Shown here: in pieces, positions 1 to 64,000 of the stretch
How the letters are laid out: each line of letters begins with the position of its first letter
Numbering within the stretch: position 1 is the first letter of the stretch
From: Loigolactobacillus jiayinensis
Lineage (GTDB): Bacteria > Bacillota > Bacilli > Lactobacillales > Lactobacillaceae
DNA: 64,000 nt
Reading direction: 5' to 3'
Assembly (NCBI RefSeq): GCF_003946445.1
Contig: NZ_RHOF01000017.1
Location: forward strand, 1-64,000
Position numbers and translations under genes: made by a program
The notes under the pieces: generated by a model
Seen by the model: the letters and a program-made list of their open reading frames with translations, nothing else
What the model was told of the DNA's origin: nothing
Databases searched by the model: none

Positions 1-142
1 TTTTTTCCAACGCCATCAGTCGTAACTGACAACAACAAATACTATATCAAGTTTTCAGCGTAGCGTCAAGGAAGTTTCCTAATTAAAACGAACTTTTTAT
101 AGATCACGAATGTTAAATCAGTTTTTCAAATTAATATCCGTA

Positions 143-179
143 ATAAAAAAGCATAACTACCTTAAAAGGGTAATTATGC
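143..179 (-). terminator. Rho-independent terminator of serS
   Basis: On the minus strand an 11-bp stem with one mismatch and a 6-7 nt loop lies about 22 nt beyond the serS stop and is followed by a run of T. Positions 1-142 hold nothing I can identify. Confidence 0.85.
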
Positions 180-201
180 ATTCATAACTGTTCGTCTTTA
201 A

Positions 202-1479
202 TTATTTACTTATTTTTTCGACACCACGCATATAAGGTACGAGTACTTTTGGTACTGTGACGCTGCCGTCAGCATTTTGGTAATTTTCTAAAATAGCTGC
301 CACCGTCCGTCCGACGGCTAAGCCAGAACCATTTAGCGTGTGTAATAAATGAACTTTACCATCACTGTCGCGATAACGGATCTGGGCACGCCGAGCTTGG
401 AAGTCTAAACAATTTGAGCAACTGGAAATTTCACGGTAAGTTTCCTGCGCCGGAATCCAAACTTCAAGATCATAAGTTTTAGCAGCTGAGAACCCCATAT
501 CTCCGGTTGATAAAGTAATGACATGATAGGGTAATTCGAGCTTCTGTAAAATATTTTCCGCATTGGCCGTCATTTTTTCTAATTCATTGAATGATTCTTC
601 TGGCTTAACATATTTGACCATTTCTACCTTATTAAATTGATGTAGACGGATCAAACCGCGGGTATCACGGCCTGCGCTACCTGCTTCTGAACGAAACGAC
701 GGACTGAGCGCAGTGAAATAAACGGGCAATTGCGCTTCATCTAAAATTTCACCACGATAATAATTGGTTAATGGCACTTCTGCTGTAGGAATCATGGTCA
801 TCTCTTTATCATCAGTCATCGTTGAGAAAACGTCGGCACGAAACTTAGGAAATTGACCGGTCCCGAACATCGAATCATCATTGACCATATATGGTGTGAT
901 CATTTCGGTGTAACCTTCCTTTTCGTGCTCATCCAGCATAAAGTTGTAAACCGCACGTTCCAACTTAGCACCGAGCCCTTTATAGAAGAGAAAACGACTA
1001 CCGGCTACTTTTGCACCACGCTCGAAGTCGAGAATATCTAAGTTCTCGCCAATTTCCCAGTGTGGTTTTGGTGTGAAATCAAATTGTCGTGGCGTTCCAA
1101 TTTTGCGTTCTTCGTGATTGGCAGCTTCATCAGGGCCAACTGGAATTAAAGCGTCTGGCAAATTAGGCAACCGTACCGCGATATAGCGAACTTGCTCATC
1201 TAATTCAGCTAGCTTCTCATCGACCTGCTTGATTTGACCGCCGACTGCGCGCATTTGTGCAATCATGTCAGTAGCGTCTTCCTTATTACGTTTCAAGGCA
1301 GCAATCTGCTTGGAAACTTCATTGCGCTTTTGCTTCAAACCTTCAGATACCGCAATTTGTTCACGTCGATTTTCATCTAACGCCACTAAATGCTCAATTT
1401 CGGCCGGATCAACACCTCGAGTTGCCAGGCGTTGTTGCACTTCTTCTTTATTCTGGCGAATCATTTTAACATCTAACAT
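202..1479 (-). CDS. serS: Serine--tRNA ligase
   Basis: Charges tRNA-Ser (and tRNA-Sec where present) with serine in the cytoplasm using ATP. The 425 residues match the usual bacterial SerRS length. Residues 1 to about 105 form the long charged coiled-coil arm that grips the tRNA variable loop. The class II core follows, with motif 2 around residue 265-285 ([17 protein letters not shown]) and motif 3 near the C terminus ([16 protein letters not shown]). The ATG has a GGAGG site 9-13 nt upstream. It is monocistronic, preceded by a T-box leader and followed by a terminator, so expression should rise when tRNA-Ser is uncharged. Confidence 0.98.
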
Positions 1480-1512
1480 AACTAATTTCCTCCATTAATT
1501 GAATTTTAAACA

Positions 1513-1735
1513 CGAAAAAAAGCCGACTCATCCCTCAATTGGGACGAATCAGCTTCGCGGTACCACCCAAGTTTGGCTACAGTTAGCCACCCTTAATTGT
1601 CGATAACGATCATTGACCGTGCAGGATTAACTGCCCGCTACTGCGCTGGAATTGGTCAGAATGGCTTTGCAGCTACCGCCATTTCTCTAAACTGACCTTA
1701 GGCGCATCATCGCGTTTAAATAATGTAGTTAGTGT
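1513..1735 (-). promoter_or_regulatory. T-box riboswitch (serS leader)
   Basis: The minus strand carries the T-box signature GGGTGGTACCGCG (1556-1568). It is followed by a 14-bp terminator stem with G-U wobbles (1521-1534 with 1541-1554) and a T run at 1515-1520. The upstream part can fold as stem I, with an AGAGA-like element near 1685. The likely specifier region, read as ATTCCAGC on the minus strand near 1645-1655, contains both UCC and AGC serine codons, so I cannot choose between them. Uncharged tRNA-Ser should favour the antiterminator and serS transcription. Confidence 0.93.
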
Positions 1736-1783
1736 ACCCGAAAAGCTGTTAAAAGGCAACCAATAAAAAAGTTGTGCCACATA

Positions 1784-1811
1784 TTGCAATCAGATTTAAG
1801 CATGATACAAT
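1784..1811 (+). promoter_or_regulatory. Promoter of the deoxynucleoside kinase unit
   Basis: TTGCAA (1784-1789), a 16-nt spacer and an extended -10 TGATACAAT ending at 1811. The predicted start near 1818 lies about 190 nt upstream of the kinase ATG, which leaves a long structured leader. Confidence 0.7.
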
Positions 1812-1817
1812 ATATGG

Positions 1818-1913
1818 TGCTGCTTAGCCAGAGTATGTTGCAGAAAGCGTCAGGAACAGGCTTTTTATGTCTGCCGGCGCTAATAAAGAATATTTACAAT
1901 CCAATGGCTAAGC
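1818..1913 (+). ncRNA. Structured 5' leader or small RNA of unknown class
   Basis: A perfect 9-bp closing stem (GCTTAGCCA 1822-1830 with TGGCTAAGC 1905-1913) begins about four nucleotides after the predicted transcription start. Inside it, GCAGA-AAGC (1840-1848) pairs with GCTT (1860-1863) and TCTGC (1870-1874), giving a bulged hairpin. I recognise no riboswitch or 6S RNA consensus. It could be a cis-regulatory leader of the downstream kinase or a free RNA. There is no strong terminator directly after it, which favours a leader. Confidence 0.4.
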
Positions 1914-2009
1914 TATTTTAAACATGTCGACCTAATTTAAAACACCATCTAACCACATAATTGGTTTATATCTAACGACCTGAATTCAAAAAACAAGGAG
2001 TCTACTATT

Positions 2010-2675
2010 ATGATCGTACTTGCAGGAACTATCGGCGCAGGTAAAACTAGTCTAACCACGCTATTAGCCAACCACCTAAACTCAAAGGCATTCTATGAAT
2101 CGGTTGACGATAATCCGGTATTACCTTACTTTTACCAAGATCCCAAAAAATATGCTTTCTTATTACAGATCTACTTCCTGAACAAACGCATGGCGCAACT
2201 AAAAGCCGCTGATCAGATCAATAATAGCGTAATGGATCGTTCGATTTTCGAAGACTCACTACTTTTTCATTTGAATGCTGATCTCGGTCGCACCACCGAA
2301 ACCGAAGTTGCTGTGTACGATTCCTTGTTAGAAAATATGCTACAAGAATTACCACAACAAGACTACCACAAGCGTCCTGATTTACTGATCCACATCAACA
2401 TTTCCTTTGCGACAATGCTAAAACGAATTGAGAAGCGTAACCGGCCGTATGAACAGATCACACAGGATCCAAGCTTATATGCGTATTACCAAACTTTGAA
2501 TCAGCGCTACGCACAATGGTATGACGAATATGATGAAAGCCCGAAAATTCAGATTGACGGTGATCAGCTTGATTTTGTCAGCGACGAGCTCGCTCGCAAG
2601 CGTGTCATTGAATTGATCGACCAAAAATTAGCTAGCTTGAACCCAGCTTTTCATATGGCAAGCAATCACCAATAG
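2010..2675 (+). CDS. Deoxynucleoside kinase (deoxyadenosine/deoxyguanosine kinase family)
   Basis: Phosphorylates deoxynucleosides to dNMPs in the purine/pyrimidine salvage route. The 221 residues are typical for the family. The P-loop GTIGAGKTS spans residues 6-14, a DRS motif (MDRSIFED, near residue 76) supplies the base/catalytic Glu-Arg region, and an arginine-rich lid (KRIEKRNRPYEQ) lies near residues 137-148. AAGGAG at 1995-2000 sets the ATG. It stands alone between its own promoter and terminator. Lactobacilli often carry paired dAK/dGK genes; only one is seen here, so the preferred base cannot be assigned from sequence reading. Confidence 0.92.
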   Translation: MIVLAGTIGAGKTSLTTLLANHLNSKAFYESVDDNPVLPYFYQDPKKYAFLLQIYFLNKRMAQLKAADQINNSVMDRSIFEDSLLFHLNADLGRTTETEVAVYDSLLENMLQELPQQDYHKRPDLLIHINISFATMLKRIEKRNRPYEQITQDPSLYAYYQTLNQRYAQWYDEYDESPKIQIDGDQLDFVSDELARKRVIELIDQKLASLNPAFHMASNHQ

Positions 2676-2680
2676 TCACA

Positions 2681-2713
2681 AGCGCTAAACTTTAACCGGT
2701 TTAGCGCTTTTTG
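2681..2713 (+). terminator. Terminator of the deoxynucleoside kinase gene
   Basis: AGCGCTAAAC at 2681-2690 pairs with the complementary copy ending near 2708, and a T run follows. Confidence 0.9.
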
Positions 2714-2799
2714 AATGCAAAATTATATCGCCAGCGTAGTTTGCATTTACCTTATAGAATCAGTAAAATGTGAAGTAAAGACATGTTAGGAGCCTCGTG

Positions 2800-4296
2800 A
2801 TGCTGTTTGAAGACTTATTTTTAGAAAAAGCGGACCTACAAAAGTTTCAAATGTTTCGTGTTCTAAAAGCCATCGGTAATCATTCGCTGACCATCAACGA
2901 CATCAGCGATAAGTTACACCTTTCGTATCAACAAACCTATAATACCTTTCAAGACCTGTTGCGGGACATGCGGTCACTAGATACTCAGTTGGACACACCA
3001 GTGGATCGCCATGAATTACTATCCCAGCAAACATTTAAAATTTCACTGGACCGCTATCGCTTGTTTTTACTAGAACAATCCTTAGTTTTTCAGTTTATTG
3101 ATTATTTAGTACAAGCCCCGACACCCACAGTCAACGATTTTTGCGAGCAACATTTTGTCAGTAAGTCGACATTGTTGCGCAAATCGGCTGGCTTGAAGCG
3201 TTTTATGGCCCAATACTCGCTGCGCTTTTCGTACACGGATCTGCAGATCACTGGTAATGAAAGTCATATTCGCTATTTCTTATTCATCGTCTATTGGACT
3301 GGCTTTCATGGTATCAAATGGCCGTGGCAAAATTTTAGTGCTGCTGATATTGAACGGATTTTTACAACAGCTAATCCCCAACCAACAGCACCAATTTTTA
3401 AACTGCAACAACTTTTACTGCTTGGTATTATGCGCTTGCGCATTAATCATGGCTATTATATCCGTGACGCCACTTGTTTTAATATTTTAACCGACCATAA
3501 TAGTGCATTTGACGAGCTCGTTTTTCCGACTGAATTATTTGGTAATTTAGCCACCAAAAACCGGCACAACGAAGCCAAATTCTTCTTCTTTGCTCAATTT
3601 AGTTTGATCACCGCAGTAACCGGTAGTCAAACACAAGCACAGCTTGTGTTGACTCATTTTGCAGCTGAAGACGATCCTATATGGCGCTTAACGGTTAACT
3701 TTTTGGCCAAATTAACCGCCACCTTTCATACTAAAATCACGCCCGCGGATGAACCGATTTTAACCTACGATGTTTTGCGTGTTCTACTAACCACAATCGC
3801 ATTACAAACCCGCTATCCAAAAATGCTCGACTTTTATCGTCCTGATTTAACCAATTTTAAATCAACACAACTCTATCAAATAATTGCTCAGTTTTTTGAA
3901 CAACCAGGCCTTACTGAAACCCTGCCGCAGCTCTATCGTAATCGTCAAACGGTTAGTGAATATGTTTGTTATTTGCTGCAACCACAACTGCACCATCTAG
4001 AGGACCAGCAGATGGTTCATGTCTGGTTAATTGCAGAAAATAACGATCTGCTGACCACCGAGTTACAGCGACTGCTAAAGCATATTCGAATCGCGCAATT
4101 AATGACCCCGCCTGCCCGACCGCAAGATGCCGATCTCATTATTTCTACCATCGATAGTCAGGCCCCACTGATGCAGGAAATGGCTGCCTACGGTGTGCCA
4201 TTACTACATTGGAATTTAGAAGCCAATGGCAGTGACTTCTTTCGCTTATACGCGAAGATCAAAACTTTATACGCCGCTAAAATGACCACCAAGTAA
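2800..4296 (+). CDS. Mga-type helix-turn-helix transcriptional regulator
   Basis: A 498-residue protein resembling the Mga (M-protein trans-acting positive regulator) family. The N terminus has paired helix-turn-helix segments (about residues 20-60 and 95-130, the second including FVSKSTLLRKSAGLKRF). The middle resembles the degenerate PRD-like region, and the C terminus an EIIB-like fold. GTG at 2797 directly precedes ATG at 2800; TTAGGAG at 2786-2792 fits the ATG better. It is monocistronic. No target is evident: the neighbours are a nucleoside kinase and a convergent lysine permease, so its regulon is probably elsewhere. Confidence 0.75.
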   Translation: MLFEDLFLEKADLQKFQMFRVLKAIGNHSLTINDISDKLHLSYQQTYNTFQDLLRDMRSLDTQLDTPVDRHELLSQQTFKISLDRYRLFLLEQSLVFQFIDYLVQAPTPTVNDFCEQHFVSKSTLLRKSAGLKRFMAQYSLRFSYTDLQITGNESHIRYFLFIVYWTGFHGIKWPWQNFSAADIERIFTTANPQPTAPIFKLQQLLLLGIMRLRINHGYYIRDATCFNILTDHNSAFDELVFPTELFGNLATKNRHNEAKFFFFAQFSLITAVTGSQTQAQLVLTHFAAEDDPIWRLTVNFLAKLTATFHTKITPADEPILTYDVLRVLLTTIALQTRYPKMLDFYRPDLTNFKSTQLYQIIAQFFEQPGLTETLPQLYRNRQTVSEYVCYLLQPQLHHLEDQQMVHVWLIAENNDLLTTELQRLLKHIRIAQLMTPPARPQDADLIISTIDSQAPLMQEMAAYGVPLLHWNLEANGSDFFRLYAKIKTLYAAKMTTK

Positions 4297-4326
4297 CCGC
4301 CACGGCAGCTACTTGGTGGCTTTTTT
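4286..4326 (+). terminator. Terminator overlapping the Mga-like stop codon
   Basis: A perfect 10-bp stem, CCACCAAGTA (4286-4295) with TACTTGGTGG (4310-4319), is followed by seven T. The stem includes the last codons and the stop. Confidence 0.9.
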
Positions 4327-4334
4327 ACAGAAAC

Positions 4335-4366
4335 AAAAAAGCATTAGCAGTCGCTAATGCTTTTTA
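4335..4366. terminator. Bidirectional terminator between the Mga-like gene and lysP
   Basis: A run of A, the stem GCATTAGC/GCTAATGC with a 4-nt loop, and a run of T. It can act on both converging transcripts. Confidence 0.85.
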
Positions 4367-4439
4367 CACTTAAACCTAGGCTGATTAAAATTAGCCTTGT
4401 CGCTAATTTTCCTTTAAAACCAAAACCTATGCTTAAAAA

Positions 4440-5903
4440 TTAATCATCATGAATCTTAGTTAAATCCACTTCATCTAGCGGAATCATGTGCGTCTTATGG
4501 CTTATTTTGTAATAGACAAACAAAATGATGAACAACGGTACACTCATATAGCTGACACCTAGTGCTTGCCAATCAAAAGTTTTTACCGCATTTAAATCCT
4601 GACCTACGATAACTAAAATACCTAGTACCATCGCTAGAATTGGTCCAAATGGGAATAATTTGGCGTGATATTTTAATTCACTTAACGAATGGCCTTGGGC
4701 AATAAAAGCCTTGCGGAAACGATAATGTGAGATTGCAATCCCTAGCCAAGCGATGAAGCCGGTTAGACCAGAGGCGGCAACTAAGAACATATAGATTCGT
4801 GAGCCCCAAATACTGGTTAAGAAAGTGAATAAGCCCACTACAGTTGTCATTAGTAATGAGGCAACTGGGACACCACGACCATTAGTGCGGCCAAAGATTT
4901 TCGGTGCAATGTGCTGCTTTGACATTGCCCATAACATCCGCGTTGAAGCATACATACCAGAATTAGCGGCAGAGATAACGGACGTTAAGATCACCGCGTT
5001 AATTACACTAGCCGCACTTGCTAACCCGACACGTTGGAAAACCAAGGTAAACGGACTAATGGCGACATCACCAGCACCTGAACCAAGTAAATCTTTACTA
5101 GTGTAAGGTAAAATTGCTGCAATTACGAAAATGGCTAAAATATAAAATAACAGGATCCGCCAAAAGACTTGCTTAATTGCCTTAGGGATACTTGTTTCTG
5201 GGGTAGCCGATTCACCAGCAGTGATACCAATTAATTCTGTGCCTTGAAAGGAGAAGCCAGCCACGACGAAGACGCTGAGTATGGCTGGAATACCGCCAAC
5301 AAACGGGGCCTTGCCAATTGTAAAGTTATGCAGACCAACTGCAGGGCCATTGCCACCCATGATCCCGAAAATAGTTAAGAAACCAACAATCAAGAAAACA
5401 ATTACGGTAACGACCTTAATGATCGACAACCAATACTCAGTTTCGCCAAAAGCGCGTACTGATAGTGCATTGATAACAAAAATCACGATCAAGAAAAATA
5501 AACTAAATATCCAACCAGGCACATGTGGTAGCCAGAAATGCATCACAATTGCTGTCGTAGAAACATCCACCGCCAACGTAATTGCCCAATTAAACCAATA
5601 ATTCCAGCCCATGGCAAATCCTAGTGCTGGATCAACGAACCGACCAGCGTAAGTGGCAAAGGAACCTGATACCGGAATATAGGTTGCCATTTCGCCTAAA
5701 CTGGTCATTAAGAAGTACACCATCAAGCCAATACCGATATAGGCAATTAAAGCCCCACCAGGACCAGCCGTAGAAATTGCTGAACCAGAAGCGACAAATA
5801 AGCCAGTTCCGATACTGCCACCCAATGCGATCATCGACAAATGCCGCGTTTTTAGCTCTCGCTTCACGCCACCTTGTTCATGGTCAATGTGTTGTTGCGC
5901 CAT
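4440..5903 (-). CDS. lysP: Lysine-specific amino acid permease (APC superfamily)
   Basis: A 487-residue membrane transporter with about 12 hydrophobic segments that imports lysine with protons. The N terminus has the APC signature (LSMIALGGSIGTGLFVASG, residues 22-40) and the AAT/LysP-like stretch GSFATYAGRFVDPALGFAMGWNYW. The substrate call rests mainly on the lysine riboswitch in its leader, which also predicts repression when lysine is plentiful. A GGAGG-type site precedes the ATG. It is monocistronic with a bidirectional terminator downstream. Confidence 0.92.
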   Translation of the reverse strand: MAQQHIDHEQGGVKRELKTRHLSMIALGGSIGTGLFVASGSAISTAGPGGALIAYIGIGLMVYFLMTSLGEMATYIPVSGSFATYAGRFVDPALGFAMGWNYWFNWAITLAVDVSTTAIVMHFWLPHVPGWIFSLFFLIVIFVINALSVRAFGETEYWLSIIKVVTVIVFLIVGFLTIFGIMGGNGPAVGLHNFTIGKAPFVGGIPAILSVFVVAGFSFQGTELIGITAGESATPETSIPKAIKQVFWRILLFYILAIFVIAAILPYTSKDLLGSGAGDVAISPFTLVFQRVGLASAASVINAVILTSVISAANSGMYASTRMLWAMSKQHIAPKIFGRTNGRGVPVASLLMTTVVGLFTFLTSIWGSRIYMFLVAASGLTGFIAWLGIAISHYRFRKAFIAQGHSLSELKYHAKLFPFGPILAMVLGILVIVGQDLNAVKTFDWQALGVSYMSVPLFIILFVYYKISHKTHMIPLDEVDLTKIHDD

Positions 5904-5959
5904 CTAAAAATTCCTCCTGAACCAAGTCTAAATTTAGAGGTCGCGCCATGCTTACGCAC

Positions 5960-6190
5960 AAAAAACCGCCCCTTCATGTAGCATCCACTGCTACACAAAA
6001 AGACGGTGTCTTTTTCTGTCAGTCGATAGCGCCCCGTGATGACTTCATCACGACAGTACTTGGCCTGTTAAGCCAAGTCCCAACATTTAATTGAAAAAGC
6101 AATTAAACATTTCGGCAGATCACCCTTTTGCCAGTTTTCAGCGACGCTTTTCGTCTCTAACTGGTGACTTATGATCTCTGCAACCTCAAT
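5960..6190 (-). promoter_or_regulatory. Lysine riboswitch (L-box) with terminator
   Basis: Read on the minus strand, the leader has the conserved L-box pieces in order: GAGGTTGCAGAG (6176-6187), AAGGGTGAT..TGCCGAA (near 6112-6127), and ACTGTC near 6050. A long terminator hairpin (about 5966-6006) is followed by TTTTTT. Lysine binding should favour termination before lysP. Confidence 0.93.
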
Positions 6191-6200
6191 CTTTTTTTAT

Positions 6201-6229
6201 AGTATACCGAATATTCAGTTGTTTAACAA
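6201..6229 (-). promoter_or_regulatory. lysP promoter
   Basis: On the minus strand TTGTTA (6224-6229), a 17-nt spacer and TATACT (6201-6206). The start point falls just before the L-box aptamer. Confidence 0.8.
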
Positions 6230-6238
6230 GGTGCTAAC

Positions 6239-6964
6239 TTATTTTTCCGCCTGGTTAATTGATTGGCTCATACCGTCATATTCAAAATTCTGATCACGGA
6301 ATGCCTGATTTTCCAGCGGGAAATGTTGTTCCAACGTGGCGAATGGCTGAATTGATACTTGACCCTTTTTTAGCTGATAATCAAGAATATGCCCACCGAT
6401 AGTTTTATGATCATCACTGAGAAAATGCACATGATAACCAGAAACGGCTACGCCTTGAAATAGCTCGGGTGCATAATAACCGATCAATGTCCCATGAATA
6501 TTATCTTGATTAAACTTCGGCTGAGTTTTTGTGGCTTCAGTCAAACTGGGATAAGGTTTTTGCTGTTCTTCAACGACTCGCGTATGCATATGCGCAAATT
6601 CGCCGACGATTTTAACCGCAAAGAAGACATTGCGATACGGGTAGTTTTGCAACAAATAACGCTCTAATTCAGCCTTATTCAAATTAGTGAGTTCAGTTTC
6701 AGCAACAGGATCGTCAAAATGAACTGAAGCAAATGGCACTGACTGTTCAGCAGTCAATTCATTGACCGCACCAGATTCCACCACCTGATAAGCATGACCA
6801 TCTAATACCACTAATTCACCATTGAAATCTTGCACTGTCCCAATACCGTAATTACCATGTTGTAATAATTCACCCACAGTCATCGTTCCTTCAAACAAAC
6901 CGGGCACTAACAAACTTAACGTACCATGTTGAAAAAGAACTGACTGTTTTTTTTGCTCTACCAT
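6239..6964 (-). CDS. budA: Alpha-acetolactate decarboxylase
   Basis: Converts alpha-acetolactate to acetoin and CO2, the second step from pyruvate to acetoin; the gene is also called aldB or aldC. The zinc-site region GYHVHFLSDDHKTIGGH (about residues 175-192) holds the conserved histidines, and HMHTRVV lies near residue 127. An upstream in-frame GTG at 6985 lacks a ribosome site, while AAAGGA at 6975-6980 fits the ATG at 6964 with a rather long spacing, so I prefer the 241-residue form. It lies 148 nt after alsS on the same strand, probably cotranscribed, with a strong inverted repeat between them. Confidence 0.93.
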   Translation of the reverse strand: MVEQKKQSVLFQHGTLSLLVPGLFEGTMTVGELLQHGNYGIGTVQDFNGELVVLDGHAYQVVESGAVNELTAEQSVPFASVHFDDPVAETELTNLNKAELERYLLQNYPYRNVFFAVKIVGEFAHMHTRVVEEQQKPYPSLTEATKTQPKFNQDNIHGTLIGYYAPELFQGVAVSGYHVHFLSDDHKTIGGHILDYQLKKGQVSIQPFATLEQHFPLENQAFRDQNFEYDGMSQSINQAEK

Positions 6965-6992
6965 TGATTTAAAATATCCTTTCACTTCGAGA

Positions 6993-7074
6993 GTGCTAAA
7001 AATAGTTAGATCATAGACCTTACACAGACCGTTTCCAGTAAATGCGATTACGATAAATAACCTATTTTTAGCAC
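6993..7074 (-). repeat. Long-range inverted repeat between alsS and budA
   Basis: GTGCTAAAAATAG at 6993-7005 is exactly complementary to 7062-7074, and three more pairs form across one bulged base. About 56 nt separate the arms. In the transcript this would place a stem just upstream of the budA ribosome site. No T run follows, so it is not an ordinary terminator. It may be an mRNA stabiliser or processing site. Confidence 0.6.
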
Positions 7075-7112
7075 GTTTACGCTAGCTTAATTACACGACG
7101 CCACAAAGTAGC

Positions 7113-8792
7113 CTAATAGAATTGATCCGGTAAAATAGTTTGGCCAAGCTTTTTGTTGTCCGAATAATCGATTGGAATATCGACGATCACAGGTCCTTTA
7201 GTTGCAAAGGCTTGATCAAGCACCTTTTCTAGATCACCAGCTCGATTAACCCGTAAGCCGGTTCCACCAAAGCTCTCAGCGTATTTAACAAAGTCGACTG
7301 GGCCAAAATCAGTTCCTGCACTCTGACCGTATTTCATTTCTTCTTGGAACTTAACCATATCATAAGCTCCATCGTTCCAAATTAATTGAACGATATTCAA
7401 ATTTAAGCGTACCGCTGTTTCGAATTCTTGACCGGTAAATAAGAAGCCGCCGTCACCAGAAACAGAAACGATCTGCGTATTTGGCCGTAGAAGCGCGGCA
7501 GAAATTGCCCATGGTAAAGCAACCCCCAACGTTTGCATCCCATTAGAGAATAACAAATGCCGTGGTTCATAACTACGAAAATGCCGCGCCATCCAAATGT
7601 AGAAGCTACCAACATCGACAGTGACCGTCATTTCGTCAGTGACCCGTTTTTGTAAAGCAGAGATAACTGCCAATGGATGTGTTAATTTTGTTTCTGGTGC
7701 TACTACTGGTGGTTCGTCACGATCTTCAAGTTTTTCATGTAACCCTGCCATGTAATCCTTTGATTCTGATTTAACTTCATAGCCACGCATATAAGGTAAC
7801 AAGAAATCAAGGGTTTGGGCAATATCACCAATTAATTCGGTTTCTGGTTGGAAATTATGATCAATTTCAGCTGCTGCATCATCAATCACAACGATCCGTG
7901 CATCATTTTCAGCATTCCAATTACGTGGTTCATATTCAATTGGGTCATACCCAACAGTGATAACTAGATCACTTTGCTTCAATAACATATCGCCTGGTTG
8001 GTTACGGAATAAACCAACACGACCAAAGAAGTTCTTTTCTAAATTATGTGAAATAATTCCCGCTGCTTGAAAAGTCTCAACAACTGGCATATCAGAAACG
8101 TATAAAATATTCCGCAATGCCCGTGTGACTTCAGCAGATGAAGCGCGCATGCCGACCAACAAGACTGGTAATTTAGCTTCCTTGATTTTCCGAGCTAAAA
8201 TTGTAATATCAGCTGGACTAGCAGGCCCTAATTTAGGCGCTTGAAGTGGCATCACGGCTGGCCGTACCACTTTAGAATCAACGACATCTTGGGGCACACT
8301 CACAAAACTAGCGCCCTGCTTAGCAGATAAAGCAGCCCGGTAAGCATTGGCAATCACTTCTGAAGCATTTTCTGGTTCTTGAATTTCTGCACTATACTTA
8401 GTGATTGGCGCCATCAATGCTGTATTAGCCATACTTTGATGCGTCAAACGTAGTAAATCAGCTCGCTGTACCTGCCCAGAAATAGCTAAAACTGGGTCGC
8501 CTTCAGCGGTTGCCGTAACCATCCCAGTGGCCAAGTTACTGACACCAGGGCCAGAAGTCGTCATAACGACCCCTGGTTTACCAGTAATACGACCAATCCC
8601 AGAAGCCATAAATGCAGCGCCTTGTTCGTGGCGGGCAACAATCAATTCAGGCCGTTTTGCGTTATCAGCATGTGCTAATAATTCGAACAGACGATCAATT
8701 TTAGCACCAGGAATCCCGAAAACATATTTGACTTCATGATTGATCAAGCTTTCTAAGATGGCATCAGCGCCATAGCGTTGTTTCTCCGTCAT
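7113..8792 (-). CDS. alsS: Acetolactate synthase, catabolic type
   Basis: A thiamine-diphosphate enzyme that condenses two pyruvates to acetolactate. The 559 residues match AlsS. The catalytic Glu sits in [11 protein letters not shown] (near residue 55), and the ThDP-binding motif begins at [13 protein letters not shown] (about residue 443) and ends at WND. No regulatory-subunit gene (ilvN) is nearby, and budA follows, so the role is overflow/acetoin formation and acid relief rather than branched-chain synthesis. A GGAGGG site precedes the ATG. TTGTGAA-type half-sites upstream suggest redox control. Confidence 0.95.
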
Positions 8793-8858
8793 TAATAAAT
8801 CCCTCCAAAATAAATTTTTTTGAATTACGTTTTAAGTTCTTTTTCAAAGCCGGTTCTT

Positions 8859-9034
8859 ATCATAGCATATTCCTATCAGAAATTCTTGTGAATTCCCTCA
8901 AGTGAAATCAATTACAAGCCTAACAACTATGGAAAATCACTGTTAATGATTTTTCACAAGCATAATAATCAGCAATCTTTTTCAATTTGTGAAATTACGT
9001 TAAAACTGGTACTCGGTATACCAGTGTTTTCACA
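8859..9034 (-). promoter_or_regulatory. alsS promoter region with repeated TTGTGAA half-sites
   Basis: On the minus strand an extended -10 TGCTATGAT (TATGAT at 8859-8864) precedes alsS. TTGTGAA-like half-sites occur at 8886-8892 (+), 8951-8959 (reverse complement), 8987-8994 (+) and 9027-9034 (reverse complement). The first overlaps the expected -35. TTGTGAA is the half-site of the NADH sensor Rex; whether Rex binds is inference. Confidence 0.45.
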
Positions 9035-9076
9035 GCAATCGCTTACAATTACAGATAAACTAAAAAAGCATGCCAA

Positions 9077-9103
9077 TTATTTTCATAACCATCATGAAAA
9101 TAA
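9077..9103 (-). terminator. Perfect hairpin downstream of the 48-residue gene
   Basis: TTATTTTCAT (9077-9086) pairs exactly with ATGAAAATAA (9094-9103) across a 7-nt loop, 26 nt past the small gene's stop. The T run after it is poor, so terminator function is only likely. Confidence 0.35.
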
Positions 9104-9128
9104 CAGACACACTTGTTTCAAGTTCATT

Positions 9129-9275
9129 TTAGTTCTGACCGCTAAGTTTTTCAGCTTCCTTATCAATTGATTCAAAACCAGAAACAGATGATTTAGGCTG
9201 TGGATGCTTAGCTCGTGCTTCTTCAGCCTTTTGGATCAATTCTTTTCTTTCGGCTTTGCTGAGCTTTTTTGCCAT
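9129..9275 (-). CDS. Small basic hypothetical protein, 48 residues
   Basis: I do not recognise this protein. It reads MAKKLSKAERKELIQKAEE at the N terminus and ends in KEAEKLSGQN. It is highly charged with no membrane segment, and it looks mostly helical apart from a central Pro/Ser/Gly stretch. A GAGGCGG ribosome site lies about 8 nt before the ATG and a consensus TATAAT lies 50 nt further upstream, so it is likely expressed on its own. It sits between the divergently spaced alsS control region and the Rrf2 gene. Confidence 0.7.
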   Translation of the reverse strand: MAKKLSKAERKELIQKAEEARAKHPQPKSSVSGFESIDKEAEKLSGQN

Positions 9276-9325
9276 TGTTACCGCCTCTTTTAAAATGAAG
9301 TAACGGGCTACTACTCGTTAATTTC

Positions 9326-9331
9326 ATTATA
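9326..9331 (-). promoter_or_regulatory. -10 box of the 48-residue gene
   Basis: A consensus TATAAT on the minus strand, about 50 nt upstream of the ATG. No good -35 is visible. Confidence 0.45.
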
Positions 9332-9362
9332 GCGCTTTTTCAGCAAAATAGTGCGTCGGAAT

Positions 9363-9899
9363 TTATTTCAAGTCGGTACGAATATTGCGTAACATTTTTT
9401 GAATCAACAATTCGCGCTTTTCATCGGACTCGTTCCAGTTGATCAATGGAATCTCACTACCACCCAAAGTATTGCTGATAACTTGATAAACTGATTGTTG
9501 CTTCAATGCCTTACCCCATAACAAATCAGCTTCATGAAAAGCTTGGTTGATGACCGATGTCCCCTGCTTGGCTACTGGCTGAAAATCCTTGAATACCATA
9601 TCGATCAAACCTGAGTCTGGATAAGTTTGAATATCCCCTTCAGTAGCAAGTACAACATCATACAAACTGATTTCTTTTGGTGACCGCGCGATGGTGAAAC
9701 CACCGTTATTCCCAGAAACGGATTTGATTAAACCACCGACTACTAATTTACGCATAATTTTACGTAAGTAAGTCTGTGAGCCACTTAAGCGATGATGAAT
9801 CACTTCAGACGAAATCGGAATTTCCGGATCTTGCGTTGCTAACAATGTAATAATACAAGCAGCTTGTTCAAAACCACGGGTTAATTGCATGCTTGACAC
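9363..9899 (-). CDS. Rrf2 family transcriptional regulator
   Basis: A DNA-binding regulator with the Rrf2 winged helix at residues 1-85: ISSEVIHHRLSGSQTYLRKIMRKL, then the glycine-rich wing GLIKSVSGNNGGF. At 178 residues it is longer than minimal Rrf2 proteins and has a helical C-terminal extension. Only one cysteine (residue 15) is present, so the Fe-S ligands of IscR/NsrR-type members are missing and it probably senses something else. A GAGGGG site precedes the ATG. Its target is unknown; alsS upstream sequence is the nearest candidate region on this strand. Confidence 0.85.
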   Translation of the reverse strand: MSSMQLTRGFEQAACIITLLATQDPEIPISSEVIHHRLSGSQTYLRKIMRKLVVGGLIKSVSGNNGGFTIARSPKEISLYDVVLATEGDIQTYPDSGLIDMVFKDFQPVAKQGTSVINQAFHEADLLWGKALKQQSVYQVISNTLGGSEIPLINWNESDEKRELLIQKMLRNIRTDLK

Positions 9900-9960
9900 C
9901 CCTCTAATTAGTTTCCTTTGTTATGGATATATCATATCACAAATATAGCCTAAGTGCAAA

Positions 9961-10004
9961 AAGAAAAAAGGCGCTTACACCATAAAACAACTGGTATAAA
10001 CGCC
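9961..10004 (-). terminator. Terminator downstream of the 187-residue hypothetical gene
   Basis: On the minus strand GGCG-TTATACCA pairs with TGGTGTAA-CGCC, and TTTTTT follows. Confidence 0.8.
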
Positions 10005-10067
10005 TTCTCCCTGCCAAGGGTGTGCATTAAGTATACTGCAGCGATACTTAAAAGCAACCGTCAGCGA

Positions 10068-10631
10068 CTAAGCTAAAACAAGTTCGAAACTCGCTAAACC
10101 TTGCTGTGCATCTTGAACTTTAAATTTAAAGTCAAATTTCGCAAACAACGCCATTACTTGCTTCAAGCTTTCGCCGTCAAACGAGCTAACATTGCCATCG
10201 ATCTTTTCAACTTGATTCTTGTGAGCAATTTTTAATAAATACTTTAATGCTAATTGTGCTAAACCATGGTTTTGAAAATCATAAAAAGCCAATTGACTTT
10301 CCGCACCTAGCGTTTCCAAGACAGTGATATGGATAGCTTTCTTCCAAGCATTGTATTCAAATAATAATTCATTTTGATAATCAGTTTTTGAGTGACCATA
10401 TTTATCGACATTTTCGTACGCTGTGTAGACAAAAATCGAGCTACTTTTCTCGTTGATCTGCGCTCGATTAAAATCAGTATAAACAATGTACGGTGTAACA
10501 GGTTGCGAATCCACATCGTAATCTACTACCGTATCCAATATAGTTAAACGAGCATCAGCCTTAATTGCCGCTAACCGTTCCTGATAAGCTTTTCCCATAA
10601 TTTTTAATTGCTCCGGTGATACGTCCATCAT
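10068..10631 (-). CDS. Hypothetical protein, possibly acetyltransferase-like
   Basis: A 187-residue soluble protein that I do not recognise. The C-terminal half (FYDFQNHGLAQLALKYLLKIAHKNQVEKIDGNVSS, then FAKFDFKFKV) has a layout reminiscent of a GNAT fold but no clear acetyl-CoA loop. The open frame extends to a TTG at 10643, which lies inside the GGAGG site, so ATG at 10631 (or the next ATG, 10628) is the real start. It has its own terminator and is separated from the next upstream gene by about 105 nt. Confidence 0.7.
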   Translation of the reverse strand: MMDVSPEQLKIMGKAYQERLAAIKADARLTILDTVVDYDVDSQPVTPYIVYTDFNRAQINEKSSSIFVYTAYENVDKYGHSKTDYQNELLFEYNAWKKAIHITVLETLGAESQLAFYDFQNHGLAQLALKYLLKIAHKNQVEKIDGNVSSFDGESLKQVMALFAKFDFKFKVQDAQQGLASFELVLA

Positions 10632-10738
10632 TCCTACCTCCAATATTTCTATCTGGAGCCCATTATACCATAACCAGCGCTTAGCTAAAGCTTAATTTTG
10701 GCTTAACCGCAATATTTACATACTGCTTTCATTTTCTG

Positions 10739-11278
10739 TTAACGTTTCCTAAAGCTAGCCAAAGTCATTTTGTAGTAAATTTCATCGACTGGTATTTCAT
10801 CACTAAACAATCGTGGCCGCTCAAATTCGTACTCAAATTCAAAGCCAGTTTTTTCAATTACTCGTTGTGAACGCTTATTATCAGCAAAATGGCCGACCCA
10901 AATCTCCTGCAATCGTAAATGATTAAACCCAAAAGTAACGATTGCCGTCACTGCCTCAGGCATTAATCCTTGTCCCCAGTATCCTTCGTTCAACATAAAA
11001 CTTAGCTCACGACTGTCATCCTTTGGCGTAGTTCCACTAGGCGCACGTCGATGCAGCCCAATTGTGCCGATCATTTTATGATCAGCTTTAGCCTCAATTG
11101 CAAAAACCTCATCGCTACGCAAGAACATGGTCAACACTGCATCACTTTCAGCGCGCGAATGATGTGGCTGCCAGCCAGCCATCGCCCCTAACTGCGGGTT
11201 ACTCATTAATTCATGGAGATCAGTTAAATCAGCTTCAGTAAATGGTCGAATTACTAAGCGCTCGGTGGTAAGTCGCAC
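10739..11278 (-). CDS. GNAT family N-acetyltransferase, RimJ/RimL type
   Basis: Predicted to transfer an acetyl group from acetyl-CoA to a protein N terminus or small molecule. It opens with LTTERLVIRPFTEADL, typical of RimJ/RimL proteins. The acetyl-CoA loop GYWGQGLMPEAV lies near residues 98-109, and a conserved N-x-x-S-Q-R-V-I-E-K-T-G-F segment lies near residue 137. The start is GTG, supported by GGAG at 11288-11291. The substrate cannot be read from sequence. It is divergent from the alpha/beta hydrolase. Confidence 0.88.
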   Translation of the reverse strand: MRLTTERLVIRPFTEADLTDLHELMSNPQLGAMAGWQPHHSRAESDAVLTMFLRSDEVFAIEAKADHKMIGTIGLHRRAPSGTTPKDDSRELSFMLNEGYWGQGLMPEAVTAIVTFGFNHLRLQEIWVGHFADNKRSQRVIEKTGFEFEYEFERPRLFSDEIPVDEIYYKMTLASFRKR

Positions 11279-11374
11279 AGCAGTCAGCTCCTAAATTTAA
11301 ATTCAAATGACACAAAACAAGTTAATATCGTTACAATAAACATACATACTTATTTAAGAAAGTAGGGTTATATT

Positions 11375-12166
11375 GTGCAAGTTATGACGATTCCTTTAAC
11401 TAAACCAGCTTATCTCAAAGCCTATATTCGTGAGCCTGATACTAACACCCCACAAACAAGCTTTCCGGCAGTGATCATCGTTCCCGGTGGTGGTTACACC
11501 CATATCCCAGAGGCTCAAGCAGAAACTTTGGCTTTAGCTTTTGCAGCGCGTGGCTTTCAGTCATTCTACTTACGTTACCATTTTAGCAACGAAGTAACCC
11601 CATTGCTACCGCAACCAATATTAGATTTAGCTGCAGCTATTAGGCAATTACGTCTACACGCAGCGGATTGGTCCCTTGATCCTCAAAAAATTGCTGCTGC
11701 CGGTTTTTCCGTTGGTGGTCATATTGTTAGTCTTTATAATGGCAATTGGCAAACAGCTGCTGTGCAGCAAGTTGGCCTAGGTACTGAGCTTAAACTAAAT
11801 GCTGCTATTCTTGGCTACCCAGTCATCCGTTTAGATGCTGGTTGGCCAGCATCTGCTGAAAAACTTGCAACATTAACAACAGAACCAGCACAATTGGCTG
11901 CAGATCGATTAGTCAACACTAATTGTGCGCCCACCTTTGTCTGGACCACTGCGGATGATCCTTTGGTACCAGTACAAAATAGCTTAATTTACTTAAATGC
12001 ATTAGCGCAACAAGGCGTGCCGTTTGAAAGTCACATTTTCCGTCATGGTCCCCATGGCTTAGCACTAGCCAATCAGCAAACTGCTTGGAAAGCTGATGCT
12101 GATCAACCCCATGTTGCTCACTGGTTTGATTTGGCCATTGAATGGTTACGTGATACTTGGCAGTAA
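11375..12166 (+). CDS. Alpha/beta hydrolase, esterase-like
   Basis: A 263-residue cytoplasmic hydrolase without a signal peptide. The oxyanion segment is VIIVPGGGYTH (about residues 33-43), the nucleophile elbow GFSVGG lies near residue 110, the acid Asp is probably in TTADDPLVP, and the His is in HGPHGLAL. This layout fits acetyl-esterase or xylan-esterase-like enzymes of the dienelactone hydrolase group. GTG at 11375 has AGTAGGG upstream at 7-nt spacing; the ATG three codons on is too far from it. It is monocistronic with a strong terminator. Confidence 0.85.
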   Translation: MQVMTIPLTKPAYLKAYIREPDTNTPQTSFPAVIIVPGGGYTHIPEAQAETLALAFAARGFQSFYLRYHFSNEVTPLLPQPILDLAAAIRQLRLHAADWSLDPQKIAAAGFSVGGHIVSLYNGNWQTAAVQQVGLGTELKLNAAILGYPVIRLDAGWPASAEKLATLTTEPAQLAADRLVNTNCAPTFVWTTADDPLVPVQNSLIYLNALAQQGVPFESHIFRHGPHGLALANQQTAWKADADQPHVAHWFDLAIEWLRDTWQ

Positions 12167-12172
12167 AATCTT

Positions 12173-12207
12173 AGCACGACTTCAATTATGACGTCGTGCT
12201 TTTTTTA
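12173..12207 (+). terminator. Terminator of the alpha/beta hydrolase gene
   Basis: AGCACGAC pairs with GTCGTGCT across a 12-nt loop, and seven T follow. Confidence 0.9.
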
Positions 12208-12346
12208 TATTTCCACCCAATAAATACTATGAAAAATTAATTTAGACTAAGGAAAACCTAATCACTTGTACTTATTAGCTAGACCACGTATAATTTTTAA
12301 CAAGGAAAACGTTACTTTTGTCACCCGTGAGAAAGAGGGAAATACT

Positions 12347-12625
12347 ATGCTCGACCGCCATTATTTTCAACCTCGTCCTGCTTTTAGTGATGACGCCGCC
12401 GATTATGTGTTGCATTTTATCGATGTCACCCGACCTGATCTAACGCAATATCCCCAAATTAGTAAATTAGGTGACTGGATGCATTATGGCAAGAATGACT
12501 ACCGCTTTTGGAGTCATATCAGTAAAACCGACTTAACTGCAACTATCAGCCAAGCTACTGGTATCGCAGCTGAACATTTTGAAATTATTGATAGTGCAGA
12601 TTTCACTGACTACTCGTACTTTTAA
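12347..12625 (+). CDS. Hypothetical protein, 92 residues
   Basis: I do not recognise this protein. It is acidic and aromatic-rich (for example ADYVLHFIDVTRPDLTQYPQ and MHYGKNDYRFWSHIS), without signal or membrane segment. The open frame reaches upstream to 12266, but GAAAGAGGGA at 12331-12340 sets the ATG at 12347. Its last 23 bases overlap the 3' end of the convergent rluA-type gene, so no terminator fits between them. Confidence 0.7.
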   Translation: MLDRHYFQPRPAFSDDAADYVLHFIDVTRPDLTQYPQISKLGDWMHYGKNDYRFWSHISKTDLTATISQATGIAAEHFEIIDSADFTDYSYF

Positions 12626-13490
12626 ACAATTGCGCTAAGTCAGTCGGCAACGGTGCCGTGATCGTCTGCAATTGTTGGGTAAAAGGATCAGTAAAAATAA
12701 GTTGTTGGGCGTGTAAAGCTTGCCGGCTTATGCCCCGATCCAGTGGCCCACCATATAGGTTATCGCCTAGTAAAGGGTGCCCGACTGCCTGCAAATGAAT
12801 CCGAATTTGGTGCCGCCGACCGCTGTGCAATTTTAGCTTGAGGACAGTAGCCTCTAATTGGGGTAAATAACCCTCACGCCAAAATTCTGTAGTTGCCGGC
12901 TTACCAGCTAAGTCGATAATGCCTGCAGGTTGCGTTGGCCGCTGTCCCAATGGTAATGTGATCATCCCGTGACTGGCGTGAATCATCCCTGCAACAACAG
13001 CTAGATAATTTTTCTCGCGAATCGTTGTGGCACTAGCTAGGCGACTGTGAGCAAAACTATGCTTAGCGACCAACACCACACCACTAGTACCATAATCAAG
13101 ACGACTGACTAAGTGTGGCACCACATTTTCTGCACCAGACTGTAATAAATAGCCACGCACACGACTGACCAGTGTGTCACTACCAGTCTGTGGGCCGGGC
13201 ACTGATGCCAACCCAGCTGGTTTATTGACAACTAGCCAATGGGGCGTCTCAGCTAATAATATTAAAGGTTGCAAACTAATTGCTGCCAGCGGATCACCAC
13301 TTTCCGCTGGCAGCTTTATTTTTATTTCGGCATTTACTGGTAGCAGGTCAATTAACCGGCAAGGGTACCCATTTAACCAAACTTGACCATAATATTTTAA
13401 TTGTTTCAACAGACGTTTACTAACACCCTGTTGTTGCAAAAACCGGGTCACAGTCATAGTTGGGCCTTGATTACACCAACTAAACTTCAT
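12603..13490 (-). CDS. RluA family pseudouridine synthase
   Basis: Isomerises uridine to pseudouridine in rRNA or tRNA. An N-terminal S4-like segment (about residues 10-60) is followed by the catalytic domain with motif SRLDYGTSGVVLVAK (about residue 130). The catalytic Asp is present, but the usual His before Arg is Ser. The C terminus has LHSGRRHQIRIHLQAVGHPLLGDNLYGG. The ATG at 13490 is used over GTG 13499 because GGGTGA lies at better spacing. Its 5' end overlaps the end of recQ by 11 bp in another frame, implying translational coupling. Confidence 0.9.
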   Translation of the reverse strand: MKFSWCNQGPTMTVTRFLQQQGVSKRLLKQLKYYGQVWLNGYPCRLIDLLPVNAEIKIKLPAESGDPLAAISLQPLILLAETPHWLVVNKPAGLASVPGPQTGSDTLVSRVRGYLLQSGAENVVPHLVSRLDYGTSGVVLVAKHSFAHSRLASATTIREKNYLAVVAGMIHASHGMITLPLGQRPTQPAGIIDLAGKPATTEFWREGYLPQLEATVLKLKLHSGRRHQIRIHLQAVGHPLLGDNLYGGPLDRGISRQALHAQQLIFTDPFTQQLQTITAPLPTDLAQLFKSTSSQ

Positions 13491-15249
13491 CTTGCTCACC
13501 CGTTGCTAATAACTCTAAAAACGCCGTACCGTACTGTGCTGCCTTATGCTCACCAACACCCTTGACCTCTAATAATTCACTGGTATTTTGCGGCAGGCGT
13601 GCACACATATCATGGAGCGTTTTATCAGAGAAAATAACGAATGGTGGCACTTGTTGTGCTTGGGCCAACTGCGACCGTAACTGGCGTAGTTGTTCAAATA
13701 AGGCATCATCTTCGGGCTGTACCACCTGCGTGGCTACCGACGTTTTACGCATAACTTGTTGTTGGCCGCGTAATACTGCTGCACCACTGGTAGTTACGGT
13801 CAACACCGGATATTGGCCACCACTAGCCTGTAAGTAGCCTTCCGCCGTCAAAAAGTCAATAAGACTGCTGACGGCTTTTTGTGTTTGCCCCTTTAAAAGC
13901 CCATAAGTCGATAATTTAGTGAAATTCAGCTCACGTACCCGTTGATTATTAGCACCAGTCAAAACTTGTGTCACCAATGTTTTACCAAAATTTTCGTGCA
14001 TTCGATAAACGCAGGATAATACTTTCTGCGCGGTCACTGTAATATCGGTAGCCGCCCGCTGATCCAGACAATTACCACAACGGCCGCATGGCGCTGATTG
14101 CTCACCAAAATACTGTAAAATCGCTTGTTGCAAGCAACTTTGCGTATTGGCATATTGCATCAAAGCTTGTAATTTCAAATATTCTTGTTGCCGTGGTGCA
14201 TCAGCCATGTCTGATTGCTCAATAAAGAAACGTTGTAGTTGAACATCTGATGGTCGGTATAACAAGATCGCCTCACTAGGCAAGCCATCACGACCAGCCC
14301 GCCCAGCTTCTTGATAATACGCTTCTAAGCTACCTGGCGCTTGGGCATGGATCACAAAACGAACGTTGCTTTTATCGATTCCCATGCCAAAAGCGTTGGT
14401 AGCCACCATTACCAGTTTACGATCATACAAAAAGTCCTCTTGATTCTGGCGCCGAACAGTTTCATTTAAGCCGGCGTGGTACGTGGTCACACTTAAGTCA
14501 TGTTGCTGAAATAAAGCCGTTAACCGGTCAACTTCCTTACGTGTGCTCGCATAAATAATACCTGATTCATGAGCGTTTAGCGTCAAATAATCCAGCATAT
14601 AGCGATCACGGTCTTGGCCCTTGACTACTTGTAATGCTAAATTATCACGTGCAAAACCGGTTTTAACTTCATTTTCTGCCGCGATCCCCAAACGTTGCCG
14701 AATATCAATTGCCACTCGCTCTGTTGCCGTGGCGGTTAATGCAATTATGACGGGTTGGCTATTTAACTCTTGAAGCCGCGCCGTGACCTTTAGATAACTA
14801 GGCCGAAAATCATGGCCCCATTGGGAAATACAATGGGCTTCGTCAATTGCGACTAAATCAATCTTTAATTGATTTAGTTCAGCCATAAAATCTGGCATCT
14901 CCAAACGCTCCGGTGACAAATACAATAATTTAGCCTCGCCCCGAGCAGCCATATCTAGGCGTTGATTGATTTCCGTATAAGTCAATGAACTATTAATAAA
15001 TGTGGCTGGAATCGCATTTTCATTTAAAGCGTCAACCTGATCTTTCATTAAGGAAATCAGAGGTGAAATTACCAACGTCAACCCAGAGAAAAGTAATGCT
15101 GGAATCTGGTAGCACAACGATTTACCACCACCAGTTGGCATCAACGCCAGCACGTTATTGCCAGCCATTAATTTATCGATCACTAGCTTTTGTCCATGGC
15201 GAAATTCAGTATAACCAAATTTTGTTTTTAAAATCGTCGCTGCATCCAT
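13480..15249 (-). CDS. recQ: ATP-dependent DNA helicase RecQ
   Basis: A 3'-5' DNA helicase in recombination and fork repair. Order: superfamily 2 helicase core with Walker A (ALMPTGGGKSLCYQIPA, near residue 40) and DEAH box (AIDEAHCISQWGHDFR, near residue 137); the zinc-binding RQC cysteines (CLQQAILQYFG..CGRCGNC); and a C-terminal HRDC domain with VKGVGEHKAAQYG. The frame extends to a TTG at 15297, but ATG at 15249 gives the standard length of 589 residues. It is followed, with overlap, by the pseudouridine synthase. Confidence 0.95.
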   Translation of the reverse strand: MDAATILKTKFGYTEFRHGQKLVIDKLMAGNNVLALMPTGGGKSLCYQIPALLFSGLTLVISPLISLMKDQVDALNENAIPATFINSSLTYTEINQRLDMAARGEAKLLYLSPERLEMPDFMAELNQLKIDLVAIDEAHCISQWGHDFRPSYLKVTARLQELNSQPVIIALTATATERVAIDIRQRLGIAAENEVKTGFARDNLALQVVKGQDRDRYMLDYLTLNAHESGIIYASTRKEVDRLTALFQQHDLSVTTYHAGLNETVRRQNQEDFLYDRKLVMVATNAFGMGIDKSNVRFVIHAQAPGSLEAYYQEAGRAGRDGLPSEAILLYRPSDVQLQRFFIEQSDMADAPRQQEYLKLQALMQYANTQSCLQQAILQYFGEQSAPCGRCGNCLDQRAATDITVTAQKVLSCVYRMHENFGKTLVTQVLTGANNQRVRELNFTKLSTYGLLKGQTQKAVSSLIDFLTAEGYLQASGGQYPVLTVTTSGAAVLRGQQQVMRKTSVATQVVQPEDDALFEQLRQLRSQLAQAQQVPPFVIFSDKTLHDMCARLPQNTSELLEVKGVGEHKAAQYGTAFLELLATGEQDEV

Positions 15250-15452
15250 TAATTCCGCGCCCCATTTTCTTTGATCTCTTAATACTAATATTCGCAATTA
15301 GCTGCTTTTTCCGTGTAAGAAATTCAACCACTAATTCTAACGAATAACTGCACTTGATGCAACTAACCACGCAAAGTAAAAGGTAACTTAATCAAGATTA
15401 TTATTAAGAACCAGCGGCAGTAGCTTATGACACACGTTTAAATAGCCTATTC

Positions 15453-15494
15453 AGAAAATAAAAAGCGGTTATGGCAAATTACCACAACCGCTTG
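15453..15494 (-). terminator. Terminator of the lipoprotein gene
   Basis: On the minus strand AAGCGGTTGTGG pairs with CCATAACCGCTT, and TTTTTATTTT follows, just past the stop codon. Confidence 0.85.
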
Positions 15495-15498
15495 GCTC

Positions 15499-16026
15499 TC
15501 ATTGATCTAGATTAACTGTACGTGTTCTTGTTTCGCCTTGTTCTGGATCAATACTGATTTTCAAGGGTTGGGTGTGATTGCTCAAGCGATAAGTCAGTTC
15601 AAAATCTTCGTCAGCTTGCGCAGTGATCGAATCACTGAAATCATCATCACGTGCGACCATCGCTAATTGCTGATCACCTTGGGTCACCGTCACTTGTCCA
15701 ACATCAGCAAACCGTTGGGCAGTTGTGGTCATGTTGCGCCAACCAATCTCTAACTCGATCTGATCCGTACCATCCCACTCGGCCTTAATACCAGTGATCA
15801 CAAATTGTTTGAACTGCCATGTTTGCTGTAAAAGCGGCGTTTCGTGATCGGTTCCACGTTTTAAAGATGGCATACTACTTTGTAATGATTCACTGGAATC
15901 AGCTTGCTGACTACTAGAACTAGCTACCGAACTGCTACTTGGCGTTTCCTGAGTGGAATTAGCTGTACAACCAGCTAATAAGCCAGCTATTGCACAAAAA
16001 ATTAAGGGATACAGTTTTTTCGTCAT
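15499..16026 (-). CDS. Lipoprotein with Ser-rich linker (DUF5067-like)
   Basis: A secreted lipoprotein of 175 residues with lipobox LLAGC (Cys20), a Ser/Gln-rich linker to about residue 55, and a beta-rich C-terminal domain (FVITGIKAEWDGTDQIELEIGWRN) like the DUF5067/telomeric-repeat-like extracellular domains of lactic acid bacteria. Function is unknown. An earlier ATG at 16035 overlaps the ribosome site AAAGGA, so the start is ATG 16026 with 8-nt spacing. It stands alone with its own terminator. Confidence 0.8.
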   Translation of the reverse strand: MTKKLYPLIFCAIAGLLAGCTANSTQETPSSSSVASSSSQQADSSESLQSSMPSLKRGTDHETPLLQQTWQFKQFVITGIKAEWDGTDQIELEIGWRNMTTTAQRFADVGQVTVTQGDQQLAMVARDDDFSDSITAQADEDFELTYRLSNHTQPLKISIDPEQGETRTRTVNLDQ

Positions 16027-16117
16027 GTATAGCATCCTTTCGAATTACCTAGTCTTTATACCTAAGCATAACGAAACAGCTCACTGAACGTCAACAAATA
16101 TCCTATGATATCAATAA

Positions 16118-16172
16118 GAAAACGACCACTGATGCTTCAATGATCGTTTATCATTAAAGCATCAATGATCGT
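16118..16172 (-). terminator. Very long hairpin downstream of the ABC-F gene
   Basis: The arms 16122-16144 and 16150-16172 form a 23-bp stem with three mismatches and a 5-nt loop. On the minus strand TTTTC follows. It lies about 57 nt past the ABC-F stop. Confidence 0.7.
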
Positions 16173-16228
16173 AAAAAAATCGCTACGTATCGTTTTTATT
16201 TTGCGGAGCGTGCTGGCAAACACAAATT

Positions 16229-17848
16229 TTAGTATAATGCAGCCACTTGTTTTTGAATATCTTCATGATCCAAGAATTCATTGTAATGTGTATCAAAGCG
16301 CTCAACTACACCCTTAGCACTAACCTCTACAATGTGATCCGCAATCGTTTGAATAAATTCGTAATCGTGGGATGTGAAAACTAAGGCACCCTTAAAATCA
16401 ACTAATGCATCATTCAACGCGGTGATCGATTCTAAGTCTAAATGGTTGGTTGGATCGTCTAGTAATAGGACATTGGCCTGACTAAGCATGATTTTTGCTA
16501 GCATGCACCGTACTTTTTCGCCACCAGATAGCATGTCTAACTTCTTCAATACTTCATCACCAGAAAAAAGCATGCGCCCTAAAAAGCCACGTAAGAACGT
16601 ATTATCACTTTCTTCTTTGCTGGCAAATTGGCGCAACCAATCTAAAATCGTTATGTCAGCTGCAAATTCAGCAGAATTATCCCGCGGTAAATAAGCTTGT
16701 GACGTGGTAACACCCCAAGTAATGGTACCCGTATCTGGTGTCAATTCACCAGCCAGGATCTGCATCAAAGTTGTGGTTGCCACATCACTACGACTGATCA
16801 AAGCCGTTTTTTCACCAGGTTTAAGCGTAAAGGTGATATTATCTAGGATCTTAACGCCGGCGATGGTTTTGCTAATATTATCGACCCGCAGTAAGTCACT
16901 ACCAATTTCTCGGGCCAACTCAAATTTAATGAACGGATATTGGCGGCTAGATGGCTTAATATCATCTAAAGTGATTTTTTCAAGTTGTTTCTTCCGCGAA
17001 GTCGCCTGCTTTGATTTAGAAGCGTTAGCGCTAAAACGCGCAACAAAGGCCTGTAGTTCCTTGATCTGATCTTCTTTTTTTGCGTTAGCTTGACCTTTTA
17101 ATTGTGCTGCTAATTGACTGGATTGCAACCAAAAGTCGTAATTACCGACAAATAACTGAATCTTACCAAAATCAACGTCACACATATGTGTACAAACTGT
17201 ATTCAGAAAATGGCGATCATGTGAAACTACGATGACAGTGTTCGGAAAGCCCATTAAGAAGTTTTCCAGCCACTGAATCGTTGGCGCATCAAGCCCGTTG
17301 GTTGGTTCGTCCAATAACAAAATATCAGGCTTACCAAATAATGCCTGACCAAGTAGGACTTTAACTTTCTCATTTTCTGTTAATTCGCTCATTTTTCGTT
17401 GTTGCATCGCATCGTTAATGCCTAATTCCTGCAATAGTTGGGCTGCTTCAGCTTCTGCGTTCCAGCCGTCCATTTCAGCAAATTCGCCTTCTAATTCAGC
17501 AACTTTAATGCCATCTTCGTCATTAAAATCAGGCTTAGCGTATAAAGCATCCTTAGCTTGCATCACTTGATAAAGCTTTTCGTGGCCTTGGATCACTGTA
17601 TCCAAAACAGTACTATCCTCATAAGCATAGTGATCCTGATTTAAACTTGTCATCCGCTCATTTGGTGAAATTGTCACTTGTCCAGTAGTTGGTTGAATCT
17701 GACCGGACAAGATTTTTAGAAAAGTTGATTTACCCGCACCGTTTGCACCAATAATGCCGTAACAGTTACCTGGAGTAAATTTCAAATTAACGTCAGAATA
17801 CAATTGCCGATCAGGAAAACGTAAACTAACATCACTTACAGTTATCAT
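16229..17848 (-). CDS. ABC-F family ATPase (YbiT/EttA type)
   Basis: A soluble protein of two fused ABC ATPase domains without membrane segments, as in translation factors that act on the ribosome E site. Domain 1 has Walker A GANGAGKST (about residue 35) and Walker B DILLLDEPTNGLD, but its signature is SELTENE rather than LSGGE. Domain 2 has a normal LSGGE signature and Walker B (VLLLDDPTNHLD), but its Walker A is replaced by SRSDVATTT. One composite ATP site is therefore intact and the other degenerate. A basic linker (about residues 240-290) lies between the domains. Resistance function is not implied. Confidence 0.9.
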   Translation of the reverse strand: MITVSDVSLRFPDRQLYSDVNLKFTPGNCYGIIGANGAGKSTFLKILSGQIQPTTGQVTISPNERMTSLNQDHYAYEDSTVLDTVIQGHEKLYQVMQAKDALYAKPDFNDEDGIKVAELEGEFAEMDGWNAEAEAAQLLQELGINDAMQQRKMSELTENEKVKVLLGQALFGKPDILLLDEPTNGLDAPTIQWLENFLMGFPNTVIVVSHDRHFLNTVCTHMCDVDFGKIQLFVGNYDFWLQSSQLAAQLKGQANAKKEDQIKELQAFVARFSANASKSKQATSRKKQLEKITLDDIKPSSRQYPFIKFELAREIGSDLLRVDNISKTIAGVKILDNITFTLKPGEKTALISRSDVATTTLMQILAGELTPDTGTITWGVTTSQAYLPRDNSAEFAADITILDWLRQFASKEESDNTFLRGFLGRMLFSGDEVLKKLDMLSGGEKVRCMLAKIMLSQANVLLLDDPTNHLDLESITALNDALVDFKGALVFTSHDYEFIQTIADHIVEVSAKGVVERFDTHYNEFLDHEDIQKQVAALY

Positions 17849-17922
17849 TTAATAGCCTCATTCATCTTATTTTAGTTGATTATAATTATCAACTCTATCA
17901 TAGAAAAGTCATGGCGACAAAC

Positions 17923-17963
17923 AAAAAAGTGCGCTAACTGAGTTTTACCTCAGCTGACACACT
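17923..17963 (-). terminator. Terminator of the gln-type transport operon
   Basis: On the minus strand AGCTGAG/CTCAGTT form the core of a hairpin that ends in GCGCACTTTTTT. Confidence 0.75.
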
Positions 17964-17970
17964 TCGAAGT

Positions 17971-18627
17971 TTACGCGCCCAGCCGCCGATCTAATATGCG
18001 GGATAGCCAGGATAAAGCGTAACAAACAATGAAATACAATACCGCTAATGCTAAGAACATCGGTAAAACATAGTTTGTGTTTTGCCCGTAAATAATCTGC
18101 GCATGATACATCAATTCTGGCAACATAATAATCGTTGCTAACGATGTATCCTTGATCAGGGAAACAAACTGACTGACCAATGGCGGAATCATTTTTTTAA
18201 TTGCCTGCGGTAAAATAATATGTTGCATCGCTTGACTGTACGACATCCCGTTACTACGTGCGGCCTCCATTTGCCCAGGATCAACGGCTTGGATCCCACT
18301 ACGGATAATTTCAGCAACCATTGCTGATTCAAAAACGGTCATTGCTAAAATGGCAGCCATAATCGCATCCGGCTTGATCCCAATATTAGGCAAACCGAAG
18401 AAGGTAAAGAACAAAATTAGCAGCAGGGGTAAGTTACGGACAATATCGATCACAAAACCTACGATGGCTGATAAATATTTGATTTTAACGTAACGCAACA
18501 GTCCTAATAAACCGCCGATAATAAAACTAAAAACGATTGAAACAGCGGAAATCTCCACAGTGATCCATAGGCCTTCCAGGAGATAACGAATGTTGAGCCA
18601 TGAATATGCTTGAATAAAATTACTCAT
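17971..18627 (-). CDS. glnP: Glutamine-type amino acid ABC transporter permease
   Basis: An inner-membrane permease of 218 residues with about five membrane segments and the EAA loop MEAARSNGMSYSQAMQHIILPQA (residues near 110-132) that contacts the ATPase. It is the last gene of a four-gene unit, 15 nt after its paralogue, in the order ATPase, binding protein, permease, permease. That is the B. subtilis glnQHMP order, which is why the glnP name is used. Glutamine or glutamate is the probable substrate, but other polar amino acids are possible. Confidence 0.85.
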   Translation of the reverse strand: MSNFIQAYSWLNIRYLLEGLWITVEISAVSIVFSFIIGGLLGLLRYVKIKYLSAIVGFVIDIVRNLPLLLILFFTFFGLPNIGIKPDAIMAAILAMTVFESAMVAEIIRSGIQAVDPGQMEAARSNGMSYSQAMQHIILPQAIKKMIPPLVSQFVSLIKDTSLATIIMLPELMYHAQIIYGQNTNYVLPMFLALAVLYFIVCYALSWLSRILDRRLGA

Positions 18628-18642
18628 CAGTTAATCCCCTTT

Positions 18643-19281
18643 CTAAGCCCATTTCTTTTCTAAATAACGCATAAAATAACTTAACGGTAGGGTCAAAATT
18701 AAGTATAAAAGTCCCACTGCCAAATAAGTATTTGAGGTATCGAAAGTGGTTGATGCAATCAAGTTACCTTGATACATCAAATCAAATCCGGCGACAAAGG
18801 CAAGAACAGAAGAATTTTTAACTAAATTAATGAACTGATTCCCTAATGGTGGAATCGTGATCTTAATAGCCTGGGGAAAAACGATATGCGTCATTGCCTG
18901 TAAATAGCTCAAACCATTGGAACGTGCTGCCTCCATTTGGCCAGGGTCAACGGCTTCGATCCCCGCCCGAATAGTTTCAGCAATAAAGGCTGACGTATAG
19001 ATGGTCAATCCAATGGTGCCGGCAGTAAACCCATTGACGTTGGCAATGAACATCGGAATAACCACATAAAAGAACATGGTAATAACCAGTAGCGGAATAT
19101 TCCGAAAAATTTCCACGTACACTCGACCAATGATTCGTACCCATTTACGCTCGCTGATCTCCAGTAAGGCAAAAACAGTTCCAACGATCAAACTACCGAT
19201 TAAAGCTAAGATACTAGAACCAAGGGTGAACAGGAACCCAGACCAAAATGCTGGCCAATGATCAACTAAAATCGAAATCAT
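18643..19281 (-). CDS. glnM: Glutamine-type amino acid ABC transporter permease
   Basis: A paralogous 212-residue permease that should form the membrane heterodimer with the next gene. The EAA loop reads MEAARSNGLSYLQAMTHIVFPQA, nearly the same as its partner, and about five hydrophobic segments surround it. It begins 2 nt after the binding-protein stop, so translation is probably coupled. The symbol follows operon order and is less certain than the family call. Confidence 0.83.
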   Translation of the reverse strand: MISILVDHWPAFWSGFLFTLGSSILALIGSLIVGTVFALLEISERKWVRIIGRVYVEIFRNIPLLVITMFFYVVIPMFIANVNGFTAGTIGLTIYTSAFIAETIRAGIEAVDPGQMEAARSNGLSYLQAMTHIVFPQAIKITIPPLGNQFINLVKNSSVLAFVAGFDLMYQGNLIASTTFDTSNTYLAVGLLYLILTLPLSYFMRYLEKKWA

Positions 19282-19283
19282 AC

Positions 19284-20111
19284 TTAGTTCCCCCCTTCAT
19301 CAAAGCCAGGTACCTTACCAAACCATTTATTCAATAAGCGTTGGTATTCACCCGTTTTTTTCATGTCACTAACGGCTTTATTCACCGCATCGGTCATGTC
19401 TGTTTGACCTTTGTTAACTGCAATCCCATAAGGTTCCTTAGTGAACGCACCACCAACGACAACGTACCCAGGATTTTCTAAGGACATCCCGTAAAGAATC
19501 CCGTTATCCGTAGTCAGTGCATCACCTTGGCCTGATTGTAACGCAGTAAAGGCTTGTGCATAATCAGATAATTCTAAAACGCTAGCATTTGGCGCAAACT
19601 TAGCCACATTTAGCGCTGATGTTGACCCTTGCACAGCTAAAACTTTAGCCCCTTTATAATTCAGGTCACGAATATCTTTAATTTTGCTACCTTTTTTAAC
19701 CAGAATTGCTTGCCCGGCATTGAAGTATGGCTTAGAAAAATCAACTTGCTTGGCCCGCTCTGGCGAAATCGTCATTGTCGCAATGATCGCATCGATATTC
19801 CCATTTTTTAACATTGGGATTCGGGTATTACTGGTGACCTGAATAAATTTGGCCTTTCCATTTTTACCTAGGATCTGCTTGGTGATCGCCTTTGCCATAT
19901 CAATATCAAAGCCCTCAATATTACCAGTCTTAATATTCATCAGTCCAAATAACCGAGTGTCAGCTTTGACGCCCCAAGTTATTGTATTACTGGCCTGATC
20001 TGCTTTTAAAACATTTTGTTGTGATAAACTCTGTTTGCCGCAGCCACTCATCAGTAAAACCAAACTCAATAAGAAGGCAAGCGGTAGCACGCGCTGGACA
20101 AATTTTTTCAT
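19284..20111 (-). CDS. glnH: Amino acid ABC transporter substrate-binding lipoprotein
   Basis: An extracellular solute-binding protein of family 3, 275 residues. The signal peptide ends in a lipobox (LLMSGC, Cys24). The mature part has family 3 signatures such as FDIDMAKAITKQ, MTISPERAKQVDFSKPYF (near residue 115) and AVQGSTSALNVAKF. A GGGGGG site precedes the ATG. It should deliver glutamine/glutamate-like ligands to the two permeases encoded downstream. Confidence 0.88.
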   Translation of the reverse strand: MKKFVQRVLPLAFLLSLVLLMSGCGKQSLSQQNVLKADQASNTITWGVKADTRLFGLMNIKTGNIEGFDIDMAKAITKQILGKNGKAKFIQVTSNTRIPMLKNGNIDAIIATMTISPERAKQVDFSKPYFNAGQAILVKKGSKIKDIRDLNYKGAKVLAVQGSTSALNVAKFAPNASVLELSDYAQAFTALQSGQGDALTTDNGILYGMSLENPGYVVVGGAFTKEPYGIAVNKGQTDMTDAVNKAVSDMKKTGEYQRLLNKWFGKVPGFDEGGN

Positions 20112-20129
20112 CGCCCAAGCCCCCCTTCA

Positions 20130-20864
20130 CTAATGATTGATGATCTTACTTAAGAATTGCCGTGCGCGCTCTTCCTTTGGATGGGCAAAGAAAGATTTAG
20201 TGTCGTCATCCTCTAATACTTCACCATCGGCCATGAAGATCAACCGGTTTGCAACTTCCTTAGCAAAGCCCATTTCATGAGTTACCACGATCATGGTCAT
20301 GCCGTCAGCAGCAACTTTTTTCATAACATCTAGCACATCACCAATCATTTCTGGATCTAGTGCGCTAGTTGGTTCGTCAAACAACAACGCTTGGGGCTTC
20401 ATGGCTAAGCTACGAGCAATTGCCACCCGCTGTTCCTGACCACCAGATAGCATGCTGGGATACGATTGCGCCTTGTCAGCTAAACCAACTAAGTTCAGCA
20501 GATCCATCGCTTCTTTTTCACTTTGAGCTTTATCTTCTTTTAAAACTAATTGCGGTGCTAACGACACATTCTGGAGCACGGTTTTGTTTGCGTATAAATT
20601 AAAATGTTGGAAAACCATGCCAACCTCGCGGCGAATTTTATTGATATCTGTTTTTTTATCCGCTAAATCAAAATTATTGACGACCAATTTACCTTCAGAA
20701 ATCGTATTTAGTCCGTTCATAGAACGAAGTAGCGTACTTTTACCAGAACCAGATGGTCCGATAATAACAACAACTTCTCCTTTATCGATCGTTAAGTTGA
20801 TATGTTTTAGGGCATGAAAATCGCCATAATATTTTTCAACATCGTGAAACTCGATCATTGACAT
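20130..20864 (-). CDS. glnQ: Amino acid ABC transporter ATPase
   Basis: The ATPase subunit of the importer, 244 residues. Walker A GPSGSGKSTLLRS lies near residue 36, signature LSGGQEQRVAIARSL near 137, Walker B ALLFDEPTSALD near 158, and the switch His in VVTHEMGFA. LSGGQEQRV has Glu where most homologues have Gln-Gln. The frame extends to 20960, but GGAGGG at 20871-20876 fixes the ATG at 20864. First gene of the operon. Confidence 0.93.
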   Translation of the reverse strand: MSMIEFHDVEKYYGDFHALKHINLTIDKGEVVVIIGPSGSGKSTLLRSMNGLNTISEGKLVVNNFDLADKKTDINKIRREVGMVFQHFNLYANKTVLQNVSLAPQLVLKEDKAQSEKEAMDLLNLVGLADKAQSYPSMLSGGQEQRVAIARSLAMKPQALLFDEPTSALDPEMIGDVLDVMKKVAADGMTMIVVTHEMGFAKEVANRLIFMADGEVLEDDDTKSFFAHPKEERARQFLSKIINH

Positions 20865-20897
20865 AACTTTCCCTCCAAACTTAAGTACACCATATCC

Positions 20898-20910
20898 GTT
20901 GGTAACCAAC
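20898..20910 (-). promoter_or_regulatory. Palindrome upstream of glnQ, possible operator
   Basis: GTTGGTAACCAAC, two 5-nt arms around TAA, lies between a poor -10-like TATATC (minus strand, 20911-20916) and the ribosome site. Confidence 0.25.
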
Positions 20911-20995
20911 GATATAATTACCAAATTGACACTTAAACGTTCTTTGTGGCCAAAAGCCACCTTTTTAATTTTAATTTATTTTTAATCTATACGCA

Positions 20996-21037
20996 AATAA
21001 AAATGGTGAATTTCTGAATCTTTTTTAGAAATTTACC
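20996..21037 (-). terminator. Terminator of the D-2-hydroxyacid dehydrogenase gene
   Basis: On the minus strand GGTAAATTTCT (21027-21037) pairs with AGAAATTCACC (21005-21015), and ATTTTTATTT follows. Confidence 0.75.
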
Positions 21038-21079
21038 TTTTTATGAGAAAAAGCTCATTTTAATTATGACGAACTGTCA

Positions 21080-22069
21080 TTACTGAACTGGATGTTGGGC
21101 TTGGCCAGTTTCAAGAATGCTTTTAGTATCATCTAAACTAATATCAACCATGTTTTGAACCGCCATATTAGTATAAAAGGCAATGTGTGGTGTGAAAATC
21201 ACATTGGGCATTGCTTGTAATGCTAACACATTAGGGTTGGTGATCTTAGTATTTGTGAGATTCTTATTGTTAAATTCCTGTTCGTCTTCAATCACATCGA
21301 TGGCTGCCCCAGCAATTTGTTTTTCTTTTAAGGCAGCTACTAAGGCTGGTGTATCGACAACAGGTCCGCGGGAAGCATTGATCAAAAAAGCAGTCGACTT
21401 CATTTGACTGAATTGTTCTGCACCCATCAAATGTGTCGTTGTTGGCAACAATTGCGTATGTAACGTCACGACGTCAGCATGACTTAAAACACTAGCTTGA
21501 TCCATATAAGTGACAAATTCAGCTAATTCAGGATTCTTAACCGGATCACTGGCGATTACTTTAGCACCTAAAGCATGGAATAACCGGGCAACCGTGCCGC
21601 CAATACGGCCAGCACCGATAATACCAATCGTTAAAGTATGGACTTCATGTGCCATTAAACCACCCCAACGAAAATCATGCCGGCTAGTTCGCTCATCGAA
21701 TAATTCTAAATTACGAATTAAACGCATGGTTTGCGTTAGGGCATATTCAGCCACTGAACGTGGGGAATACGCTGGTACATTGGTAATCAGTAAGTTATTT
21801 GCCTTGGCCGCTGCTAGGTCGACAACATCATAGCCAGCACTACGTAAACTGATTTGTTTAATACCAAAGCTATGTAACTTAGTATAAACTTGTTCACTAT
21901 CAATTTTAGCGTGTTGAACGATCACGATACCGTCGTAGCCCTTAGCCTGCTCAACGGTAGCCAAATTAAGATCTTGCTCAAACGTATCAACAGTCGCCTG
22001 ATTACGTTGGGCCCACGCTTTGATTGCTGGTTGTTCATCATCACGAACACTAAACATTAGAATTTTCAT
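21080..22069 (-). CDS. D-2-hydroxyacid dehydrogenase (D-lactate dehydrogenase type)
   Basis: An NAD-dependent enzyme that reduces a 2-keto acid (pyruvate or a branched keto acid) to the D-hydroxy acid. The 329 residues fit D-LDH and D-2-hydroxyisocaproate dehydrogenase. The Rossmann motif GIIGAGRIGGTVARLF lies near residue 147, catalytic Arg in INASRGPVVD (near 232), Glu in DVIEDEQEF (near 260), and His in IFTPHIAFYT (near 293). GGAGG fixes ATG 22069; the upstream ATG at 22084 overlaps that site. Substrate choice is not decidable here. Its leader contains an early terminator. Confidence 0.92.
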   Translation of the reverse strand: MKILMFSVRDDEQPAIKAWAQRNQATVDTFEQDLNLATVEQAKGYDGIVIVQHAKIDSEQVYTKLHSFGIKQISLRSAGYDVVDLAAAKANNLLITNVPAYSPRSVAEYALTQTMRLIRNLELFDERTSRHDFRWGGLMAHEVHTLTIGIIGAGRIGGTVARLFHALGAKVIASDPVKNPELAEFVTYMDQASVLSHADVVTLHTQLLPTTTHLMGAEQFSQMKSTAFLINASRGPVVDTPALVAALKEKQIAGAAIDVIEDEQEFNNKNLTNTKITNPNVLALQAMPNVIFTPHIAFYTNMAVQNMVDISLDDTKSILETGQAQHPVQ

Positions 22070-22148
22070 TTTAAATGCCTCCATTTGTTGTTGATAAGCT
22101 AGTACCTAAAGACCAAGAAACACAGCTAAACAGTCTTGTATGCCATCT

Positions 22149-22183
22149 AAAAATAAAAACCCACAGCATAAGCGCCGTGAGTT
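22149..22183 (-). promoter_or_regulatory. Terminator inside the D-2-hydroxyacid dehydrogenase leader (attenuator)
   Basis: The stem 22158-22167 with 22174-22183 is complete on the minus strand only (two G-U wobbles that would be mismatches on the plus strand), and TTTTATTTTT follows. It lies about 80-115 nt upstream of the ATG. A weak promoter (TTAAAC 22304-22309, TAATAA 22282-22287) would give a leader of about 205 nt. The rest of 22184-22280 can form small hairpins such as CCTG-TATT-CAGG. No known riboswitch class is recognised. Confidence 0.55.
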
Positions 22184-22355
22184 TACAAGTAATCACACAT
22201 TTACCGCCTGAATACAGGTTATGTGCAAGCGACACATCCCGCATTAAATTCGTACGGTTAATTGCAGTAATCTGTCATTAATTATTAGCTTATTCTAATT
22301 TAAGTTTAACCTTGTTATTAGAAATCGTCAATCTTTTTTAGAACAGTGCTTCAAC

Positions 22356-22390
22356 CATAAAAAGCACCCTTCACAATGAAAGGTGCTTTA
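22356..22390 (-). terminator. Terminator of the surface-protein pair
   Basis: On the minus strand AAGCACC-TTC pairs with GAA-GGTGCTT and T residues follow, directly after the stop codon of the 312-residue gene. Confidence 0.8.
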
Positions 22391-22392
22391 TC

Positions 22393-23331
22393 CTAGCGAT
22401 TACGTCGCGACATCCGCGTTGATTCGGTTATAGTTGATTTAGACGTCGTATTAGTTGGCGTTGACCGATTGCCTGTTGTTAATGGCGTTGTTGCAGTTGG
22501 TGTGACGGCCTGATTTGGATCTTTATACGCCGCTTGGATCACCAGCTTGAACGGTTCATTACCCGCGACAACACTAGATCGACCAGCAATTTTATACGGC
22601 CCACCAGTTAACTGCGCGCTAGCCAAAACAATTTGATATTTTGCAGCTGCATCCTTAGTCGGCATTAAACCAACTTCAGTGACTTCACCTACTGGTAAAC
22701 TATCGATTGCATTACGCCCCGCATAGACAACATAATGGCCACTTTGTTCACGTAATTCATAAAATGGTAATTGTACCAAGTCACCTAAAGCATAAACCGG
22801 CTGCCCAGATTTCTGCGCCAATTGATAAACATCGTCATCAGAACGATTAGCATAATTTAATTGTAAATAATTGCTGGCCACTAAACTATCAACTAATTGT
22901 TCGATGTTGGCTTGTTGCGTCGCATCGACAACTAATTTAGCTGGTAACAGACTTTGCTCATGGAATAAACCAGCCGCTGGGATCACTTTAGTTGTATGTG
23001 CAGCATGCTTGCCAACAACCATTGGATCGTCACCGGCACCAGCTGCACGGCCACCTAAAAGCTTTTCGATTTTAGGCGATATATCGAACTTAGCGGTTTT
23101 CGTTGTGAAGTAGTAAATCACGTTTAATGCCGTAAAGTAGACAAGCACTAGGAAAATCAGTAAGAACAACAACCCACGCGTCCACGCACCTAAGCGAAGA
23201 TAATTAAACGTTAAGTAGCCAAGATATAATACTCCTGCAATACCGATCCCAGTATACACACGGTTTTTTAATTTGACGTTCATGTTGAAGTAACCTAAAT
23301 AATGATTCAACATATCAAGCAAAGATAACAC
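22393..23331 (-). CDS. Conserved membrane protein of unknown function (DUF6681-like)
   Basis: A 312-residue protein with two adjacent membrane segments (about residues 27-44 and 50-74). A large extracellular or cytoplasmic domain (residues 100-275) rich in beta strands follows, then a Thr/Ser-rich tail ending in basic residues. I do not know its function; similar proteins occur in lactobacilli, and the DUF number is from memory. The start is GTG with GGAGGTGA at ideal spacing. It lies 14 nt after the Ser/Thr-rich gene, so the two form an operon. Confidence 0.75.
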   Translation of the reverse strand: MLSLLDMLNHYLGYFNMNVKLKNRVYTGIGIAGVLYLGYLTFNYLRLGAWTRGLLFLLIFLVLVYFTALNVIYYFTTKTAKFDISPKIEKLLGGRAAGAGDDPMVVGKHAAHTTKVIPAAGLFHEQSLLPAKLVVDATQQANIEQLVDSLVASNYLQLNYANRSDDDVYQLAQKSGQPVYALGDLVQLPFYELREQSGHYVVYAGRNAIDSLPVGEVTEVGLMPTKDAAAKYQIVLASAQLTGGPYKIAGRSSVVAGNEPFKLVIQAAYKDPNQAVTPTATTPLTTGNRSTPTNTTSKSTITESTRMSRRNR

Positions 23332-23345
23332 TCAATCACCTCCAT

Positions 23346-23822
23346 TTACTCAGTTGTTGTATCCGTTGTTGTGTCACCTGTGGTACCTGTTGTCGTTCCA
23401 GTCGTACCAGTCGTTGTTGTGGATGAAGCACTATTTGCAGATGATGAATCGGCAGCAGCACTTGAACTTGTTGCAGCAGCACTAGATGAAGTGGCTGCAG
23501 CGCTTTGGCTATTTTGACCAGTCGTTGTTGTGGCTTGTGACTGTGAATTAGCATCCGTTGTATCTGGTTGGGACGCCGTATCCGTTGATTCTTCAACGCT
23601 ACTACTTTCCTTAACTGAACTACTACTTTCTGGCCGTGATGAGCTGCTTTGTCGCACGCTACTTGAGCTACCAACAGCTGACGAACTAGTAACCTGACTA
23701 GTCTGTTCAGTTTTGCTCTTAACTGGCGCGACTTTATCCGCCACCACGTTAGTCGCAGCTAAGCCTAAAACGATTGAAACAATCGCAAATGGGGTAATAA
23801 ATGGCGGTGTTCGATAAGCCAT
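23346..23822 (-). CDS. Ser/Thr-rich membrane-anchored or secreted protein
   Basis: A 158-residue protein. One hydrophobic segment (residues 8-28, PFITPFAIVSIVLGLAATNV) works as a signal anchor. From residue 40 the protein is almost only Ser, Thr, Ala, Gln and Asp, ending in a GTTTGTT-type repeat tract. Such regions are often glycosylated stalks in lactobacilli; that is inference. There is no LPxTG motif and no lipobox. GAGGAGG fixes ATG 23822. It is the first gene of a two-gene unit. Confidence 0.75.
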   Translation of the reverse strand: MAYRTPPFITPFAIVSIVLGLAATNVVADKVAPVKSKTEQTSQVTSSSAVGSSSSVRQSSSSRPESSSSVKESSSVEESTDTASQPDTTDANSQSQATTTTGQNSQSAAATSSSAAATSSSAAADSSSANSASSTTTTGTTGTTTGTTGDTTTDTTTE

Positions 23823-24282
23823 CAAAAGGCCTCCTCTTCATTAATTGATCTCTAGTTTTCTATTAAACCATATCTAACTTAACAATGCGCGTTTGATTGG
23901 TAAAGAATTATTAAAATTTAAAATTACTACCAATTATGCACAACTAACTCGCATGTTGCGAGTAGCTCAATCGACACTTAGTCTAGATAATCCAGCTTAA
24001 CTTAAGCTTAAATTAGACTAAAACGCGCCGAAAAATCAGCTCAAAACTGACTTTTCTGCGTGTAATTGAACACTTGTTCCTAAAATTAGTTTAGCATACT
24101 AAGACAGAGTTGCAAGTTAACTGACTGAAAATGAAAATGTAATAAACAGCTGATTTTCAAAGGCTTTCATTAAAAGAAACTTAGTGAAAGTTTCTAGCCA
24201 CATTAGCTTCCGCATAATACTCGACTTCACTGGTGGTAACCGATTAAATTTGTGTTGCATTTCACTTGCTAATATTAAAATG
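23823..24282. other. Non-coding stretch with small hairpins
   Basis: No gene is seen. Short inverted repeats occur: CTCGCA-TGT-TGCGAG (23948-23962), TTAGTCTA/TAGACTAA around 23979-24021 enclosing AGCTTAA-C-TTAAGCT, and AGAAACTT/AAGTTTCT near 24175-24196. None has a clear T run. The divergent promoters of the flanking genes must lie in or near this stretch, but no strong minus-strand promoter could be picked. Confidence 0.4.
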
Positions 24283-24329
24283 ATATTGTAAACTATTCTG
24301 TAAGCTGTTACGTTAACCGTTTACAATAT
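24283..24329. repeat. 11-bp inverted repeat, operator-like
   Basis: ATATTGTAAAC (24283-24293) and GTTTACAATAT (24319-24329) are exact complements, 25 nt apart and about 50 nt upstream of the promoter of the 63-residue gene. Confidence 0.5.
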
Positions 24330-24377
24330 TGAATCAGGCATCTTATATTAGCGTAGGAATAATTGTGGACTAAATCC

Positions 24378-24406
24378 TTGCGTAAAATTCATTTTGGTTG
24401 TAGACT
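24378..24406 (+). promoter_or_regulatory. Promoter of the 63-residue gene
   Basis: TTGCGT (24378-24383), a 17-nt spacer and TAGACT (24401-24406). The start near 24413 gives a leader of about 115 nt. Confidence 0.5.
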
Positions 24407-24412
24407 ATTTAG

Positions 24413-24527
24413 AACGTGCTGGGCGTTACAAAAAAATAACGTAACATCTTAGTCACCAAGCGCCTCTTGATTCGGTGGTTGGGACTAACTACAAGGACAT
24501 TTTCCTTGATACAAGGAGGTATACACC
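24413..24527 (+). promoter_or_regulatory. Structured leader that can sequester the ribosome site
   Basis: Three stem-forming parts: GTTAC/GTAAC near 24425-24447; TTAGTC-ACCA with TGGT-GACTAA near 24450-24490; and the segment TCCTTG (24503-24508). The last can pair either with CAAGGA upstream (24492-24497) or with CAAGGA of the ribosome site (24512-24517). The two pairings exclude each other, which is the layout of a translational switch. No known class is recognised. Confidence 0.4.
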
Positions 24528-24719
24528 ATGAAATTTGGTAATTTTAGTAATAGTTGGTATCGGATCTCTTTAGACACCGATCAACAGATTTTTTATGCAA
24601 CTTCAAAGCAACATCCGGAACAAGTTGCCAATGGTATCACAATTGATGAAGCAGTACGCAAATTAGCATTACAAGCTCATCAACCAGTGACAATTAATAA
24701 GGCTGATCAAACTGCCTAA
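24528..24719 (+). CDS. Hypothetical protein, 63 residues
   Basis: I do not recognise this protein. It has an aromatic N terminus (MKFGNFSNSWYRISLD) and a helical C-terminal half (TIDEAVRKLALQAHQP), with no signal or membrane segment. ACAAGGAGG directly precedes it at 8-nt spacing. Own promoter, long leader and own terminator make it a real, separately regulated gene. Confidence 0.75.
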   Translation: MKFGNFSNSWYRISLDTDQQIFYATSKQHPEQVANGITIDEAVRKLALQAHQPVTINKADQTA

Positions 24720-24731
24720 CCGATAAAAAAG

Positions 24732-24764
24732 CTGACTAGGTTTTCAAACCTAGTCAGTTTTTTT
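24732..24764. terminator. Bidirectional terminator, 63-residue gene and guanylate kinase-like gene
   Basis: CTGACTAGGTTT (from 24732) pairs exactly with AAACCTAGTCAG, with T on one side and A on the other. The kinase-like stop codon lies inside the stem. Confidence 0.9.
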
Positions 24765-25325
24765 TGTTATCCCATAACGTTGCATCAACTGATCCAATTG
24801 GTTTTTTGCTGTCGACCAATCATCATTAACAATCACCTGTGCCTGATCGATCAACTCAAGTGGCAATTGTAGATCACGTTCATATTCAGCACTGGCCACG
24901 CGCTGACTGATCATTTCACGCTGATCACCACGCTTAGCCAATCGTGCGAGCAAAGCGGCTGGCTGTTGCACCGTTAAAAACAGTGGCACCACTTGTGCAC
25001 CTAATGTTTGCACATAGGTTACCGCACCTTTAGTATCCAACACAATACTAGCATAGGCACATTTGGCCCATGCTGCAGTAATCGCCTCACGAGAAGAGCC
25101 GTAATAATAGTCGGCGTATTTAACGTATTCGATATAGTGCTTAGTAAAAAAGCTAGCCTCGGTCTCAAAATAATACGCAACACCATTTTGTTCATTTGGC
25201 CGTGGTGGCCGCGTAGTATGTGTGATCACCCGTGGAATTTCATAATATTTAGTCAAATACTGACTCACCGTCGTCTTACCCGTTCCTGTTGCCCCGGTGA
25301 TTACAAATAAGCGCTGCGGCAACAA
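24750..25325 (-). CDS. Guanylate kinase-like protein
   Basis: A P-loop protein of about 191 residues. Walker A is GATGTGKTT near residue 12; the GMP-binding-like segment THTTRPPRPNEQNGVAYYF follows, as in guanylate kinase (standard SHTTRxPRxxExxGxxYxF). The lid region is less conserved than in housekeeping Gmk, so this is probably a paralogue. GTG at 25331 overlaps the GGGAGG site; TTG at 25325 or 25322 fits better. It follows the ECF S component by 24 nt at the end of the gdhA/pyridoxal kinase cluster. Its part there is unclear. Confidence 0.75.
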   Translation of the reverse strand: MLPQRLFVITGATGTGKTTVSQYLTKYYEIPRVITHTTRPPRPNEQNGVAYYFETEASFFTKHYIEYVKYADYYYGSSREAITAAWAKCAYASIVLDTKGAVTYVQTLGAQVVPLFLTVQQPAALLARLAKRGDQREMISQRVASAEYERDLQLPLELIDQAQVIVNDDWSTAKNQLDQLMQRYGITKKTD

Positions 25326-25349
25326 CGCCACCTCCCTTTTTCAATTAAA

Positions 25350-25904
25350 TTATGCGCGTCGTTGAATGGCGTGTAAGCTGCCCCGCAAGGCAAAATAGAG
25401 AATCGGTACAATAATAGCGGTCGAAATCGAGTTGATCACGGTTGCTGGTAAGCTTAAAAATGAGTTGATCAAGGCCACCTTAAAAGTGGTTCCTACCATT
25501 AACGCTTCAACAATTGACACCGCATATGAAGTGATAATCTTAGTCACGCCAGCCACGATTGCTAAAATGACGATATGACTGACCCGATCATCATGCCGAA
25601 AAAGTTTAAAACCAGTGCTGATCACCACTGCCATCACAATAACTTCCAGCGCGGTTAACCATGAGGTTGCCGCGTATCCGTTAAGCAGATCAAAACCGCC
25701 TAGTCCAATAATACCAGCAAATGCACCATTGCGCCCACCTAAAAATAAAATAGCTAATACCATTAATGGATTACCGAAATGAATAAAGGGCCGCCCTACC
25801 ATGGCTGGGATCGGAATCCGTAATAATGAAATTCCGATAAAAATAATTGCTGCAAATAAACCAGTAAAAATAACTGCCCGTAATGTATTTCTTTCTTGTC
25901 GCAT
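25350..25904 (-). CDS. ECF transporter S component, probably vitamin B6-related
   Basis: A 184-residue integral membrane protein with about six hydrophobic segments, the size of an S (substrate-capture) subunit of energy-coupling-factor importers. The shared EcfA/A'/T module is not in the window. The preceding gene is a pyridoxal kinase, so pyridoxine/pyridoxal uptake is the best inference (PdxU-like); hydroxymethylpyrimidine is an alternative because this kinase family overlaps ThiD. A GGGGAGCG site precedes the ATG. Confidence 0.75.
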   Translation of the reverse strand: MRQERNTLRAVIFTGLFAAIIFIGISLLRIPIPAMVGRPFIHFGNPLMVLAILFLGGRNGAFAGIIGLGGFDLLNGYAATSWLTALEVIVMAVVISTGFKLFRHDDRVSHIVILAIVAGVTKIITSYAVSIVEALMVGTTFKVALINSFLSLPATVINSISTAIIVPILYFALRGSLHAIQRRA

Positions 25905-25918
25905 CTACAATCGCTCCC

Positions 25919-25953
25919 CAAAATAAAAGGCCACGGTAAAACACACCGCAGCC
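25919..25953 (-). terminator. Terminator or attenuator between pyridoxal kinase and ECF S genes
   Basis: On the minus strand GGC-TG-CGGT pairs with ACCG-TG-GCC and TTTTATTTT follows. It lies within the 70-nt gap, so the S component is either attenuated or transcribed separately. Confidence 0.6.
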
Positions 25954-25974
25954 CAAAATATATTAATAATTCTT

Positions 25975-26811
25975 TTACAACTTAGCTAACAGTTGCTGAA
26001 AACCAGCAGCATAATCAACGCCAAGACGAATGTCCGTTGCCGCAGCGGCAGTTCGCTCAATGGCCTGCTGAACAAAAAGCATTGCTTGTTGGCTGGCATC
26101 TTCCAAGCTTAACCCATGTAACCACAGACCAAAACATACGCTTGCAAAAATATCACCAGTGCCAAAATAATGTCCTGGTAGGCGGGTTGTTTGCCAGGAC
26201 CATGTTTTTTGTTGTGAACAACCAACCACAGCAATTTGCCCATTGATCAACGGTACTCCGGTTAAAATAACGTTCGGTACCGCTAACTGTTGGCTTAGTT
26301 GGCTAGCTAGATCAGTAGCTGCCGCTATCGTTAAACCTTGCTGACTTTGCGGTTGTTCCAGTAAAAATCGTGCCTCAGTGACATTGGGCGTTAACACGTC
26401 TGCCTGCCGGGCCAATTGTCGCATCGCTGCTACATAAGCTTGATCAAAGCCGCTATAAAGTCGGCCATGATCGCCCATAACTGGGTCCAACAAAATCTGT
26501 GCATTAGCCGTCGCCAAGTTAGATAAATGTTCTGCCAACACTGGTAGCGCGGCCTTGCCTAAATAACCGAGATAGATAGCATTAAACTTCAACTCTAGTG
26601 TTTGCCAGTGCGCAATGATCTGCTGCATTTGCTGACTTAAATCAAGATACGTATTCGCACCAAAACCGCCAGTATGCGTGGATAGCAAAGCCGTTGGCAA
26701 AACCGCTGGCTGTAAATCTAACGCGGCTACGATCGGTAACGCCACACCTAATGAAACTTGACCAACACAAGATAGATCTTGGCTGATCAAAACTTGGTTC
26801 GGTAACGTCAT
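25975..26811 (-). CDS. Pyridoxal/pyridoxine kinase (ribokinase fold)
   Basis: Phosphorylates vitamin B6 vitamers to make pyridoxal phosphate. The 278 residues include the family segments TALLSTHTGGFG (near residue 38), ILLDPVMGDHGRLY (near 116), TPNVTEARFLL (near 148) and the ATP/anion-hole motif GHYFGTGDIFASV (near 215). This fits PdxK/PdxY-like kinases. ATG 26811 lies 1 nt after the gdhA stop with no own ribosome site at good distance, so it is translated by coupling with gdhA. Confidence 0.85.
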   Translation of the reverse strand: MTLPNQVLISQDLSCVGQVSLGVALPIVAALDLQPAVLPTALLSTHTGGFGANTYLDLSQQMQQIIAHWQTLELKFNAIYLGYLGKAALPVLAEHLSNLATANAQILLDPVMGDHGRLYSGFDQAYVAAMRQLARQADVLTPNVTEARFLLEQPQSQQGLTIAAATDLASQLSQQLAVPNVILTGVPLINGQIAVVGCSQQKTWSWQTTRLPGHYFGTGDIFASVCFGLWLHGLSLEDASQQAMLFVQQAIERTAAAATDIRLGVDYAAGFQQLLAKL

Positions 26812-26812
26812 A

Positions 26813-28213
<1,401 letters not shown>

Positions 28214-28329
28214 CTACGGACGGTGATCAAGTTGGTAGTAAAGTTCGCACCACAAGATGTAGGGTCCAAATTTTTTACGAACAACATAGTCTGCAGAATT
28301 TGTCAGTAACTCGATAAATTCATGGTAAC

Positions 28330-28358
28330 ATTATAGCACAATTAAAACACTCATTGAA
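28330..28358 (-). promoter_or_regulatory. gdhA promoter
   Basis: On the minus strand TTCAAT (28353-28358), a 17-nt spacer and the extended -10 TGCTATAAT (TATAAT at 28330-28335). Confidence 0.75.
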
Positions 28359-28374
28359 TTATAATTTAATATTT

Positions 28375-28410
28375 ACAAAAAAAAGCAGAACCACAACTGT
28401 GATCCTACTT
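28375..28410 (-). terminator. Enolase terminator
   Basis: Arms 28385-28394 and 28399-28408 form a 10-bp stem using three wobble pairs that exist only on the minus strand; eight T follow. Confidence 0.8.
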
Positions 28411-28428
28411 TAAATAACATTTTAATGA

Positions 28429-29721
28429 CTAGTCAAAGTCAACGTTGTGTGGAAAATGAGCAACGTGTGCTTGGCCGCCAAGTTCTTCTTCAATGCGTAA
28501 TAATTGGTTATATTTCGCAACACGTTCTGAACGTGCCATAGCACCAGTCTTCAATTCGCCACCAGAAACGGCAACGGCAAAGTCAGCAACAAATGTATCT
28601 TCAGTTTCGCCGGAACGATGTGAGATCATTGTTGTGTAGCCGTTATTCTTAGCCAAACGAATAGCTTCGATTGATTCTGTAACGGTACCGATTTGGTTTA
28701 ATTTGATTAAGATTGAGTTAGCAACGCCCTTCTTGATCCCTTTACGGAAGATTGAAGGGTTAGTAACGAAGATATCGTCACCAACTAATTGTACACGGTC
28801 GCCAACTTCTTCAGTGAACTTAGCGAAGTTATCCCAATCATTTTCGGAGAATGGATCTTCGATAGAAATGATAGCTGGGAATTTCTTCAATAAGTCATTG
28901 ACGTAGTAATCGCGTAATTGATCAGCGTTGAATTTATGACCTTCAAATGTGTAAATACCAGATTCTTGATCATAGAATTCTGATGAAGCAGCATCAAGTG
29001 CGATACCAATATCTTCACCAGGAACATAGCCAGCTTGTTCGATTGCTTTATAAAGCATCGTAACAGCTTCGTCAGTTGACTTCAAATCAGGAGCAAAGCC
29101 ACCTTCGTCACCTAAGCCAGTTTGGAAGCCAGCTTCTTCCAATACTTTTTTCAAAGTATGGTAAGTGTCGGCAATCTTTTCGATACCGTCACGGAAGCTT
29201 GTCTTCTTAATTGGTGTAATCATGAATTCTTGGAAATCGATACCGTTGTCGGCATGCGCACCACCATTGATAACGTTATGGAATGTTTGAGGTAATTCAA
29301 TATTGACCCCACCCAAATAACGATACAAAGGTGTATCCAATGAAAGTGCAGCAGCACGTGCAGTTGCCATAGAAACGCCTAAAATAGCGTTGGCACCTAA
29401 GCGTGCTTTGTTAGGTGTACCATCCAAGTCGATCATGATTTGATCAATTGCAGCTTGGTTGTATGGTGAAACACCCTTCAAGGCATCATTGATTTCTGTG
29501 TTAACGTTGTTAACGGCTTTGCTTACGCCTTTACCTAAAAGACGGCTACCACCATCACGTAATTCAGTTGCTTCTAATTCACCTGTTGAAGCACCTGATG
29601 GAACGGATGCACGGCCCAAAGTACCGTCAGTTAAAACAACGTCTGCTTCTACGGTTGGGTTACCGCGGGAATCAAAGACTTCGCGTGCTTTAACACTTTC
29701 GATTACTACTGATTTAGACAT
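28429..29721 (-). CDS. eno: Enolase
   Basis: Interconverts 2-phosphoglycerate and phosphoenolpyruvate in glycolysis. The 430 residues are the standard length. Signatures: [17 protein letters not shown] (residue 12 on), [10 protein letters not shown] (near 205), [11 protein letters not shown] (near 288), [10 protein letters not shown] (near 314), and [13 protein letters not shown] (near 337), which includes the catalytic Lys. A GGAGGG site precedes the ATG. Synonymous codon use is strongly restricted, as expected for a highly expressed gene. Confidence 0.98.
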
Positions 29722-29793
29722 TAAATATGTCCCTCCTTAGTGATTATCGGTGTGATTAAATAGGGCGACACCAGCACCCACAATTCATTTAAA

Positions 29794-29822
29794 ATGATAT
29801 CATCTTAACTTTCAAATAACAA
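29794..29822 (-). promoter_or_regulatory. Enolase promoter
   Basis: On the minus strand TTGTTA (29817-29822), a 17-nt spacer and TATCAT (29794-29799). Confidence 0.7.
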
Positions 29823-29855
29823 CAAAAGATCACTGCTTTTTTTGAAAATAAGTTA

Positions 29856-29870
29856 AGGAAAACGTTTACT
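29856..29870. promoter_or_regulatory. cre-like site (CcpA) upstream of eno
   Basis: AGGAAAACGTTTACT differs from the cre consensus at one core position and lies about 35 nt upstream of the enolase -35, between aroA and eno. It also contributes to a weak hairpin beyond the aroA stop. Confidence 0.4.
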
Positions 29871-29880
29871 TAACAGTATT

Positions 29881-31176
29881 TTAGTCTAATACCTGTTCTA
29901 AGTCAGTGAAAAAGTTAGGATAAGAGACATTAATTGCGCTTGCATCAGTTAAAGTTAATTGACTATCACTAACTAAAGCAGCTACCGCTAACATTAACCC
30001 AATCCGGTGATCACCGTGTGAATCAACCTGGTCGCTGGTAACTGTGTGTAACGCTGTTGGCCCATGAACGATCATGCCATCTGGTTTAGTTTCAATATTA
30101 GCCCCTAATTTACGTAATTCCGTAGCTACCGTTTCAATACGGTCAGTTTCTTTAACCCGTAACTCAGCGGCATCACTAATTTCGGTGACACCTTCAGCTT
30201 GGGTCGCTGCTAAAGCAATCAACGGAATTTCATCGATCACGTTAGCAATTTCAGCACCATGGACTGTGGTTGCTTTTAATTTGCTTGAGGTCACAATCAC
30301 ATCACCACTAGCTTCGGCGGTTTTCGAGTCCACATTTTCAACGCGAAAATCGGCGCCCATCCGACTTAATACATCTAAAAAGCCAGTACGCGTATTATTC
30401 AACCCAACCTGCGCTAGTCGTAACTGACTATTCGGTACTAAGGTTGCGGCTAAGGCAAAAAAGGCAGCTGATGACATATCTCCCGGCACGCGGAATTTTT
30501 GCGCCACAAACTGATTTTGTGGCTTGATGGTTAAGGTTAGACCGTCCTTATCGATTTTGCCACCAAATTGACGCAGCATCCGTTCCGTATGGTCGCGCGT
30601 TTGGGCAATTTCAGTTAATTTAGACACACCATCTGCTTGTAATGCTGCAAAAATCAGTGCACTTTTAACTTGCGCACTAGCCACCGGTACCGTCATCTCC
30701 ACTGCATCTAACTTTTGGTTAGCAGCAATCGTCAATGGTAAAAAATCATTATTGGTTGCTGTAATCTGAGCACCCATTTGACTCAACGGCCCAATTACGC
30801 GTTGCATCGGCCGCTTGCTCAAGGAAGCATCACCAAAAAATTGGATTGGAAATGGCTGTTTACTAAATACACCCAACAATAACCGTGTTGATGTGCCTGA
30901 ATTACCAAGATCAAGGGGTTGCTTTGGTGCTTTTAATCCGTTAAAACCCACACCGGTAATCGTCACTTGGTCACCTTTGATCGTAATCGGTACACCCAAC
31001 GCTTGAAAGGCCGCTAATGTACGCTTACAATCATCCGAAAAAAGAAAATGGTCGATTACTGTAGTGCCCTTAGCTAAAGCGCCAAACATGATACTACGAT
31101 GAGAAATACTTTTATCACCGGGTACGATTAAGGTGCCATGCAGCCCCTGCGCGTGTGCAATTAATGCTTTATCCAT
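29881..31176 (-). CDS. aroA: 3-phosphoshikimate 1-carboxyvinyltransferase (EPSP synthase)
   Basis: Joins phosphoenolpyruvate to shikimate-3-phosphate in aromatic amino-acid synthesis. The 431 residues include PGDKSISHRSIMFGAL (near residue 19), LDLGNSGTSTRLLLG (near 88), and the C-terminal RVKETDRIETVATELRKLG (near 340). It lies 10 nt after aroC on the same strand with a GGGGGG ribosome site, so it is part of the GNAT-aroC-aroA operon. Other shikimate genes are not in the window. Confidence 0.97.
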   Translation of the reverse strand: MDKALIAHAQGLHGTLIVPGDKSISHRSIMFGALAKGTTVIDHFLFSDDCKRTLAAFQALGVPITIKGDQVTITGVGFNGLKAPKQPLDLGNSGTSTRLLLGVFSKQPFPIQFFGDASLSKRPMQRVIGPLSQMGAQITATNNDFLPLTIAANQKLDAVEMTVPVASAQVKSALIFAALQADGVSKLTEIAQTRDHTERMLRQFGGKIDKDGLTLTIKPQNQFVAQKFRVPGDMSSAAFFALAATLVPNSQLRLAQVGLNNTRTGFLDVLSRMGADFRVENVDSKTAEASGDVIVTSSKLKATTVHGAEIANVIDEIPLIALAATQAEGVTEISDAAELRVKETDRIETVATELRKLGANIETKPDGMIVHGPTALHTVTSDQVDSHGDHRIGLMLAVAALVSDSQLTLTDASAINVSYPNFFTDLEQVLD

Positions 31177-31186
31177 AATACCCCCC

Positions 31187-32362
31187 TTAATAAGCCGCTA
31201 ACTCTTTACGGTATGCTGTCACCTGTGCTTGCAAACGTGGCAAAGCGTCAGCATCAAATTTTGCCAATACGGCTTGCGCTAATGTAATAGCGACCATCGC
31301 CTCAGCAACGACTGCTGCAGCTGGTACTGCCGTGGTATCAGAGCGTTCGACATTTGCTTTGTACGCTTCTTTTGTGGCAATATCAACACTGTTCAATGGC
31401 TTATATAAGGTTGGAATTGGCTTCATAACACCCTTGACAATAATCGGTTCCCCGTTCGTCATGCCACCTTCAAAGCCGCCTAAATGGTCACTACCACGGT
31501 AGAAACCGCGTTCCGGTGTATACAAAATTTCGTCCATATCTTCACTACCAGGGTGCTCAGCTAAACCAAAGCCATCACCGAATTCAACACCCTTAAATGC
31601 ATTGATGCTAACGATGGCTTGGGCTAATTTAGCATCCAATTTTGTATCGGCACTGACGTAGCTACCAAGACCAGCTGGTAAATTAGTTGCGACGACTTCA
31701 ACTACACCGCCTAAAGTATCGCCAGCCTTTTTAGTGGCGTCGATCAAAGTTTGAATTTTAGTAGCAGCAGTTTCGTCATAGGTCCGCACATCACTGGCTT
31801 CAGTTACCGCACGTAAAGTAGCTAAATCACCTAATTCTGGTAATTTAGCTGGATCAGCGTGAATACCGCCTAATTGTTGCACAAAGCCGAGTACTTCTAC
31901 GTTGATAGCCGCTAATAATTGCTGACAAACACTGCCGACTGCAACCCGCATGGTCGTTTCGCGTGCGCTAGAACGTTCCAGTACGTTGCGCAGATCACGT
32001 TGTTGATACTTTTGACCACCAACTAGATCAGCATGGCCAGGCCGTGGTTTCGTCACTTGGCGAATTGAGTTCTCTGGTGTAGCCACGGCGGTTGGGCTCA
32101 TAATTTCATCCCAATGCGCGTAGTCTCGGTTAGTTACTTGTAACGTAATTGGCGACCCCAAGGTGATTTGGTGGCGAACACCGGAAACAATCTCCACTTG
32201 ATCATGTTCAATTTTCATCCGATTACCGCGGCCATAGCCCTGTTGGCGCCGAGCTAAGGCGGCGTTGATTTTATCAGCTGATAAAGTTAAGCCTGCTGGT
32301 ATCCCCTCGATCACGGCGGTTAACTTAGGACCGTGCGATTCCCCTGCTGTTGTATAACGCAT
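31187..32362 (-). CDS. aroC: Chorismate synthase
   Basis: Makes chorismate from EPSP with reduced FMN, the last common step to aromatic compounds. The 391 residues begin MRYTTAGESHGPKLTAVIEG, the first signature; GYGRGNRMKIE (near residue 42) and RSSARETTMRVAVGSV (near 130) follow. A GAGG site precedes the ATG. Chorismate also feeds menaquinone-type quinone precursors, but lactobacilli usually lack that pathway, so a link to the quinone genes at 41-47 kb is not implied. Confidence 0.97.
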   Translation of the reverse strand: MRYTTAGESHGPKLTAVIEGIPAGLTLSADKINAALARRQQGYGRGNRMKIEHDQVEIVSGVRHQITLGSPITLQVTNRDYAHWDEIMSPTAVATPENSIRQVTKPRPGHADLVGGQKYQQRDLRNVLERSSARETTMRVAVGSVCQQLLAAINVEVLGFVQQLGGIHADPAKLPELGDLATLRAVTEASDVRTYDETAATKIQTLIDATKKAGDTLGGVVEVVATNLPAGLGSYVSADTKLDAKLAQAIVSINAFKGVEFGDGFGLAEHPGSEDMDEILYTPERGFYRGSDHLGGFEGGMTNGEPIIVKGVMKPIPTLYKPLNSVDIATKEAYKANVERSDTTAVPAAAVVAEAMVAITLAQAVLAKFDADALPRLQAQVTAYRKELAAY

Positions 32363-32378
32363 ACAAATTCCTCATTTC

Positions 32379-32876
32379 TCAGTCGATTTTCTTACCTAAG
32401 ATAACTAAATCACGTAATTCACCATCTAATTCTGCCACTTGGGGTAAACGACCCCACTCGCTGTAACCTTGCTTAGCAAATAACTGCAAACTCGGTTGAT
32501 TATGACCAAAAATAAAGCTTAAAACAGTCGTAATACCTAATGCTGGTGCCTGCTGGGCAACAAATTCAAGGCTTTGCTGGCCAATGTGCTGACCGCGGAA
32601 TTGTTCATCAATGTAGAGACTGACTTCAACGGTTGCGTGATAGGCCGCGCGACCATAATAGTCGGATAAACTAAGCCAGCCAGCTGGTTGACCATCTGCC
32701 GTGATCAGCCATAGTGGTCGCCGGCGCTGCTGATGGGCTTTAAACCACGGTTCACGCTGTTCAACCGTAACTGGCTCCAAATCGGCTGTCACCATCCGAC
32801 TAGCCACCGTTTGATTATAAACTTGGACAATAAAGGGCAGGTCATTACGCTGTGCCCGCTGAAATTCTATTTGCAT
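32379..32876 (-). CDS. GNAT family N-acetyltransferase
   Basis: A 165-residue acetyltransferase related to phosphinothricin/methionine-sulfoximine-type GNATs: EVSLYIDEQFRGQHIGQQSLEFV (near residue 85) carries the acetyl-CoA loop R-G-Q-H-I-G, and FGHNQPSLQLFAKQGY follows near 128. Substrate unknown. GGGGGA fixes ATG 32876, although the frame is open to 32921. It is first in the operon with aroC and aroA, 16 nt upstream of aroC. Confidence 0.87.
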   Translation of the reverse strand: MQIEFQRAQRNDLPFIVQVYNQTVASRMVTADLEPVTVEQREPWFKAHQQRRRPLWLITADGQPAGWLSLSDYYGRAAYHATVEVSLYIDEQFRGQHIGQQSLEFVAQQAPALGITTVLSFIFGHNQPSLQLFAKQGYSEWGRLPQVAELDGELRDLVILGKKID

Positions 32877-33192
32877 TTCAAATCCCCCATTACGCACTCT
32901 AATTATTAAATATTTAACCATCTTTACGTCTAAATTGCTAATCTAACTTTAATTTAGAAACTGAGTGACCGCTTTCTTTAAGCTTATATTAGGCTTTATT
33001 CACACAAAATTCATACCTAGATGATAGACTGTTAAGTGTTGGGAAAGTGACTAAATAAAATTGCTCAGCGCCGTTAATTGGCTTGAAGGCCACTCAACGT
33101 ATAAAAATTTTAGCAGTTCACAATTAGAAATTTGAAAAAATGTATCAGCTATAGATAGGAGCATCTACTTCTTCGCATAAAATTATTTTTGC

Positions 33193-33245
33193 GTGTGGTC
33201 AAAGCAACTGTTGCCTAGGGCAGCCTTGTTTTGACCACTTTTTTA
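33193..33245 (+). terminator. Orphan terminator, end of a possible small RNA
   Basis: GTGGTCAAA (33195-33203) pairs with TTTGACCAC (33230-33238), an inner GUUGCC/GGCAGC stem includes a wobble pair possible only on the plus strand, and TTTTTTATTTT follows. No open frame lies upstream of it on this strand between 32940 and 33190, so a short non-coding transcript is implied. The start of that transcript is not clear. The remaining sequence from 32877 to 33192 holds nothing else I can name. Confidence 0.6.
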
Positions 33246-33296
33246 TTTTACCCAGTAACTAGCGAAAATGAGACTTGCCTGTGAGTTATCATTTTC

Positions 33297-33325
33297 TTTT
33301 CATTGTCTACTAGCTATGCTATCAT
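33297..33325 (+). promoter_or_regulatory. Promoter of the amino-acid permease at 33.4 kb
   Basis: TTTTCA (33297-33302), a 17-nt spacer and the extended -10 TGCTATCAT (TATCAT at 33320-33325), downstream of the orphan terminator. Confidence 0.6.
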
Positions 33326-33379
33326 GAAGAACATCTGAGAACCGAGTTGGTAGTAGTGATATTATGAGGGGGAAATGAA

Positions 33380-34765
33380 TTGTCGATTAAAGATAAAATG
33401 TGGCAAAAACAAAGCCTGGATAAATACCTAGCTAAGGATAATCAGTTTATTAAATCAATGAACGCCTTTGATTTAATGGCTTTGGGGATCGGTGCTGTCA
33501 TCGGAACGGGGATCTTTATTTTACCAGGAACAGTCGCCGCCTTAAAAGCGGGCCCTGGGATCATGCTCTCGTTCGTTGTGGCGGCCATTGTCTGTTCGTT
33601 AGCGGCCATGTGCTACGCTGAATTTTCGTCCGCAATGCCGATTGCCGGCTCTGCTTATTCTTACGGTAACGTGATTTTTGGTGAATTTATTGGTTGGATT
33701 CTTGGTTGGGCGTTGATTTTGGAATATATGTTAGCCGTGGCGGCAGTGTCAACCGGCTTTTCCGCCTACTTCAGCTCTTTACTACAAGGTTTTGGTCTAG
33801 CCATACCAAAAGCAATCAGCGGGTCATTCGATCCTGCACACGGCACTTATATCAATGTTGTCGCAATCATTATCGTTTGGTTAATTACTTGGTTATTGAG
33901 TAAAGGTATGAAGCAATCGGTGCGCATTAATAATTTAATGGTAATCGTTAAAATCAGTATTATCATTATCTTTTTACTCGTCGGTATATTTTACGTAAAA
34001 CCAACCAACTGGCATCCATTTTTGCCATTTGGCAAGATCGGCATTTTACAAGGTGCTTCAACCGTATTCTTCGCCTATCTCGGGTTTGATGCGGTCTCGT
34101 CATCCGCAGCCGAAGTTAAAAATCCACAGCGCAACATGCCAATTGGGATCATTGGCACCTTGATCGTTGCTACTGCATTGTACATTTTAGTGGCTGTTGT
34201 TCTAACTGGGATGGTTTCTTACCGTGACTTAGATGTCGCCAACCCAGTAGCTTTTGCCTTGCAAAAGGTTGGGCAAAATTGGACTGCTGGCATTATTTCA
34301 TTAGGCGCCCTAGCCGGCATGTTTACCATGATGGTTACTATGATTTACAGTAGCTCACGCTTGATCTACTCAATTGGTCGTGACGGCTTATTGCCAAAAT
34401 TCTTAGGCCGCTTGCAAGGCAAGAATCATCTCCCCCAACACAGTTTATTGCTAGTTACTGTCATTATTTCATTCTTAGGTGGTTTAGTCCCACTGGATCA
34501 ATTGACTAACTTGGTTAACATTGGCACCTTGATTGCCTTTACCTTCGTTTCTGTTGGTATCATTCCCTTACGTAAGCACACTGAAATTAAAAATGATGGC
34601 TTCCATGTACCGTGGTCGCCAATTTTACCAATTATTTCAGCCGTTGCTTGTGTCGGATTGATGCTGACACTTTCGTTAGAAACTTGGGTTGCTTCATTGA
34701 TTTGGTTTGCAATCGGGCTAGTAATTTACTTTACTTATGGTATTCGCCACGAAAATATTTCTTAA
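33380..34765 (+). CDS. APC family amino acid permease (cationic amino acid transporter-like)
   Basis: A 461-residue membrane protein with about 12 membrane segments. The N-terminal APC signature LMALGIGAVIGTGIFILPGT (from about residue 31) and AGSAYSYGNVIFGEFIGWILGW (near 88) resemble YfnA/CAT-type permeases. The substrate cannot be read from sequence. The start is TTG with GAGGGGGA at good spacing. It is monocistronic with its own promoter and terminator. Confidence 0.88.
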   Translation: MSIKDKMWQKQSLDKYLAKDNQFIKSMNAFDLMALGIGAVIGTGIFILPGTVAALKAGPGIMLSFVVAAIVCSLAAMCYAEFSSAMPIAGSAYSYGNVIFGEFIGWILGWALILEYMLAVAAVSTGFSAYFSSLLQGFGLAIPKAISGSFDPAHGTYINVVAIIIVWLITWLLSKGMKQSVRINNLMVIVKISIIIIFLLVGIFYVKPTNWHPFLPFGKIGILQGASTVFFAYLGFDAVSSSAAEVKNPQRNMPIGIIGTLIVATALYILVAVVLTGMVSYRDLDVANPVAFALQKVGQNWTAGIISLGALAGMFTMMVTMIYSSSRLIYSIGRDGLLPKFLGRLQGKNHLPQHSLLLVTVIISFLGGLVPLDQLTNLVNIGTLIAFTFVSVGIIPLRKHTEIKNDGFHVPWSPILPIISAVACVGLMLTLSLETWVASLIWFAIGLVIYFTYGIRHENIS

Positions 34766-34784
34766 ATATCAACAGATACGCCAA

Positions 34785-34820
34785 ACGGAGCTACGACTTT
34801 ACGTCGCAACTCCGTTTTTT
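34785..34820 (+). terminator. Terminator of the permease gene
   Basis: ACGGAG-CGAC pairs with GTCG-CTCCGT around a short loop, and six T follow. Confidence 0.85.
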
Positions 34821-35140
34821 AATATGACAGCCTTGCCCCTTTTAAATTTTTAACTTACTTTATAGCTTATCCGAGTCTTACCATTGTGACACTAGAAAAT
34901 TTTTTGACGCCAATAGCCTTTGCAAGCCGGTAGCATGTTGTCTTCCCATTTCATATTGAACAACGTCCTTTCCCACAGGATATTTTTAGGATAGCATGCT
35001 TTTTATCTTTAATGGTGCTTCATGAGCATTTTGTTATAAAGTCATTTATTTTTATTAGTAAAAGCGTTTTGTTTAGGATAGGATACGCCGTTAAAGCCTA
35101 ACTTGACGGCAACTAGTATAAATCATCTATTTACTTTTTC
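34821..35140. other. AT-rich non-coding stretch
   Basis: No gene or clear signal is seen. It is AT-rich, with a weak pair AGCATG/CATGCT (near 34932-34999) and no T run. Confidence 0.4.
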
Positions 35141-35236
35141 TAAGGTCGAATTCTTAGCAAAAACTTTTTTTCTACACTTAGCTTTGGCTTAGATAAAAAA
35201 ATTCGACTTAAACATTAAATTTAAGTCGAATTTTTT
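35141..35236 (+). promoter_or_regulatory. Attenuator-like element with three complementary copies
   Basis: The segment 35196-35212 (AAAAAATTCGACTTAAA) is exactly complementary to 35220-35236, giving a 17-bp terminator-type hairpin with a 7-nt loop. The same segment is also largely complementary to TAAGGTCGAATT at 35141-35152. The two structures exclude each other, as in attenuators. No gene directly follows within 300 nt, so the controlled product is unknown. Confidence 0.4.
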
Positions 35237-35565
35237 CAATTATTCAGAGCTTAACGCAATTGCCACGCTCTTCTTGGCTGCCATTCATGATCATGCTAAG
35301 TCAGCGATTGAAACAGCAGCGCGGATCTTAGTGAGTGTATCACCAATTTGGCAGTGTTTCAGCTAATAACTTGTTTTTAATTCTAGCAAAACGTTTTACA
35401 ATCGTTAAATTTTAATTATAAATAAAATTTGACAGATACAATAATGTTATTTAAGCTATTAACAACGTATTGTCGCTACTTGAACACAATCATTTATGCA
35501 AATCCAGCACACAAACACACCACAGTGTTATCAATACATACTACGCAAAAAAGGAGTTACTTCGT

Positions 35566-36009
35566 ATGGCCAATAAGAAAAATTTAACTGCCGTTTTTGA
35601 ATTAATGACAATGTTGAGTCAATTGGTTTTTGATCCGCAAATGATTCAAAAAACTAAGCTTTCCAAAAATGAATTGCTGATTCTTGCTTTAATAAAAGAT
35701 GCAACACAATCATCAATGTCTGAACTAGCTAAAGCTATTGGCACATCGCCAGCCCAAGTTACCCGTTCCGTCACTAGTTTAGAAAATAAAAAATTAGTTC
35801 AGCGCACAATTAACCCACAAAATCGCCGTATCATTATTGTAACGCTAACCCACCAAGGTAACGCCTTATTTAGCCAGCATGAACAGGCCGTTCAAACTAA
35901 ATTGCAACAGCAGCTTATTAATGTGCCGGCGGCTGATTACGAGCGCTTGAACCTAGCAATCGAACAAGCCGTCGCTATTTTAAAGCCCACGCTTCAGCAA
36001 AATAAGTAG
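35566..36009 (+). CDS. MarR family transcriptional regulator
   Basis: A 147-residue winged-helix regulator. The HTH and wing lie in LSKNELLILALIKDATQSSMSELAKAIG, then TSPAQVTRSVTSLENKKLVQR and NRRIIIVTLTHQGNAL (residues about 28-105). The frame extends to 35470, but AAGGAG at 35551-35556 sets ATG 35566. A TTGACA lies near 35430 without a convincing -10. Its target may be the following sstT gene or itself; both are inference. Confidence 0.88.
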   Translation: MANKKNLTAVFELMTMLSQLVFDPQMIQKTKLSKNELLILALIKDATQSSMSELAKAIGTSPAQVTRSVTSLENKKLVQRTINPQNRRIIIVTLTHQGNALFSQHEQAVQTKLQQQLINVPAADYERLNLAIEQAVAILKPTLQQNK

Positions 36010-36153
36010 CTTGATCAGTTTCTGTTTCTTTCCCCTATTAGTGCTACACTCATTCATTTAATTAAAAAGATTGCCGCACGTCATTATTAATTGCAGTGTG
36101 CAATAATATCAGAATTTTAATTTAAAACTTCCTTTATGCCGACTATTTAGGTC

Positions 36154-36192
36154 AATAAACTGATTTTAATATTAAAATCAGTTTATTTTTTT
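36154..36192 (+). terminator. Palindromic terminator between marR and sstT
   Basis: A fully symmetric 34-bp palindrome, AATAAACTGATTTTAAT and its complement (36154-36187), is followed by T. It is 145 nt past the marR stop. Confidence 0.75.
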
Positions 36193-36245
36193 CTCATAAT
36201 CCTTTATACTTTTAATAATAAAAAAAGATTGTGAGTTGAGAAATT

Positions 36246-37541
36246 ATGTGGGCACGTATTACTAGAGTCTCATTGATCAAGCGGATCTTGATCGGCATTA
36301 TTATTGGGGCAATTCTCGGTGTCATAGTACCGGGGTGGAGTTGGCTGGAAATATTGGGTGATTTATTTGTCAATTCGCTTAAAGCCATTGCGCCGTTACT
36401 AGTCTTTATGTTGATCATGTCGTCAATGTCAAAACACGAAAAAGGCGCACAAACCCATATGCGCTCAATTGTTGTCCTTTACTTAATGGCTACCTTTATT
36501 GCTGCATTGGTTGCAGTCGGCGCCAGCTTCCTTTTCCCCGTTGATATTCTTCTACCTAAAGGTACAACTAGTGCTGCTGCAGCGCCTAAAGGTATTGCGG
36601 CAGTGATCAATAACTTGTTCAACAGCGCAATTGAGAATCCAGTTAAGGCGTTAACCGAAGGCAATTATCTAGCCTTACTGGTTTGGGCCAGCTTAATTGG
36701 GATCGGCTTACGACCATTTGGTGGCACCACTAAAAAGTTAGTTAGTGACTTCTCTAGCGCAATCACTAACGTTGTTCAATTTATTATTCAATTAGCACCC
36801 TTAGGGATCGTTGGCTTAGTTTTCCGGTCAGTTGCTGAAACGGGACTTAGTGGGTTAGCGCGTTATGGCCAATTAATTTTATTGGTCGTTGGCACCATGG
36901 CCTTTGTTGCTTTAATCGTTTATCCAGCAATGGTTTGGCTTATGACTCACCAGAATCCTTACCCACTGACCTTGTTTACATTACGTGAAAGTGGTATTCC
37001 AGCATTTTTCACCCGTAGTTCGGCCGTTAATATTCCAATCAATATGGATCTCAGTCGGCGACTCGGTTTAAATGAAAAAACTTATGCAATTTCGATTCCA
37101 TTAGGGGCCTCGGCTAACAGTGGCGGCGCGGCGATGACAATTTCAATTATGACTTTGGCCACCGCCCATACGTTAGGAGTCGCCGTTTCTTTCCCGATGG
37201 CCTTCTTACTTTGTCTACTCTCAGCGATTTCCGCTACTGGGGCTTCAGGAATCGCCGGAGGCTCACTTTTGTTAATTCCATTGGCCTGTAGCTTATTCGG
37301 TATTTCCAACGATATTGCCATGCAAGTTGTTGGTGTTGGTTTTATTATCGGCGTTATTCAAGATTCAGTTGAAACTGCCGTTAATGCCGCTAGCGACATT
37401 CTTTTCACGGCTACTGCTGAATTTGCTGATCTCCGTCGTGCAGGAAAACCAGTCAATATTAAAGAACGTGTCCGGCAAGCTAAACAAACTGAAGCTGGTG
37501 ATATTACCACCTTCGTTGAAGAACATGACAACCAAGCATAA
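36246..37541 (+). CDS. sstT: Serine/threonine:sodium symporter
   Basis: A 431-residue dicarboxylate/amino acid:cation symporter family protein. It imports serine and threonine with sodium. Reentrant-loop signatures of the family are visible: RESGIPAFFTRSSAVNIPINMD (near residue 248) and ISIPLGASANSGGAAMTIS (near 280), with the SstT-like stretch ATGASGIAGGSLLLIPLAC near 330. Eight membrane segments are expected. The ribosome site is weak (TTGAG). It has its own bidirectional terminator. Confidence 0.93.
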   Translation: MWARITRVSLIKRILIGIIIGAILGVIVPGWSWLEILGDLFVNSLKAIAPLLVFMLIMSSMSKHEKGAQTHMRSIVVLYLMATFIAALVAVGASFLFPVDILLPKGTTSAAAAPKGIAAVINNLFNSAIENPVKALTEGNYLALLVWASLIGIGLRPFGGTTKKLVSDFSSAITNVVQFIIQLAPLGIVGLVFRSVAETGLSGLARYGQLILLVVGTMAFVALIVYPAMVWLMTHQNPYPLTLFTLRESGIPAFFTRSSAVNIPINMDLSRRLGLNEKTYAISIPLGASANSGGAAMTISIMTLATAHTLGVAVSFPMAFLLCLLSAISATGASGIAGGSLLLIPLACSLFGISNDIAMQVVGVGFIIGVIQDSVETAVNAASDILFTATAEFADLRRAGKPVNIKERVRQAKQTEAGDITTFVEEHDNQA

Positions 37542-37542
37542 T

Positions 37543-37590
37543 AAAAACAAAGCCATGGCCTAATTAATTAGGTTCATGGCTTTGTTTTTA
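37543..37590. terminator. Bidirectional terminator downstream of sstT
   Basis: AAAACAAAGCCATG pairs with CATGGCTTTGTTTT, with an inner CCTAATTAATTAGG palindrome. Confidence 0.85.
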
Positions 37591-37708
37591 CTTTTGAATA
37601 TCATCTCAAGTCAGTCCCAGCAGTCAAAGTAACTGATCTGTTTTCAACCAGTTGCTGTGCCAAAAAAGAATGGAAAACAGCAAACGCTTGGCGTGGTTCA
37701 CTGACGCA

Positions 37709-38467
37709 TTAAAAAATAGCGATCACCGTTGCAAGCGCTAATACAGCATACACAAACCACAGTTGCCGTTGGTTACTACGCAAATAATTAGCATACGCCG
37801 TTTCTTGGGCCTCCTGCTCGCTAATTATGGTGACTAATTCACAATAACCAGCAAAGTCACGCGTCAATACGTACGCAGCCACGTAATCACTAGCCTGACT
37901 AAGTACTAATAATTGCAATTCCTCAGTGCTTAATTCTGGGAGAACTGGTTGGTTTAGACCATGCCAGAGGCTCAATAACCGTGAATCTTGGCGAATTAAT
38001 TCAGGAATTTCTTCTGCATCAACCAATTCAGTTAAATTTGCAACTGTCAATTGCGTTTTGAACGCCAATAAGTCAAAAATTGTCTGCTGATTGATTGTAT
38101 CTTGAATTTTTTTAGGCAAAGGTAACCGATTTTTAATAACGACAACACTAACCACCATCCCAAGCACTAAAAAACCTAGATTTATTACAACTAGTAAAAT
38201 CACCAACAAAAAAGCCTGCCACCACTGCCGATCACCAGTTAATAGACTGATCAAGGTAGGTAAACTACTAATTACCGGTAAGCCAACAAAAATTACAAAT
38301 AAACTGGCATATAACTTATCCGGCATCTGCATTAAAATAGTTCGTGCTTGCCGAAATAACCGACCGGCTGTTGCCAGCACACCTTGATACTCAGTTGCAT
38401 CCTGATACTTAGGCCGCAACAAATAAGCATACAAAAACGCTAGCAAAATATTACCCGTAATCGTCAA
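37709..38467 (-). CDS. Membrane protein of unknown function
   Basis: I do not recognise this 252-residue protein. A hydrophobic N terminus is followed by two strong membrane segments (about residues 53-72 and 84-111), a soluble helical domain (residues 115-225) and a C-terminal membrane segment. The TTG at 38467 has no ribosome site. In frame and 9 codons upstream, an ATT (38492-38494) sits 9 nt after GGAGGGG (38503-38509), so initiation at ATT is possible and would add residues completing the first membrane segment. Confidence 0.65.
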   Translation of the reverse strand: MTITGNILLAFLYAYLLRPKYQDATEYQGVLATAGRLFRQARTILMQMPDKLYASLFVIFVGLPVISSLPTLISLLTGDRQWWQAFLLVILLVVINLGFLVLGMVVSVVVIKNRLPLPKKIQDTINQQTIFDLLAFKTQLTVANLTELVDAEEIPELIRQDSRLLSLWHGLNQPVLPELSTEELQLLVLSQASDYVAAYVLTRDFAGYCELVTIISEQEAQETAYANYLRSNQRQLWFVYAVLALATVIAIF

Positions 38468-38635
38468 ATAATGGGCGTAAACAACTGAATTAATAACCTA
38501 GGTCCCCTCCCCACCTGCTTTTAGTCCCTATAACTGCTCCCAACGCCATTATTGGCTTCGCCTAGTCGCTCCGTAAGCTTAGTTATATTTTAATAAGCAA
38601 ATCATAGCATGTTCAGCTTAACTTAGGAAGACACT

Positions 38636-39019
38636 TCAGACCAATAATTCTACATGTTTAATCATAGCTAAAACTAACCACACGAGTTGCTGCTCATCCG
38701 TTTGAATGCCTAATTCATTATCAGCTAAACCAATGACAAGTCCAGTAAGTGATACGACTTGTTCGCCACCTTCTAATTGTTCTAGCTGTAAATGAACACG
38801 TTGCTGCCGCTGCCAAGCACTGAATAACAGCTCACTAACTTGTGCCATTGCCTGCGTTGGTAAAGCCACCTCAGCGACTTCAGCCGCACGCATTTTTTTT
38901 AACGCACTGGTGTGATCAGATAAATAAAAGCCACCCCACTTCAGCATGCCACGATCATGATAATGATATTTAAAGAAATCCGTTGCTAGCTGTTCATCGC
39001 TGGTTTTGTGTAAAATCAA
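38636..39019 (-). CDS. YolD-like family protein
   Basis: A 127-residue protein with the segment YHDRGMLKWGGFYLSDHTSALKK (residues 20-42), matching the YolD-like family often encoded beside Y-family polymerases of the UmuC/UvrX type. The start is TTG with GGGGGA upstream, 1 nt after the stop of the preceding small gene. Role in SOS mutagenesis is inferred from the operon only. Confidence 0.75.
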   Translation of the reverse strand: MILHKTSDEQLATDFFKYHYHDRGMLKWGGFYLSDHTSALKKMRAAEVAEVALPTQAMAQVSELLFSAWQRQQRVHLQLEQLEGGEQVVSLTGLVIGLADNELGIQTDEQQLVWLVLAMIKHVELLV

Positions 39020-39020
39020 T

Positions 39021-39341
39021 TCAATTCCCCCGTCCGATCAAACTTTGTCGTTCTGGCCAACGTTGATCCGCAAAATTGATAAAGTTAAAGGTCAATTGCG
39101 TTGTTTGTCGTAACAACTTAAGTACAGTTTCTAAATAAGTTAATTGATAAACCTGCAGGCGATGCAATGGAATCGAGCGTTCACGTTGCCGTGGTGCCTG
39201 CAGATCCAGAAAAAAATTATAAGTTTGACCATAACTATTATTGACCACATCAATCCGGTAACGCTGCTGCCGTTGTGGCTTAAAATAAAGCAGCAGTCGT
39301 TGTTGTACTATTTTAGCAGCCTGTTGTGGCGTTTCATTCAT
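39021..39341 (-). CDS. Hypothetical protein in the umuC operon, 106 residues
   Basis: I do not recognise this protein. It is basic and Gln/Arg-rich (KIVQQRLLLYFKPQRQQRYRIDVV) without a membrane segment. Its ATG at 39341 overlaps the umuC stop region (ATGAATGA), with GGTGG 8 nt upstream; the longer frame to 39368 lies inside umuC. Between umuC and the YolD-like gene it is likely cotranscribed with both. Confidence 0.7.
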   Translation of the reverse strand: MNETPQQAAKIVQQRLLLYFKPQRQQRYRIDVVNNSYGQTYNFFLDLQAPRQRERSIPLHRLQVYQLTYLETVLKLLRQTTQLTFNFINFADQRWPERQSLIGRGN

Positions 39342-40632
39342 AGCTATTACCACCGTTATGACCACCAACTAACCCGGCTCGCTTCAACATGGTGCCACCC
39401 TTTAATAAGCTGCTGGCTGGAAATAACGCCGTGGTCCCAAAGCGCGCTCTAACTGAATCAAGTACGCGTTCAAAACGATCATCCTTAAGTTGTCGCGTTG
39501 CGTCTTGAAATAAATCCAGCTGCAACCCACTATTTGGCACTAACTTAGAAAAAGAAACTGCGATATGGCGGACTGCTTGGCCCGTCCAAGCATGGCGGAA
39601 TAGGTTCAATAAATAAGTGACGAGCGCTTGACCGTTATCTGTTGACTCGATTCGTAATGAATGACTAAAGCCAGTACGCCCATCTTCTTGTGCAGCGGCG
39701 TGTGCAAACCCGATACCCAAACTAACACAACCTGCCTTTTGCTGATGATGCCACATTCGCGCAGTCACTTGCAAACCAATTTCTCGTAAAACTAATTCAA
39801 TTTCAGCTTGTTTTAAATAATCGCGCGGCAACACTTGCGAGTTGCCCCAACTTTTATCGTGTGGCTTAACCAACTCATGTAATTGACTGCGGTCGATTCC
39901 CCACGCCAATGCAAACAATTGCGCACCGATCACACCCATTTCTTGCTGCAATTCAAACGGATCAACCTGCGCTAAATCACGCATACTGTGAATACCTAGA
40001 CGCTGTAAATGAGCTGCCGTTCGTCGACCAATACTCCAAATCTTAGTTAAATCAGTTAGCGGCCAAATCTTGCTGGCCATCGTCGCATAAGATAAGGTAC
40101 CAATCAATTCATGATCATGCTTGGCAAATAGATCTAATGCCAGTTTAGCTTGGGCTGGATTTTCGCCGATCCCAACCGTTGTGTATAACCCAAGTTGCTG
40201 GCGGACTGTTTTTTGAATTTTACGAGCTACATTTAACGGTGTTTTGCCGAACAAACGCCATGAGTGCGTCATATCTAAAATCGATTCATCAATTGAGTAA
40301 GGATAACAATCTTCATCGGCAACAAACGAGCGAAAAATCTTATTGATCGCCAAATTTTTCTCAATATATAAGTTCATCCGTGGCGGTACTACCAGCAGCT
40401 CTGGTGTCATTGGTACTTCATATTGTCGCGAAACATTGCTAATGCCAAAACGCTTTTTAGCCTGCGGTGATGCGGCCAAGACTAAGCCACTACCAGTATT
40501 ATCTGCCTCCGACATGACGATCAATACAGCGCGTAACGGATTTAAACCGCGTTCAATACTTTCTACACTGGCGTAAAACGACTTGTTATCGATCATGAAA
40601 AAAACACCATGGGGCTCATTCGCATAATCCAT
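39334..40632 (-). CDS. Y-family DNA polymerase (UmuC/UvrX-like)
   Basis: A translesion DNA polymerase of 432 residues. The catalytic N terminus reads FFMIDNKSFYASVESIERGLNP (first metal Asp), the second acidic motif is YSIDESILDMTHSW (near residue 115), and helix-hairpin-helix and little-finger regions follow (LQRLGIHSMRDLAQVDPF near 212). GAGGTGGG fixes ATG 40632, although the frame is open to 40689. It resembles plasmid/phage-type UvrX and chromosomal umuC of lactobacilli. No LexA box could be confidently read upstream. Confidence 0.9.
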   Translation of the reverse strand: MDYANEPHGVFFMIDNKSFYASVESIERGLNPLRAVLIVMSEADNTGSGLVLAASPQAKKRFGISNVSRQYEVPMTPELLVVPPRMNLYIEKNLAINKIFRSFVADEDCYPYSIDESILDMTHSWRLFGKTPLNVARKIQKTVRQQLGLYTTVGIGENPAQAKLALDLFAKHDHELIGTLSYATMASKIWPLTDLTKIWSIGRRTAAHLQRLGIHSMRDLAQVDPFELQQEMGVIGAQLFALAWGIDRSQLHELVKPHDKSWGNSQVLPRDYLKQAEIELVLREIGLQVTARMWHHQQKAGCVSLGIGFAHAAAQEDGRTGFSHSLRIESTDNGQALVTYLLNLFRHAWTGQAVRHIAVSFSKLVPNSGLQLDLFQDATRQLKDDRFERVLDSVRARFGTTALFPASSLLKGGTMLKRAGLVGGHNGGNSYE

Positions 40633-40726
40633 TTGACCCACCTCGCTATCACATAACCCCATTATAAGAACATACGTTTGCTTTGGCAAGTCATTTTTTT
40701 ATTTTGCGTAAATAGTCTGCTAATAG

Positions 40727-40772
40727 CAAAAATTCCTAGTCATAACTACAAAAAGTAGTCACAACTAGGAAT
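40727..40772 (-). terminator. Terminator downstream of dmkA
   Basis: AATTCCTAGT at 40731-40740 pairs with its complement at 40763-40772, the inner arms CTAC/GTAG continue the stem, and TTTTTGC follows on the minus strand. Confidence 0.85.
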
Positions 40773-40777
40773 TAAAC

Positions 40778-41758
40778 TTACTTAAATACTTGTGTCCGTA
40801 AAATAGCGATTATTAAAGCAACAATTTGTACACCTTGAAACAGCATCAAATTCTGAATTGCCGTTTCAAAAGTTGTTTCCTTAACTTGTTTACGGGAAAA
40901 AATACGAATGTTTTGCTGAATTTTCGGCAACGTCAGCCAAACCAATAAACTTTCTGGTGGCAATAAGCGTAAAATCACGCTGATACTAACACTGATAAAC
41001 GATAAATACAGTAAGGCTGCATACAGCGGCAACGCCCATTTAATCCCTAAATAATAGGGTAAGGTAAAGCGCTGATTGCGAATGTCCTGCGCCAGATCTG
41101 ACATATTATCTGCAAACATCACATTGGCAACCGTGAAAATATTAGGTAACCCTACTAACACCACAATAAGCAACGTGACTAGATTCCCATTAAGAGTAAA
41201 ACGTGGCCAATCAAAGAAAAAGCCCATTAATTGTTGCGGTGACACGTTAACATAGATCGTGATAAAGAAAACCCCGAACCCTTCTGCAACACCCGAAAGC
41301 AACTCGCCCAGCGGGAAACGTGAAAACGGAATGGGGCCAAACGTGTAGAAAATCGTCACAAAAACACCAGCACCACCGATAAATAATAGCAATAAATTAG
41401 TGCGCCAAACTAAGACTAAACCTAGACCACATGCTAGCACTAGAAAAGCTAACATTAAATTTAGCGCTCGGTGCGCCGATAAATGTTCACGCCCAATTAT
41501 GTTATACGTCGCGCGATAATGCTGATCAACGGCTAGCTTATAATCCTGCACATTATTAAATCCAGTGACAAAAAAGGCGATTGCCATCTGCGCAATAAAG
41601 TAAAGGAGTGAATTTAGCCAATCAACACTTTGAAAATAATAAAGTGAATATAATAAACCGAGTACAAATGGAATGGCACTGGCCGTTTTGGCATTCAGTC
41701 GAATAAACTCCAAAAATAGTTTAAACGTCATCGGCTTAACGGTTGTTTCTTTTGTCAT
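40778..41758 (-). CDS. dmkA: Polyprenyltransferase of the MenA/DmkA type (UbiA superfamily)
   Basis: A membrane prenyltransferase of 326 residues that attaches a polyprenyl chain to 1,4-dihydroxy-2-naphthoate to give demethylmenaquinone. The first Asp-rich-type motif reads GFNNVQDYKLAVDQHYR (near residue 67), a variant of NxxxDxxxD; the second is NVMFADNMSDLAQDIRNQR (near 218). Seven or more hydrophobic segments are visible. Neighbouring pplA, ndh2, eetAB and dmkB support the DmkA role in flavin-based extracellular electron transfer. DHNA would have to come from outside unless men genes lie elsewhere. Confidence 0.85.
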   Translation of the reverse strand: MTKETTVKPMTFKLFLEFIRLNAKTASAIPFVLGLLYSLYYFQSVDWLNSLLYFIAQMAIAFFVTGFNNVQDYKLAVDQHYRATYNIIGREHLSAHRALNLMLAFLVLACGLGLVLVWRTNLLLLFIGGAGVFVTIFYTFGPIPFSRFPLGELLSGVAEGFGVFFITIYVNVSPQQLMGFFFDWPRFTLNGNLVTLLIVVLVGLPNIFTVANVMFADNMSDLAQDIRNQRFTLPYYLGIKWALPLYAALLYLSFISVSISVILRLLPPESLLVWLTLPKIQQNIRIFSRKQVKETTFETAIQNLMLFQGVQIVALIIAILRTQVFK

Positions 41759-41847
41759 TTTCTTCTCCCTTATAAAAATAAAATAGGAACGTGGCCAACT
41801 TGCACCACATTCCTATTCTATTAGTAGACCGTTAACAGTACAACTAC

Positions 41848-42756
41848 CTATTCAGCATAAACGTAATTGTTAACTTTAATGGCACCCTTGCTGCCATTTT
41901 GTGCTGCGTTAACTAATTGTGCGGAATAGAGCTTGAAAGTGTTTGAAGTTTCAGTTGCACCAGAAACAACTTTTACGTTTTGATAAGTTGTTGCGGATTT
42001 ACCCTTAAGGTCTTTATTTAAATCAGGAATATATTCCTTAGGGCCAACGCCACTTTTAGCCTTCATTTGCTTTTCATAAGCGGCATCCTTAGTCTTGGAC
42101 TTGCCATTCTTATTCACGTAATCCATATTTGACTTAGTCACTTTACCCTTTTTATTAACAGTGATCGCCATCGTCATCCGATAACCATGTGAATAATTTT
42201 GTTCAGCTAATTTATAAGTGCCGGTCTTCATTTTCTTACCGTTATTGATCACAATTGTCTTCGTCTTGCCTGCTTGGGCAGCTTGGACTAATTGTTGCGC
42301 ATAGTTCTTAAAGTCATTTGATGATTCAGTTGCCCCAGATACAACTGCAATTGCCTCAGTATCAGACCCATTTGTCGTAAATGATTTATTCAATTCTGGA
42401 ATATATTCAGCTGGTCCAACGCCACTTTTAGCCTTCATTGATTTCTCATAATCGGCATCTTTGGTTTTGGAATTGCCATCTTTATCCACGTAATCATAAG
42501 TCGTCGCTGTAACCTTGCCGTCCTTATCAACGGTCATCGACATTTTCACCTTATACCCGTGACTGTAATTTTTCTCCTCTAACTTATAAGTACCAGCCTT
42601 CATCGTCTTACCAGCAGTGACTTTCTGCTGTGTTACTGAACTTGATTCTGCTGACGAGCTAGATGAATCAGCGGCCTGAACTGGCATTGCTGCGGCTAAC
42701 GTCAAAGCTGACATAGCCACAACCGATAAGCTTGTGACAAATTTGCCTAATTTCAT
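41848..42756 (-). CDS. pplA: Extracellular electron transfer flavoprotein PplA-like
   Basis: A secreted 302-residue protein with two tandem FMN-binding domains (about residues 50-165 and 175-290). Each ends in a flavinylation-type motif, AVVSGATESSN and KVVSGATETSN, where FMN would be attached to the Thr of SGAT. In the FLEET pathway PplA passes electrons to extracellular acceptors. The signal peptide ends in AAAMPVQAADSS, a type I cleavage site. There is no lipobox Cys, unlike the Listeria PplA lipoprotein, and no LPxTG. Ser-rich linker from residue 31. Divergent from ndh2. Confidence 0.85.
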   Translation of the reverse strand: MKLGKFVTSLSVVAMSALTLAAAMPVQAADSSSSSAESSSVTQQKVTAGKTMKAGTYKLEEKNYSHGYKVKMSMTVDKDGKVTATTYDYVDKDGNSKTKDADYEKSMKAKSGVGPAEYIPELNKSFTTNGSDTEAIAVVSGATESSNDFKNYAQQLVQAAQAGKTKTIVINNGKKMKTGTYKLAEQNYSHGYRMTMAITVNKKGKVTKSNMDYVNKNGKSKTKDAAYEKQMKAKSGVGPKEYIPDLNKDLKGKSATTYQNVKVVSGATETSNTFKLYSAQLVNAAQNGSKGAIKVNNYVYAE

Positions 42757-42805
42757 GATATGTTTCCCCCACCTTCATAAATTTGTGTTTAACTTCACAC
42801 AGTTA

Positions 42806-42833
42806 AGTATATTACATTCTTAATCATAATCAA
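42806..42833 (-). promoter_or_regulatory. pplA promoter
   Basis: On the minus strand TTGATT (42828-42833), a 16-nt spacer and TATACT (42806-42811), about 50 nt before the ATG. Confidence 0.6.
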
Positions 42834-43020
42834 GCTAAAGACGGTTTGCATGAGAAAACGTTTTAATTATAATGAGTCTTTTTTAATCTAAAATCTAAAC
42901 ACCTAGTTTTAGAATAAATGTAAGCGTGCTCTAAAGCGCGATACAGTTAAAAATAAATTTTACCGTAAATATCGCCTTTTTTGACCATTTATGCGTTAAA
43001 ATAAGTCTATATAATTAATT

Positions 43021-43079
43021 GTACCTGCACCTTATTTTTGGTCTAATTATTCTGAATTCTTTTTTGGTACCTGTACCTT
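43021..43079. repeat. Direct repeat in the pplA-ndh2 control region
   Basis: GTACCTGCACCTT (43021-43033) and GTACCTGTACCTT (43067-43079) differ at one base and start 46 nt apart. The second lies inside the near-palindrome GGTACCTGTACC. Confidence 0.5.
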
Positions 43080-43097
43080 TTATTTATACCGACCTCT

Positions 43098-43119
43098 TTT
43101 GTCTATACCGATAGACAAA
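43098..43119. promoter_or_regulatory. Operator-like inverted repeat over the ndh2 -35 box
   Basis: TTTGTCTAT-ACCG-ATAGACAAA has two exact 9-nt arms and covers the ndh2 -35 hexamer. A TATACCGA sequence is also found just upstream at 43086. Repressor binding here would block ndh2. Confidence 0.5.
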
Positions 43120-43140
43120 GCCGCTTCAATTCTGTATAAT
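43112..43140 (+). promoter_or_regulatory. ndh2 promoter
   Basis: TAGACA (43112-43117), a 17-nt spacer and consensus TATAAT (43135-43140). Confidence 0.75.
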
Positions 43141-43228
43141 TTACCTAATATCACGCTTGTACTATTTTTAATTTTTATTTTATTGTGAAATTTTTATTCT
43201 ATCTGCAATTATTAAGGAGTGTTTATTT

Positions 43229-45109
43229 ATGGCTGAGAAAAATATTGTAGTGCTGGGGGCTGGCTTTGCCGGTGTAGCAGCTACAAGACGCTTAGCAAAA
43301 CGATTCAAAAAAAATCATGACGTGCATATCACACTCATTGATCGTCATTCTTACATGACGTATATGACTGAGCTACACGAAGTTGCCACTGATCGGGTTC
43401 CTTTGGAATCTGTTCAATACGATCTAGGACGATTATTTGCCCATAAAAAGAACGTTTCATTGGTTACAGATAATGTAACTAAAGTTGACCATGACAAAAA
43501 CGTGGTCACCACTGAACATGGTCGCTACAACTATGATTATCTGATCTTAGCAATGGGTGCTGAATCTAACGACTTTGGTACCCCTGGCGTCAAGGAACAT
43601 GGCTTTAGTCTATGGTCCTTTGAAGATGCCGTTAAGATCAAGGAACATATTAAGGCCACGGTTGCAGCAGCAGCCTTAGAGCACGATGAAGCTAAGCGTA
43701 AAGCAATGCTGACCTTTGTCGTTGTCGGCGGTGGTTTTACTGGTGTTGAAACTATCGGTGAAATGATTGACTGGCGCCCAATTCTAGCTAAAGAAAATAA
43801 AATTGATCCTAGCGAAATCACGTTGATCCTCGATGAAGCTGTCCCAACAATTTTGAATATGTTAGATCGCCCAGATGCTGATTTAGCATTACGTTTCATG
43901 AAGAAAAAAGGCGTTGACGTTCGTACTAGCACACCAATTACTGAAATTGGTGCTGACTACATGACCTTAAAAGATGGCAACCATGTCCCAACCCATACCG
44001 TTATCTGGACTGCTGGTTTAAAAGCCAACACTGATACTAGCGATTTTGATATGGAACAAGGCCGTGCTGGCCGCTTGGTCACTAACGAATTCATGCAATC
44101 AAAACAATATGCCAATACCTATGTGGCCGGTGATTTATCACTGAACACTAACGAAGGCGATCGTGGCACACCACAAATCGTTGAGGCTGCAGAACAAACC
44201 GGTAACACAGCTGCGGAACATATCGTTGCAACTATTAATGGCACCACACCGAAACCGCTGAAAAGTAGTTATTCTGGCTTTGTTGTTTCAATTGGTGCTC
44301 ATTACAGTGTCGCCAACGTATTTGGCAGTATCCATCTAAGTGGTTGGTTCGGTACTATTATGAAACACATGATCAATTTATTATATTTCTTTACCACCTT
44401 TGCTGGTTACTATATTTTCCAATACAGCATGCACGAGTTCTTCCGTAATCGTCATGGCCGTAATCCATTCTGGGGACATATTTCTCGCTATGGTAACGTT
44501 TTGTGGAGTGTCCCAGCACGAATTTTCTACGCTTCCATGTGGTTAGTTGACTGCTGGTACAAGATTCAAGGTAGTGGCTCTTGGTTTAATGGTAAATTAC
44601 GCTTACCTTTCACTTGGCTCTATCCAAAAGTAACCACTAGTGGTGCCTCAGAAGCTGCTGGCACTGCCAAAAAGGCAGTTGAAACTGCTGCAGCCGCACC
44701 AACTAATGAATTTTTCAGCTTATCTTATGACTATGGTAAACAACCAATGATGATTTTCAAGCATTTACCAAGTTGGTATGAAAGTGTTACGAAATTCTTC
44801 ATTCCTAATAAGCAAACTGCCCTGTTCATGCAAGAATTTATGACTATCGTTGAAATTGCTTTAGCCGTCTGTATCTTACTTGGTCTGTTCACTTGGTTAG
44901 CTAACGCAATTACAATTGGTCTCGTTGTTGTCTTTTGTTTATCCGGTATGTTCTATTGGGTCAACATGTGGATGCCATTTATGGCACTAGCCTTAATGAA
45001 CGGTTCTGGTCGTGCATTTGGTCTCGATTTCTGGGTTGTGCCGTGGTTACAAAAGCATCTCGGTCACTGGTGGTATGGTGATCTTAAGTCAATTTACAGT
45101 AAAAATTAA
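43229..45109 (+). CDS. ndh2: Type II NADH dehydrogenase of the extracellular electron transfer pathway
   Basis: A membrane-bound FAD enzyme that oxidises NADH and reduces a quinone. Residues 1 to about 360 form the Ndh2 core: FAD motif VLGAGFAGVAATRRL (residue 8 on), NAD motif VVVGGGFTGVETIGE (near 170), and the second FAD segment NTYVAGDLS (near 300). The C terminus (about 370-626) is a membrane extension with several hydrophobic segments, as in the 600-plus-residue Ndh2 of FLEET loci, and is far longer than standard Ndh2 (about 400). AAGGAG precedes the ATG. It is followed by a terminator before eetA. Confidence 0.92.
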   Translation: MAEKNIVVLGAGFAGVAATRRLAKRFKKNHDVHITLIDRHSYMTYMTELHEVATDRVPLESVQYDLGRLFAHKKNVSLVTDNVTKVDHDKNVVTTEHGRYNYDYLILAMGAESNDFGTPGVKEHGFSLWSFEDAVKIKEHIKATVAAAALEHDEAKRKAMLTFVVVGGGFTGVETIGEMIDWRPILAKENKIDPSEITLILDEAVPTILNMLDRPDADLALRFMKKKGVDVRTSTPITEIGADYMTLKDGNHVPTHTVIWTAGLKANTDTSDFDMEQGRAGRLVTNEFMQSKQYANTYVAGDLSLNTNEGDRGTPQIVEAAEQTGNTAAEHIVATINGTTPKPLKSSYSGFVVSIGAHYSVANVFGSIHLSGWFGTIMKHMINLLYFFTTFAGYYIFQYSMHEFFRNRHGRNPFWGHISRYGNVLWSVPARIFYASMWLVDCWYKIQGSGSWFNGKLRLPFTWLYPKVTTSGASEAAGTAKKAVETAAAAPTNEFFSLSYDYGKQPMMIFKHLPSWYESVTKFFIPNKQTALFMQEFMTIVEIALAVCILLGLFTWLANAITIGLVVVFCLSGMFYWVNMWMPFMALALMNGSGRAFGLDFWVVPWLQKHLGHWWYGDLKSIYSKN

Positions 45110-45135
45110 CAATTACAGTCAAATCTTTCACGGGG

Positions 45136-45174
45136 ATGGTTCTGGGGTGACTTACCCAGAGCCATTCTTTTTTT
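45136..45174 (+). terminator. Terminator between ndh2 and eetA
   Basis: ATGG-TCTGGG pairs with CCCAGA-CCAT and seven T follow. eetA is only 40 nt further, so some read-through or a separate promoter is needed. Confidence 0.8.
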
Positions 45175-45212
45175 AACAAAGATGCCTTGGCAATAGAATG
45201 GAGTAACCGCCC

Positions 45213-45656
45213 TTGGCTAAGAATAAATATCTTAAAATGATTCGCCCTTGGGACATCATTATTGTCGTCCTATTAGTAATCGGCTCCTTTACCCCACTAG
45301 TTATTTTTGCCTTACATGAAAAAGAGCAAGTGGCGGCCCATAATTCAGCGCCAACAACACAAGTTCGAACTGCCATTATCAGCCATAACGGTAAAAAATT
45401 GTATTCAATCAAGTTAACTGGACACAAGGGCTCAACCAAATACCGTTACCAAGCGCCTGATGGTGACTATAATGAAGTTGAAATCAAAGACAACAAAATT
45501 GCAATTGTCGATGCTAATTGTCAAGATCAGGTTTGTGTGCGCCGCGGCTGGATCTCCAAGCCAGGCCAAACAATCGTCTGCCTGCCCCACAAACTATTAA
45601 TTGAAATTAAGGTTAACCACGGCTCGCAAACTCAGGGTGGGATGGTCACCGAATGA
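45213..45656 (+). CDS. eetA: EetA, NusG domain II-containing membrane protein
   Basis: A 147-residue protein with one membrane segment (residues 14-34) and an extracytoplasmic NusG domain II-type fold. The conserved cysteines lie in DANCQDQVCVRRGWISKPGQ and IVCLPHKL (residues about 104-131). In Listeria, EetA with EetB is needed for electron transfer from Ndh2 to the surface. The start is TTG with GGAG at 45200-45203. The stop region overlaps the possible upstream start of eetB. Confidence 0.85.
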   Translation: MAKNKYLKMIRPWDIIIVVLLVIGSFTPLVIFALHEKEQVAAHNSAPTTQVRTAIISHNGKKLYSIKLTGHKGSTKYRYQAPDGDYNEVEIKDNKIAIVDANCQDQVCVRRGWISKPGQTIVCLPHKLLIEIKVNHGSQTQGGMVTE

Positions 45657-45670
45657 ATGAGGAAAAGTTA

Positions 45671-46273
45671 ATGACCCAACCTAAAATTCAAAAATATGTC
45701 TTTATTGCCTTGCTAGTAGCACAAGGGGTGATCATCGGCTTACTGGAACGGATGATTCCCTTTCCCTTTGCCTTTGCCCCTGGTGCTAAACTCGGCCTTG
45801 CCAATCTAATTACAATTGTTGCCTTATTTACAATGCCGTTTCGCGATAGTTTTCTACTGATGTGGATGCGTCTGATTTTGACCACACTTTTAGGTGGTAC
45901 CTTATCCACTTTTCTATATTCAGCTGGTGGTGCTGTTCTGAGCTACTTCGGCATGTTACTAGTTAAGCAACTAGGGCCAAAAAACGTTAGTATCATTGGT
46001 ATTTCAACGACTGGTGGTGTCCTGCACAACGTCGGTCAATTACTAATTGCCAGCTTGATTGCCCAGAGTTGGACCGTCATGCTGTACTTACCAATTTTAT
46101 CTTTTATTGGTGTTCTCGCCGGTATTGCAATTGGAATCTCTGCTAATTATTTGTTTGAACACGTGCGCACACTGACTTATCTCAAAGTGAGTTATGAGCA
46201 AATGCAGATTCAGAAGAAACACCACCGCCACAGATATCATTTAAAAAAGGAGGCGCGCTATGACAAAAATTAA
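45671..46273 (+). CDS. eetB: EetB, Gx transporter / heptaprenyl diphosphate synthase component I-like membrane protein
   Basis: A polytopic membrane protein of 200 residues (about five segments) of the Hpre_diP_synt_I family, found in FLEET loci as EetB. The N-terminal signature PFPFAFAPGAKLGLANLITI (near residue 30) is typical. The tail is His/Lys-rich (KKHHRHRYHLKKE). The frame begins at ATG 45653 overlapping eetA, but GAGGA 7 nt before ATG 45671 makes the latter more likely. It overlaps dmkB by 14 nt. Confidence 0.85.
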   Translation: MTQPKIQKYVFIALLVAQGVIIGLLERMIPFPFAFAPGAKLGLANLITIVALFTMPFRDSFLLMWMRLILTTLLGGTLSTFLYSAGGAVLSYFGMLLVKQLGPKNVSIIGISTTGGVLHNVGQLLIASLIAQSWTVMLYLPILSFIGVLAGIAIGISANYLFEHVRTLTYLKVSYEQMQIQKKHHRHRYHLKKEARYDKN

Positions 46274-47240
46274 TGCGATGTGGCAGCAGTATCCCCAGCT
46301 TTCGACAGAACTAATGGCAACACTGACCTTGATCGAACAAAATATTAAAACCCATGATCCGCAGGTTACAGCAGCGATTATTGATATGATCCACGCAGGT
46401 GGTAAATTATTACGCCCTGCTTATTGCCTTCTATTTTCGCAATTTCATGAAACCGACCGTCAGAAAATGATTGCGCTAGCTGCAGCAGTTGAAACGTTGC
46501 ATACAGCTACCTTGATTCATGATGATATCGTTGATGAATCTAATTTGCGCCGTAATCAGCCGACCATTCAAGCCCAATTTGGTAAGGATACCGCAGTTTA
46601 TGCTGGTGATTATTTATTCGTTGTCTGCTTTAAATTACTGGCACATTACGCTAGTGATTTACGCAGTATCCAAGTCAATTCTCGTAGCATGGAAAAGATC
46701 CTCAATGGTGAAATCCACCAAATGAAGATGCGCTACCAATTATCGATGACCTTAGACGACTATTTACTCCAAATTAAAGGCAAAACGGCACAACTTTTCA
46801 GTACCGCCTGCTTTATTGGTGCATACGAAAGTGGCAATAGTCAAAGCTTTGCCCGGCAAAGTGAACAAATCGGAATGGCAATCGGTACTGCTTTTCAAAT
46901 TGTTGACGATATTCTTGACTATCAACAAAGCAGCACGATCCTCGGTAAACCAGTACTGGAAGATGTCCGGCAGGGCGTTTATTCCGCCCCATTGGTTCTA
47001 GTGTTACAACAAGCAAATCCAGAATTATTAGCCTTATTGCAAAAGCGGGCAGCTATGACTGCAGCCGATTGTGAGCAAGTCCGGCAATTAGTCGTTGCTG
47101 CCGGTGGCGTTACTGCGGCCCAACAGTTAGCAACTAAGTATACTGAACATGCTTTAACGGCAATTCACAAGCTTCCTGCAGGCCAACCGCGTGTTGACTT
47201 GGAAAACCTGACCCAACAGTTACTCACCCGCAACTATTAA
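46260..47240 (+). CDS. dmkB: Polyprenyl diphosphate synthase (DmkB type)
   Basis: Builds the isoprenoid chain of the quinone from isopentenyl diphosphate. The 326 residues show the first Asp-rich motif LIHDDIVDESNLRRNQPT (near residue 85) and the second QIVDDILDYQ (near 214), both intact, plus GGKLLRPAY near 45. The strong site AAGGAGG lies inside eetB. It ends the eetA-eetB-dmkB unit with a terminator after it, and should supply the prenyl substrate to DmkA. Confidence 0.9.
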   Translation: MTKINAMWQQYPQLSTELMATLTLIEQNIKTHDPQVTAAIIDMIHAGGKLLRPAYCLLFSQFHETDRQKMIALAAAVETLHTATLIHDDIVDESNLRRNQPTIQAQFGKDTAVYAGDYLFVVCFKLLAHYASDLRSIQVNSRSMEKILNGEIHQMKMRYQLSMTLDDYLLQIKGKTAQLFSTACFIGAYESGNSQSFARQSEQIGMAIGTAFQIVDDILDYQQSSTILGKPVLEDVRQGVYSAPLVLVLQQANPELLALLQKRAAMTAADCEQVRQLVVAAGGVTAAQQLATKYTEHALTAIHKLPAGQPRVDLENLTQQLLTRNY

Positions 47241-47253
47241 TAGCTTGTTCCAC

Positions 47254-47303
47254 TAAAAAAAGGGACGAACCAACGACGATTACGTCGTGATTCGTTCCTT
47301 TTT
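47254..47303. terminator. Bidirectional terminator downstream of dmkB
   Basis: AAAAAGG-ACGAA pairs with TTCGT-CCTTTTT with an inner ACGACG/CGTCGT stem. Confidence 0.85.
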
Positions 47304-47310
47304 AGTTTAC

Positions 47311-48423
47311 CTATTTCTCCCAAGCAAACTTAAAATCAATCTCGTATTTATCACGAACAGCCGTTAAGGAATCACGAACTGCTGGATTTAACGGTACCCC
47401 GTGTTCTGAACGATCTAAGAAAGCTAAGTACTCTTTCTCGCCACCAGTGTAAATGCGATCGTGACCTTTAGCTTTTTTAGAAGCTCGCAAAGCCCGTAAA
47501 ATATCGCCAGCCGTTTTTTCAAAATTGGCAACGTCCGTAAAGGCGTTGATATCAATAGCAATGAAGAAATGGCCTAAATGATAGGGTTGCTTCTTACCAT
47601 TAGCATCAAAGCCGCTTAATTGATGTAAGAAACTACCACCCTGCAAAGCTGCTGATAGAATTTCAACAACCGTTGCGTAATCATAGCCCTTATAACCAGC
47701 TAACTCATCACCGATACCGCCTAATGGTGCCAAAGCGCAAGTTCCGTCAACTAGGCCTTTTAAGGCAATATCTGGATCAGTTACACCTTCACCATCTTCA
47801 TTGATCACCCAACCGTAAGGCATTGTTTTGCCGATCCGTGCATAGTGTTCAATCTTACCGCGTTGGGTAATTGAAGTTGCCGCATCGATCATAAATGGAA
47901 ATTCTTCATCCGTTGGAAAACCAATCGTCAATGGGTTAGTGCCTAACATATTCTCTACCCCAAAGGTTGGTGCAATCGATGGCCGTGCATTGGTGCCGGT
48001 CATGCCGATCATCCCATTGCGTGCTGCCATGATTGGATAATAGCCAGCGATACCGTAATGGGTTGAATTACGTACCGCTACCATGCCCATGCCGTACTCC
48101 TTAGCCTTATCGATCGCCATTTGCATCGCTTGAGTACCGATAACGTGACCCATACCATTGCCACCATCGAGTACTGCCGTTGTTTTGGTTTCGCGGACAA
48201 CTTCAACATTAGTGATAACATTTTGAATTCCAGCTTCGATCCGATCAATATAAATCGGTTTAAACCGCCCAACACCGTGTGAATCAATTCCGCGCTTATC
48301 CGATTCGATCAATACGCGCGCACATGTTTGTGCATCTGCGGTAGGAACACCTACTGCTTCAAAGCCGATCTCCATAAATTTTTGTAAGTTGTCGAAAGTC
48401 TCATACTGGATATCTTGTGCCAT
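47311..48423 (-). CDS. Malate/L-lactate dehydrogenase family oxidoreductase (Ldh2 type)
   Basis: An NAD(P)-dependent 2-keto acid reductase of the MDH/LDH2 family, unrelated to the Rossmann-type LDH. The 370 residues contain the signatures GIDSHGVGRFKPIYIDRI (near residue 44), RNSTHYGIAGYYPIMAAR (near 115) and GTNPLTIGFP (near 160). Substrates in this family include malate, lactate, ureidoglycolate and sulfolactate; I cannot choose. AAAGGAAG fixes ATG 48423, and the frame is open to 48489. It is convergent with dmkB. Confidence 0.88.
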   Translation of the reverse strand: MAQDIQYETFDNLQKFMEIGFEAVGVPTADAQTCARVLIESDKRGIDSHGVGRFKPIYIDRIEAGIQNVITNVEVVRETKTTAVLDGGNGMGHVIGTQAMQMAIDKAKEYGMGMVAVRNSTHYGIAGYYPIMAARNGMIGMTGTNARPSIAPTFGVENMLGTNPLTIGFPTDEEFPFMIDAATSITQRGKIEHYARIGKTMPYGWVINEDGEGVTDPDIALKGLVDGTCALAPLGGIGDELAGYKGYDYATVVEILSAALQGGSFLHQLSGFDANGKKQPYHLGHFFIAIDINAFTDVANFEKTAGDILRALRASKKAKGHDRIYTGGEKEYLAFLDRSEHGVPLNPAVRDSLTAVRDKYEIDFKFAWEK

Positions 48424-48593
48424 GTCACTACTTCCTTTCTTCTCCTGAGATAAGGTTGACCTTTGCTTATTAAACCCCAATTGCAACATAATTGCCCCTT
48501 TTAAACTGTTGTAAACGGTTACATATAGAGGATATCACATTTTATCACAGAGAACAATCGAAAGACGGTATCCTCATCAAATTCTCAGTGCAT

Positions 48594-48622
48594 AGAAAAA
48601 AGAGTCCGTTTCCGAACTCTTC
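48594..48622 (-). terminator. Terminator of the glycosyltransferase pair
   Basis: On the minus strand AAGAGTTCG-GAAA-CGGACTCTT is followed by TTTT, about 20 nt past the stop. Confidence 0.85.
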
Positions 48623-48642
48623 GGCTGAAAATTTAATTAGTA

Positions 48643-50151
48643 TTAGTTCAACTCTAAAAGATTTTGCCATAATGGCCAAACCTGGGCTTCACTATATTTT
48701 CGTGCACTATGATAAGCGTTCTGACTCATTTGCCGCCAGCGTTTTTGATTAACTAAAACTTTCGTCATCGCACTCGCCAATGCTTTAACTTCACCTGAAG
48801 GCACTAAATAACCATTATCACCATCAGTGATAATTTCTTTGGGACCGTAATTAATATCATAACTAACCACTGGTACGCCATGGGCTAAGGCTTCAACTAA
48901 CGCCAATGATTGGCCGTCACTTTCAGCAGGATAAACAAAAAGTTGCGCCTGATCATAAGTCGCTGCTAAGTCCTGATGATATGGCACAAAAGTGACTACA
49001 TCTTTCAGATCAAGCTGTGCGACTTGCTGCTGCAGGCTACTAATTTCGGCACCATAACCATGAATTTCCAGCGTTGTCTCATTCATCCGCTGGTGCACCT
49101 GGCTGAACGCTTCAATCAATTGATTTAACCGCTTAGTTTGATCAACGCGCCCAACGAAAATAATTTTACCGGTCGTCCGCCGATCAGCAGCCACCTGTTT
49201 TGCTTTTAAGGTAGTGTCCAGTACGACTGCTGCCGGAATTGCGGTAACTGGCCGTACTGGTTGTCCACCTAGCCAGCGCGTCAAATCAGCTTGTTGTTGT
49301 TGGGTTGCTGTAATCACGCCATCTAGTTTGGCTAGATTATCATGCACTGCATAAACGTAAGCACCATTCATATTACTGAAAACTTGATCTTGTGGATCGT
49401 TGGCGTGAGTCGTTGGCAAAAAGATAAATTTACGCGCAGCCGTTTGCATATTAATTACTGGCCAATCAGCAGCTAAAGGTCGATCAGCGATGAAGGTCCC
49501 CGCATCGCGCTGATTAAGTTCTTCTAAGAAGAAACGCATCAATTCATCTTCTGAATTAAATTGCCATTCACGCCCGTGATAGGCTAATAAACGAATGGCA
49601 GTAATTTGATTATTATTGGCATCGTCATGACCATAATAACGTTCAAACAACCGACTACCGTCTAAGTTATAAATCAACTCAGCAATCACTTCACCAGCTG
49701 GCGAAAAGAACTGGTCACTAGCCTTAAAGCCACGTGCATCATAATAAGTCCGCTGAACAATATTGGTAAACGCATCAAAATAATTCACGTAGTAAAGGTG
49801 CCCAACCGTGCCCGGACTGAAATAAACGTCAGCAATTATTTGATCACCGTCACGTACATGGCTAACGTTGGCGCCAGGATCAATGTTATACGCTGGCGCT
49901 AAATTTAAATCTGGTAATTTCAATACTCGTTCAGGAAATTGCTCGCTACCGCGGAAAAAGTCGTATAAATTGACCATATCCGCAGCAACTAAGCCAAAAT
50001 GAGCCATATTTTGATGCAATAAAACGTCAAAATCACGGGTAACAATTTTAGCTGGAACATGGTGATTTTTAAATAACGCCAAGCGCTTAAACTCCGCATG
50101 CTCAACACCTGAATTCAAAGCCATTAAGTACTGGTTAACAAAATAAATCAT
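48643..50151 (-). CDS. Glycosyltransferase family 4, GtfB/TagE-like
   Basis: A 502-residue GT-B enzyme of the group annotated as poly(glycerol-phosphate) alpha-glucosyltransferase or GtfA/GtfB protein O-glycosyltransferases. The N-terminal half is a beta-meander DUF1975-type region. The C-terminal half has GKIIFVGRVDQTKRLNQLIEAF (near residue 327) and PAESDGQSLALVEALAHGVPVVSYD. The motif usually written E-x7-E begins with Asp here (DGQSLALVE). It overlaps its paralogue by 4 nt, so the two probably form a complex. Acceptor (wall teichoic acid or surface protein) unknown. Confidence 0.85.
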   Translation of the reverse strand: MIYFVNQYLMALNSGVEHAEFKRLALFKNHHVPAKIVTRDFDVLLHQNMAHFGLVAADMVNLYDFFRGSEQFPERVLKLPDLNLAPAYNIDPGANVSHVRDGDQIIADVYFSPGTVGHLYYVNYFDAFTNIVQRTYYDARGFKASDQFFSPAGEVIAELIYNLDGSRLFERYYGHDDANNNQITAIRLLAYHGREWQFNSEDELMRFFLEELNQRDAGTFIADRPLAADWPVINMQTAARKFIFLPTTHANDPQDQVFSNMNGAYVYAVHDNLAKLDGVITATQQQQADLTRWLGGQPVRPVTAIPAAVVLDTTLKAKQVAADRRTTGKIIFVGRVDQTKRLNQLIEAFSQVHQRMNETTLEIHGYGAEISSLQQQVAQLDLKDVVTFVPYHQDLAATYDQAQLFVYPAESDGQSLALVEALAHGVPVVSYDINYGPKEIITDGDNGYLVPSGEVKALASAMTKVLVNQKRWRQMSQNAYHSARKYSEAQVWPLWQNLLELN

Positions 50152-51686
50152 GCCTGCGCCCCACCTTTCTGCGTATAGTACTGATCAGCAGCATCAATCA
50201 ATCGCTGCCACGCCGACCATACCGCTACATCTGAATAACGTTGACTATCCTGATACGCTTGGTGACTAAAGGCTTGCAGCTTAGCCGGATCGCTTAACAG
50301 GTCATAAATAGCGTCGGCTAAGGCATCCACATCATCTAATGGGACAAGTAGGCCATCTTGCTGATCGCGGATAATTGCTTGCGGGCCATATTTAATATCA
50401 TAGGCGACTTGCGGTAGTCCGTGCGCTTGGCCTTCTAACAAGGCGAGCGCAAAGCCTTCTGCACGGCTGGTCAGTACAGCTAACTGTGCTTGGTCATAAA
50501 CCTGACCGACATCAGCAGTATAATCGTTAAATTTAACGTAATCACCGACACCAAGTTCCGCTACTAGCTTATGTAACTTGGTGCCGGTATCGCCATTAGC
50601 GTATCCCCAGAAATCTAGTGAAACGGCGGGAAACTTAGCGTGCACTTGCTTAATTGCTTTAATTAACTGATCTTGCTGTTTTTCTTCCGACAAACGTGCA
50701 ACCATCACTACTTTGCCTGGCGTCCGAGTAGCCCATTTGACCTGTGGAATTTTTTTGGCTACAACGCCAACTGGAATGGTGAAGATTGGCGTTTGTGCAC
50801 CATAACGCGCACTAAAATCTTCAGCCTGTTGCTGTGTGGCCGCAATTACCCCATTCCAGTCAGCTAAATTATTAATCGCAAGTTCATAATTATAATTAAG
50901 CGTTGAATGCTGTGGATCAGCTGGATCATTAACGTGGTTACTGTGTAAATGCATCACGCGAAATGGCCGCGTGTGCATACGCAAAGCCGACCACGCCAGC
51001 TCATAGGTGCGATCAACGACAAACACATTTCGGCCAGCATCTGCACGATTCAGTTCATCAAGGAAAAAGCGCATCATTGCCTCTTCACCATTAAATGACC
51101 AATCATGACCACGATAGTCAATAAAACGATACAGTGAATTTTTTAAGTTATTTTGTTTATCCTGCATATGAAAAGTTTGATAAACAACTGTGCCCTCAGG
51201 ATCAAAAACTTGTTCACTGGCGACTTGCCCAGCGGAAGTATAAAACTGTTCTAGACCTTTAAAGCCACGGGTATCATACCAGTCAGTTTTAGTTAATTTA
51301 CCATTTTGATCATAATACTGCACATTATTTAGCCGTGAATCATTGACGCTAAATGTGTTGATTCGCATCATCAACTGATTATTTTGCATCACCTTATAGT
51401 TATGCGCATCGGGAATCACTTGATAGTCTGGTGGTAACGTCAAGTCAGCTGCCGTTAATTTACGCGCTTTAAAGTCAGTTGAGTGTTGAATGAAATCAAA
51501 TAAATTAATCTGATTAGCTTCAGCAATACCAGCAGCTGCTAAGGTATCATGCAAACTTAACGAAAAAAATCGGGTAACAATTTTAGCTGGTACGCCATGC
51601 TGATTGAACAAGGCCAAACGCTTCATTTCCGCATGCTCGATTCCAGATTTTTTTAAATTCATACTGGTATTTACAAAATAAAACAC
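50148..51686 (-). CDS. Glycosyltransferase family 4, GtfA/TagE-like
   Basis: A 512-residue paralogue of the next gene with the same architecture: MFYFVNTSMNLKKSGIEHAEMKRLALF at the start, a middle beta-meander domain with repeated sentences such as YDQNGKLTKTDWYDTRGFKG, and the sugar-nucleotide domain with GKVVMVARLSEEKQQDQLI (near residue 332). It has a complete E-x7-E motif (EGFALALLE, near 432), so this is probably the catalytic partner. The start is GTG. First gene of the pair. Confidence 0.85.
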   Translation of the reverse strand: MFYFVNTSMNLKKSGIEHAEMKRLALFNQHGVPAKIVTRFFSLSLHDTLAAAGIAEANQINLFDFIQHSTDFKARKLTAADLTLPPDYQVIPDAHNYKVMQNNQLMMRINTFSVNDSRLNNVQYYDQNGKLTKTDWYDTRGFKGLEQFYTSAGQVASEQVFDPEGTVVYQTFHMQDKQNNLKNSLYRFIDYRGHDWSFNGEEAMMRFFLDELNRADAGRNVFVVDRTYELAWSALRMHTRPFRVMHLHSNHVNDPADPQHSTLNYNYELAINNLADWNGVIAATQQQAEDFSARYGAQTPIFTIPVGVVAKKIPQVKWATRTPGKVVMVARLSEEKQQDQLIKAIKQVHAKFPAVSLDFWGYANGDTGTKLHKLVAELGVGDYVKFNDYTADVGQVYDQAQLAVLTSRAEGFALALLEGQAHGLPQVAYDIKYGPQAIIRDQQDGLLVPLDDVDALADAIYDLLSDPAKLQAFSHQAYQDSQRYSDVAVWSAWQRLIDAADQYYTQKGGAQA

Positions 51687-51750
51687 GATGGCGCCAGCTC
51701 CTTCTTAATAATATAATTATTCTCCAGTATAACAAAATAACGTTCAAATG

Positions 51751-51792
51751 AAAAAAGTGGTCCCCCAGCCTTTACGCTGTTGTCCCACTTTT
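51751..51792 (-). terminator. Terminator of the DUF1002 gene
   Basis: On the minus strand AAAGTGG..CAGC pairs with GCTG..CCACTTT and T follow. Confidence 0.8.
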
Positions 51793-51803
51793 CAGACTAG
51801 TGC

Positions 51804-52832
51804 CTAGCCAAAAATACTTTGCCAAACACCTTTGACCCAGTTAACAAATTCTTGCCACCAACTGCTACTTTGGGCACTCTTTAAGGCGCCGCCAACTTTA
51901 TCCAAAGCCGACCCAATACTGCTTTTGGCTTTGTCTAACTGATTCATCGTTGACTTATCCAACACGCCAGACGTGGTTTGGTATTTACCCGCCAGTGTTA
52001 CTAATTGCTTAATATTGGTTTGGCTAATTTTACCAGATAAATTATTGTCTTTGATCGAATTATTAACAATTGTTGTAATTTGCGTGGTATTAGCCGTCTT
52101 ACCTTGCTCCTTTAAATCGGCTAATTGCTGCTTGATATCAGTTAAGGCATTAGCCAACTGCAATTTGATTTTCTTAGCATCGGCTGTGCTTTCCGAACTG
52201 CTTTGATCTGGATTGTCCGTTGCGTTTTGTTTAACGGCATCTTGGGCCACAGAATTAGTGGTTTCCAATTCTTCTTGGCCTAGCGCTGCCCGATCAGGAT
52301 CAATGGTTTCACCATTAGTTTCAAAGGCCTTGTAGACACCAGTTAAAGCACTTTCGCCAGTAACAGGCTTAACGCTAGCCACTTCAATAGTAGCATCCGT
52401 GATTCCGGCGGTGATCAATGGATTTTTGTATTCATCCGCAGTGATCTGGGTAATGTCAGATGGCGTATCGATTTTCATGGTGATCCCATGGCCGCTGGCT
52501 TCGCGGGTAACTAAAACCGATGAGATCATAACACTAGTATCGCCGGAACCTGAGCCTAAATAGTTGATCAAATCTTGCCCAGTGACGCTACTGGTGGTGA
52601 CGTCATTACTATTAATGTTCATAATATTCATGGTTTGCTGAATCTGGCTTTGATTCAAGCCACCCCCATAAATAAAGGTTGGCTTGCCCCAACGTTCATT
52701 AACCACACTCTCACTACTACTGCTACTATCGTAAGTATCGGCATGTGCAATAACGCTGCCGCCGAAAAAGACGCCAGCTAATACAGCCACAACGACCACG
52801 CGCCGACTAATTTTTTGCCAAGTTTGTTTCAT
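51804..52832 (-). CDS. DUF1002 secreted protein
   Basis: A 342-residue exported protein. Signal peptide at residues 1-31 (RRVVVVAVLAGVFFGGSVIAHA), a Ser-rich linker, then the DUF1002 region with YGGGLNQSQIQQTMNIM and a helical C-terminal part ending in a Trp-rich segment (WWQEFVNWVKGVW). No lipobox or LPxTG; the amphipathic tail may touch the membrane. Function is unknown. AAGGAG precedes the ATG. Monocistronic. Confidence 0.83.
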   Translation of the reverse strand: MKQTWQKISRRVVVVAVLAGVFFGGSVIAHADTYDSSSSSESVVNERWGKPTFIYGGGLNQSQIQQTMNIMNINSNDVTTSSVTGQDLINYLGSGSGDTSVMISSVLVTREASGHGITMKIDTPSDITQITADEYKNPLITAGITDATIEVASVKPVTGESALTGVYKAFETNGETIDPDRAALGQEELETTNSVAQDAVKQNATDNPDQSSSESTADAKKIKLQLANALTDIKQQLADLKEQGKTANTTQITTIVNNSIKDNNLSGKISQTNIKQLVTLAGKYQTTSGVLDKSTMNQLDKAKSSIGSALDKVGGALKSAQSSSWWQEFVNWVKGVWQSIFG

Positions 52833-53053
52833 CTCATAAAAACTCCTTACTTTTTTGCTTAATCATGCCCCATTTGCTAGGTCGGGCTTCACCGCTAATC
52901 CAGTGCAAACACGCTTAAAAAGCAGACTGTTTTTTAAACGCACCAACTTAACTCACTTATTTTAACTAATTTTCGTATTAAAAGCGATTACTTCGATTAA
53001 ACTTAAGTATATATTTAGATTCATCAATCCTTTAGGTTGGCCGCTGAAAATGC

Positions 53054-53059
53054 TAAAAT
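53054..53059 (+). promoter_or_regulatory. -10 box upstream of pepI
   Basis: Extended -10 TGCTAAAAT, 31 nt before the ATG. The -35 is poor. Confidence 0.4.
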
Positions 53060-53089
53060 GAAAGTATCTTATTAGAAAAAGGTGAGTGT

Positions 53090-53989
53090 ATGAAAAACGG
53101 AACTAATATCATTACCTTGGATAGCGGCTATCACTTGTGGACCCATACTGATGGCACCGGCGATATTCAATTATTAACGCTACATGGCGGCCCTGGTGGC
53201 AACCACGAATATTACGAAAATTTTGCTGAAAAGTTAGCGCCATTAGGTGTCCGTGTTTCCATGTACGATCAATTGGGTTCATGGTATTCAGATCAACCTG
53301 ATTTCTCTGATTCGGCCATTCGTGATCGTTTTTTGACCTATGATTATTACTTGGATGAAGTTGAAGAAGTTCGCCAAAAGTTAGGCCTGGATAACTTCTA
53401 CTTAATTGGCCAATCTTGGGGTGGCGCCTTAACCATGCTCTATGCTTTGAAATATGGGCAACATTTAAAAGGCGCAATTATCTCGAGTATGGTTGATAAT
53501 ATTGACGAATATGTCGTTAACATCAATAAAATTCGCGAAGAAGCTTTACCGGCTGATGCAGTCGCTTATATGAAAGATTGCGAAGCCCGTAATGACCTTG
53601 ATAACGAACGCTATCAAGGCTACGTCGACATTTTAAATGCTGGCTACGTTGACCGCAAACAACCACCGGCGATTTCACATTTGGTCAGCACGATGGCAAC
53701 ACCAGTCTATAATGATTTCCAAGGTAACAACGAATTCGTTGTTACTGGTAAGCTAAAATCATGGGATATCCGTGATCAGATCAAGAATATTAAGGTCCCA
53801 ACACTACTTACATTTGGTGAACACGAGACGATGCCACTAGCAACAGCTAAACGAATGGCAGAGCAGATCCCTAATTCACGGCTGGTCACAACGCCAAATG
53901 GTGGCCATCACCATATGATCGATAATGCGCCAGTTTACTTCGATCATTTAAGTCAGTTTATTCAGGATGTTGAAAACGGCACGTTTTAG
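53090..53989 (+). CDS. pepI: Proline iminopeptidase
   Basis: An alpha/beta hydrolase that removes N-terminal proline from peptides. The 299 residues contain the oxyanion motif LHGGPGGNHEYY (near residue 31), nucleophile elbow GQSWGGALTM (Ser near 107), acid Asp/Glu region LLTFGEHETMP, and catalytic His in PNGGHHHMID (near 274), the layout of lactic acid bacteria PepI. AAGGTG precedes the ATG. The following phosphatase gene is 18 nt downstream, so they are cotranscribed. Confidence 0.93.
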   Translation: MKNGTNIITLDSGYHLWTHTDGTGDIQLLTLHGGPGGNHEYYENFAEKLAPLGVRVSMYDQLGSWYSDQPDFSDSAIRDRFLTYDYYLDEVEEVRQKLGLDNFYLIGQSWGGALTMLYALKYGQHLKGAIISSMVDNIDEYVVNINKIREEALPADAVAYMKDCEARNDLDNERYQGYVDILNAGYVDRKQPPAISHLVSTMATPVYNDFQGNNEFVVTGKLKSWDIRDQIKNIKVPTLLTFGEHETMPLATAKRMAEQIPNSRLVTTPNGGHHHMIDNAPVYFDHLSQFIQDVENGTF

Positions 53990-54007
53990 TTTACAAGGAG
54001 GAGCAAG

Positions 54008-54679
54008 ATGACAGAAACGACCGTTTATTTCGTACGCCACGGCCAAACCTACTTTAATCGCTACAATCGGATGCAAGGTTGGGCCGATTCACCATTAACT
54101 GAGCAAGGTATTCTTGATGCTGATAAGGTTGGCCAGCGGTTAGCGCAGATCAAGTTTGATCAAGCCTACTGTAGTGATACTGGTCGGGCGCGTAGTACGG
54201 CACGCTTGATCCTTAAGAAGAACACTGTTAGTGAACTGACAGAGCCGCTTGAAACACCTTTTTTCCGTGAAGAATTTTATGGCTACTTTGAAGGCATGAA
54301 TTCTCACGAAGCTTGGTCGTTGACCGGCGCTGGTCATGAGAGTGCCACTTACGCCGAGATCATCAGTAATTATTCGATCGACGCTTCCAAAGACTTTATG
54401 AAGCAAGCTGATCCCTTTCACGATGCGGAAAACAGCATCGAATACTGGAATCGTCTGTTACTAGGCTTTGACATGTTACGCCGTGATAATCCAGCTGGCG
54501 CTAAGATTCTATTAGTTAGCCATGGCACAACGATGCGTAGTATCGTTGGCAAATTTGGCCAAGGACAATTTGATTTAACCAAAAGTCCGCGCAACGGTAG
54601 TGTTACCAAGCTAATTTTATCCGGTAGTGAAGTTCATGTTACCTACTACAATCGTATTGATGAGGGACCATTAGAATAA
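54008..54679 (+). CDS. Histidine phosphatase family protein
   Basis: A 223-residue phosphoglycerate-mutase-like phosphatase. The catalytic motif FVRHGQTYFN lies at residues 8-17, the second Arg-Ser context AYCSDTGRARSTARLIL near 55, and the second catalytic His in VSHGTTMRS near 167. Substrate unknown; such proteins in lactobacilli act on small phosphometabolites. AAGGAGGAG precedes the ATG. Second gene of the pepI unit. Confidence 0.9.
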   Translation: MTETTVYFVRHGQTYFNRYNRMQGWADSPLTEQGILDADKVGQRLAQIKFDQAYCSDTGRARSTARLILKKNTVSELTEPLETPFFREEFYGYFEGMNSHEAWSLTGAGHESATYAEIISNYSIDASKDFMKQADPFHDAENSIEYWNRLLLGFDMLRRDNPAGAKILLVSHGTTMRSIVGKFGQGQFDLTKSPRNGSVTKLILSGSEVHVTYYNRIDEGPLE

Positions 54680-54682
54680 CGC

Positions 54683-54714
54683 AAAAAGCCAATTCCGTTG
54701 GGAGTTGGCTTTTT
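54683..54714. terminator. Bidirectional terminator, pepI unit and Bce-type transporter
   Basis: AAAAAGCCAA pairs with TTGGCTTTTT around a GTTG-capped inner stem. The permease stop lies 7 nt beyond. Confidence 0.88.
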
Positions 54715-54720
54715 GTGTAC

Positions 54721-56529
54721 TTATTTGCGTAACACAATATTCTGGTATAACTTGACGGTCAATAAATAATATAAACTATAAAGCACTAAGAAAATCAAAA
54801 ACGGTAGCCATAGGTCATGGTAGGCATTCGGTAATAACTGCGTTGTCGTGAATATTTGTAGGCCAAATAGAACATGAATCACCCCAACCACGCCAGGTAG
54901 TATAAATAAAACACCAATTTCCTTGGCAATCGCACTGCGCAGTAAGCGTTGGCGCGCCCCAATTTTATCTAGCATCCGGTAACGCAGTCGATCATTGGCT
55001 GCACCGGATAAGATTTTGAACATTAAACAACTCGCTAACATCGCTAAAAACGCCACACCCAGGAAGAAGCCCATAAATTCAAAACCAGATAATAAGCCAT
55101 TCATCATTTGGTACATATCATACTTGGTGGTGCCTAGCGCATAAGTAGCTGGAACATGATTTCGTTGTTGATCTAATTTGGTTACCCGTTTGATTGCTGG
55201 TAAGTCACTAAAGAAATCATGAGCAACAATTGTAGTCAAATGCTGCGTTGTCCCTGCTACTTGGTCAAAAGTAGCGGCCGTCACTAGCTTGACCGTTTTC
55301 TGACTATCTTGCGGCAATAATAAGGTTTGCAGCGACTGTTGCCAGCGTAATTCACTATTAGCAGTCATTTGCTGTCCCTGAATCGATTGATATTCTGCTG
55401 CAACTTGATTTTTACGCCAAGGTTTCTGCGCATTTAATGGTTGTTCATCAAATTGATCACGAATAAAATAAACCACGTTTGCTCCAACCTTATACGTATA
55501 ATGATTTTGCCTTTTTATATCAATTTTGGCCGCTGCTTGCTTAACCGTCGTTGTTGGATCATGGAGCACGACATCATAAGGCGCGCTTTGCGTATAAACT
55601 TTAATATTTTTCTGGAAACCCATCCCAGTTGTGATTGCGCCTAATGCCAATGCAAACAACAGCGTTACCATAGCCAACATTCGATTGTAATCGAAAATAC
55701 GGAAATTCAATTGTGCCAGAGTGAAATTATTTAAGCCATGACTAGCAAAATTTTCATGTCGCTGTAACCGCGCTAACAACCACGTAAATAATGAGTTAAA
55801 AACTAAGTAAGTCCCTAGCACGATCGTGACCAGTGCTACGCCAATACCTAAAATTTGCAAACTGCCAATGTACCGCATCACTACATACCCGACTGCTAAG
55901 CAAGCTAAGCCGCAGATGATTTGTCCAATCGTTTTAGCCGGTTTGACCTGAACGTGTACGGGTTGCGCCGCACTTTTTAATAAAGCCAAAACTGGTGTTT
56001 TGCGTAGTACACGTTGATTTAACAGCGCTGCTACCACAAATAAAATCAAGAAGAAAACGCCAGTCACTAGCATTGCTGGCAAATAAAAACCGGTAAAATG
56101 AGTTGCAGTGGCATCCAACCGACTAATTAATAATTGGCCAACAAGAGTGGTCAACCCTACGCCCACAAATAAGCCGCCGAGCAATGATAAAGCGCCGATG
56201 ATCAGGGTCTCTAAAAAAATTAATTGACCCAGTTTACTTGACTTAGCACCTAGCATCATAAATAAGCCATAATCGCGTTTGCGCATACTTAGCAAAAACG
56301 AATTAGCGTAAAGAATATAAACAAACGTGATGATGGCTAATAATACTGAGCCAAACTGAAAAACAAACGGCGCTAAGGAAAAAGTAGCATTGGCCTTAAT
56401 AAAACTATTATTAGTGGCCAACGCTTCAAACATATAAAAAATGGCAGCCGCCATGACTAAACCAGAAAATAAGACTAAATAATCTTTAAAACGGCTTTTA
56501 ATACCCGTTAACGATAACTTAAATAACAC
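54721..56529 (-). CDS. ABC transporter permease, BceB/FtsX type
   Basis: A 602-residue permease of antimicrobial-peptide (bacitracin/lantibiotic) detoxification modules. About ten membrane segments in a 1+3+...+3 layout, an FtsX domain, and a roughly 200-residue extracellular domain (about residues 300-490) that in this family senses the peptide. The frame is open to GTG 56538, but AGGAGG sits 8 nt before GTG 56529, giving the usual start MLFKLSLTGIKSRF. The partner two-component system (BceRS) is not in the window. Confidence 0.88.
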   Translation of the reverse strand: MLFKLSLTGIKSRFKDYLVLFSGLVMAAAIFYMFEALATNNSFIKANATFSLAPFVFQFGSVLLAIITFVYILYANSFLLSMRKRDYGLFMMLGAKSSKLGQLIFLETLIIGALSLLGGLFVGVGLTTLVGQLLISRLDATATHFTGFYLPAMLVTGVFFLILFVVAALLNQRVLRKTPVLALLKSAAQPVHVQVKPAKTIGQIICGLACLAVGYVVMRYIGSLQILGIGVALVTIVLGTYLVFNSLFTWLLARLQRHENFASHGLNNFTLAQLNFRIFDYNRMLAMVTLLFALALGAITTGMGFQKNIKVYTQSAPYDVVLHDPTTTVKQAAAKIDIKRQNHYTYKVGANVVYFIRDQFDEQPLNAQKPWRKNQVAAEYQSIQGQQMTANSELRWQQSLQTLLLPQDSQKTVKLVTAATFDQVAGTTQHLTTIVAHDFFSDLPAIKRVTKLDQQRNHVPATYALGTTKYDMYQMMNGLLSGFEFMGFFLGVAFLAMLASCLMFKILSGAANDRLRYRMLDKIGARQRLLRSAIAKEIGVLFILPGVVGVIHVLFGLQIFTTTQLLPNAYHDLWLPFLIFLVLYSLYYLLTVKLYQNIVLRK

Positions 56530-56541
56530 GCCCATCACCTC

Positions 56542-57306
56542 CTACTGCTGTTCATTTCGGCCGAGTACGCCAAGAATATCCTGATAAAACGCGGCTTTGC
56601 TTTGTTCGCCACGGTTAAGTTCTTGGCCAATCTGCCCGTCTTTAATAAACAGAATTCGTTGACAGTAACTCGCTGAAAACGGATCGTGCGTGACCAGCAG
56701 AATTGAAACTTGCTGTTCCTGATTCAAAGTCGTCATTGTATCAAGTAAACTTTTAGCACTTTTGGAATCCAGTGCGCCAGTTGGCTCGTCACCCATTAAA
56801 ATACTCGGTTGATGAACTAACGCCCGCGCTGAAGCTACTCGCTGCTTCTGGCCACCAGAAATTTCCGTTGGGTATTTAGTTAAAATTTTGCTAATACCTA
56901 GTGTTGCCGCAATTTTTTCAATCACCGGTCGTGCCTTTTTCGCAGAAACATTTTGTAACGATAAAGGTAGGGCAATATTTTCGTATGCCGTCATATTTTC
57001 CAACAAATTAAAATCTTGAAAAATAAACCCAATTTCTTTAGCGCGAAAATCCGCTAATTGATTGCCCCGTAAACGGGTTACTTCCTGCTGATTGATTTTG
57101 ACGGAACCACTGGTTGGCTGGTCCAGCGTTGCTAAAATATTAAGTAATGTGGTTTTGCCTGAACCAGAAGCCCCCATGATCCCAACAAATTCGCCAGCCT
57201 GCACTTTAAAACTAACATCGTGCAAGGCTTCATATTGTTTCTCGTTAGCTTTGCCATAAACCTTGCGAACGTCGGTTACGTCAACAAGTGGTAATTGTGT
57301 CGTCAT
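56542..57306 (-). CDS. ABC transporter ATPase, BceA type
   Basis: A 254-residue ATPase partner of the BceB-like permease. Walker A GASGSGKTTLLNIL (near residue 44), Q-loop FIFQDFNLLENMT, signature ISGGQKQRVASARAL (near 147), Walker B ILMGDEPTGALD (near 168) and switch His in LLVTHDPFSA. It begins the two-gene unit. Direct repeats of CTAACAA near 57383-57402 upstream might be a response-regulator site, but this is weak. Confidence 0.9.
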   Translation of the reverse strand: MTTQLPLVDVTDVRKVYGKANEKQYEALHDVSFKVQAGEFVGIMGASGSGKTTLLNILATLDQPTSGSVKINQQEVTRLRGNQLADFRAKEIGFIFQDFNLLENMTAYENIALPLSLQNVSAKKARPVIEKIAATLGISKILTKYPTEISGGQKQRVASARALVHQPSILMGDEPTGALDSKSAKSLLDTMTTLNQEQQVSILLVTHDPFSASYCQRILFIKDGQIGQELNRGEQSKAAFYQDILGVLGRNEQQ

Positions 57307-57459
57307 ATTAAAATAACTCCTTGTTTTTTATTTAACTGATGACACCTAGTTTAGCAAAGCCTTACTAACAACGCCTGCGAATCAACTAACAATCAGCTAA
57401 CAAAATTGTAAGTTACTGCAAGAAGTACTTTGGTACTAGTATTTTCATAGTTTTTTCAT

Positions 57460-57465
57460 TATACT
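57460..57465 (+). promoter_or_regulatory. -10 box of the leader-peptide/permease unit
   Basis: TATACT, with start near 57472, about 32 nt before the leader ORF. The -35 is poor; the pair AGTACT-TT-GGTACT lies upstream near 57424-57437. Confidence 0.4.
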
Positions 57466-57503
57466 AGATAAGATTGAATTTTATGAGAGAAAGGACGGTT
57501 GTC

Positions 57504-57554
57504 ATGTGTGCAGCTGGCTTCTGCCAAAATAACCCGCCAATACCAACCAAATAG
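57504..57554 (+). CDS. Putative 16-residue leader peptide
   Basis: The reading frame is MCAAGFCQNNPPIPTK, then TAG. AAGGA (57491-57495) lies 8 nt before the ATG, as good as the site of the main gene. Two cysteines and an Asn-Asn-Pro-Pro-Ile-Pro stretch, a sequence type that slows ribosomes, suggest a regulatory leader for the permease 169 nt downstream. I know no named family for it. Confidence 0.5.
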   Translation: MCAAGFCQNNPPIPTK

Positions 57555-57722
57555 TTGTCTAGCTAACAGATCACTTGATTGCAAGCGGCATTGTTAGTGT
57601 AAATGTGGTGCGTTCCGCTTAGTTATGCAGGTCAAACCAGCCATTTCATGTGGCGGGGTGTCCTTGCCAAGCTAATGCAAAATATAAATGCCTTGCGCGC
57701 CACACTATTTTGGGAGGTTATT
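57555..57722 (+). promoter_or_regulatory. Structured leader between the leader peptide and the permease
   Basis: Several exact complementary pairs: CTAACA/TGTTAG (near 57562-57596), AAGCGG/CCGCTT (near 57581-57619), and GTGGCG/CGCCAC (near 57651-57705). The first and second overlap, so alternative folds are possible. The permease ribosome site GGGAGG follows directly. No T run is present, so control would act on translation or stability. Confidence 0.4.
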
Positions 57723-59357
57723 ATGGAAAAACTAGAATTAGAAAGCGCTAATCGCACTTATTTAAAATGGCCGGTGGTTGCCTTAATGGACTTTGTTACC
57801 GTCATTGGCTTCGATGATATTATTTATAACTTTCAAAACCAAGGCCTTGGCGTCGTCACGTCGTGGGTCGTTATGCTCTTTATTTATGTCTTGCCTTATT
57901 CACTAATGGTCGGCCACTTAGGCTCTGTTTTCAGTGCTGAAGGTGGCGGCTTGTCATCTTGGGTACGCGGCACCAGTGGTGATAAAGTTGGTTATTTTGC
58001 CGCTTGGTTTTATTGGGTAGTCGGCCTTCCTTATATCGTCGATGTGGCCAACTCAGTGGTCATCGCCTTTGGTTGGCTGCTTCGTGGTAACGGGAATATC
58101 GATGCTTATATGTCAAAAGCCATGTTCGGTATTTTAACGACTGTCGTTTTCGTTGGTTTCATTTTCTTCGAGCATTTATTCAAAAACAAATCACTAGCAA
58201 TTATGAGTGTTATCGGCGGGAGCGCCATGTTTATTATGACCGTTCTCTTCGTTATTATGACCGTTGTCGCGTTGACTACTGGCAGTCATATTGCAACCCA
58301 GCCGTTTACGTTCAAAGCGTTCATCCCTAAAATTGATGGCCATTTCTTCACCACATTAGGTCTGTTGATTTTTGCCATGAACGGTTCGGAATTAGCGGCG
58401 CCATACGTTACTGATATGAAGAACCCACGTAAAGATTTTCCAAAAGCAATGATGATGATCGCCATCATGACGATTTTCTTAACTGTCTTTGGTTCCTTCT
58501 CTTTAGGGGTCTTCTTCAACGCCCATCATTTACCAAACGACTTAAAAATGAACGGTTCCTATTACGCCTTTCTTGCGCTAGGACGCCAATTCGGTTGGGG
58601 TAAAATCTTGATGTACGTTTTCGCCATCACGCAAGCAATCTATATGTGTGCCCAGTTAGCCGTTTTATTGGATGCCGGCACGCGCGTCTTCCTTGGCGAT
58701 ATCAGTAAAAAATATATGCCAAAACAATTATCAAAATTAACTGCCGATGGTTTACCGATCAACGGTTACTGGATGACCACTGCCATCTGTGCGGTGATTA
58801 TGTTCCTTGGTGGTTTACTCCCACAAATCAATGATATTTTTAACTGGTTGCTGAATCTAAATGGGATCGTTTCACCATTTGCGACTTGCTTCTTATTCTG
58901 GGCCTTTATGATGGTTCGTTTGCATAGTGATCGCTATCCCAAACCAGCCTATACCTACATTAAAAATGATCGCGCTGGTTTTCTAGTCGGTTTGTGGATG
59001 CTTGCAATTACGTTCTTCTCCGCTTTTGCAGCATTCTTCCCTACTGACGCTAAACCAGGCACCATTATGTGGACAGACTCACTGATCATGAACGTTGTGG
59101 TCACCCTGGGGCTCTGTGCGATTGGTTTAGTTATGCCGATTATTGCCCGTCGTCAACGGGAAAATGCCGGTAACGCCTTTACGGGTAGTCAATGGGCTTT
59201 AAATACAGTTTTAATGGTTATTGCTGTTGCTAGCGGCTATTGGATCTCACGCTTACACAGTATGGACGTTCTGTTGCGGTTGCTTTTAATTTTGTTGGTT
59301 ATCGCTATTTTCAGTCTCGCCCTACGCCTGATTTACCGGCGCCCAACTAGCGCTTAA
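57723..59357 (+). CDS. APC superfamily amino acid permease (GadC/YcaM-like)
   Basis: A 544-residue membrane protein with 12-14 hydrophobic segments. The N-terminal region VALMDFVTVIGFDDIIYNFQNQG is unlike the usual GxGIG APC signature, and the C-terminal tail is long. It resembles glutamate:GABA antiporter-like and YcaM-like carriers; the substrate is unknown. The frame extends to 57603, but GGGAGG sets ATG 57723. Upstream lies a leader peptide; downstream, after a terminator, a TetR gene. Confidence 0.83.
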   Translation: MEKLELESANRTYLKWPVVALMDFVTVIGFDDIIYNFQNQGLGVVTSWVVMLFIYVLPYSLMVGHLGSVFSAEGGGLSSWVRGTSGDKVGYFAAWFYWVVGLPYIVDVANSVVIAFGWLLRGNGNIDAYMSKAMFGILTTVVFVGFIFFEHLFKNKSLAIMSVIGGSAMFIMTVLFVIMTVVALTTGSHIATQPFTFKAFIPKIDGHFFTTLGLLIFAMNGSELAAPYVTDMKNPRKDFPKAMMMIAIMTIFLTVFGSFSLGVFFNAHHLPNDLKMNGSYYAFLALGRQFGWGKILMYVFAITQAIYMCAQLAVLLDAGTRVFLGDISKKYMPKQLSKLTADGLPINGYWMTTAICAVIMFLGGLLPQINDIFNWLLNLNGIVSPFATCFLFWAFMMVRLHSDRYPKPAYTYIKNDRAGFLVGLWMLAITFFSAFAAFFPTDAKPGTIMWTDSLIMNVVVTLGLCAIGLVMPIIARRQRENAGNAFTGSQWALNTVLMVIAVASGYWISRLHSMDVLLRLLLILLVIAIFSLALRLIYRRPTSA

Positions 59358-59366
59358 TCTTATCTT

Positions 59367-59401
59367 ATAGCGTAATGTCTCAAGACATTGCGCTATTTTT
59401 G
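59367..59401 (+). terminator. Terminator of the permease gene
   Basis: ATAGCG-AATGTCT pairs with AGACATT-CGCTAT and TTTT follows. Confidence 0.88.
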
Positions 59402-59543
59402 TGGTCATAACTATTTTCTAGGGATACTAGCTATCTGTTATTAGAGATGGTAGAATTTTAGTGGAAGCGGTTAAAAGCGAACATGTAAAAGTATCACCGC
59501 TTACCTGAACGTGAGCTATTATCAAAATAAAGGACTGTTACTC

Positions 59544-60101
59544 ATGATCTCAACGACTCAACGCCAAATTGCGGCTGCATTTAAAAGCTTAATGTTGACG
59601 AAGCCATTTAAATTGATCAACGTCACCACGATCATGCAACAAGCACAATTACGCCGCCAAACATTTTACGAGTATTTCCAAGATAAATATGATCTATTGG
59701 CTTGGATCTTCAACACCGAAGCGGGTATTGACCTCGAAGAAAATGTTGATTATGAGCACTGGACCTCATCGCTATTAGACCTAATTAACTATCTTGAAGC
59801 TAATCGATCATTTTATCGCAACGCGCTTGCGATCAGTGAGCAAAATTCATTTGATCAATATTTTTTGACCCACACAAAACAACTAACCGATATAATCGTG
59901 CGTGATCTATTAAAAACTAAGAATATTCCACTCACCGGTGCGTATATTAGCTTTTTGCGGGAATATTTCTCGCGGGCAGTCGTCAGCGTTATCGTCGATT
60001 GGCTACAAGATGATGAGCCGTCAACCCCCGCTTACCTAAGCCAACAGTTACAAACCGTCATTGAAGATACGATCAGCGGCTTTTTGATTCGCGTCAAATA
60101 A
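59544..60101 (+). CDS. TetR/AcrR family transcriptional regulator (DhaS-like)
   Basis: A 185-residue regulator. The N-terminal HTH reads KPFKLINVTTIMQQAQLRRQTFYEYFQDKYDLL (residues about 20-52), typical of TetR. The C-terminal helical domain resembles the TetR_C group of DhaS-like proteins. AAAGGA fixes ATG 59544; a GTG at 59511 is in frame but poorly placed. It follows the permease in the same direction and is a candidate regulator of it. Confidence 0.87.
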   Translation: MISTTQRQIAAAFKSLMLTKPFKLINVTTIMQQAQLRRQTFYEYFQDKYDLLAWIFNTEAGIDLEENVDYEHWTSSLLDLINYLEANRSFYRNALAISEQNSFDQYFLTHTKQLTDIIVRDLLKTKNIPLTGAYISFLREYFSRAVVSVIVDWLQDDEPSTPAYLSQQLQTVIEDTISGFLIRVK

Positions 60102-60196
60102 AAAGTGATCCTAAACAATACTATTGAGCGTTGCCAGCAGCGAGATTGCTTTATTCGCTGCTATTTTAGTTGGTTTAATTTTAAATAACTGAGCTA

Positions 60197-60238
60197 CAAA
60201 AAAGCCGTCACCTTAACTGTCAAAGTTAAAGTAACGGT
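60197..60238 (-). terminator. Terminator of the GT8/acyltransferase operon
   Basis: On the minus strand CCGT-AC-TTAAC pairs with GTTAA-GT-ACGG, and TTTTTT follows, 13 nt past the last gene. Confidence 0.88.
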
Positions 60239-60250
60239 ACATAAAGCTTT

Positions 60251-61105
60251 TCAGCCACGCCAACCAGCAATATCACTAGTGGAAAATTGGTAGTTTAACG
60301 GTTGCCCATAGGCCTGTTCGTAGGCTTGCTTTTTCTGTGCGTAATCTTGCTGCATCATGGCGATACTATTTTCACGCGCTGATTTAGCCGTATCTGGGAA
60401 AATAGTTGGTAACACGTGCATGCGATAACGCGTCTGGTTAAATTCAGCATTGTCGCGCCGCGGTAGTTCTATAATTTCAACAAAACAAGACACAATTGGC
60501 ACCTGAAAACGGGCGGCATAGTAATAAGCACCACGTTTAGGTGGCCGTGGTTTGCGGTAATTAAACCACATTTCTTGCTCTGGATAAATTAAAATAAATT
60601 GTTGCTGGTTCAATAATTGCTGCAGTTGCTTAGGAAATTCGCGACCCATATATTCTTTATCGCCGCCAATTGGAAGCGTATCAGCGTACTTTAATAAATA
60701 ACCGACTACACCCTGCGCTAAGAGATTAGTGGCTTGGCTGACCACAAACAGCCGCTTAGTTCCAATTTGCCGTAGGGTTTGTCGAACAATTGTATTTTCC
60801 AACGGGCTAAAATGATTACTAGTCACAATGGCTCCATTTTCCAACCCTAGTAAATTTTCTAAGCCAATAATTTCCGTGTGCCGATTGATCAACTTCGTCG
60901 TACTGTTCATGATCATGCGCGCTAGCCAATTATTGAAGGCATAACGTGCTGATTGCCGCCGTTTAAGATTAGCTGCCAGTAGACGACTAGTTTCAGCCGG
61001 TGATAAAGTGGCATCATTGACCTCAACTTTACTATTAAACTTTTCGGTCGTAATATTTTGCTCAATATTTTCAATGACGCTTTTTTTACTGCCACCAATG
61101 ATCAT
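60251..61105 (-). CDS. Lysophospholipid acyltransferase-like protein
   Basis: A 284-residue PlsC-superfamily acyltransferase. The acceptor-site motif is NHFSPLE (about residue 91), where the usual NHx4D Asp is Glu. The second block is LIYPEQEMWFNYRKPRPPKRGAYYYA (near 172), standing in for the EGTRS block. There is no strong N-terminal membrane anchor; a charged helical N terminus (residues 1-50) precedes the domain. It is the last gene of a four-gene unit with two GT8 enzymes, so it may acylate a glycolipid or sugar. Confidence 0.78.
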   Translation of the reverse strand: MIIGGSKKSVIENIEQNITTEKFNSKVEVNDATLSPAETSRLLAANLKRRQSARYAFNNWLARMIMNSTTKLINRHTEIIGLENLLGLENGAIVTSNHFSPLENTIVRQTLRQIGTKRLFVVSQATNLLAQGVVGYLLKYADTLPIGGDKEYMGREFPKQLQQLLNQQQFILIYPEQEMWFNYRKPRPPKRGAYYYAARFQVPIVSCFVEIIELPRRDNAEFNQTRYRMHVLPTIFPDTAKSARENSIAMMQQDYAQKKQAYEQAYGQPLNYQFSTSDIAGWRG

Positions 61106-61125
61106 CGTTGTCGCCCCCTTTTTAG

Positions 61126-62079
61126 TTAGAGATAAACCACATTGCCTTGATCGCGGACACTTTTAAAGGTGATCGCAGCATGGATCGTTTTCTGAGCCAT
61201 ACTAAGTAGCTGTTGTAACTTAGCGTCGTCCTGTTGTGTATCGTGCACATTATGACGCTGTTTAGTCGCAACAATCTGATCATAGTAAGGCGTCATGCGC
61301 GCATAATGCCAGAAATACTGCTGATTAGCCACGTCATCATAATGCCATGGCTTGGCAAATAAATTATAATGCACTAACTGCGGTGCGGCTGAGGTATCGT
61401 TCATTTGTACATTCCAAGCTGGATCCAAATACCGGATACGCTGCTGGCTGATGGCATTTAAATAGTCCTGATCTGGCGCCAAACTCGCAAAATGGTATTC
61501 GTTTAACAAACTTAGAAAATGCTCAGCAAAGTGTTCCGTACGCATCGCTTTTAAATTCATCAACAACACACCGGAATTTACATACTTATCCGCGGTAACG
61601 CCCACCGCATCAGCCGCATAAGTGGCCATCTTGGGGTTAGCAGCAATAAATGGATCAGGCACAGCACCAAGCAATTGATTACCCAGCTCAATTTGATATA
61701 AATCAGCAATATCGGCCAATACAACTGTGTCAGCATCCAGATAAATCGCCTTATCATATTCTGGAAACATCGTTGCAATAAATAACCGAAAATAAATCGT
61801 AAAAGTAAAGTAATCACAGCGTAACTTATTGTCATGATCAGTGATTTTCTGTAACTGTGCATTCGTCAGTGGGACAAATTTTAAATTAATTTGTGGCTGA
61901 GTCAATGCTAAAGTCTGTAATTGTTTCTGATTAGCGGGACTTAATTCATGATACAAAACAATTAATTGATAGCGGTTAGTTGCCGTTGTATTGGCAATTA
62001 AGGACTTTAAGGCGACAGCAAGATAGGGTGCGTACTGGTCATCAACTGCAAAAAAGACGGGAATTATTTTTTGTTTCAT
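61126..62079 (-). CDS. Glycosyltransferase family 8
   Basis: A 317-residue GT-A fold enzyme, retaining type. The DxD motif is AIYLDADTVVLADI (near residue 109), the substrate segment is DKYVNSGVLLMNLKAMR (near 162), and a metal-binding His is in VHYNLFAKPWHY (near 240); these are the GT8 signatures (LgtC-like galactosyl/glucosyltransferases). GAGGTG precedes the ATG. It begins 11 nt after the other GT8 gene. Nucleotide sugar and acceptor unknown. Confidence 0.87.
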   Translation of the reverse strand: MKQKIIPVFFAVDDQYAPYLAVALKSLIANTTATNRYQLIVLYHELSPANQKQLQTLALTQPQINLKFVPLTNAQLQKITDHDNKLRCDYFTFTIYFRLFIATMFPEYDKAIYLDADTVVLADIADLYQIELGNQLLGAVPDPFIAANPKMATYAADAVGVTADKYVNSGVLLMNLKAMRTEHFAEHFLSLLNEYHFASLAPDQDYLNAISQQRIRYLDPAWNVQMNDTSAAPQLVHYNLFAKPWHYDDVANQQYFWHYARMTPYYDQIVATKQRHNVHDTQQDDAKLQQLLSMAQKTIHAAITFKSVRDQGNVVYL

Positions 62080-62090
62080 TTCAACTCACC

Positions 62091-62912
62091 TCATAATCTA
62101 GGGACTAACTGACGATATTCAGTTAAAATATCGTCATATTCATATAATTTTAATTCATCATGCATCCGTTCAACTTGCCATGGTTTTACTGTTAATGTAT
62201 GAATCCACGGGAAGAATCGAAAGCTGGTCGTAAAATGCTGAAATACAGTATTGGCGTGTAAGCGTCGTTGTTCATTAAACCGTCGTGGCGCAATCTTCCG
62301 TGCCTGAATAAATTTATTCAATGCCGTTTGATCAGGCATAAACATTTTTTTCGTTTGACATAATTGCCGGCAATTAGCGAATAAGCGTGTCTGCCGAATC
62401 ATATTTAAATTTAGCAATAAAACGCCAGAATTTAGATAATCTAATTTATCAAGCTGTTGATGAAAGAACCACTTGCCATAATGATCCAACACACCAACTA
62501 ATTCTAGTTGCGCTAGATTCTGCTCATAAAAGGCCACAAAGTTTTGCCGACAAATAACGTCCGTATCAAGGTAAAGAATCTTGTCTGGTATTTCCGGGAC
62601 TTCATCGGCAAACAACCGTAACATGCATCCTGGTGTAAAGACGGTTGCTAAATTTTGCGTTGGAAAGTCTAATTTAAGTAACTCAGTCACATCAACCTTA
62701 GTAATTCGATGACGGTGATCTTTTTGCTGCATTAAATCAGCAATAACCTGAATTGTTTCCGCAGTAATTGGCTGGTATTGCTTATCTTCAGTGGTGATCG
62801 TCGCCGTGAGCACATAAATATGCACTGGAACCGTCACGTTTTTCAGTAACGATAAAATTGAAATTAGCAGGCCATCCTTGACCTTACTATCACCACAATA
62901 AAGGATATTCAT
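62091..62912 (-). CDS. Glycosyltransferase family 8
   Basis: A shorter, 273-residue GT8. It starts directly in the fold (MNILYCGDSKVKDGLLISILSLL). DxD motif KILYLDTDVICRQN (near residue 113), then DKLDYLNSGVLLLNLNMIR (near 154), DQTALNKFI, and HTLTVKPW near the C terminus. A basic tail suits peripheral membrane binding. TAGGTG lies 6 nt before the ATG. It sits between an acyltransferase gene and the second GT8 gene, likely adding the first or second sugar to a shared acceptor. Confidence 0.87.
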   Translation of the reverse strand: MNILYCGDSKVKDGLLISILSLLKNVTVPVHIYVLTATITTEDKQYQPITAETIQVIADLMQQKDHRHRITKVDVTELLKLDFPTQNLATVFTPGCMLRLFADEVPEIPDKILYLDTDVICRQNFVAFYEQNLAQLELVGVLDHYGKWFFHQQLDKLDYLNSGVLLLNLNMIRQTRLFANCRQLCQTKKMFMPDQTALNKFIQARKIAPRRFNEQRRLHANTVFQHFTTSFRFFPWIHTLTVKPWQVERMHDELKLYEYDDILTEYRQLVPRL

Positions 62913-62979
62913 TTAATTCACCTACTTTTAATTCACAAATTGGCCTGTACTATTAAGCAGCTGCAGTACATGACCTAGT

Positions 62980-63753
62980 CTATTTTGCCACTTCATATGG
63001 TTTATATTGAATATACGCAACGTTACTGGCGCGGCTACGTTTTTGCATACACGCCGCAATTTCATCCCGTAACTGGATTTGCTGCTGCTTTGCCGGTAAA
63101 CCAGCTTGTGGGTAAAACGGTCCATCAAGATATAACGTAATGTGCGGCCGCTTCCGCCAACGTCGTTTTTGATAGGTTGTCGTCATACAAAATGAAGCTG
63201 CCTGAGTCCCAATTGGATAATGAAACGCTGCTAAAGGTAATGGGCGAATCTGCGTATAATACGGCCACACGTGGGCTTCTGGATAAACGACGACACACTG
63301 TTTTGCCGCAATCCGTTGATACACTGCGGCCTGAAAGCGACCTAATTGATGCAATGTGTTAGGAATTGGTAACGCCCCACCATAAGGTAACCAGTGGCCT
63401 AATAGCGGAATCCCTAAATTAGCGGGACTAACTAAAAAATTAAGCGGTTTATGCCGCAATAAACTAAACGGAATGAAAACATCGCCTTGCGGTTGCGTAT
63501 GGTTGCCGTAAAGAAAGCAACCCGCTGGATAGTCGTGTAGTAATTGCCCATTAACAATGGTCGGTCGTGCCCAGCAATAGCGATAGAACCAGCTGAACAC
63601 TTTAGTTAAAAAAGTAACAATAAATGCTGTAAAATAAAATAATTTTCCTTGGGGTTCCCATGAATAATCAGTTGCCAAGGTATAATTCTGTTGCTGACTG
63701 GCAACAAAGTCATCGGTAAAGCTATGATAATAGCGTGCCTTCTCCTGTTGCAA
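62980..63753 (-). CDS. PlsC-like acyltransferase
   Basis: A 257-residue acyltransferase with one N-terminal membrane segment (about residues 37-57). The acceptor motif is YGNHTQPQGDVFIP (near residue 80), where His and Asp are separated by five residues rather than four. The second block is VVVYPEAHVWPYYTQIRPLP (near 152), parallel to the YPEQEMW block of the other acyltransferase. The start is TTG with GAGGTG upstream. First gene of the operon, 67 nt before the GT8 gene. Confidence 0.78.
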   Translation of the reverse strand: MQQEKARYYHSFTDDFVASQQQNYTLATDYSWEPQGKLFYFTAFIVTFLTKVFSWFYRYCWARPTIVNGQLLHDYPAGCFLYGNHTQPQGDVFIPFSLLRHKPLNFLVSPANLGIPLLGHWLPYGGALPIPNTLHQLGRFQAAVYQRIAAKQCVVVYPEAHVWPYYTQIRPLPLAAFHYPIGTQAASFCMTTTYQKRRWRKRPHITLYLDGPFYPQAGLPAKQQQIQLRDEIAACMQKRSRASNVAYIQYKPYEVAK

Positions 63754-63828
63754 AGCTTCTCACCTCGTTAATTAAATTAAAAACCTACTACTGACAGATA
63801 ATTGAGCGCACGCTTAAAACCGACTCTT

Positions 63829-63856
63829 AATATACCATATTATAATTTAAAATCAA
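63829..63856 (-). promoter_or_regulatory. Promoter of the GT8/acyltransferase operon
   Basis: On the minus strand TTGATT (63851-63856), a 16-nt spacer and TATATT (63829-63834), about 75 nt before the first start codon. From 63857 to the window end I see no feature. Confidence 0.55.
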
Positions 63857-64000
63857 ATAGTAAAATTAAAAAGTTCATGTCACCTAAATAAATGGAATTA
63901 TTTAATTTAGCTAATATCCTAAAATTCATTACTTTTATGGCTTAACGCCCGCTGATTGAATCAACTTAGGCCAAATTAGATCAGTGCCACCTTACTAACG

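Follow-up and report, generated by a model that had tools for sequence, protein, structure and literature searches.

Comparison of a 64,000-nt stretch of Loigolactobacillus jiayinensis DNA (the window) with related genomes suggests that its flavin-based extracellular electron transfer (FLEET) locus encodes a working chain that no longer has the operon-type FmnB (FmnB1), and that an unlinked relative, here named FmnB2, loads an unanchored PplA and has a further job independent of PplA. We put the probability of this reading, which was drawn from sequence comparisons, at roughly 0.58.

All six FLEET open reading frames (ORFs) are intact at positions 40778-47240, and profile matches assigned each to its expected family (Table 1), confirming the earlier note's account of a six-gene set with pplA and dmkA divergent from ndh2. 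Specifically, the PplA match to NCBIfam lipo_FMN_PplA is full-length and scored 383.7 bits against a cut-off of 325. There is no ApbE or EcfT ORF between dmkA and dmkB, and the further claim that fmnA and fmnB are missing elsewhere in the window also held, as a whole-genome search for ApbE and CbiQ-family proteins returned no match on the contig of the window (C37) and placed all matches on other contigs. A putative promoter (TAGACA-17 bp-TATAAT) lies 5′ of ndh2, and the palindrome TTTGTCTAT-ACCG-ATAGACAAA (about 43105-43126), which overlaps its −35 element, proved perfect in this genome only among six intergenic regions compared by eye. Ndh2 and EetB are present in all eight Loigolactobacillus genomes, indicating that the FLEET locus is not there by chance, with Ndh2 identities of 80-96% in the other seven (in three of these, the match fell in two stretches).

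Table 1. Features of the FLEET locus, with positions in the window
Feature	Position	Strand	Evidence
dmkA, 1,4-dihydroxy-2-naphthoate prenyltransferase (UbiA/MenA)	40778..41758	-	PF01040, 65.5 bits, over cut-off; NCBIfam NF004752, 289.6 vs cut-off 289
pplA, double FMN-binding flavoprotein	41848..42756	-	PF04205; NCBIfam lipo_FMN_PplA, above cut-off; motifs and N-terminus compared
Divergent pplA/ndh2 promoter region (putative)	42757..43228	.	Sequence; six intergenic regions compared by eye
ndh2, type II NADH dehydrogenase with C-terminal membrane domain	43229..45109	+	PF07992
eetA, NusG domain II membrane protein	45213..45656	+	PF07009
eetB, ECF S-component-like protein	45653..46273	+	PF07456, 158 bits
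dmkB, polyprenyl diphosphate synthase	46260..47240	+	PF00348, 219 bits

The whole-genome search returned three ApbE matches (contigs C74, C44, and C76) and three CbiQ-family matches (C66, C95, and C49). The ApbE on C74 (G000:C74:17604-18695; PF02424, 267.8 bits) is the only one of the three with a lipoprotein signal, as judged by eye, and represents the unlinked FmnB of this genome, bearing out the suggestion that the organism may use a distant ApbE. The ApbE proteins on C44 and C76 carry no signal; their neighbours are two proteins with SGAS motifs, one a fumarate-reductase-like flavoprotein and the other a PAS protein. Sec export would separate PplA from a cytosolic ApbE, and we rejected these two as servants of PplA because they lack a signal sequence and adjoin SGAS proteins of their own. 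The three CbiQ-family genes lie in ecfA1A2T (housekeeping), cobalamin/cobalt, and lar/nickel contexts; no dedicated ECF-T subunit FmnA was found in the genome beside these ecfT, cobalt-context, and nickel-context proteins. The proposed check for men genes found menB in this genome.

Within the stretches read, fmnB is absent from the FLEET locus in all eight genus genomes (the stretches of G003, G005, and G006 end at contig ends), and the separation of fmnB from the locus is thus a genus trait. An unlinked FmnB is present in seven of the eight, G001 having no FmnB at all, and no genus genome gave an FmnB1 match. The outcome that the earlier note had named as making the split unremarkable, with fmnA-fmnB just outside the usual order in all sister species, is close to what we found, and the split itself is unremarkable. 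That fmnA and fmnB1 merely lie in an unsequenced gap is highly improbable: the genome is in 127 contigs, but its completeness is 99.98%, and the same absence of a locus FmnB and of FmnB1 recurs across the genus. A missing contig was rejected as the cause, since G004, a single contig, gives the same result. The premise that fmnA usually sits in the same locus fell, with an EcfT-type gene in only 15 of 80 named lactic-acid-bacterial loci, some of which have clipped flanks. Of the earlier interpretation as a whole, the placement of fmnB and fmnA outside the locus and the distant ApbE stood; the usual place of fmnA did not.

The distant FmnB falls in one Lactobacillaceae clade of 27 sequences, FmnB2 (bootstrap 100, SH-aLRT 99; recovered in all 200 bootstrap trees). 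Left out of the tree and tables were NL215, G018, and G130, for each of which an incorrect ORF had been taken, and pieces under 300 aa (G349, G124); most named FmnB rows were also omitted from the tree to limit its size. Ser257, Arg262, His273, and Thr305 of Listeria FmnB are replaced in 27/27 FmnB2 (A257, Q/K/H262, Y273, and N305) and kept in FmnB1 (the first three in 109/109, Thr305 in 108/109), where the counts at 257 and 262 follow from the group labelling and those at 273, like the tree clade, are independent of it. The FmnB proteins of G018 and G130, read from six frames, have S, R, and H. The FAD/Mg residues Lys190, Asn216, Asp301, and Ser304 are conserved in all 27 FmnB2 sequences (Listeria numbering below about 233 was manually offset by two residues relative to a Listeria ilorinensis ruler sequence), and Arg240 is also among the Mg/FAD residues retained. 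Judging from dN/dS values of 0.013, 0.016, and 0.046 (three pairs with computable dS, which exceeds 2 in two), FmnB2 is strongly conserved and under selection. A structure model (mean pLDDT 76) drops below pLDDT 50 at 253-268, the site of most replaced residues, so that it confirms the fold only and is silent on active-site geometry. We withdrew the idea, based on one pseudouridine-synthase-like gene, that FmnB2 occupies a shared old site in Lacticaseibacillus and Loigolactobacillus; the Lacticaseibacillus neighbour is 44-45% identical to another L. iwatensis gene elsewhere versus 35-39% to the one near FmnB2.

R262A and H273A abolish the activity of Listeria FmnB, and S257A lowers it (PMC8906456), so FmnB2 may be inactive. 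It is conceivable, if on balance unlikely, that FmnB2 has lost FMN transfer, in which case the PplA of the genus would not be covalently flavinylated, electrons would exit via Ndh2, quinone, and free flavins, and PplA would be a relic or a non-covalent FMN binder. Free flavins can shuttle electrons. Every FmnB2 has replacements at residues where alanine substitution inactivates Listeria FmnB, which fits such a loss, as does the failure to find a PplA match in five of the eight genus genomes. In addition, anode reduction by L. plantarum did not need PplA (PMC8837199).

Where PplA is present, it is under purifying selection, as indicated by dN/dS of 0.03-0.04 (dS 1.3-1.8), and both SGAT sites are kept in all three species, which argues against a loss of transfer. 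The residue before each SGAT speaks for it: in the PplA of this genome, the acidic residue has given way to A and K. Replacement of Asp by Ala in the flavinylation motif had only minor effects in the one reported case (PMC12052999), and some PplA proteins paired with FmnB1 also lack the acidic residue (Q/Q in G349 and G293, S/Q in G399), so its loss is not specific to FmnB2, and we rejected an association between the two.

PplA also appears to be no longer anchored in the membrane. Its N-terminus shows an apparent signal peptidase I type signal (...MPVQAADSS) and, by eye, no lipobox cysteine, and the first 110 residues of PplA in G000, G003, and G004 contain no Cys; a lipobox was detected by pattern in 63/63 PplA ORFs of the 80 named loci. 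We rejected the notion that lipobox loss goes with FmnB2, as PplA lacks a lipobox in G223 and G244 (with FmnB1) and G097 and keeps it in FmnB2-only G032, G068, and G218 in a wider table, whose lipobox reading left out G127 and G279 and in which G349 passes the pattern but is an unsafe row, the gene looking cut. At +15 to +17, this PplA falls within the range of charge of anchored PplA proteins, a point against the reading we prefer. We take the pheromone precursor gene of PMC7074142 to be pplA. The suggestion that the pathway may be altered proved the better half of the earlier note's alternatives, given a paralog with replaced catalytic residues, a PplA without lipobox, and genus genomes without a PplA match.

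Among 397 genomes, FmnB1 or FmnB2 occurs in all 55 Lactobacillaceae that bear PplA, and FmnB2 is the only intact FmnB in 10 of these. Nine of the 10 gave no FmnB1 match (six were searched at 1e-10 too; for G174, G218, and G220, the search was at 1e-90 only and the FLEET loci were read), and in the tenth, G124, FmnB1 is split in two pieces. As at least one FmnB type accompanies PplA in every case and FmnB2 is the only intact one in 10, FmnB2 probably still serves PplA; the former finding also weighs against a loss of transfer. [ST]GAT is kept at every PplA site read in those 10 genomes (PplA of G220 is partial). Moreover, G032 and G068, where FmnB2 is the sole ApbE match at 1e-10, keep canonical PplA motifs, which is again difficult to reconcile with lost transfer.

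In comparison, a PplA match was absent from 12 of 22 FmnB2-only genomes versus 0 of 45 with FmnB1, a distribution from which we infer that FmnB2 must have an additional role independent of PplA. In G171 and G067, which have no PplA match, a secreted double-SGAT protein is encoded 4.8 kb from FmnB2; apart from it, no other FmnB2 client was found in ten FmnB2 surroundings in other genera, and no secreted double-SGAT protein was found at the starts of 20 contigs (358,132 bases out of roughly 2.6 Mb) of L. iwatensis (G007), which has no PplA match. Near FmnB2 lies a PF12822-family ECF S-component, at a distance of 0.9 kb both here and in G003 and of 2.8, 3.2, and 6.4 kb in G002, G004, and G005, respectively. 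Together with the genomes without a PplA match and the conserved FAD/Mg residues, this proximity would suit a different main function, namely that FmnB2 is chiefly an extracellular FAD processor (a pyrophosphatase like Treponema Ftp or a flavin-scavenging partner) feeding FMN to uptake or free-flavin shuttling, with PplA service secondary. We consider this improbable, as no relative of the PF12822 protein was flagged near FmnB2 in the ten other-genus loci, a diverged secreted SGAT client can escape searches (cf. the G171/G067 protein), and the general-base His of Listeria FmnB is proposed to act in FAD hydrolysis as well (PMC8906456). By eye, G198 and G220 have a BioY-like ORF roughly 3 kb from FmnB2.

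As for FAD supply, the FAD exporter of Listeria includes EetB as a subunit; there, EcfT is apparently unable to replace FmnA in export, which speaks against the reading we prefer (PMC9973259 for both Listeria findings). Nine of 51 EetB genomes encode only one CbiQ-family protein, which shows that EetB can be present where a dedicated FmnA is not, and we propose that EetB works with the shared EcfT-EcfA1-EcfA2 because no separate FmnA was found.

Under the reading we prefer, Ndh2 would pass NADH electrons to demethylmenaquinone made by DmkA/DmkB, EetB would export FAD with this housekeeping module, and the unlinked lipoprotein FmnB2 would use the exported FAD for loading PplA. It would do so with a remodelled active site, in which the Mg/FAD residues are retained while Ser257, Arg262, and His273 are replaced by Ala, Gln/Lys/His, and Tyr, respectively. 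PplA would be cleaved and released with no lipid anchor, positive charge may hold it at the wall, and the second job of FmnB2 would not need PplA. Alternatively, though we think it doubtful, FmnB2 could hold EetB-supplied FAD non-covalently as a membrane-anchored electron carrier with no transferase activity, in part replacing flavinylated PplA; this would explain both its retention without PplA and the replacement of catalytic rather than FAD/Mg-binding residues.

A search of the open-licence literature turned up no FmnB without the His and no account of EET in Loigolactobacillus. The published FmnB/ApbE mechanism rests on a catalytic His (plus an adjoining Arg in FmnB). FmnB2 has neither, and there are genomes that keep PplA in which it is the sole ApbE found to carry an export signal. 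The FmnB2 clade would thus represent either flavinylation by another route or FLEET without flavinylation, and counts of "ApbE present" may overstate the flavinylation capacity of Lactobacillaceae.

Compared with the FLEET loci of Listeria and Lactiplantibacillus, the present one has the same dmkA, pplA, ndh2, eetA, eetB, and dmkB (dmkA being outside the stretch in view in the Lactiplantibacillus loci compared), with pplA divergent from ndh2, but it has no fmnB or fmnA, and its PplA has no lipobox; menB, found here, is not in the tested Lactiplantibacillus genome G044. Relative to NCBIfam lipo_FMN_PplA, this PplA shares the two SGAT sites but has A/K for D/E before SGAT. FmnB2 is 51% identical to Listeria monocytogenes FmnB (PDB 7ESA, 7F39), also has a lipoprotein-type signal, and is predicted to share its fold (model versus 7esa, Foldseek TM 0.79/0.88); in this genome, it keeps Lys190, Asn216, Asp301, and Ser304 but differs by Ser257Ala, Arg262Lys, His272Ile, His273Tyr, and Thr305Asn, and its gene is unlinked and in a separate clade. 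With Treponema Ftp (TP0796), FmnB2 has the ApbE fold and an extracytosolic lipoprotein nature in common at 30-31% identity, but Ser, Arg, and both His residues are still present in the aligned part of Ftp, unlike in FmnB2.

All six ORFs of the FLEET locus (dmkA, pplA, ndh2, eetA, eetB and dmkB) proved intact where the earlier note had placed them and matched the expected families. The note had also reported that the window holds neither fmnB, encoding the flavin transferase (ApbE), nor fmnA, encoding an EcfT-type FAD-export subunit, and this was borne out: no ApbE or EcfT ORF lies between dmkA and dmkB, and genome-wide searches placed none on the contig of the window. Across eight Loigolactobacillus genomes, Ndh2 and EetB are kept in all, PplA (a double FMN-binding flavoprotein with SGAT sites) gave no match in five at 1e-8, and menB is found in seven (not in G006) and in 0/6 other genomes tested. 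Of the men genes that the note had proposed to look for, menB and menE (TIGR01923 over cut-off) are present in this genome (G000), together with a MenI-like thioesterase. A perfect 9-4-9 palindrome overlaps the −35 of ndh2 and, because an imperfect version also occurs in G003 and G004, is perhaps a candidate operator.

We take the pheromone precursor gene reported as coupled to apbE to be pplA. PplA was found in 58 of 80 named FLEET loci (the best 80 of at least 571 matches) and FmnB also in 55 of those 58, one of the other three (L179) having a short flank on the FmnB side. Passages of a 2019 study describe the gene for a PplA-type pheromone precursor as positionally coupled to apbE "with almost no exceptions" (PMC7074142). 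Within the stretch read, FmnB was absent from the FLEET locus in 8/8 Loigolactobacillus genomes; seven carry an unlinked FmnB (71-100% identical), and G001 has none. PplA is present and FmnB likewise unlinked in G032 and G068, from another genus. The split is therefore a trait of the genus, yet found outside it too; the earlier note was right that fmnB lies outside the locus. The split itself is ordinary within Loigolactobacillus, whereas the enzyme behind it is not.

The distant ApbE that the note had thought possible does exist, as a genome search gave three ApbE genes, all off the window's contig. Only one product carries a lipoprotein-type signal (LTAC, by eye), and this sole ApbE of G000 with a predicted export signal is an FmnB2, a conserved FmnB paralog from a Lactobacillaceae clade in which the catalytic Ser, Arg and His of the usual type, FmnB1, are replaced. 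Of the two signal-less ApbE, one adjoins a flavoprotein that resembles fumarate reductase and bears a C-terminal SGAS, the other a PAS_10 protein that looks like a naturally flavin-tagged sensor; a G001 relative of the latter (63% identical) showed no SGAS. All three CbiQ-family genes found by genome search lie in other contexts, and therefore no dedicated FmnA remains among them. In Listeria, according to parts of one study, FAD is exported by EetB and FmnA with EcfA/EcfA', and EcfT is apparently no substitute for FmnA (PMC9973259). FmnA being absent, EetB of G000 would have to work with EcfT, which need not be unusual because 9/51 EetB genomes (among 120 genomes) have a single CbiQ-family protein in total and EcfT lies nearby in 15/80 named FLEET loci (best 80 of at least 571 matches, some cut by contig ends).

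Coordinates and contexts of features (G, genome; C, contig; L, locus read)
Feature	Position	Context
FmnB2 of G000	C74:17604-18695	
Palindrome	window 43105-43126	ndh2 −35
PAS_10-domain protein, tail with three D-x-x-S-G-A-S	L041:6688-7503 (−) (G000:C76)	beside signal-less ApbE and pyruvate-oxidase-like gene
Relative of PAS_10 protein	L168:10012-10746	G001
CbiQ-family gene 1		ecfT of ecfA1A2T operon, amid ribosomal protein genes (by eye)
CbiQ-family gene 2	L038 (G000:C95)	cobalamin operon, with CbiMNQO-like genes (by eye)
CbiQ-family gene 3	L039 (G000:C49)	next to genes for lactate racemase and nickel-type transport (by eye)
menB and menE with MenI-like thioesterase	L386:8895-11545 (G000:C52)	thioesterase divergent, below cut-off
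FmnB1 as two ORFs	L339:3905-4973	G124, FLEET locus
Double-SGAT protein	L334:3260-4360	G171 or G067
Double-SGAT protein	L159:15157-16257	the other of these two genomes

Among 397 Lactobacillaceae genomes, FmnB (E<=1e-90) was found in 67 and PplA (E<=1e-15) in 55. PplA accompanied FmnB1 in 45/45 genomes and was present in 10/22 FmnB2-only genomes, the other 12 giving no hit (Fisher p 1e-7, kinship ignored). These ten form four groups: Loigolactobacillus (3), G032/G068/G218, G036/G174/G220, and G124. The last, a Lacticaseibacillus, has FmnB1 as two ORFs plus an intact FmnB2, and the 1e-90 cut-off misses such a broken FmnB1. The other nine gave no FmnB1, six of them also at 1e-10 and G174, G218 and G220 at 1e-90 and in the FLEET loci read. 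Since PplA was never seen without an FmnB gene (0/55 lacked both types), the distribution favours FmnB2 as its transferase; FmnB2 is also often present where PplA gave no hit, so it must have a further role or a different client as well. Two genomes, G171 and G067, encode a secreted protein 4.8 kb away from FmnB2 that bears two SGAT sites, matches no Pfam family and shares 42-48% identity with the second PplA found in some enterococci. PplA searches missed it in both genomes and the PF04205 search missed that of G067, so the lack of a PplA hit does not equal the lack of a client.

The PplA N-terminus of G000, G003 and G004 contains no cysteine and ends in ...MPVQAADSS, signal peptidase I-like by eye. 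A lipobox pattern was present in 63/63 PplA ORFs of named loci (best 80 of at least 571 matches) and in 57/67 genomes of a wider set, G349 being unsafe among these as its gene looks cut; the G293 gene is cut. PplA lacks a lipobox in G000, G003, G004, G036, G174, G220, G223, G244 and G097, so the anchor has been lost on several occasions, and this loss is not specific to FmnB2. The seven unanchored PplA with a computed charge are all basic (+15 to +27, compared with −10 to +18 for eight lipoprotein PplA), and the Loigolactobacillus values (+15 to +17) are not distinctive. In the PplA of the window, A precedes SGAT at the first site and K at the second; D or E is usual, and Q, S or A are also seen elsewhere. 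PplA dN/dS is 0.03-0.04.

In an 85-sequence tree, the unlinked Loigolactobacillus FmnB belong to a 27-member Lactobacillaceae clade, which is nested inside FmnB (bootstrap 100, SH-aLRT 99 for the clade). Five Lacticaseibacillus genomes (G055, G125, G127, G129 and G136) have both types, and the FmnB of Lacticaseibacillus group g12 is identical to that of L. saniviri and L. baoqingensis. In Listeria numbering, all 27 FmnB2 have Ser257->Ala, Arg262->Gln/Lys/His, Ile at 272, His273->Tyr and Thr305->Asn, and 26 also Phe142->Leu and Asn83->Thr. Ser257, Arg262 and His273 are present in 109/109 distinct FmnB1, the 257/262 columns separating by construction since they set the labels, and the His273, Thr305 and Phe142 columns and the tree being independent of this labelling. 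Only two cytosolic ApbE in the alignment fall outside both labels, and the Ser, Arg and His recur in further FmnB, one each from 20 genomes of other families. Lys190, Asn216, Arg240, Asp301 and Ser304 are unaltered in 27/27 FmnB2. Judged by substitution rates, FmnB2 is not a decaying gene, because dN is 0.04-0.07 with saturated dS among G000, G002, G003 and G004, and dN/dS is 0.046 (dS 0.64) for G068 versus G032. On balance, FmnB2 is probably an active, rewired transferase. Its best solved relative is Listeria FmnB, in which, as given in parts of one report, K190A, R262A and H273A are dead and S257A is weaker (PMC8906456).
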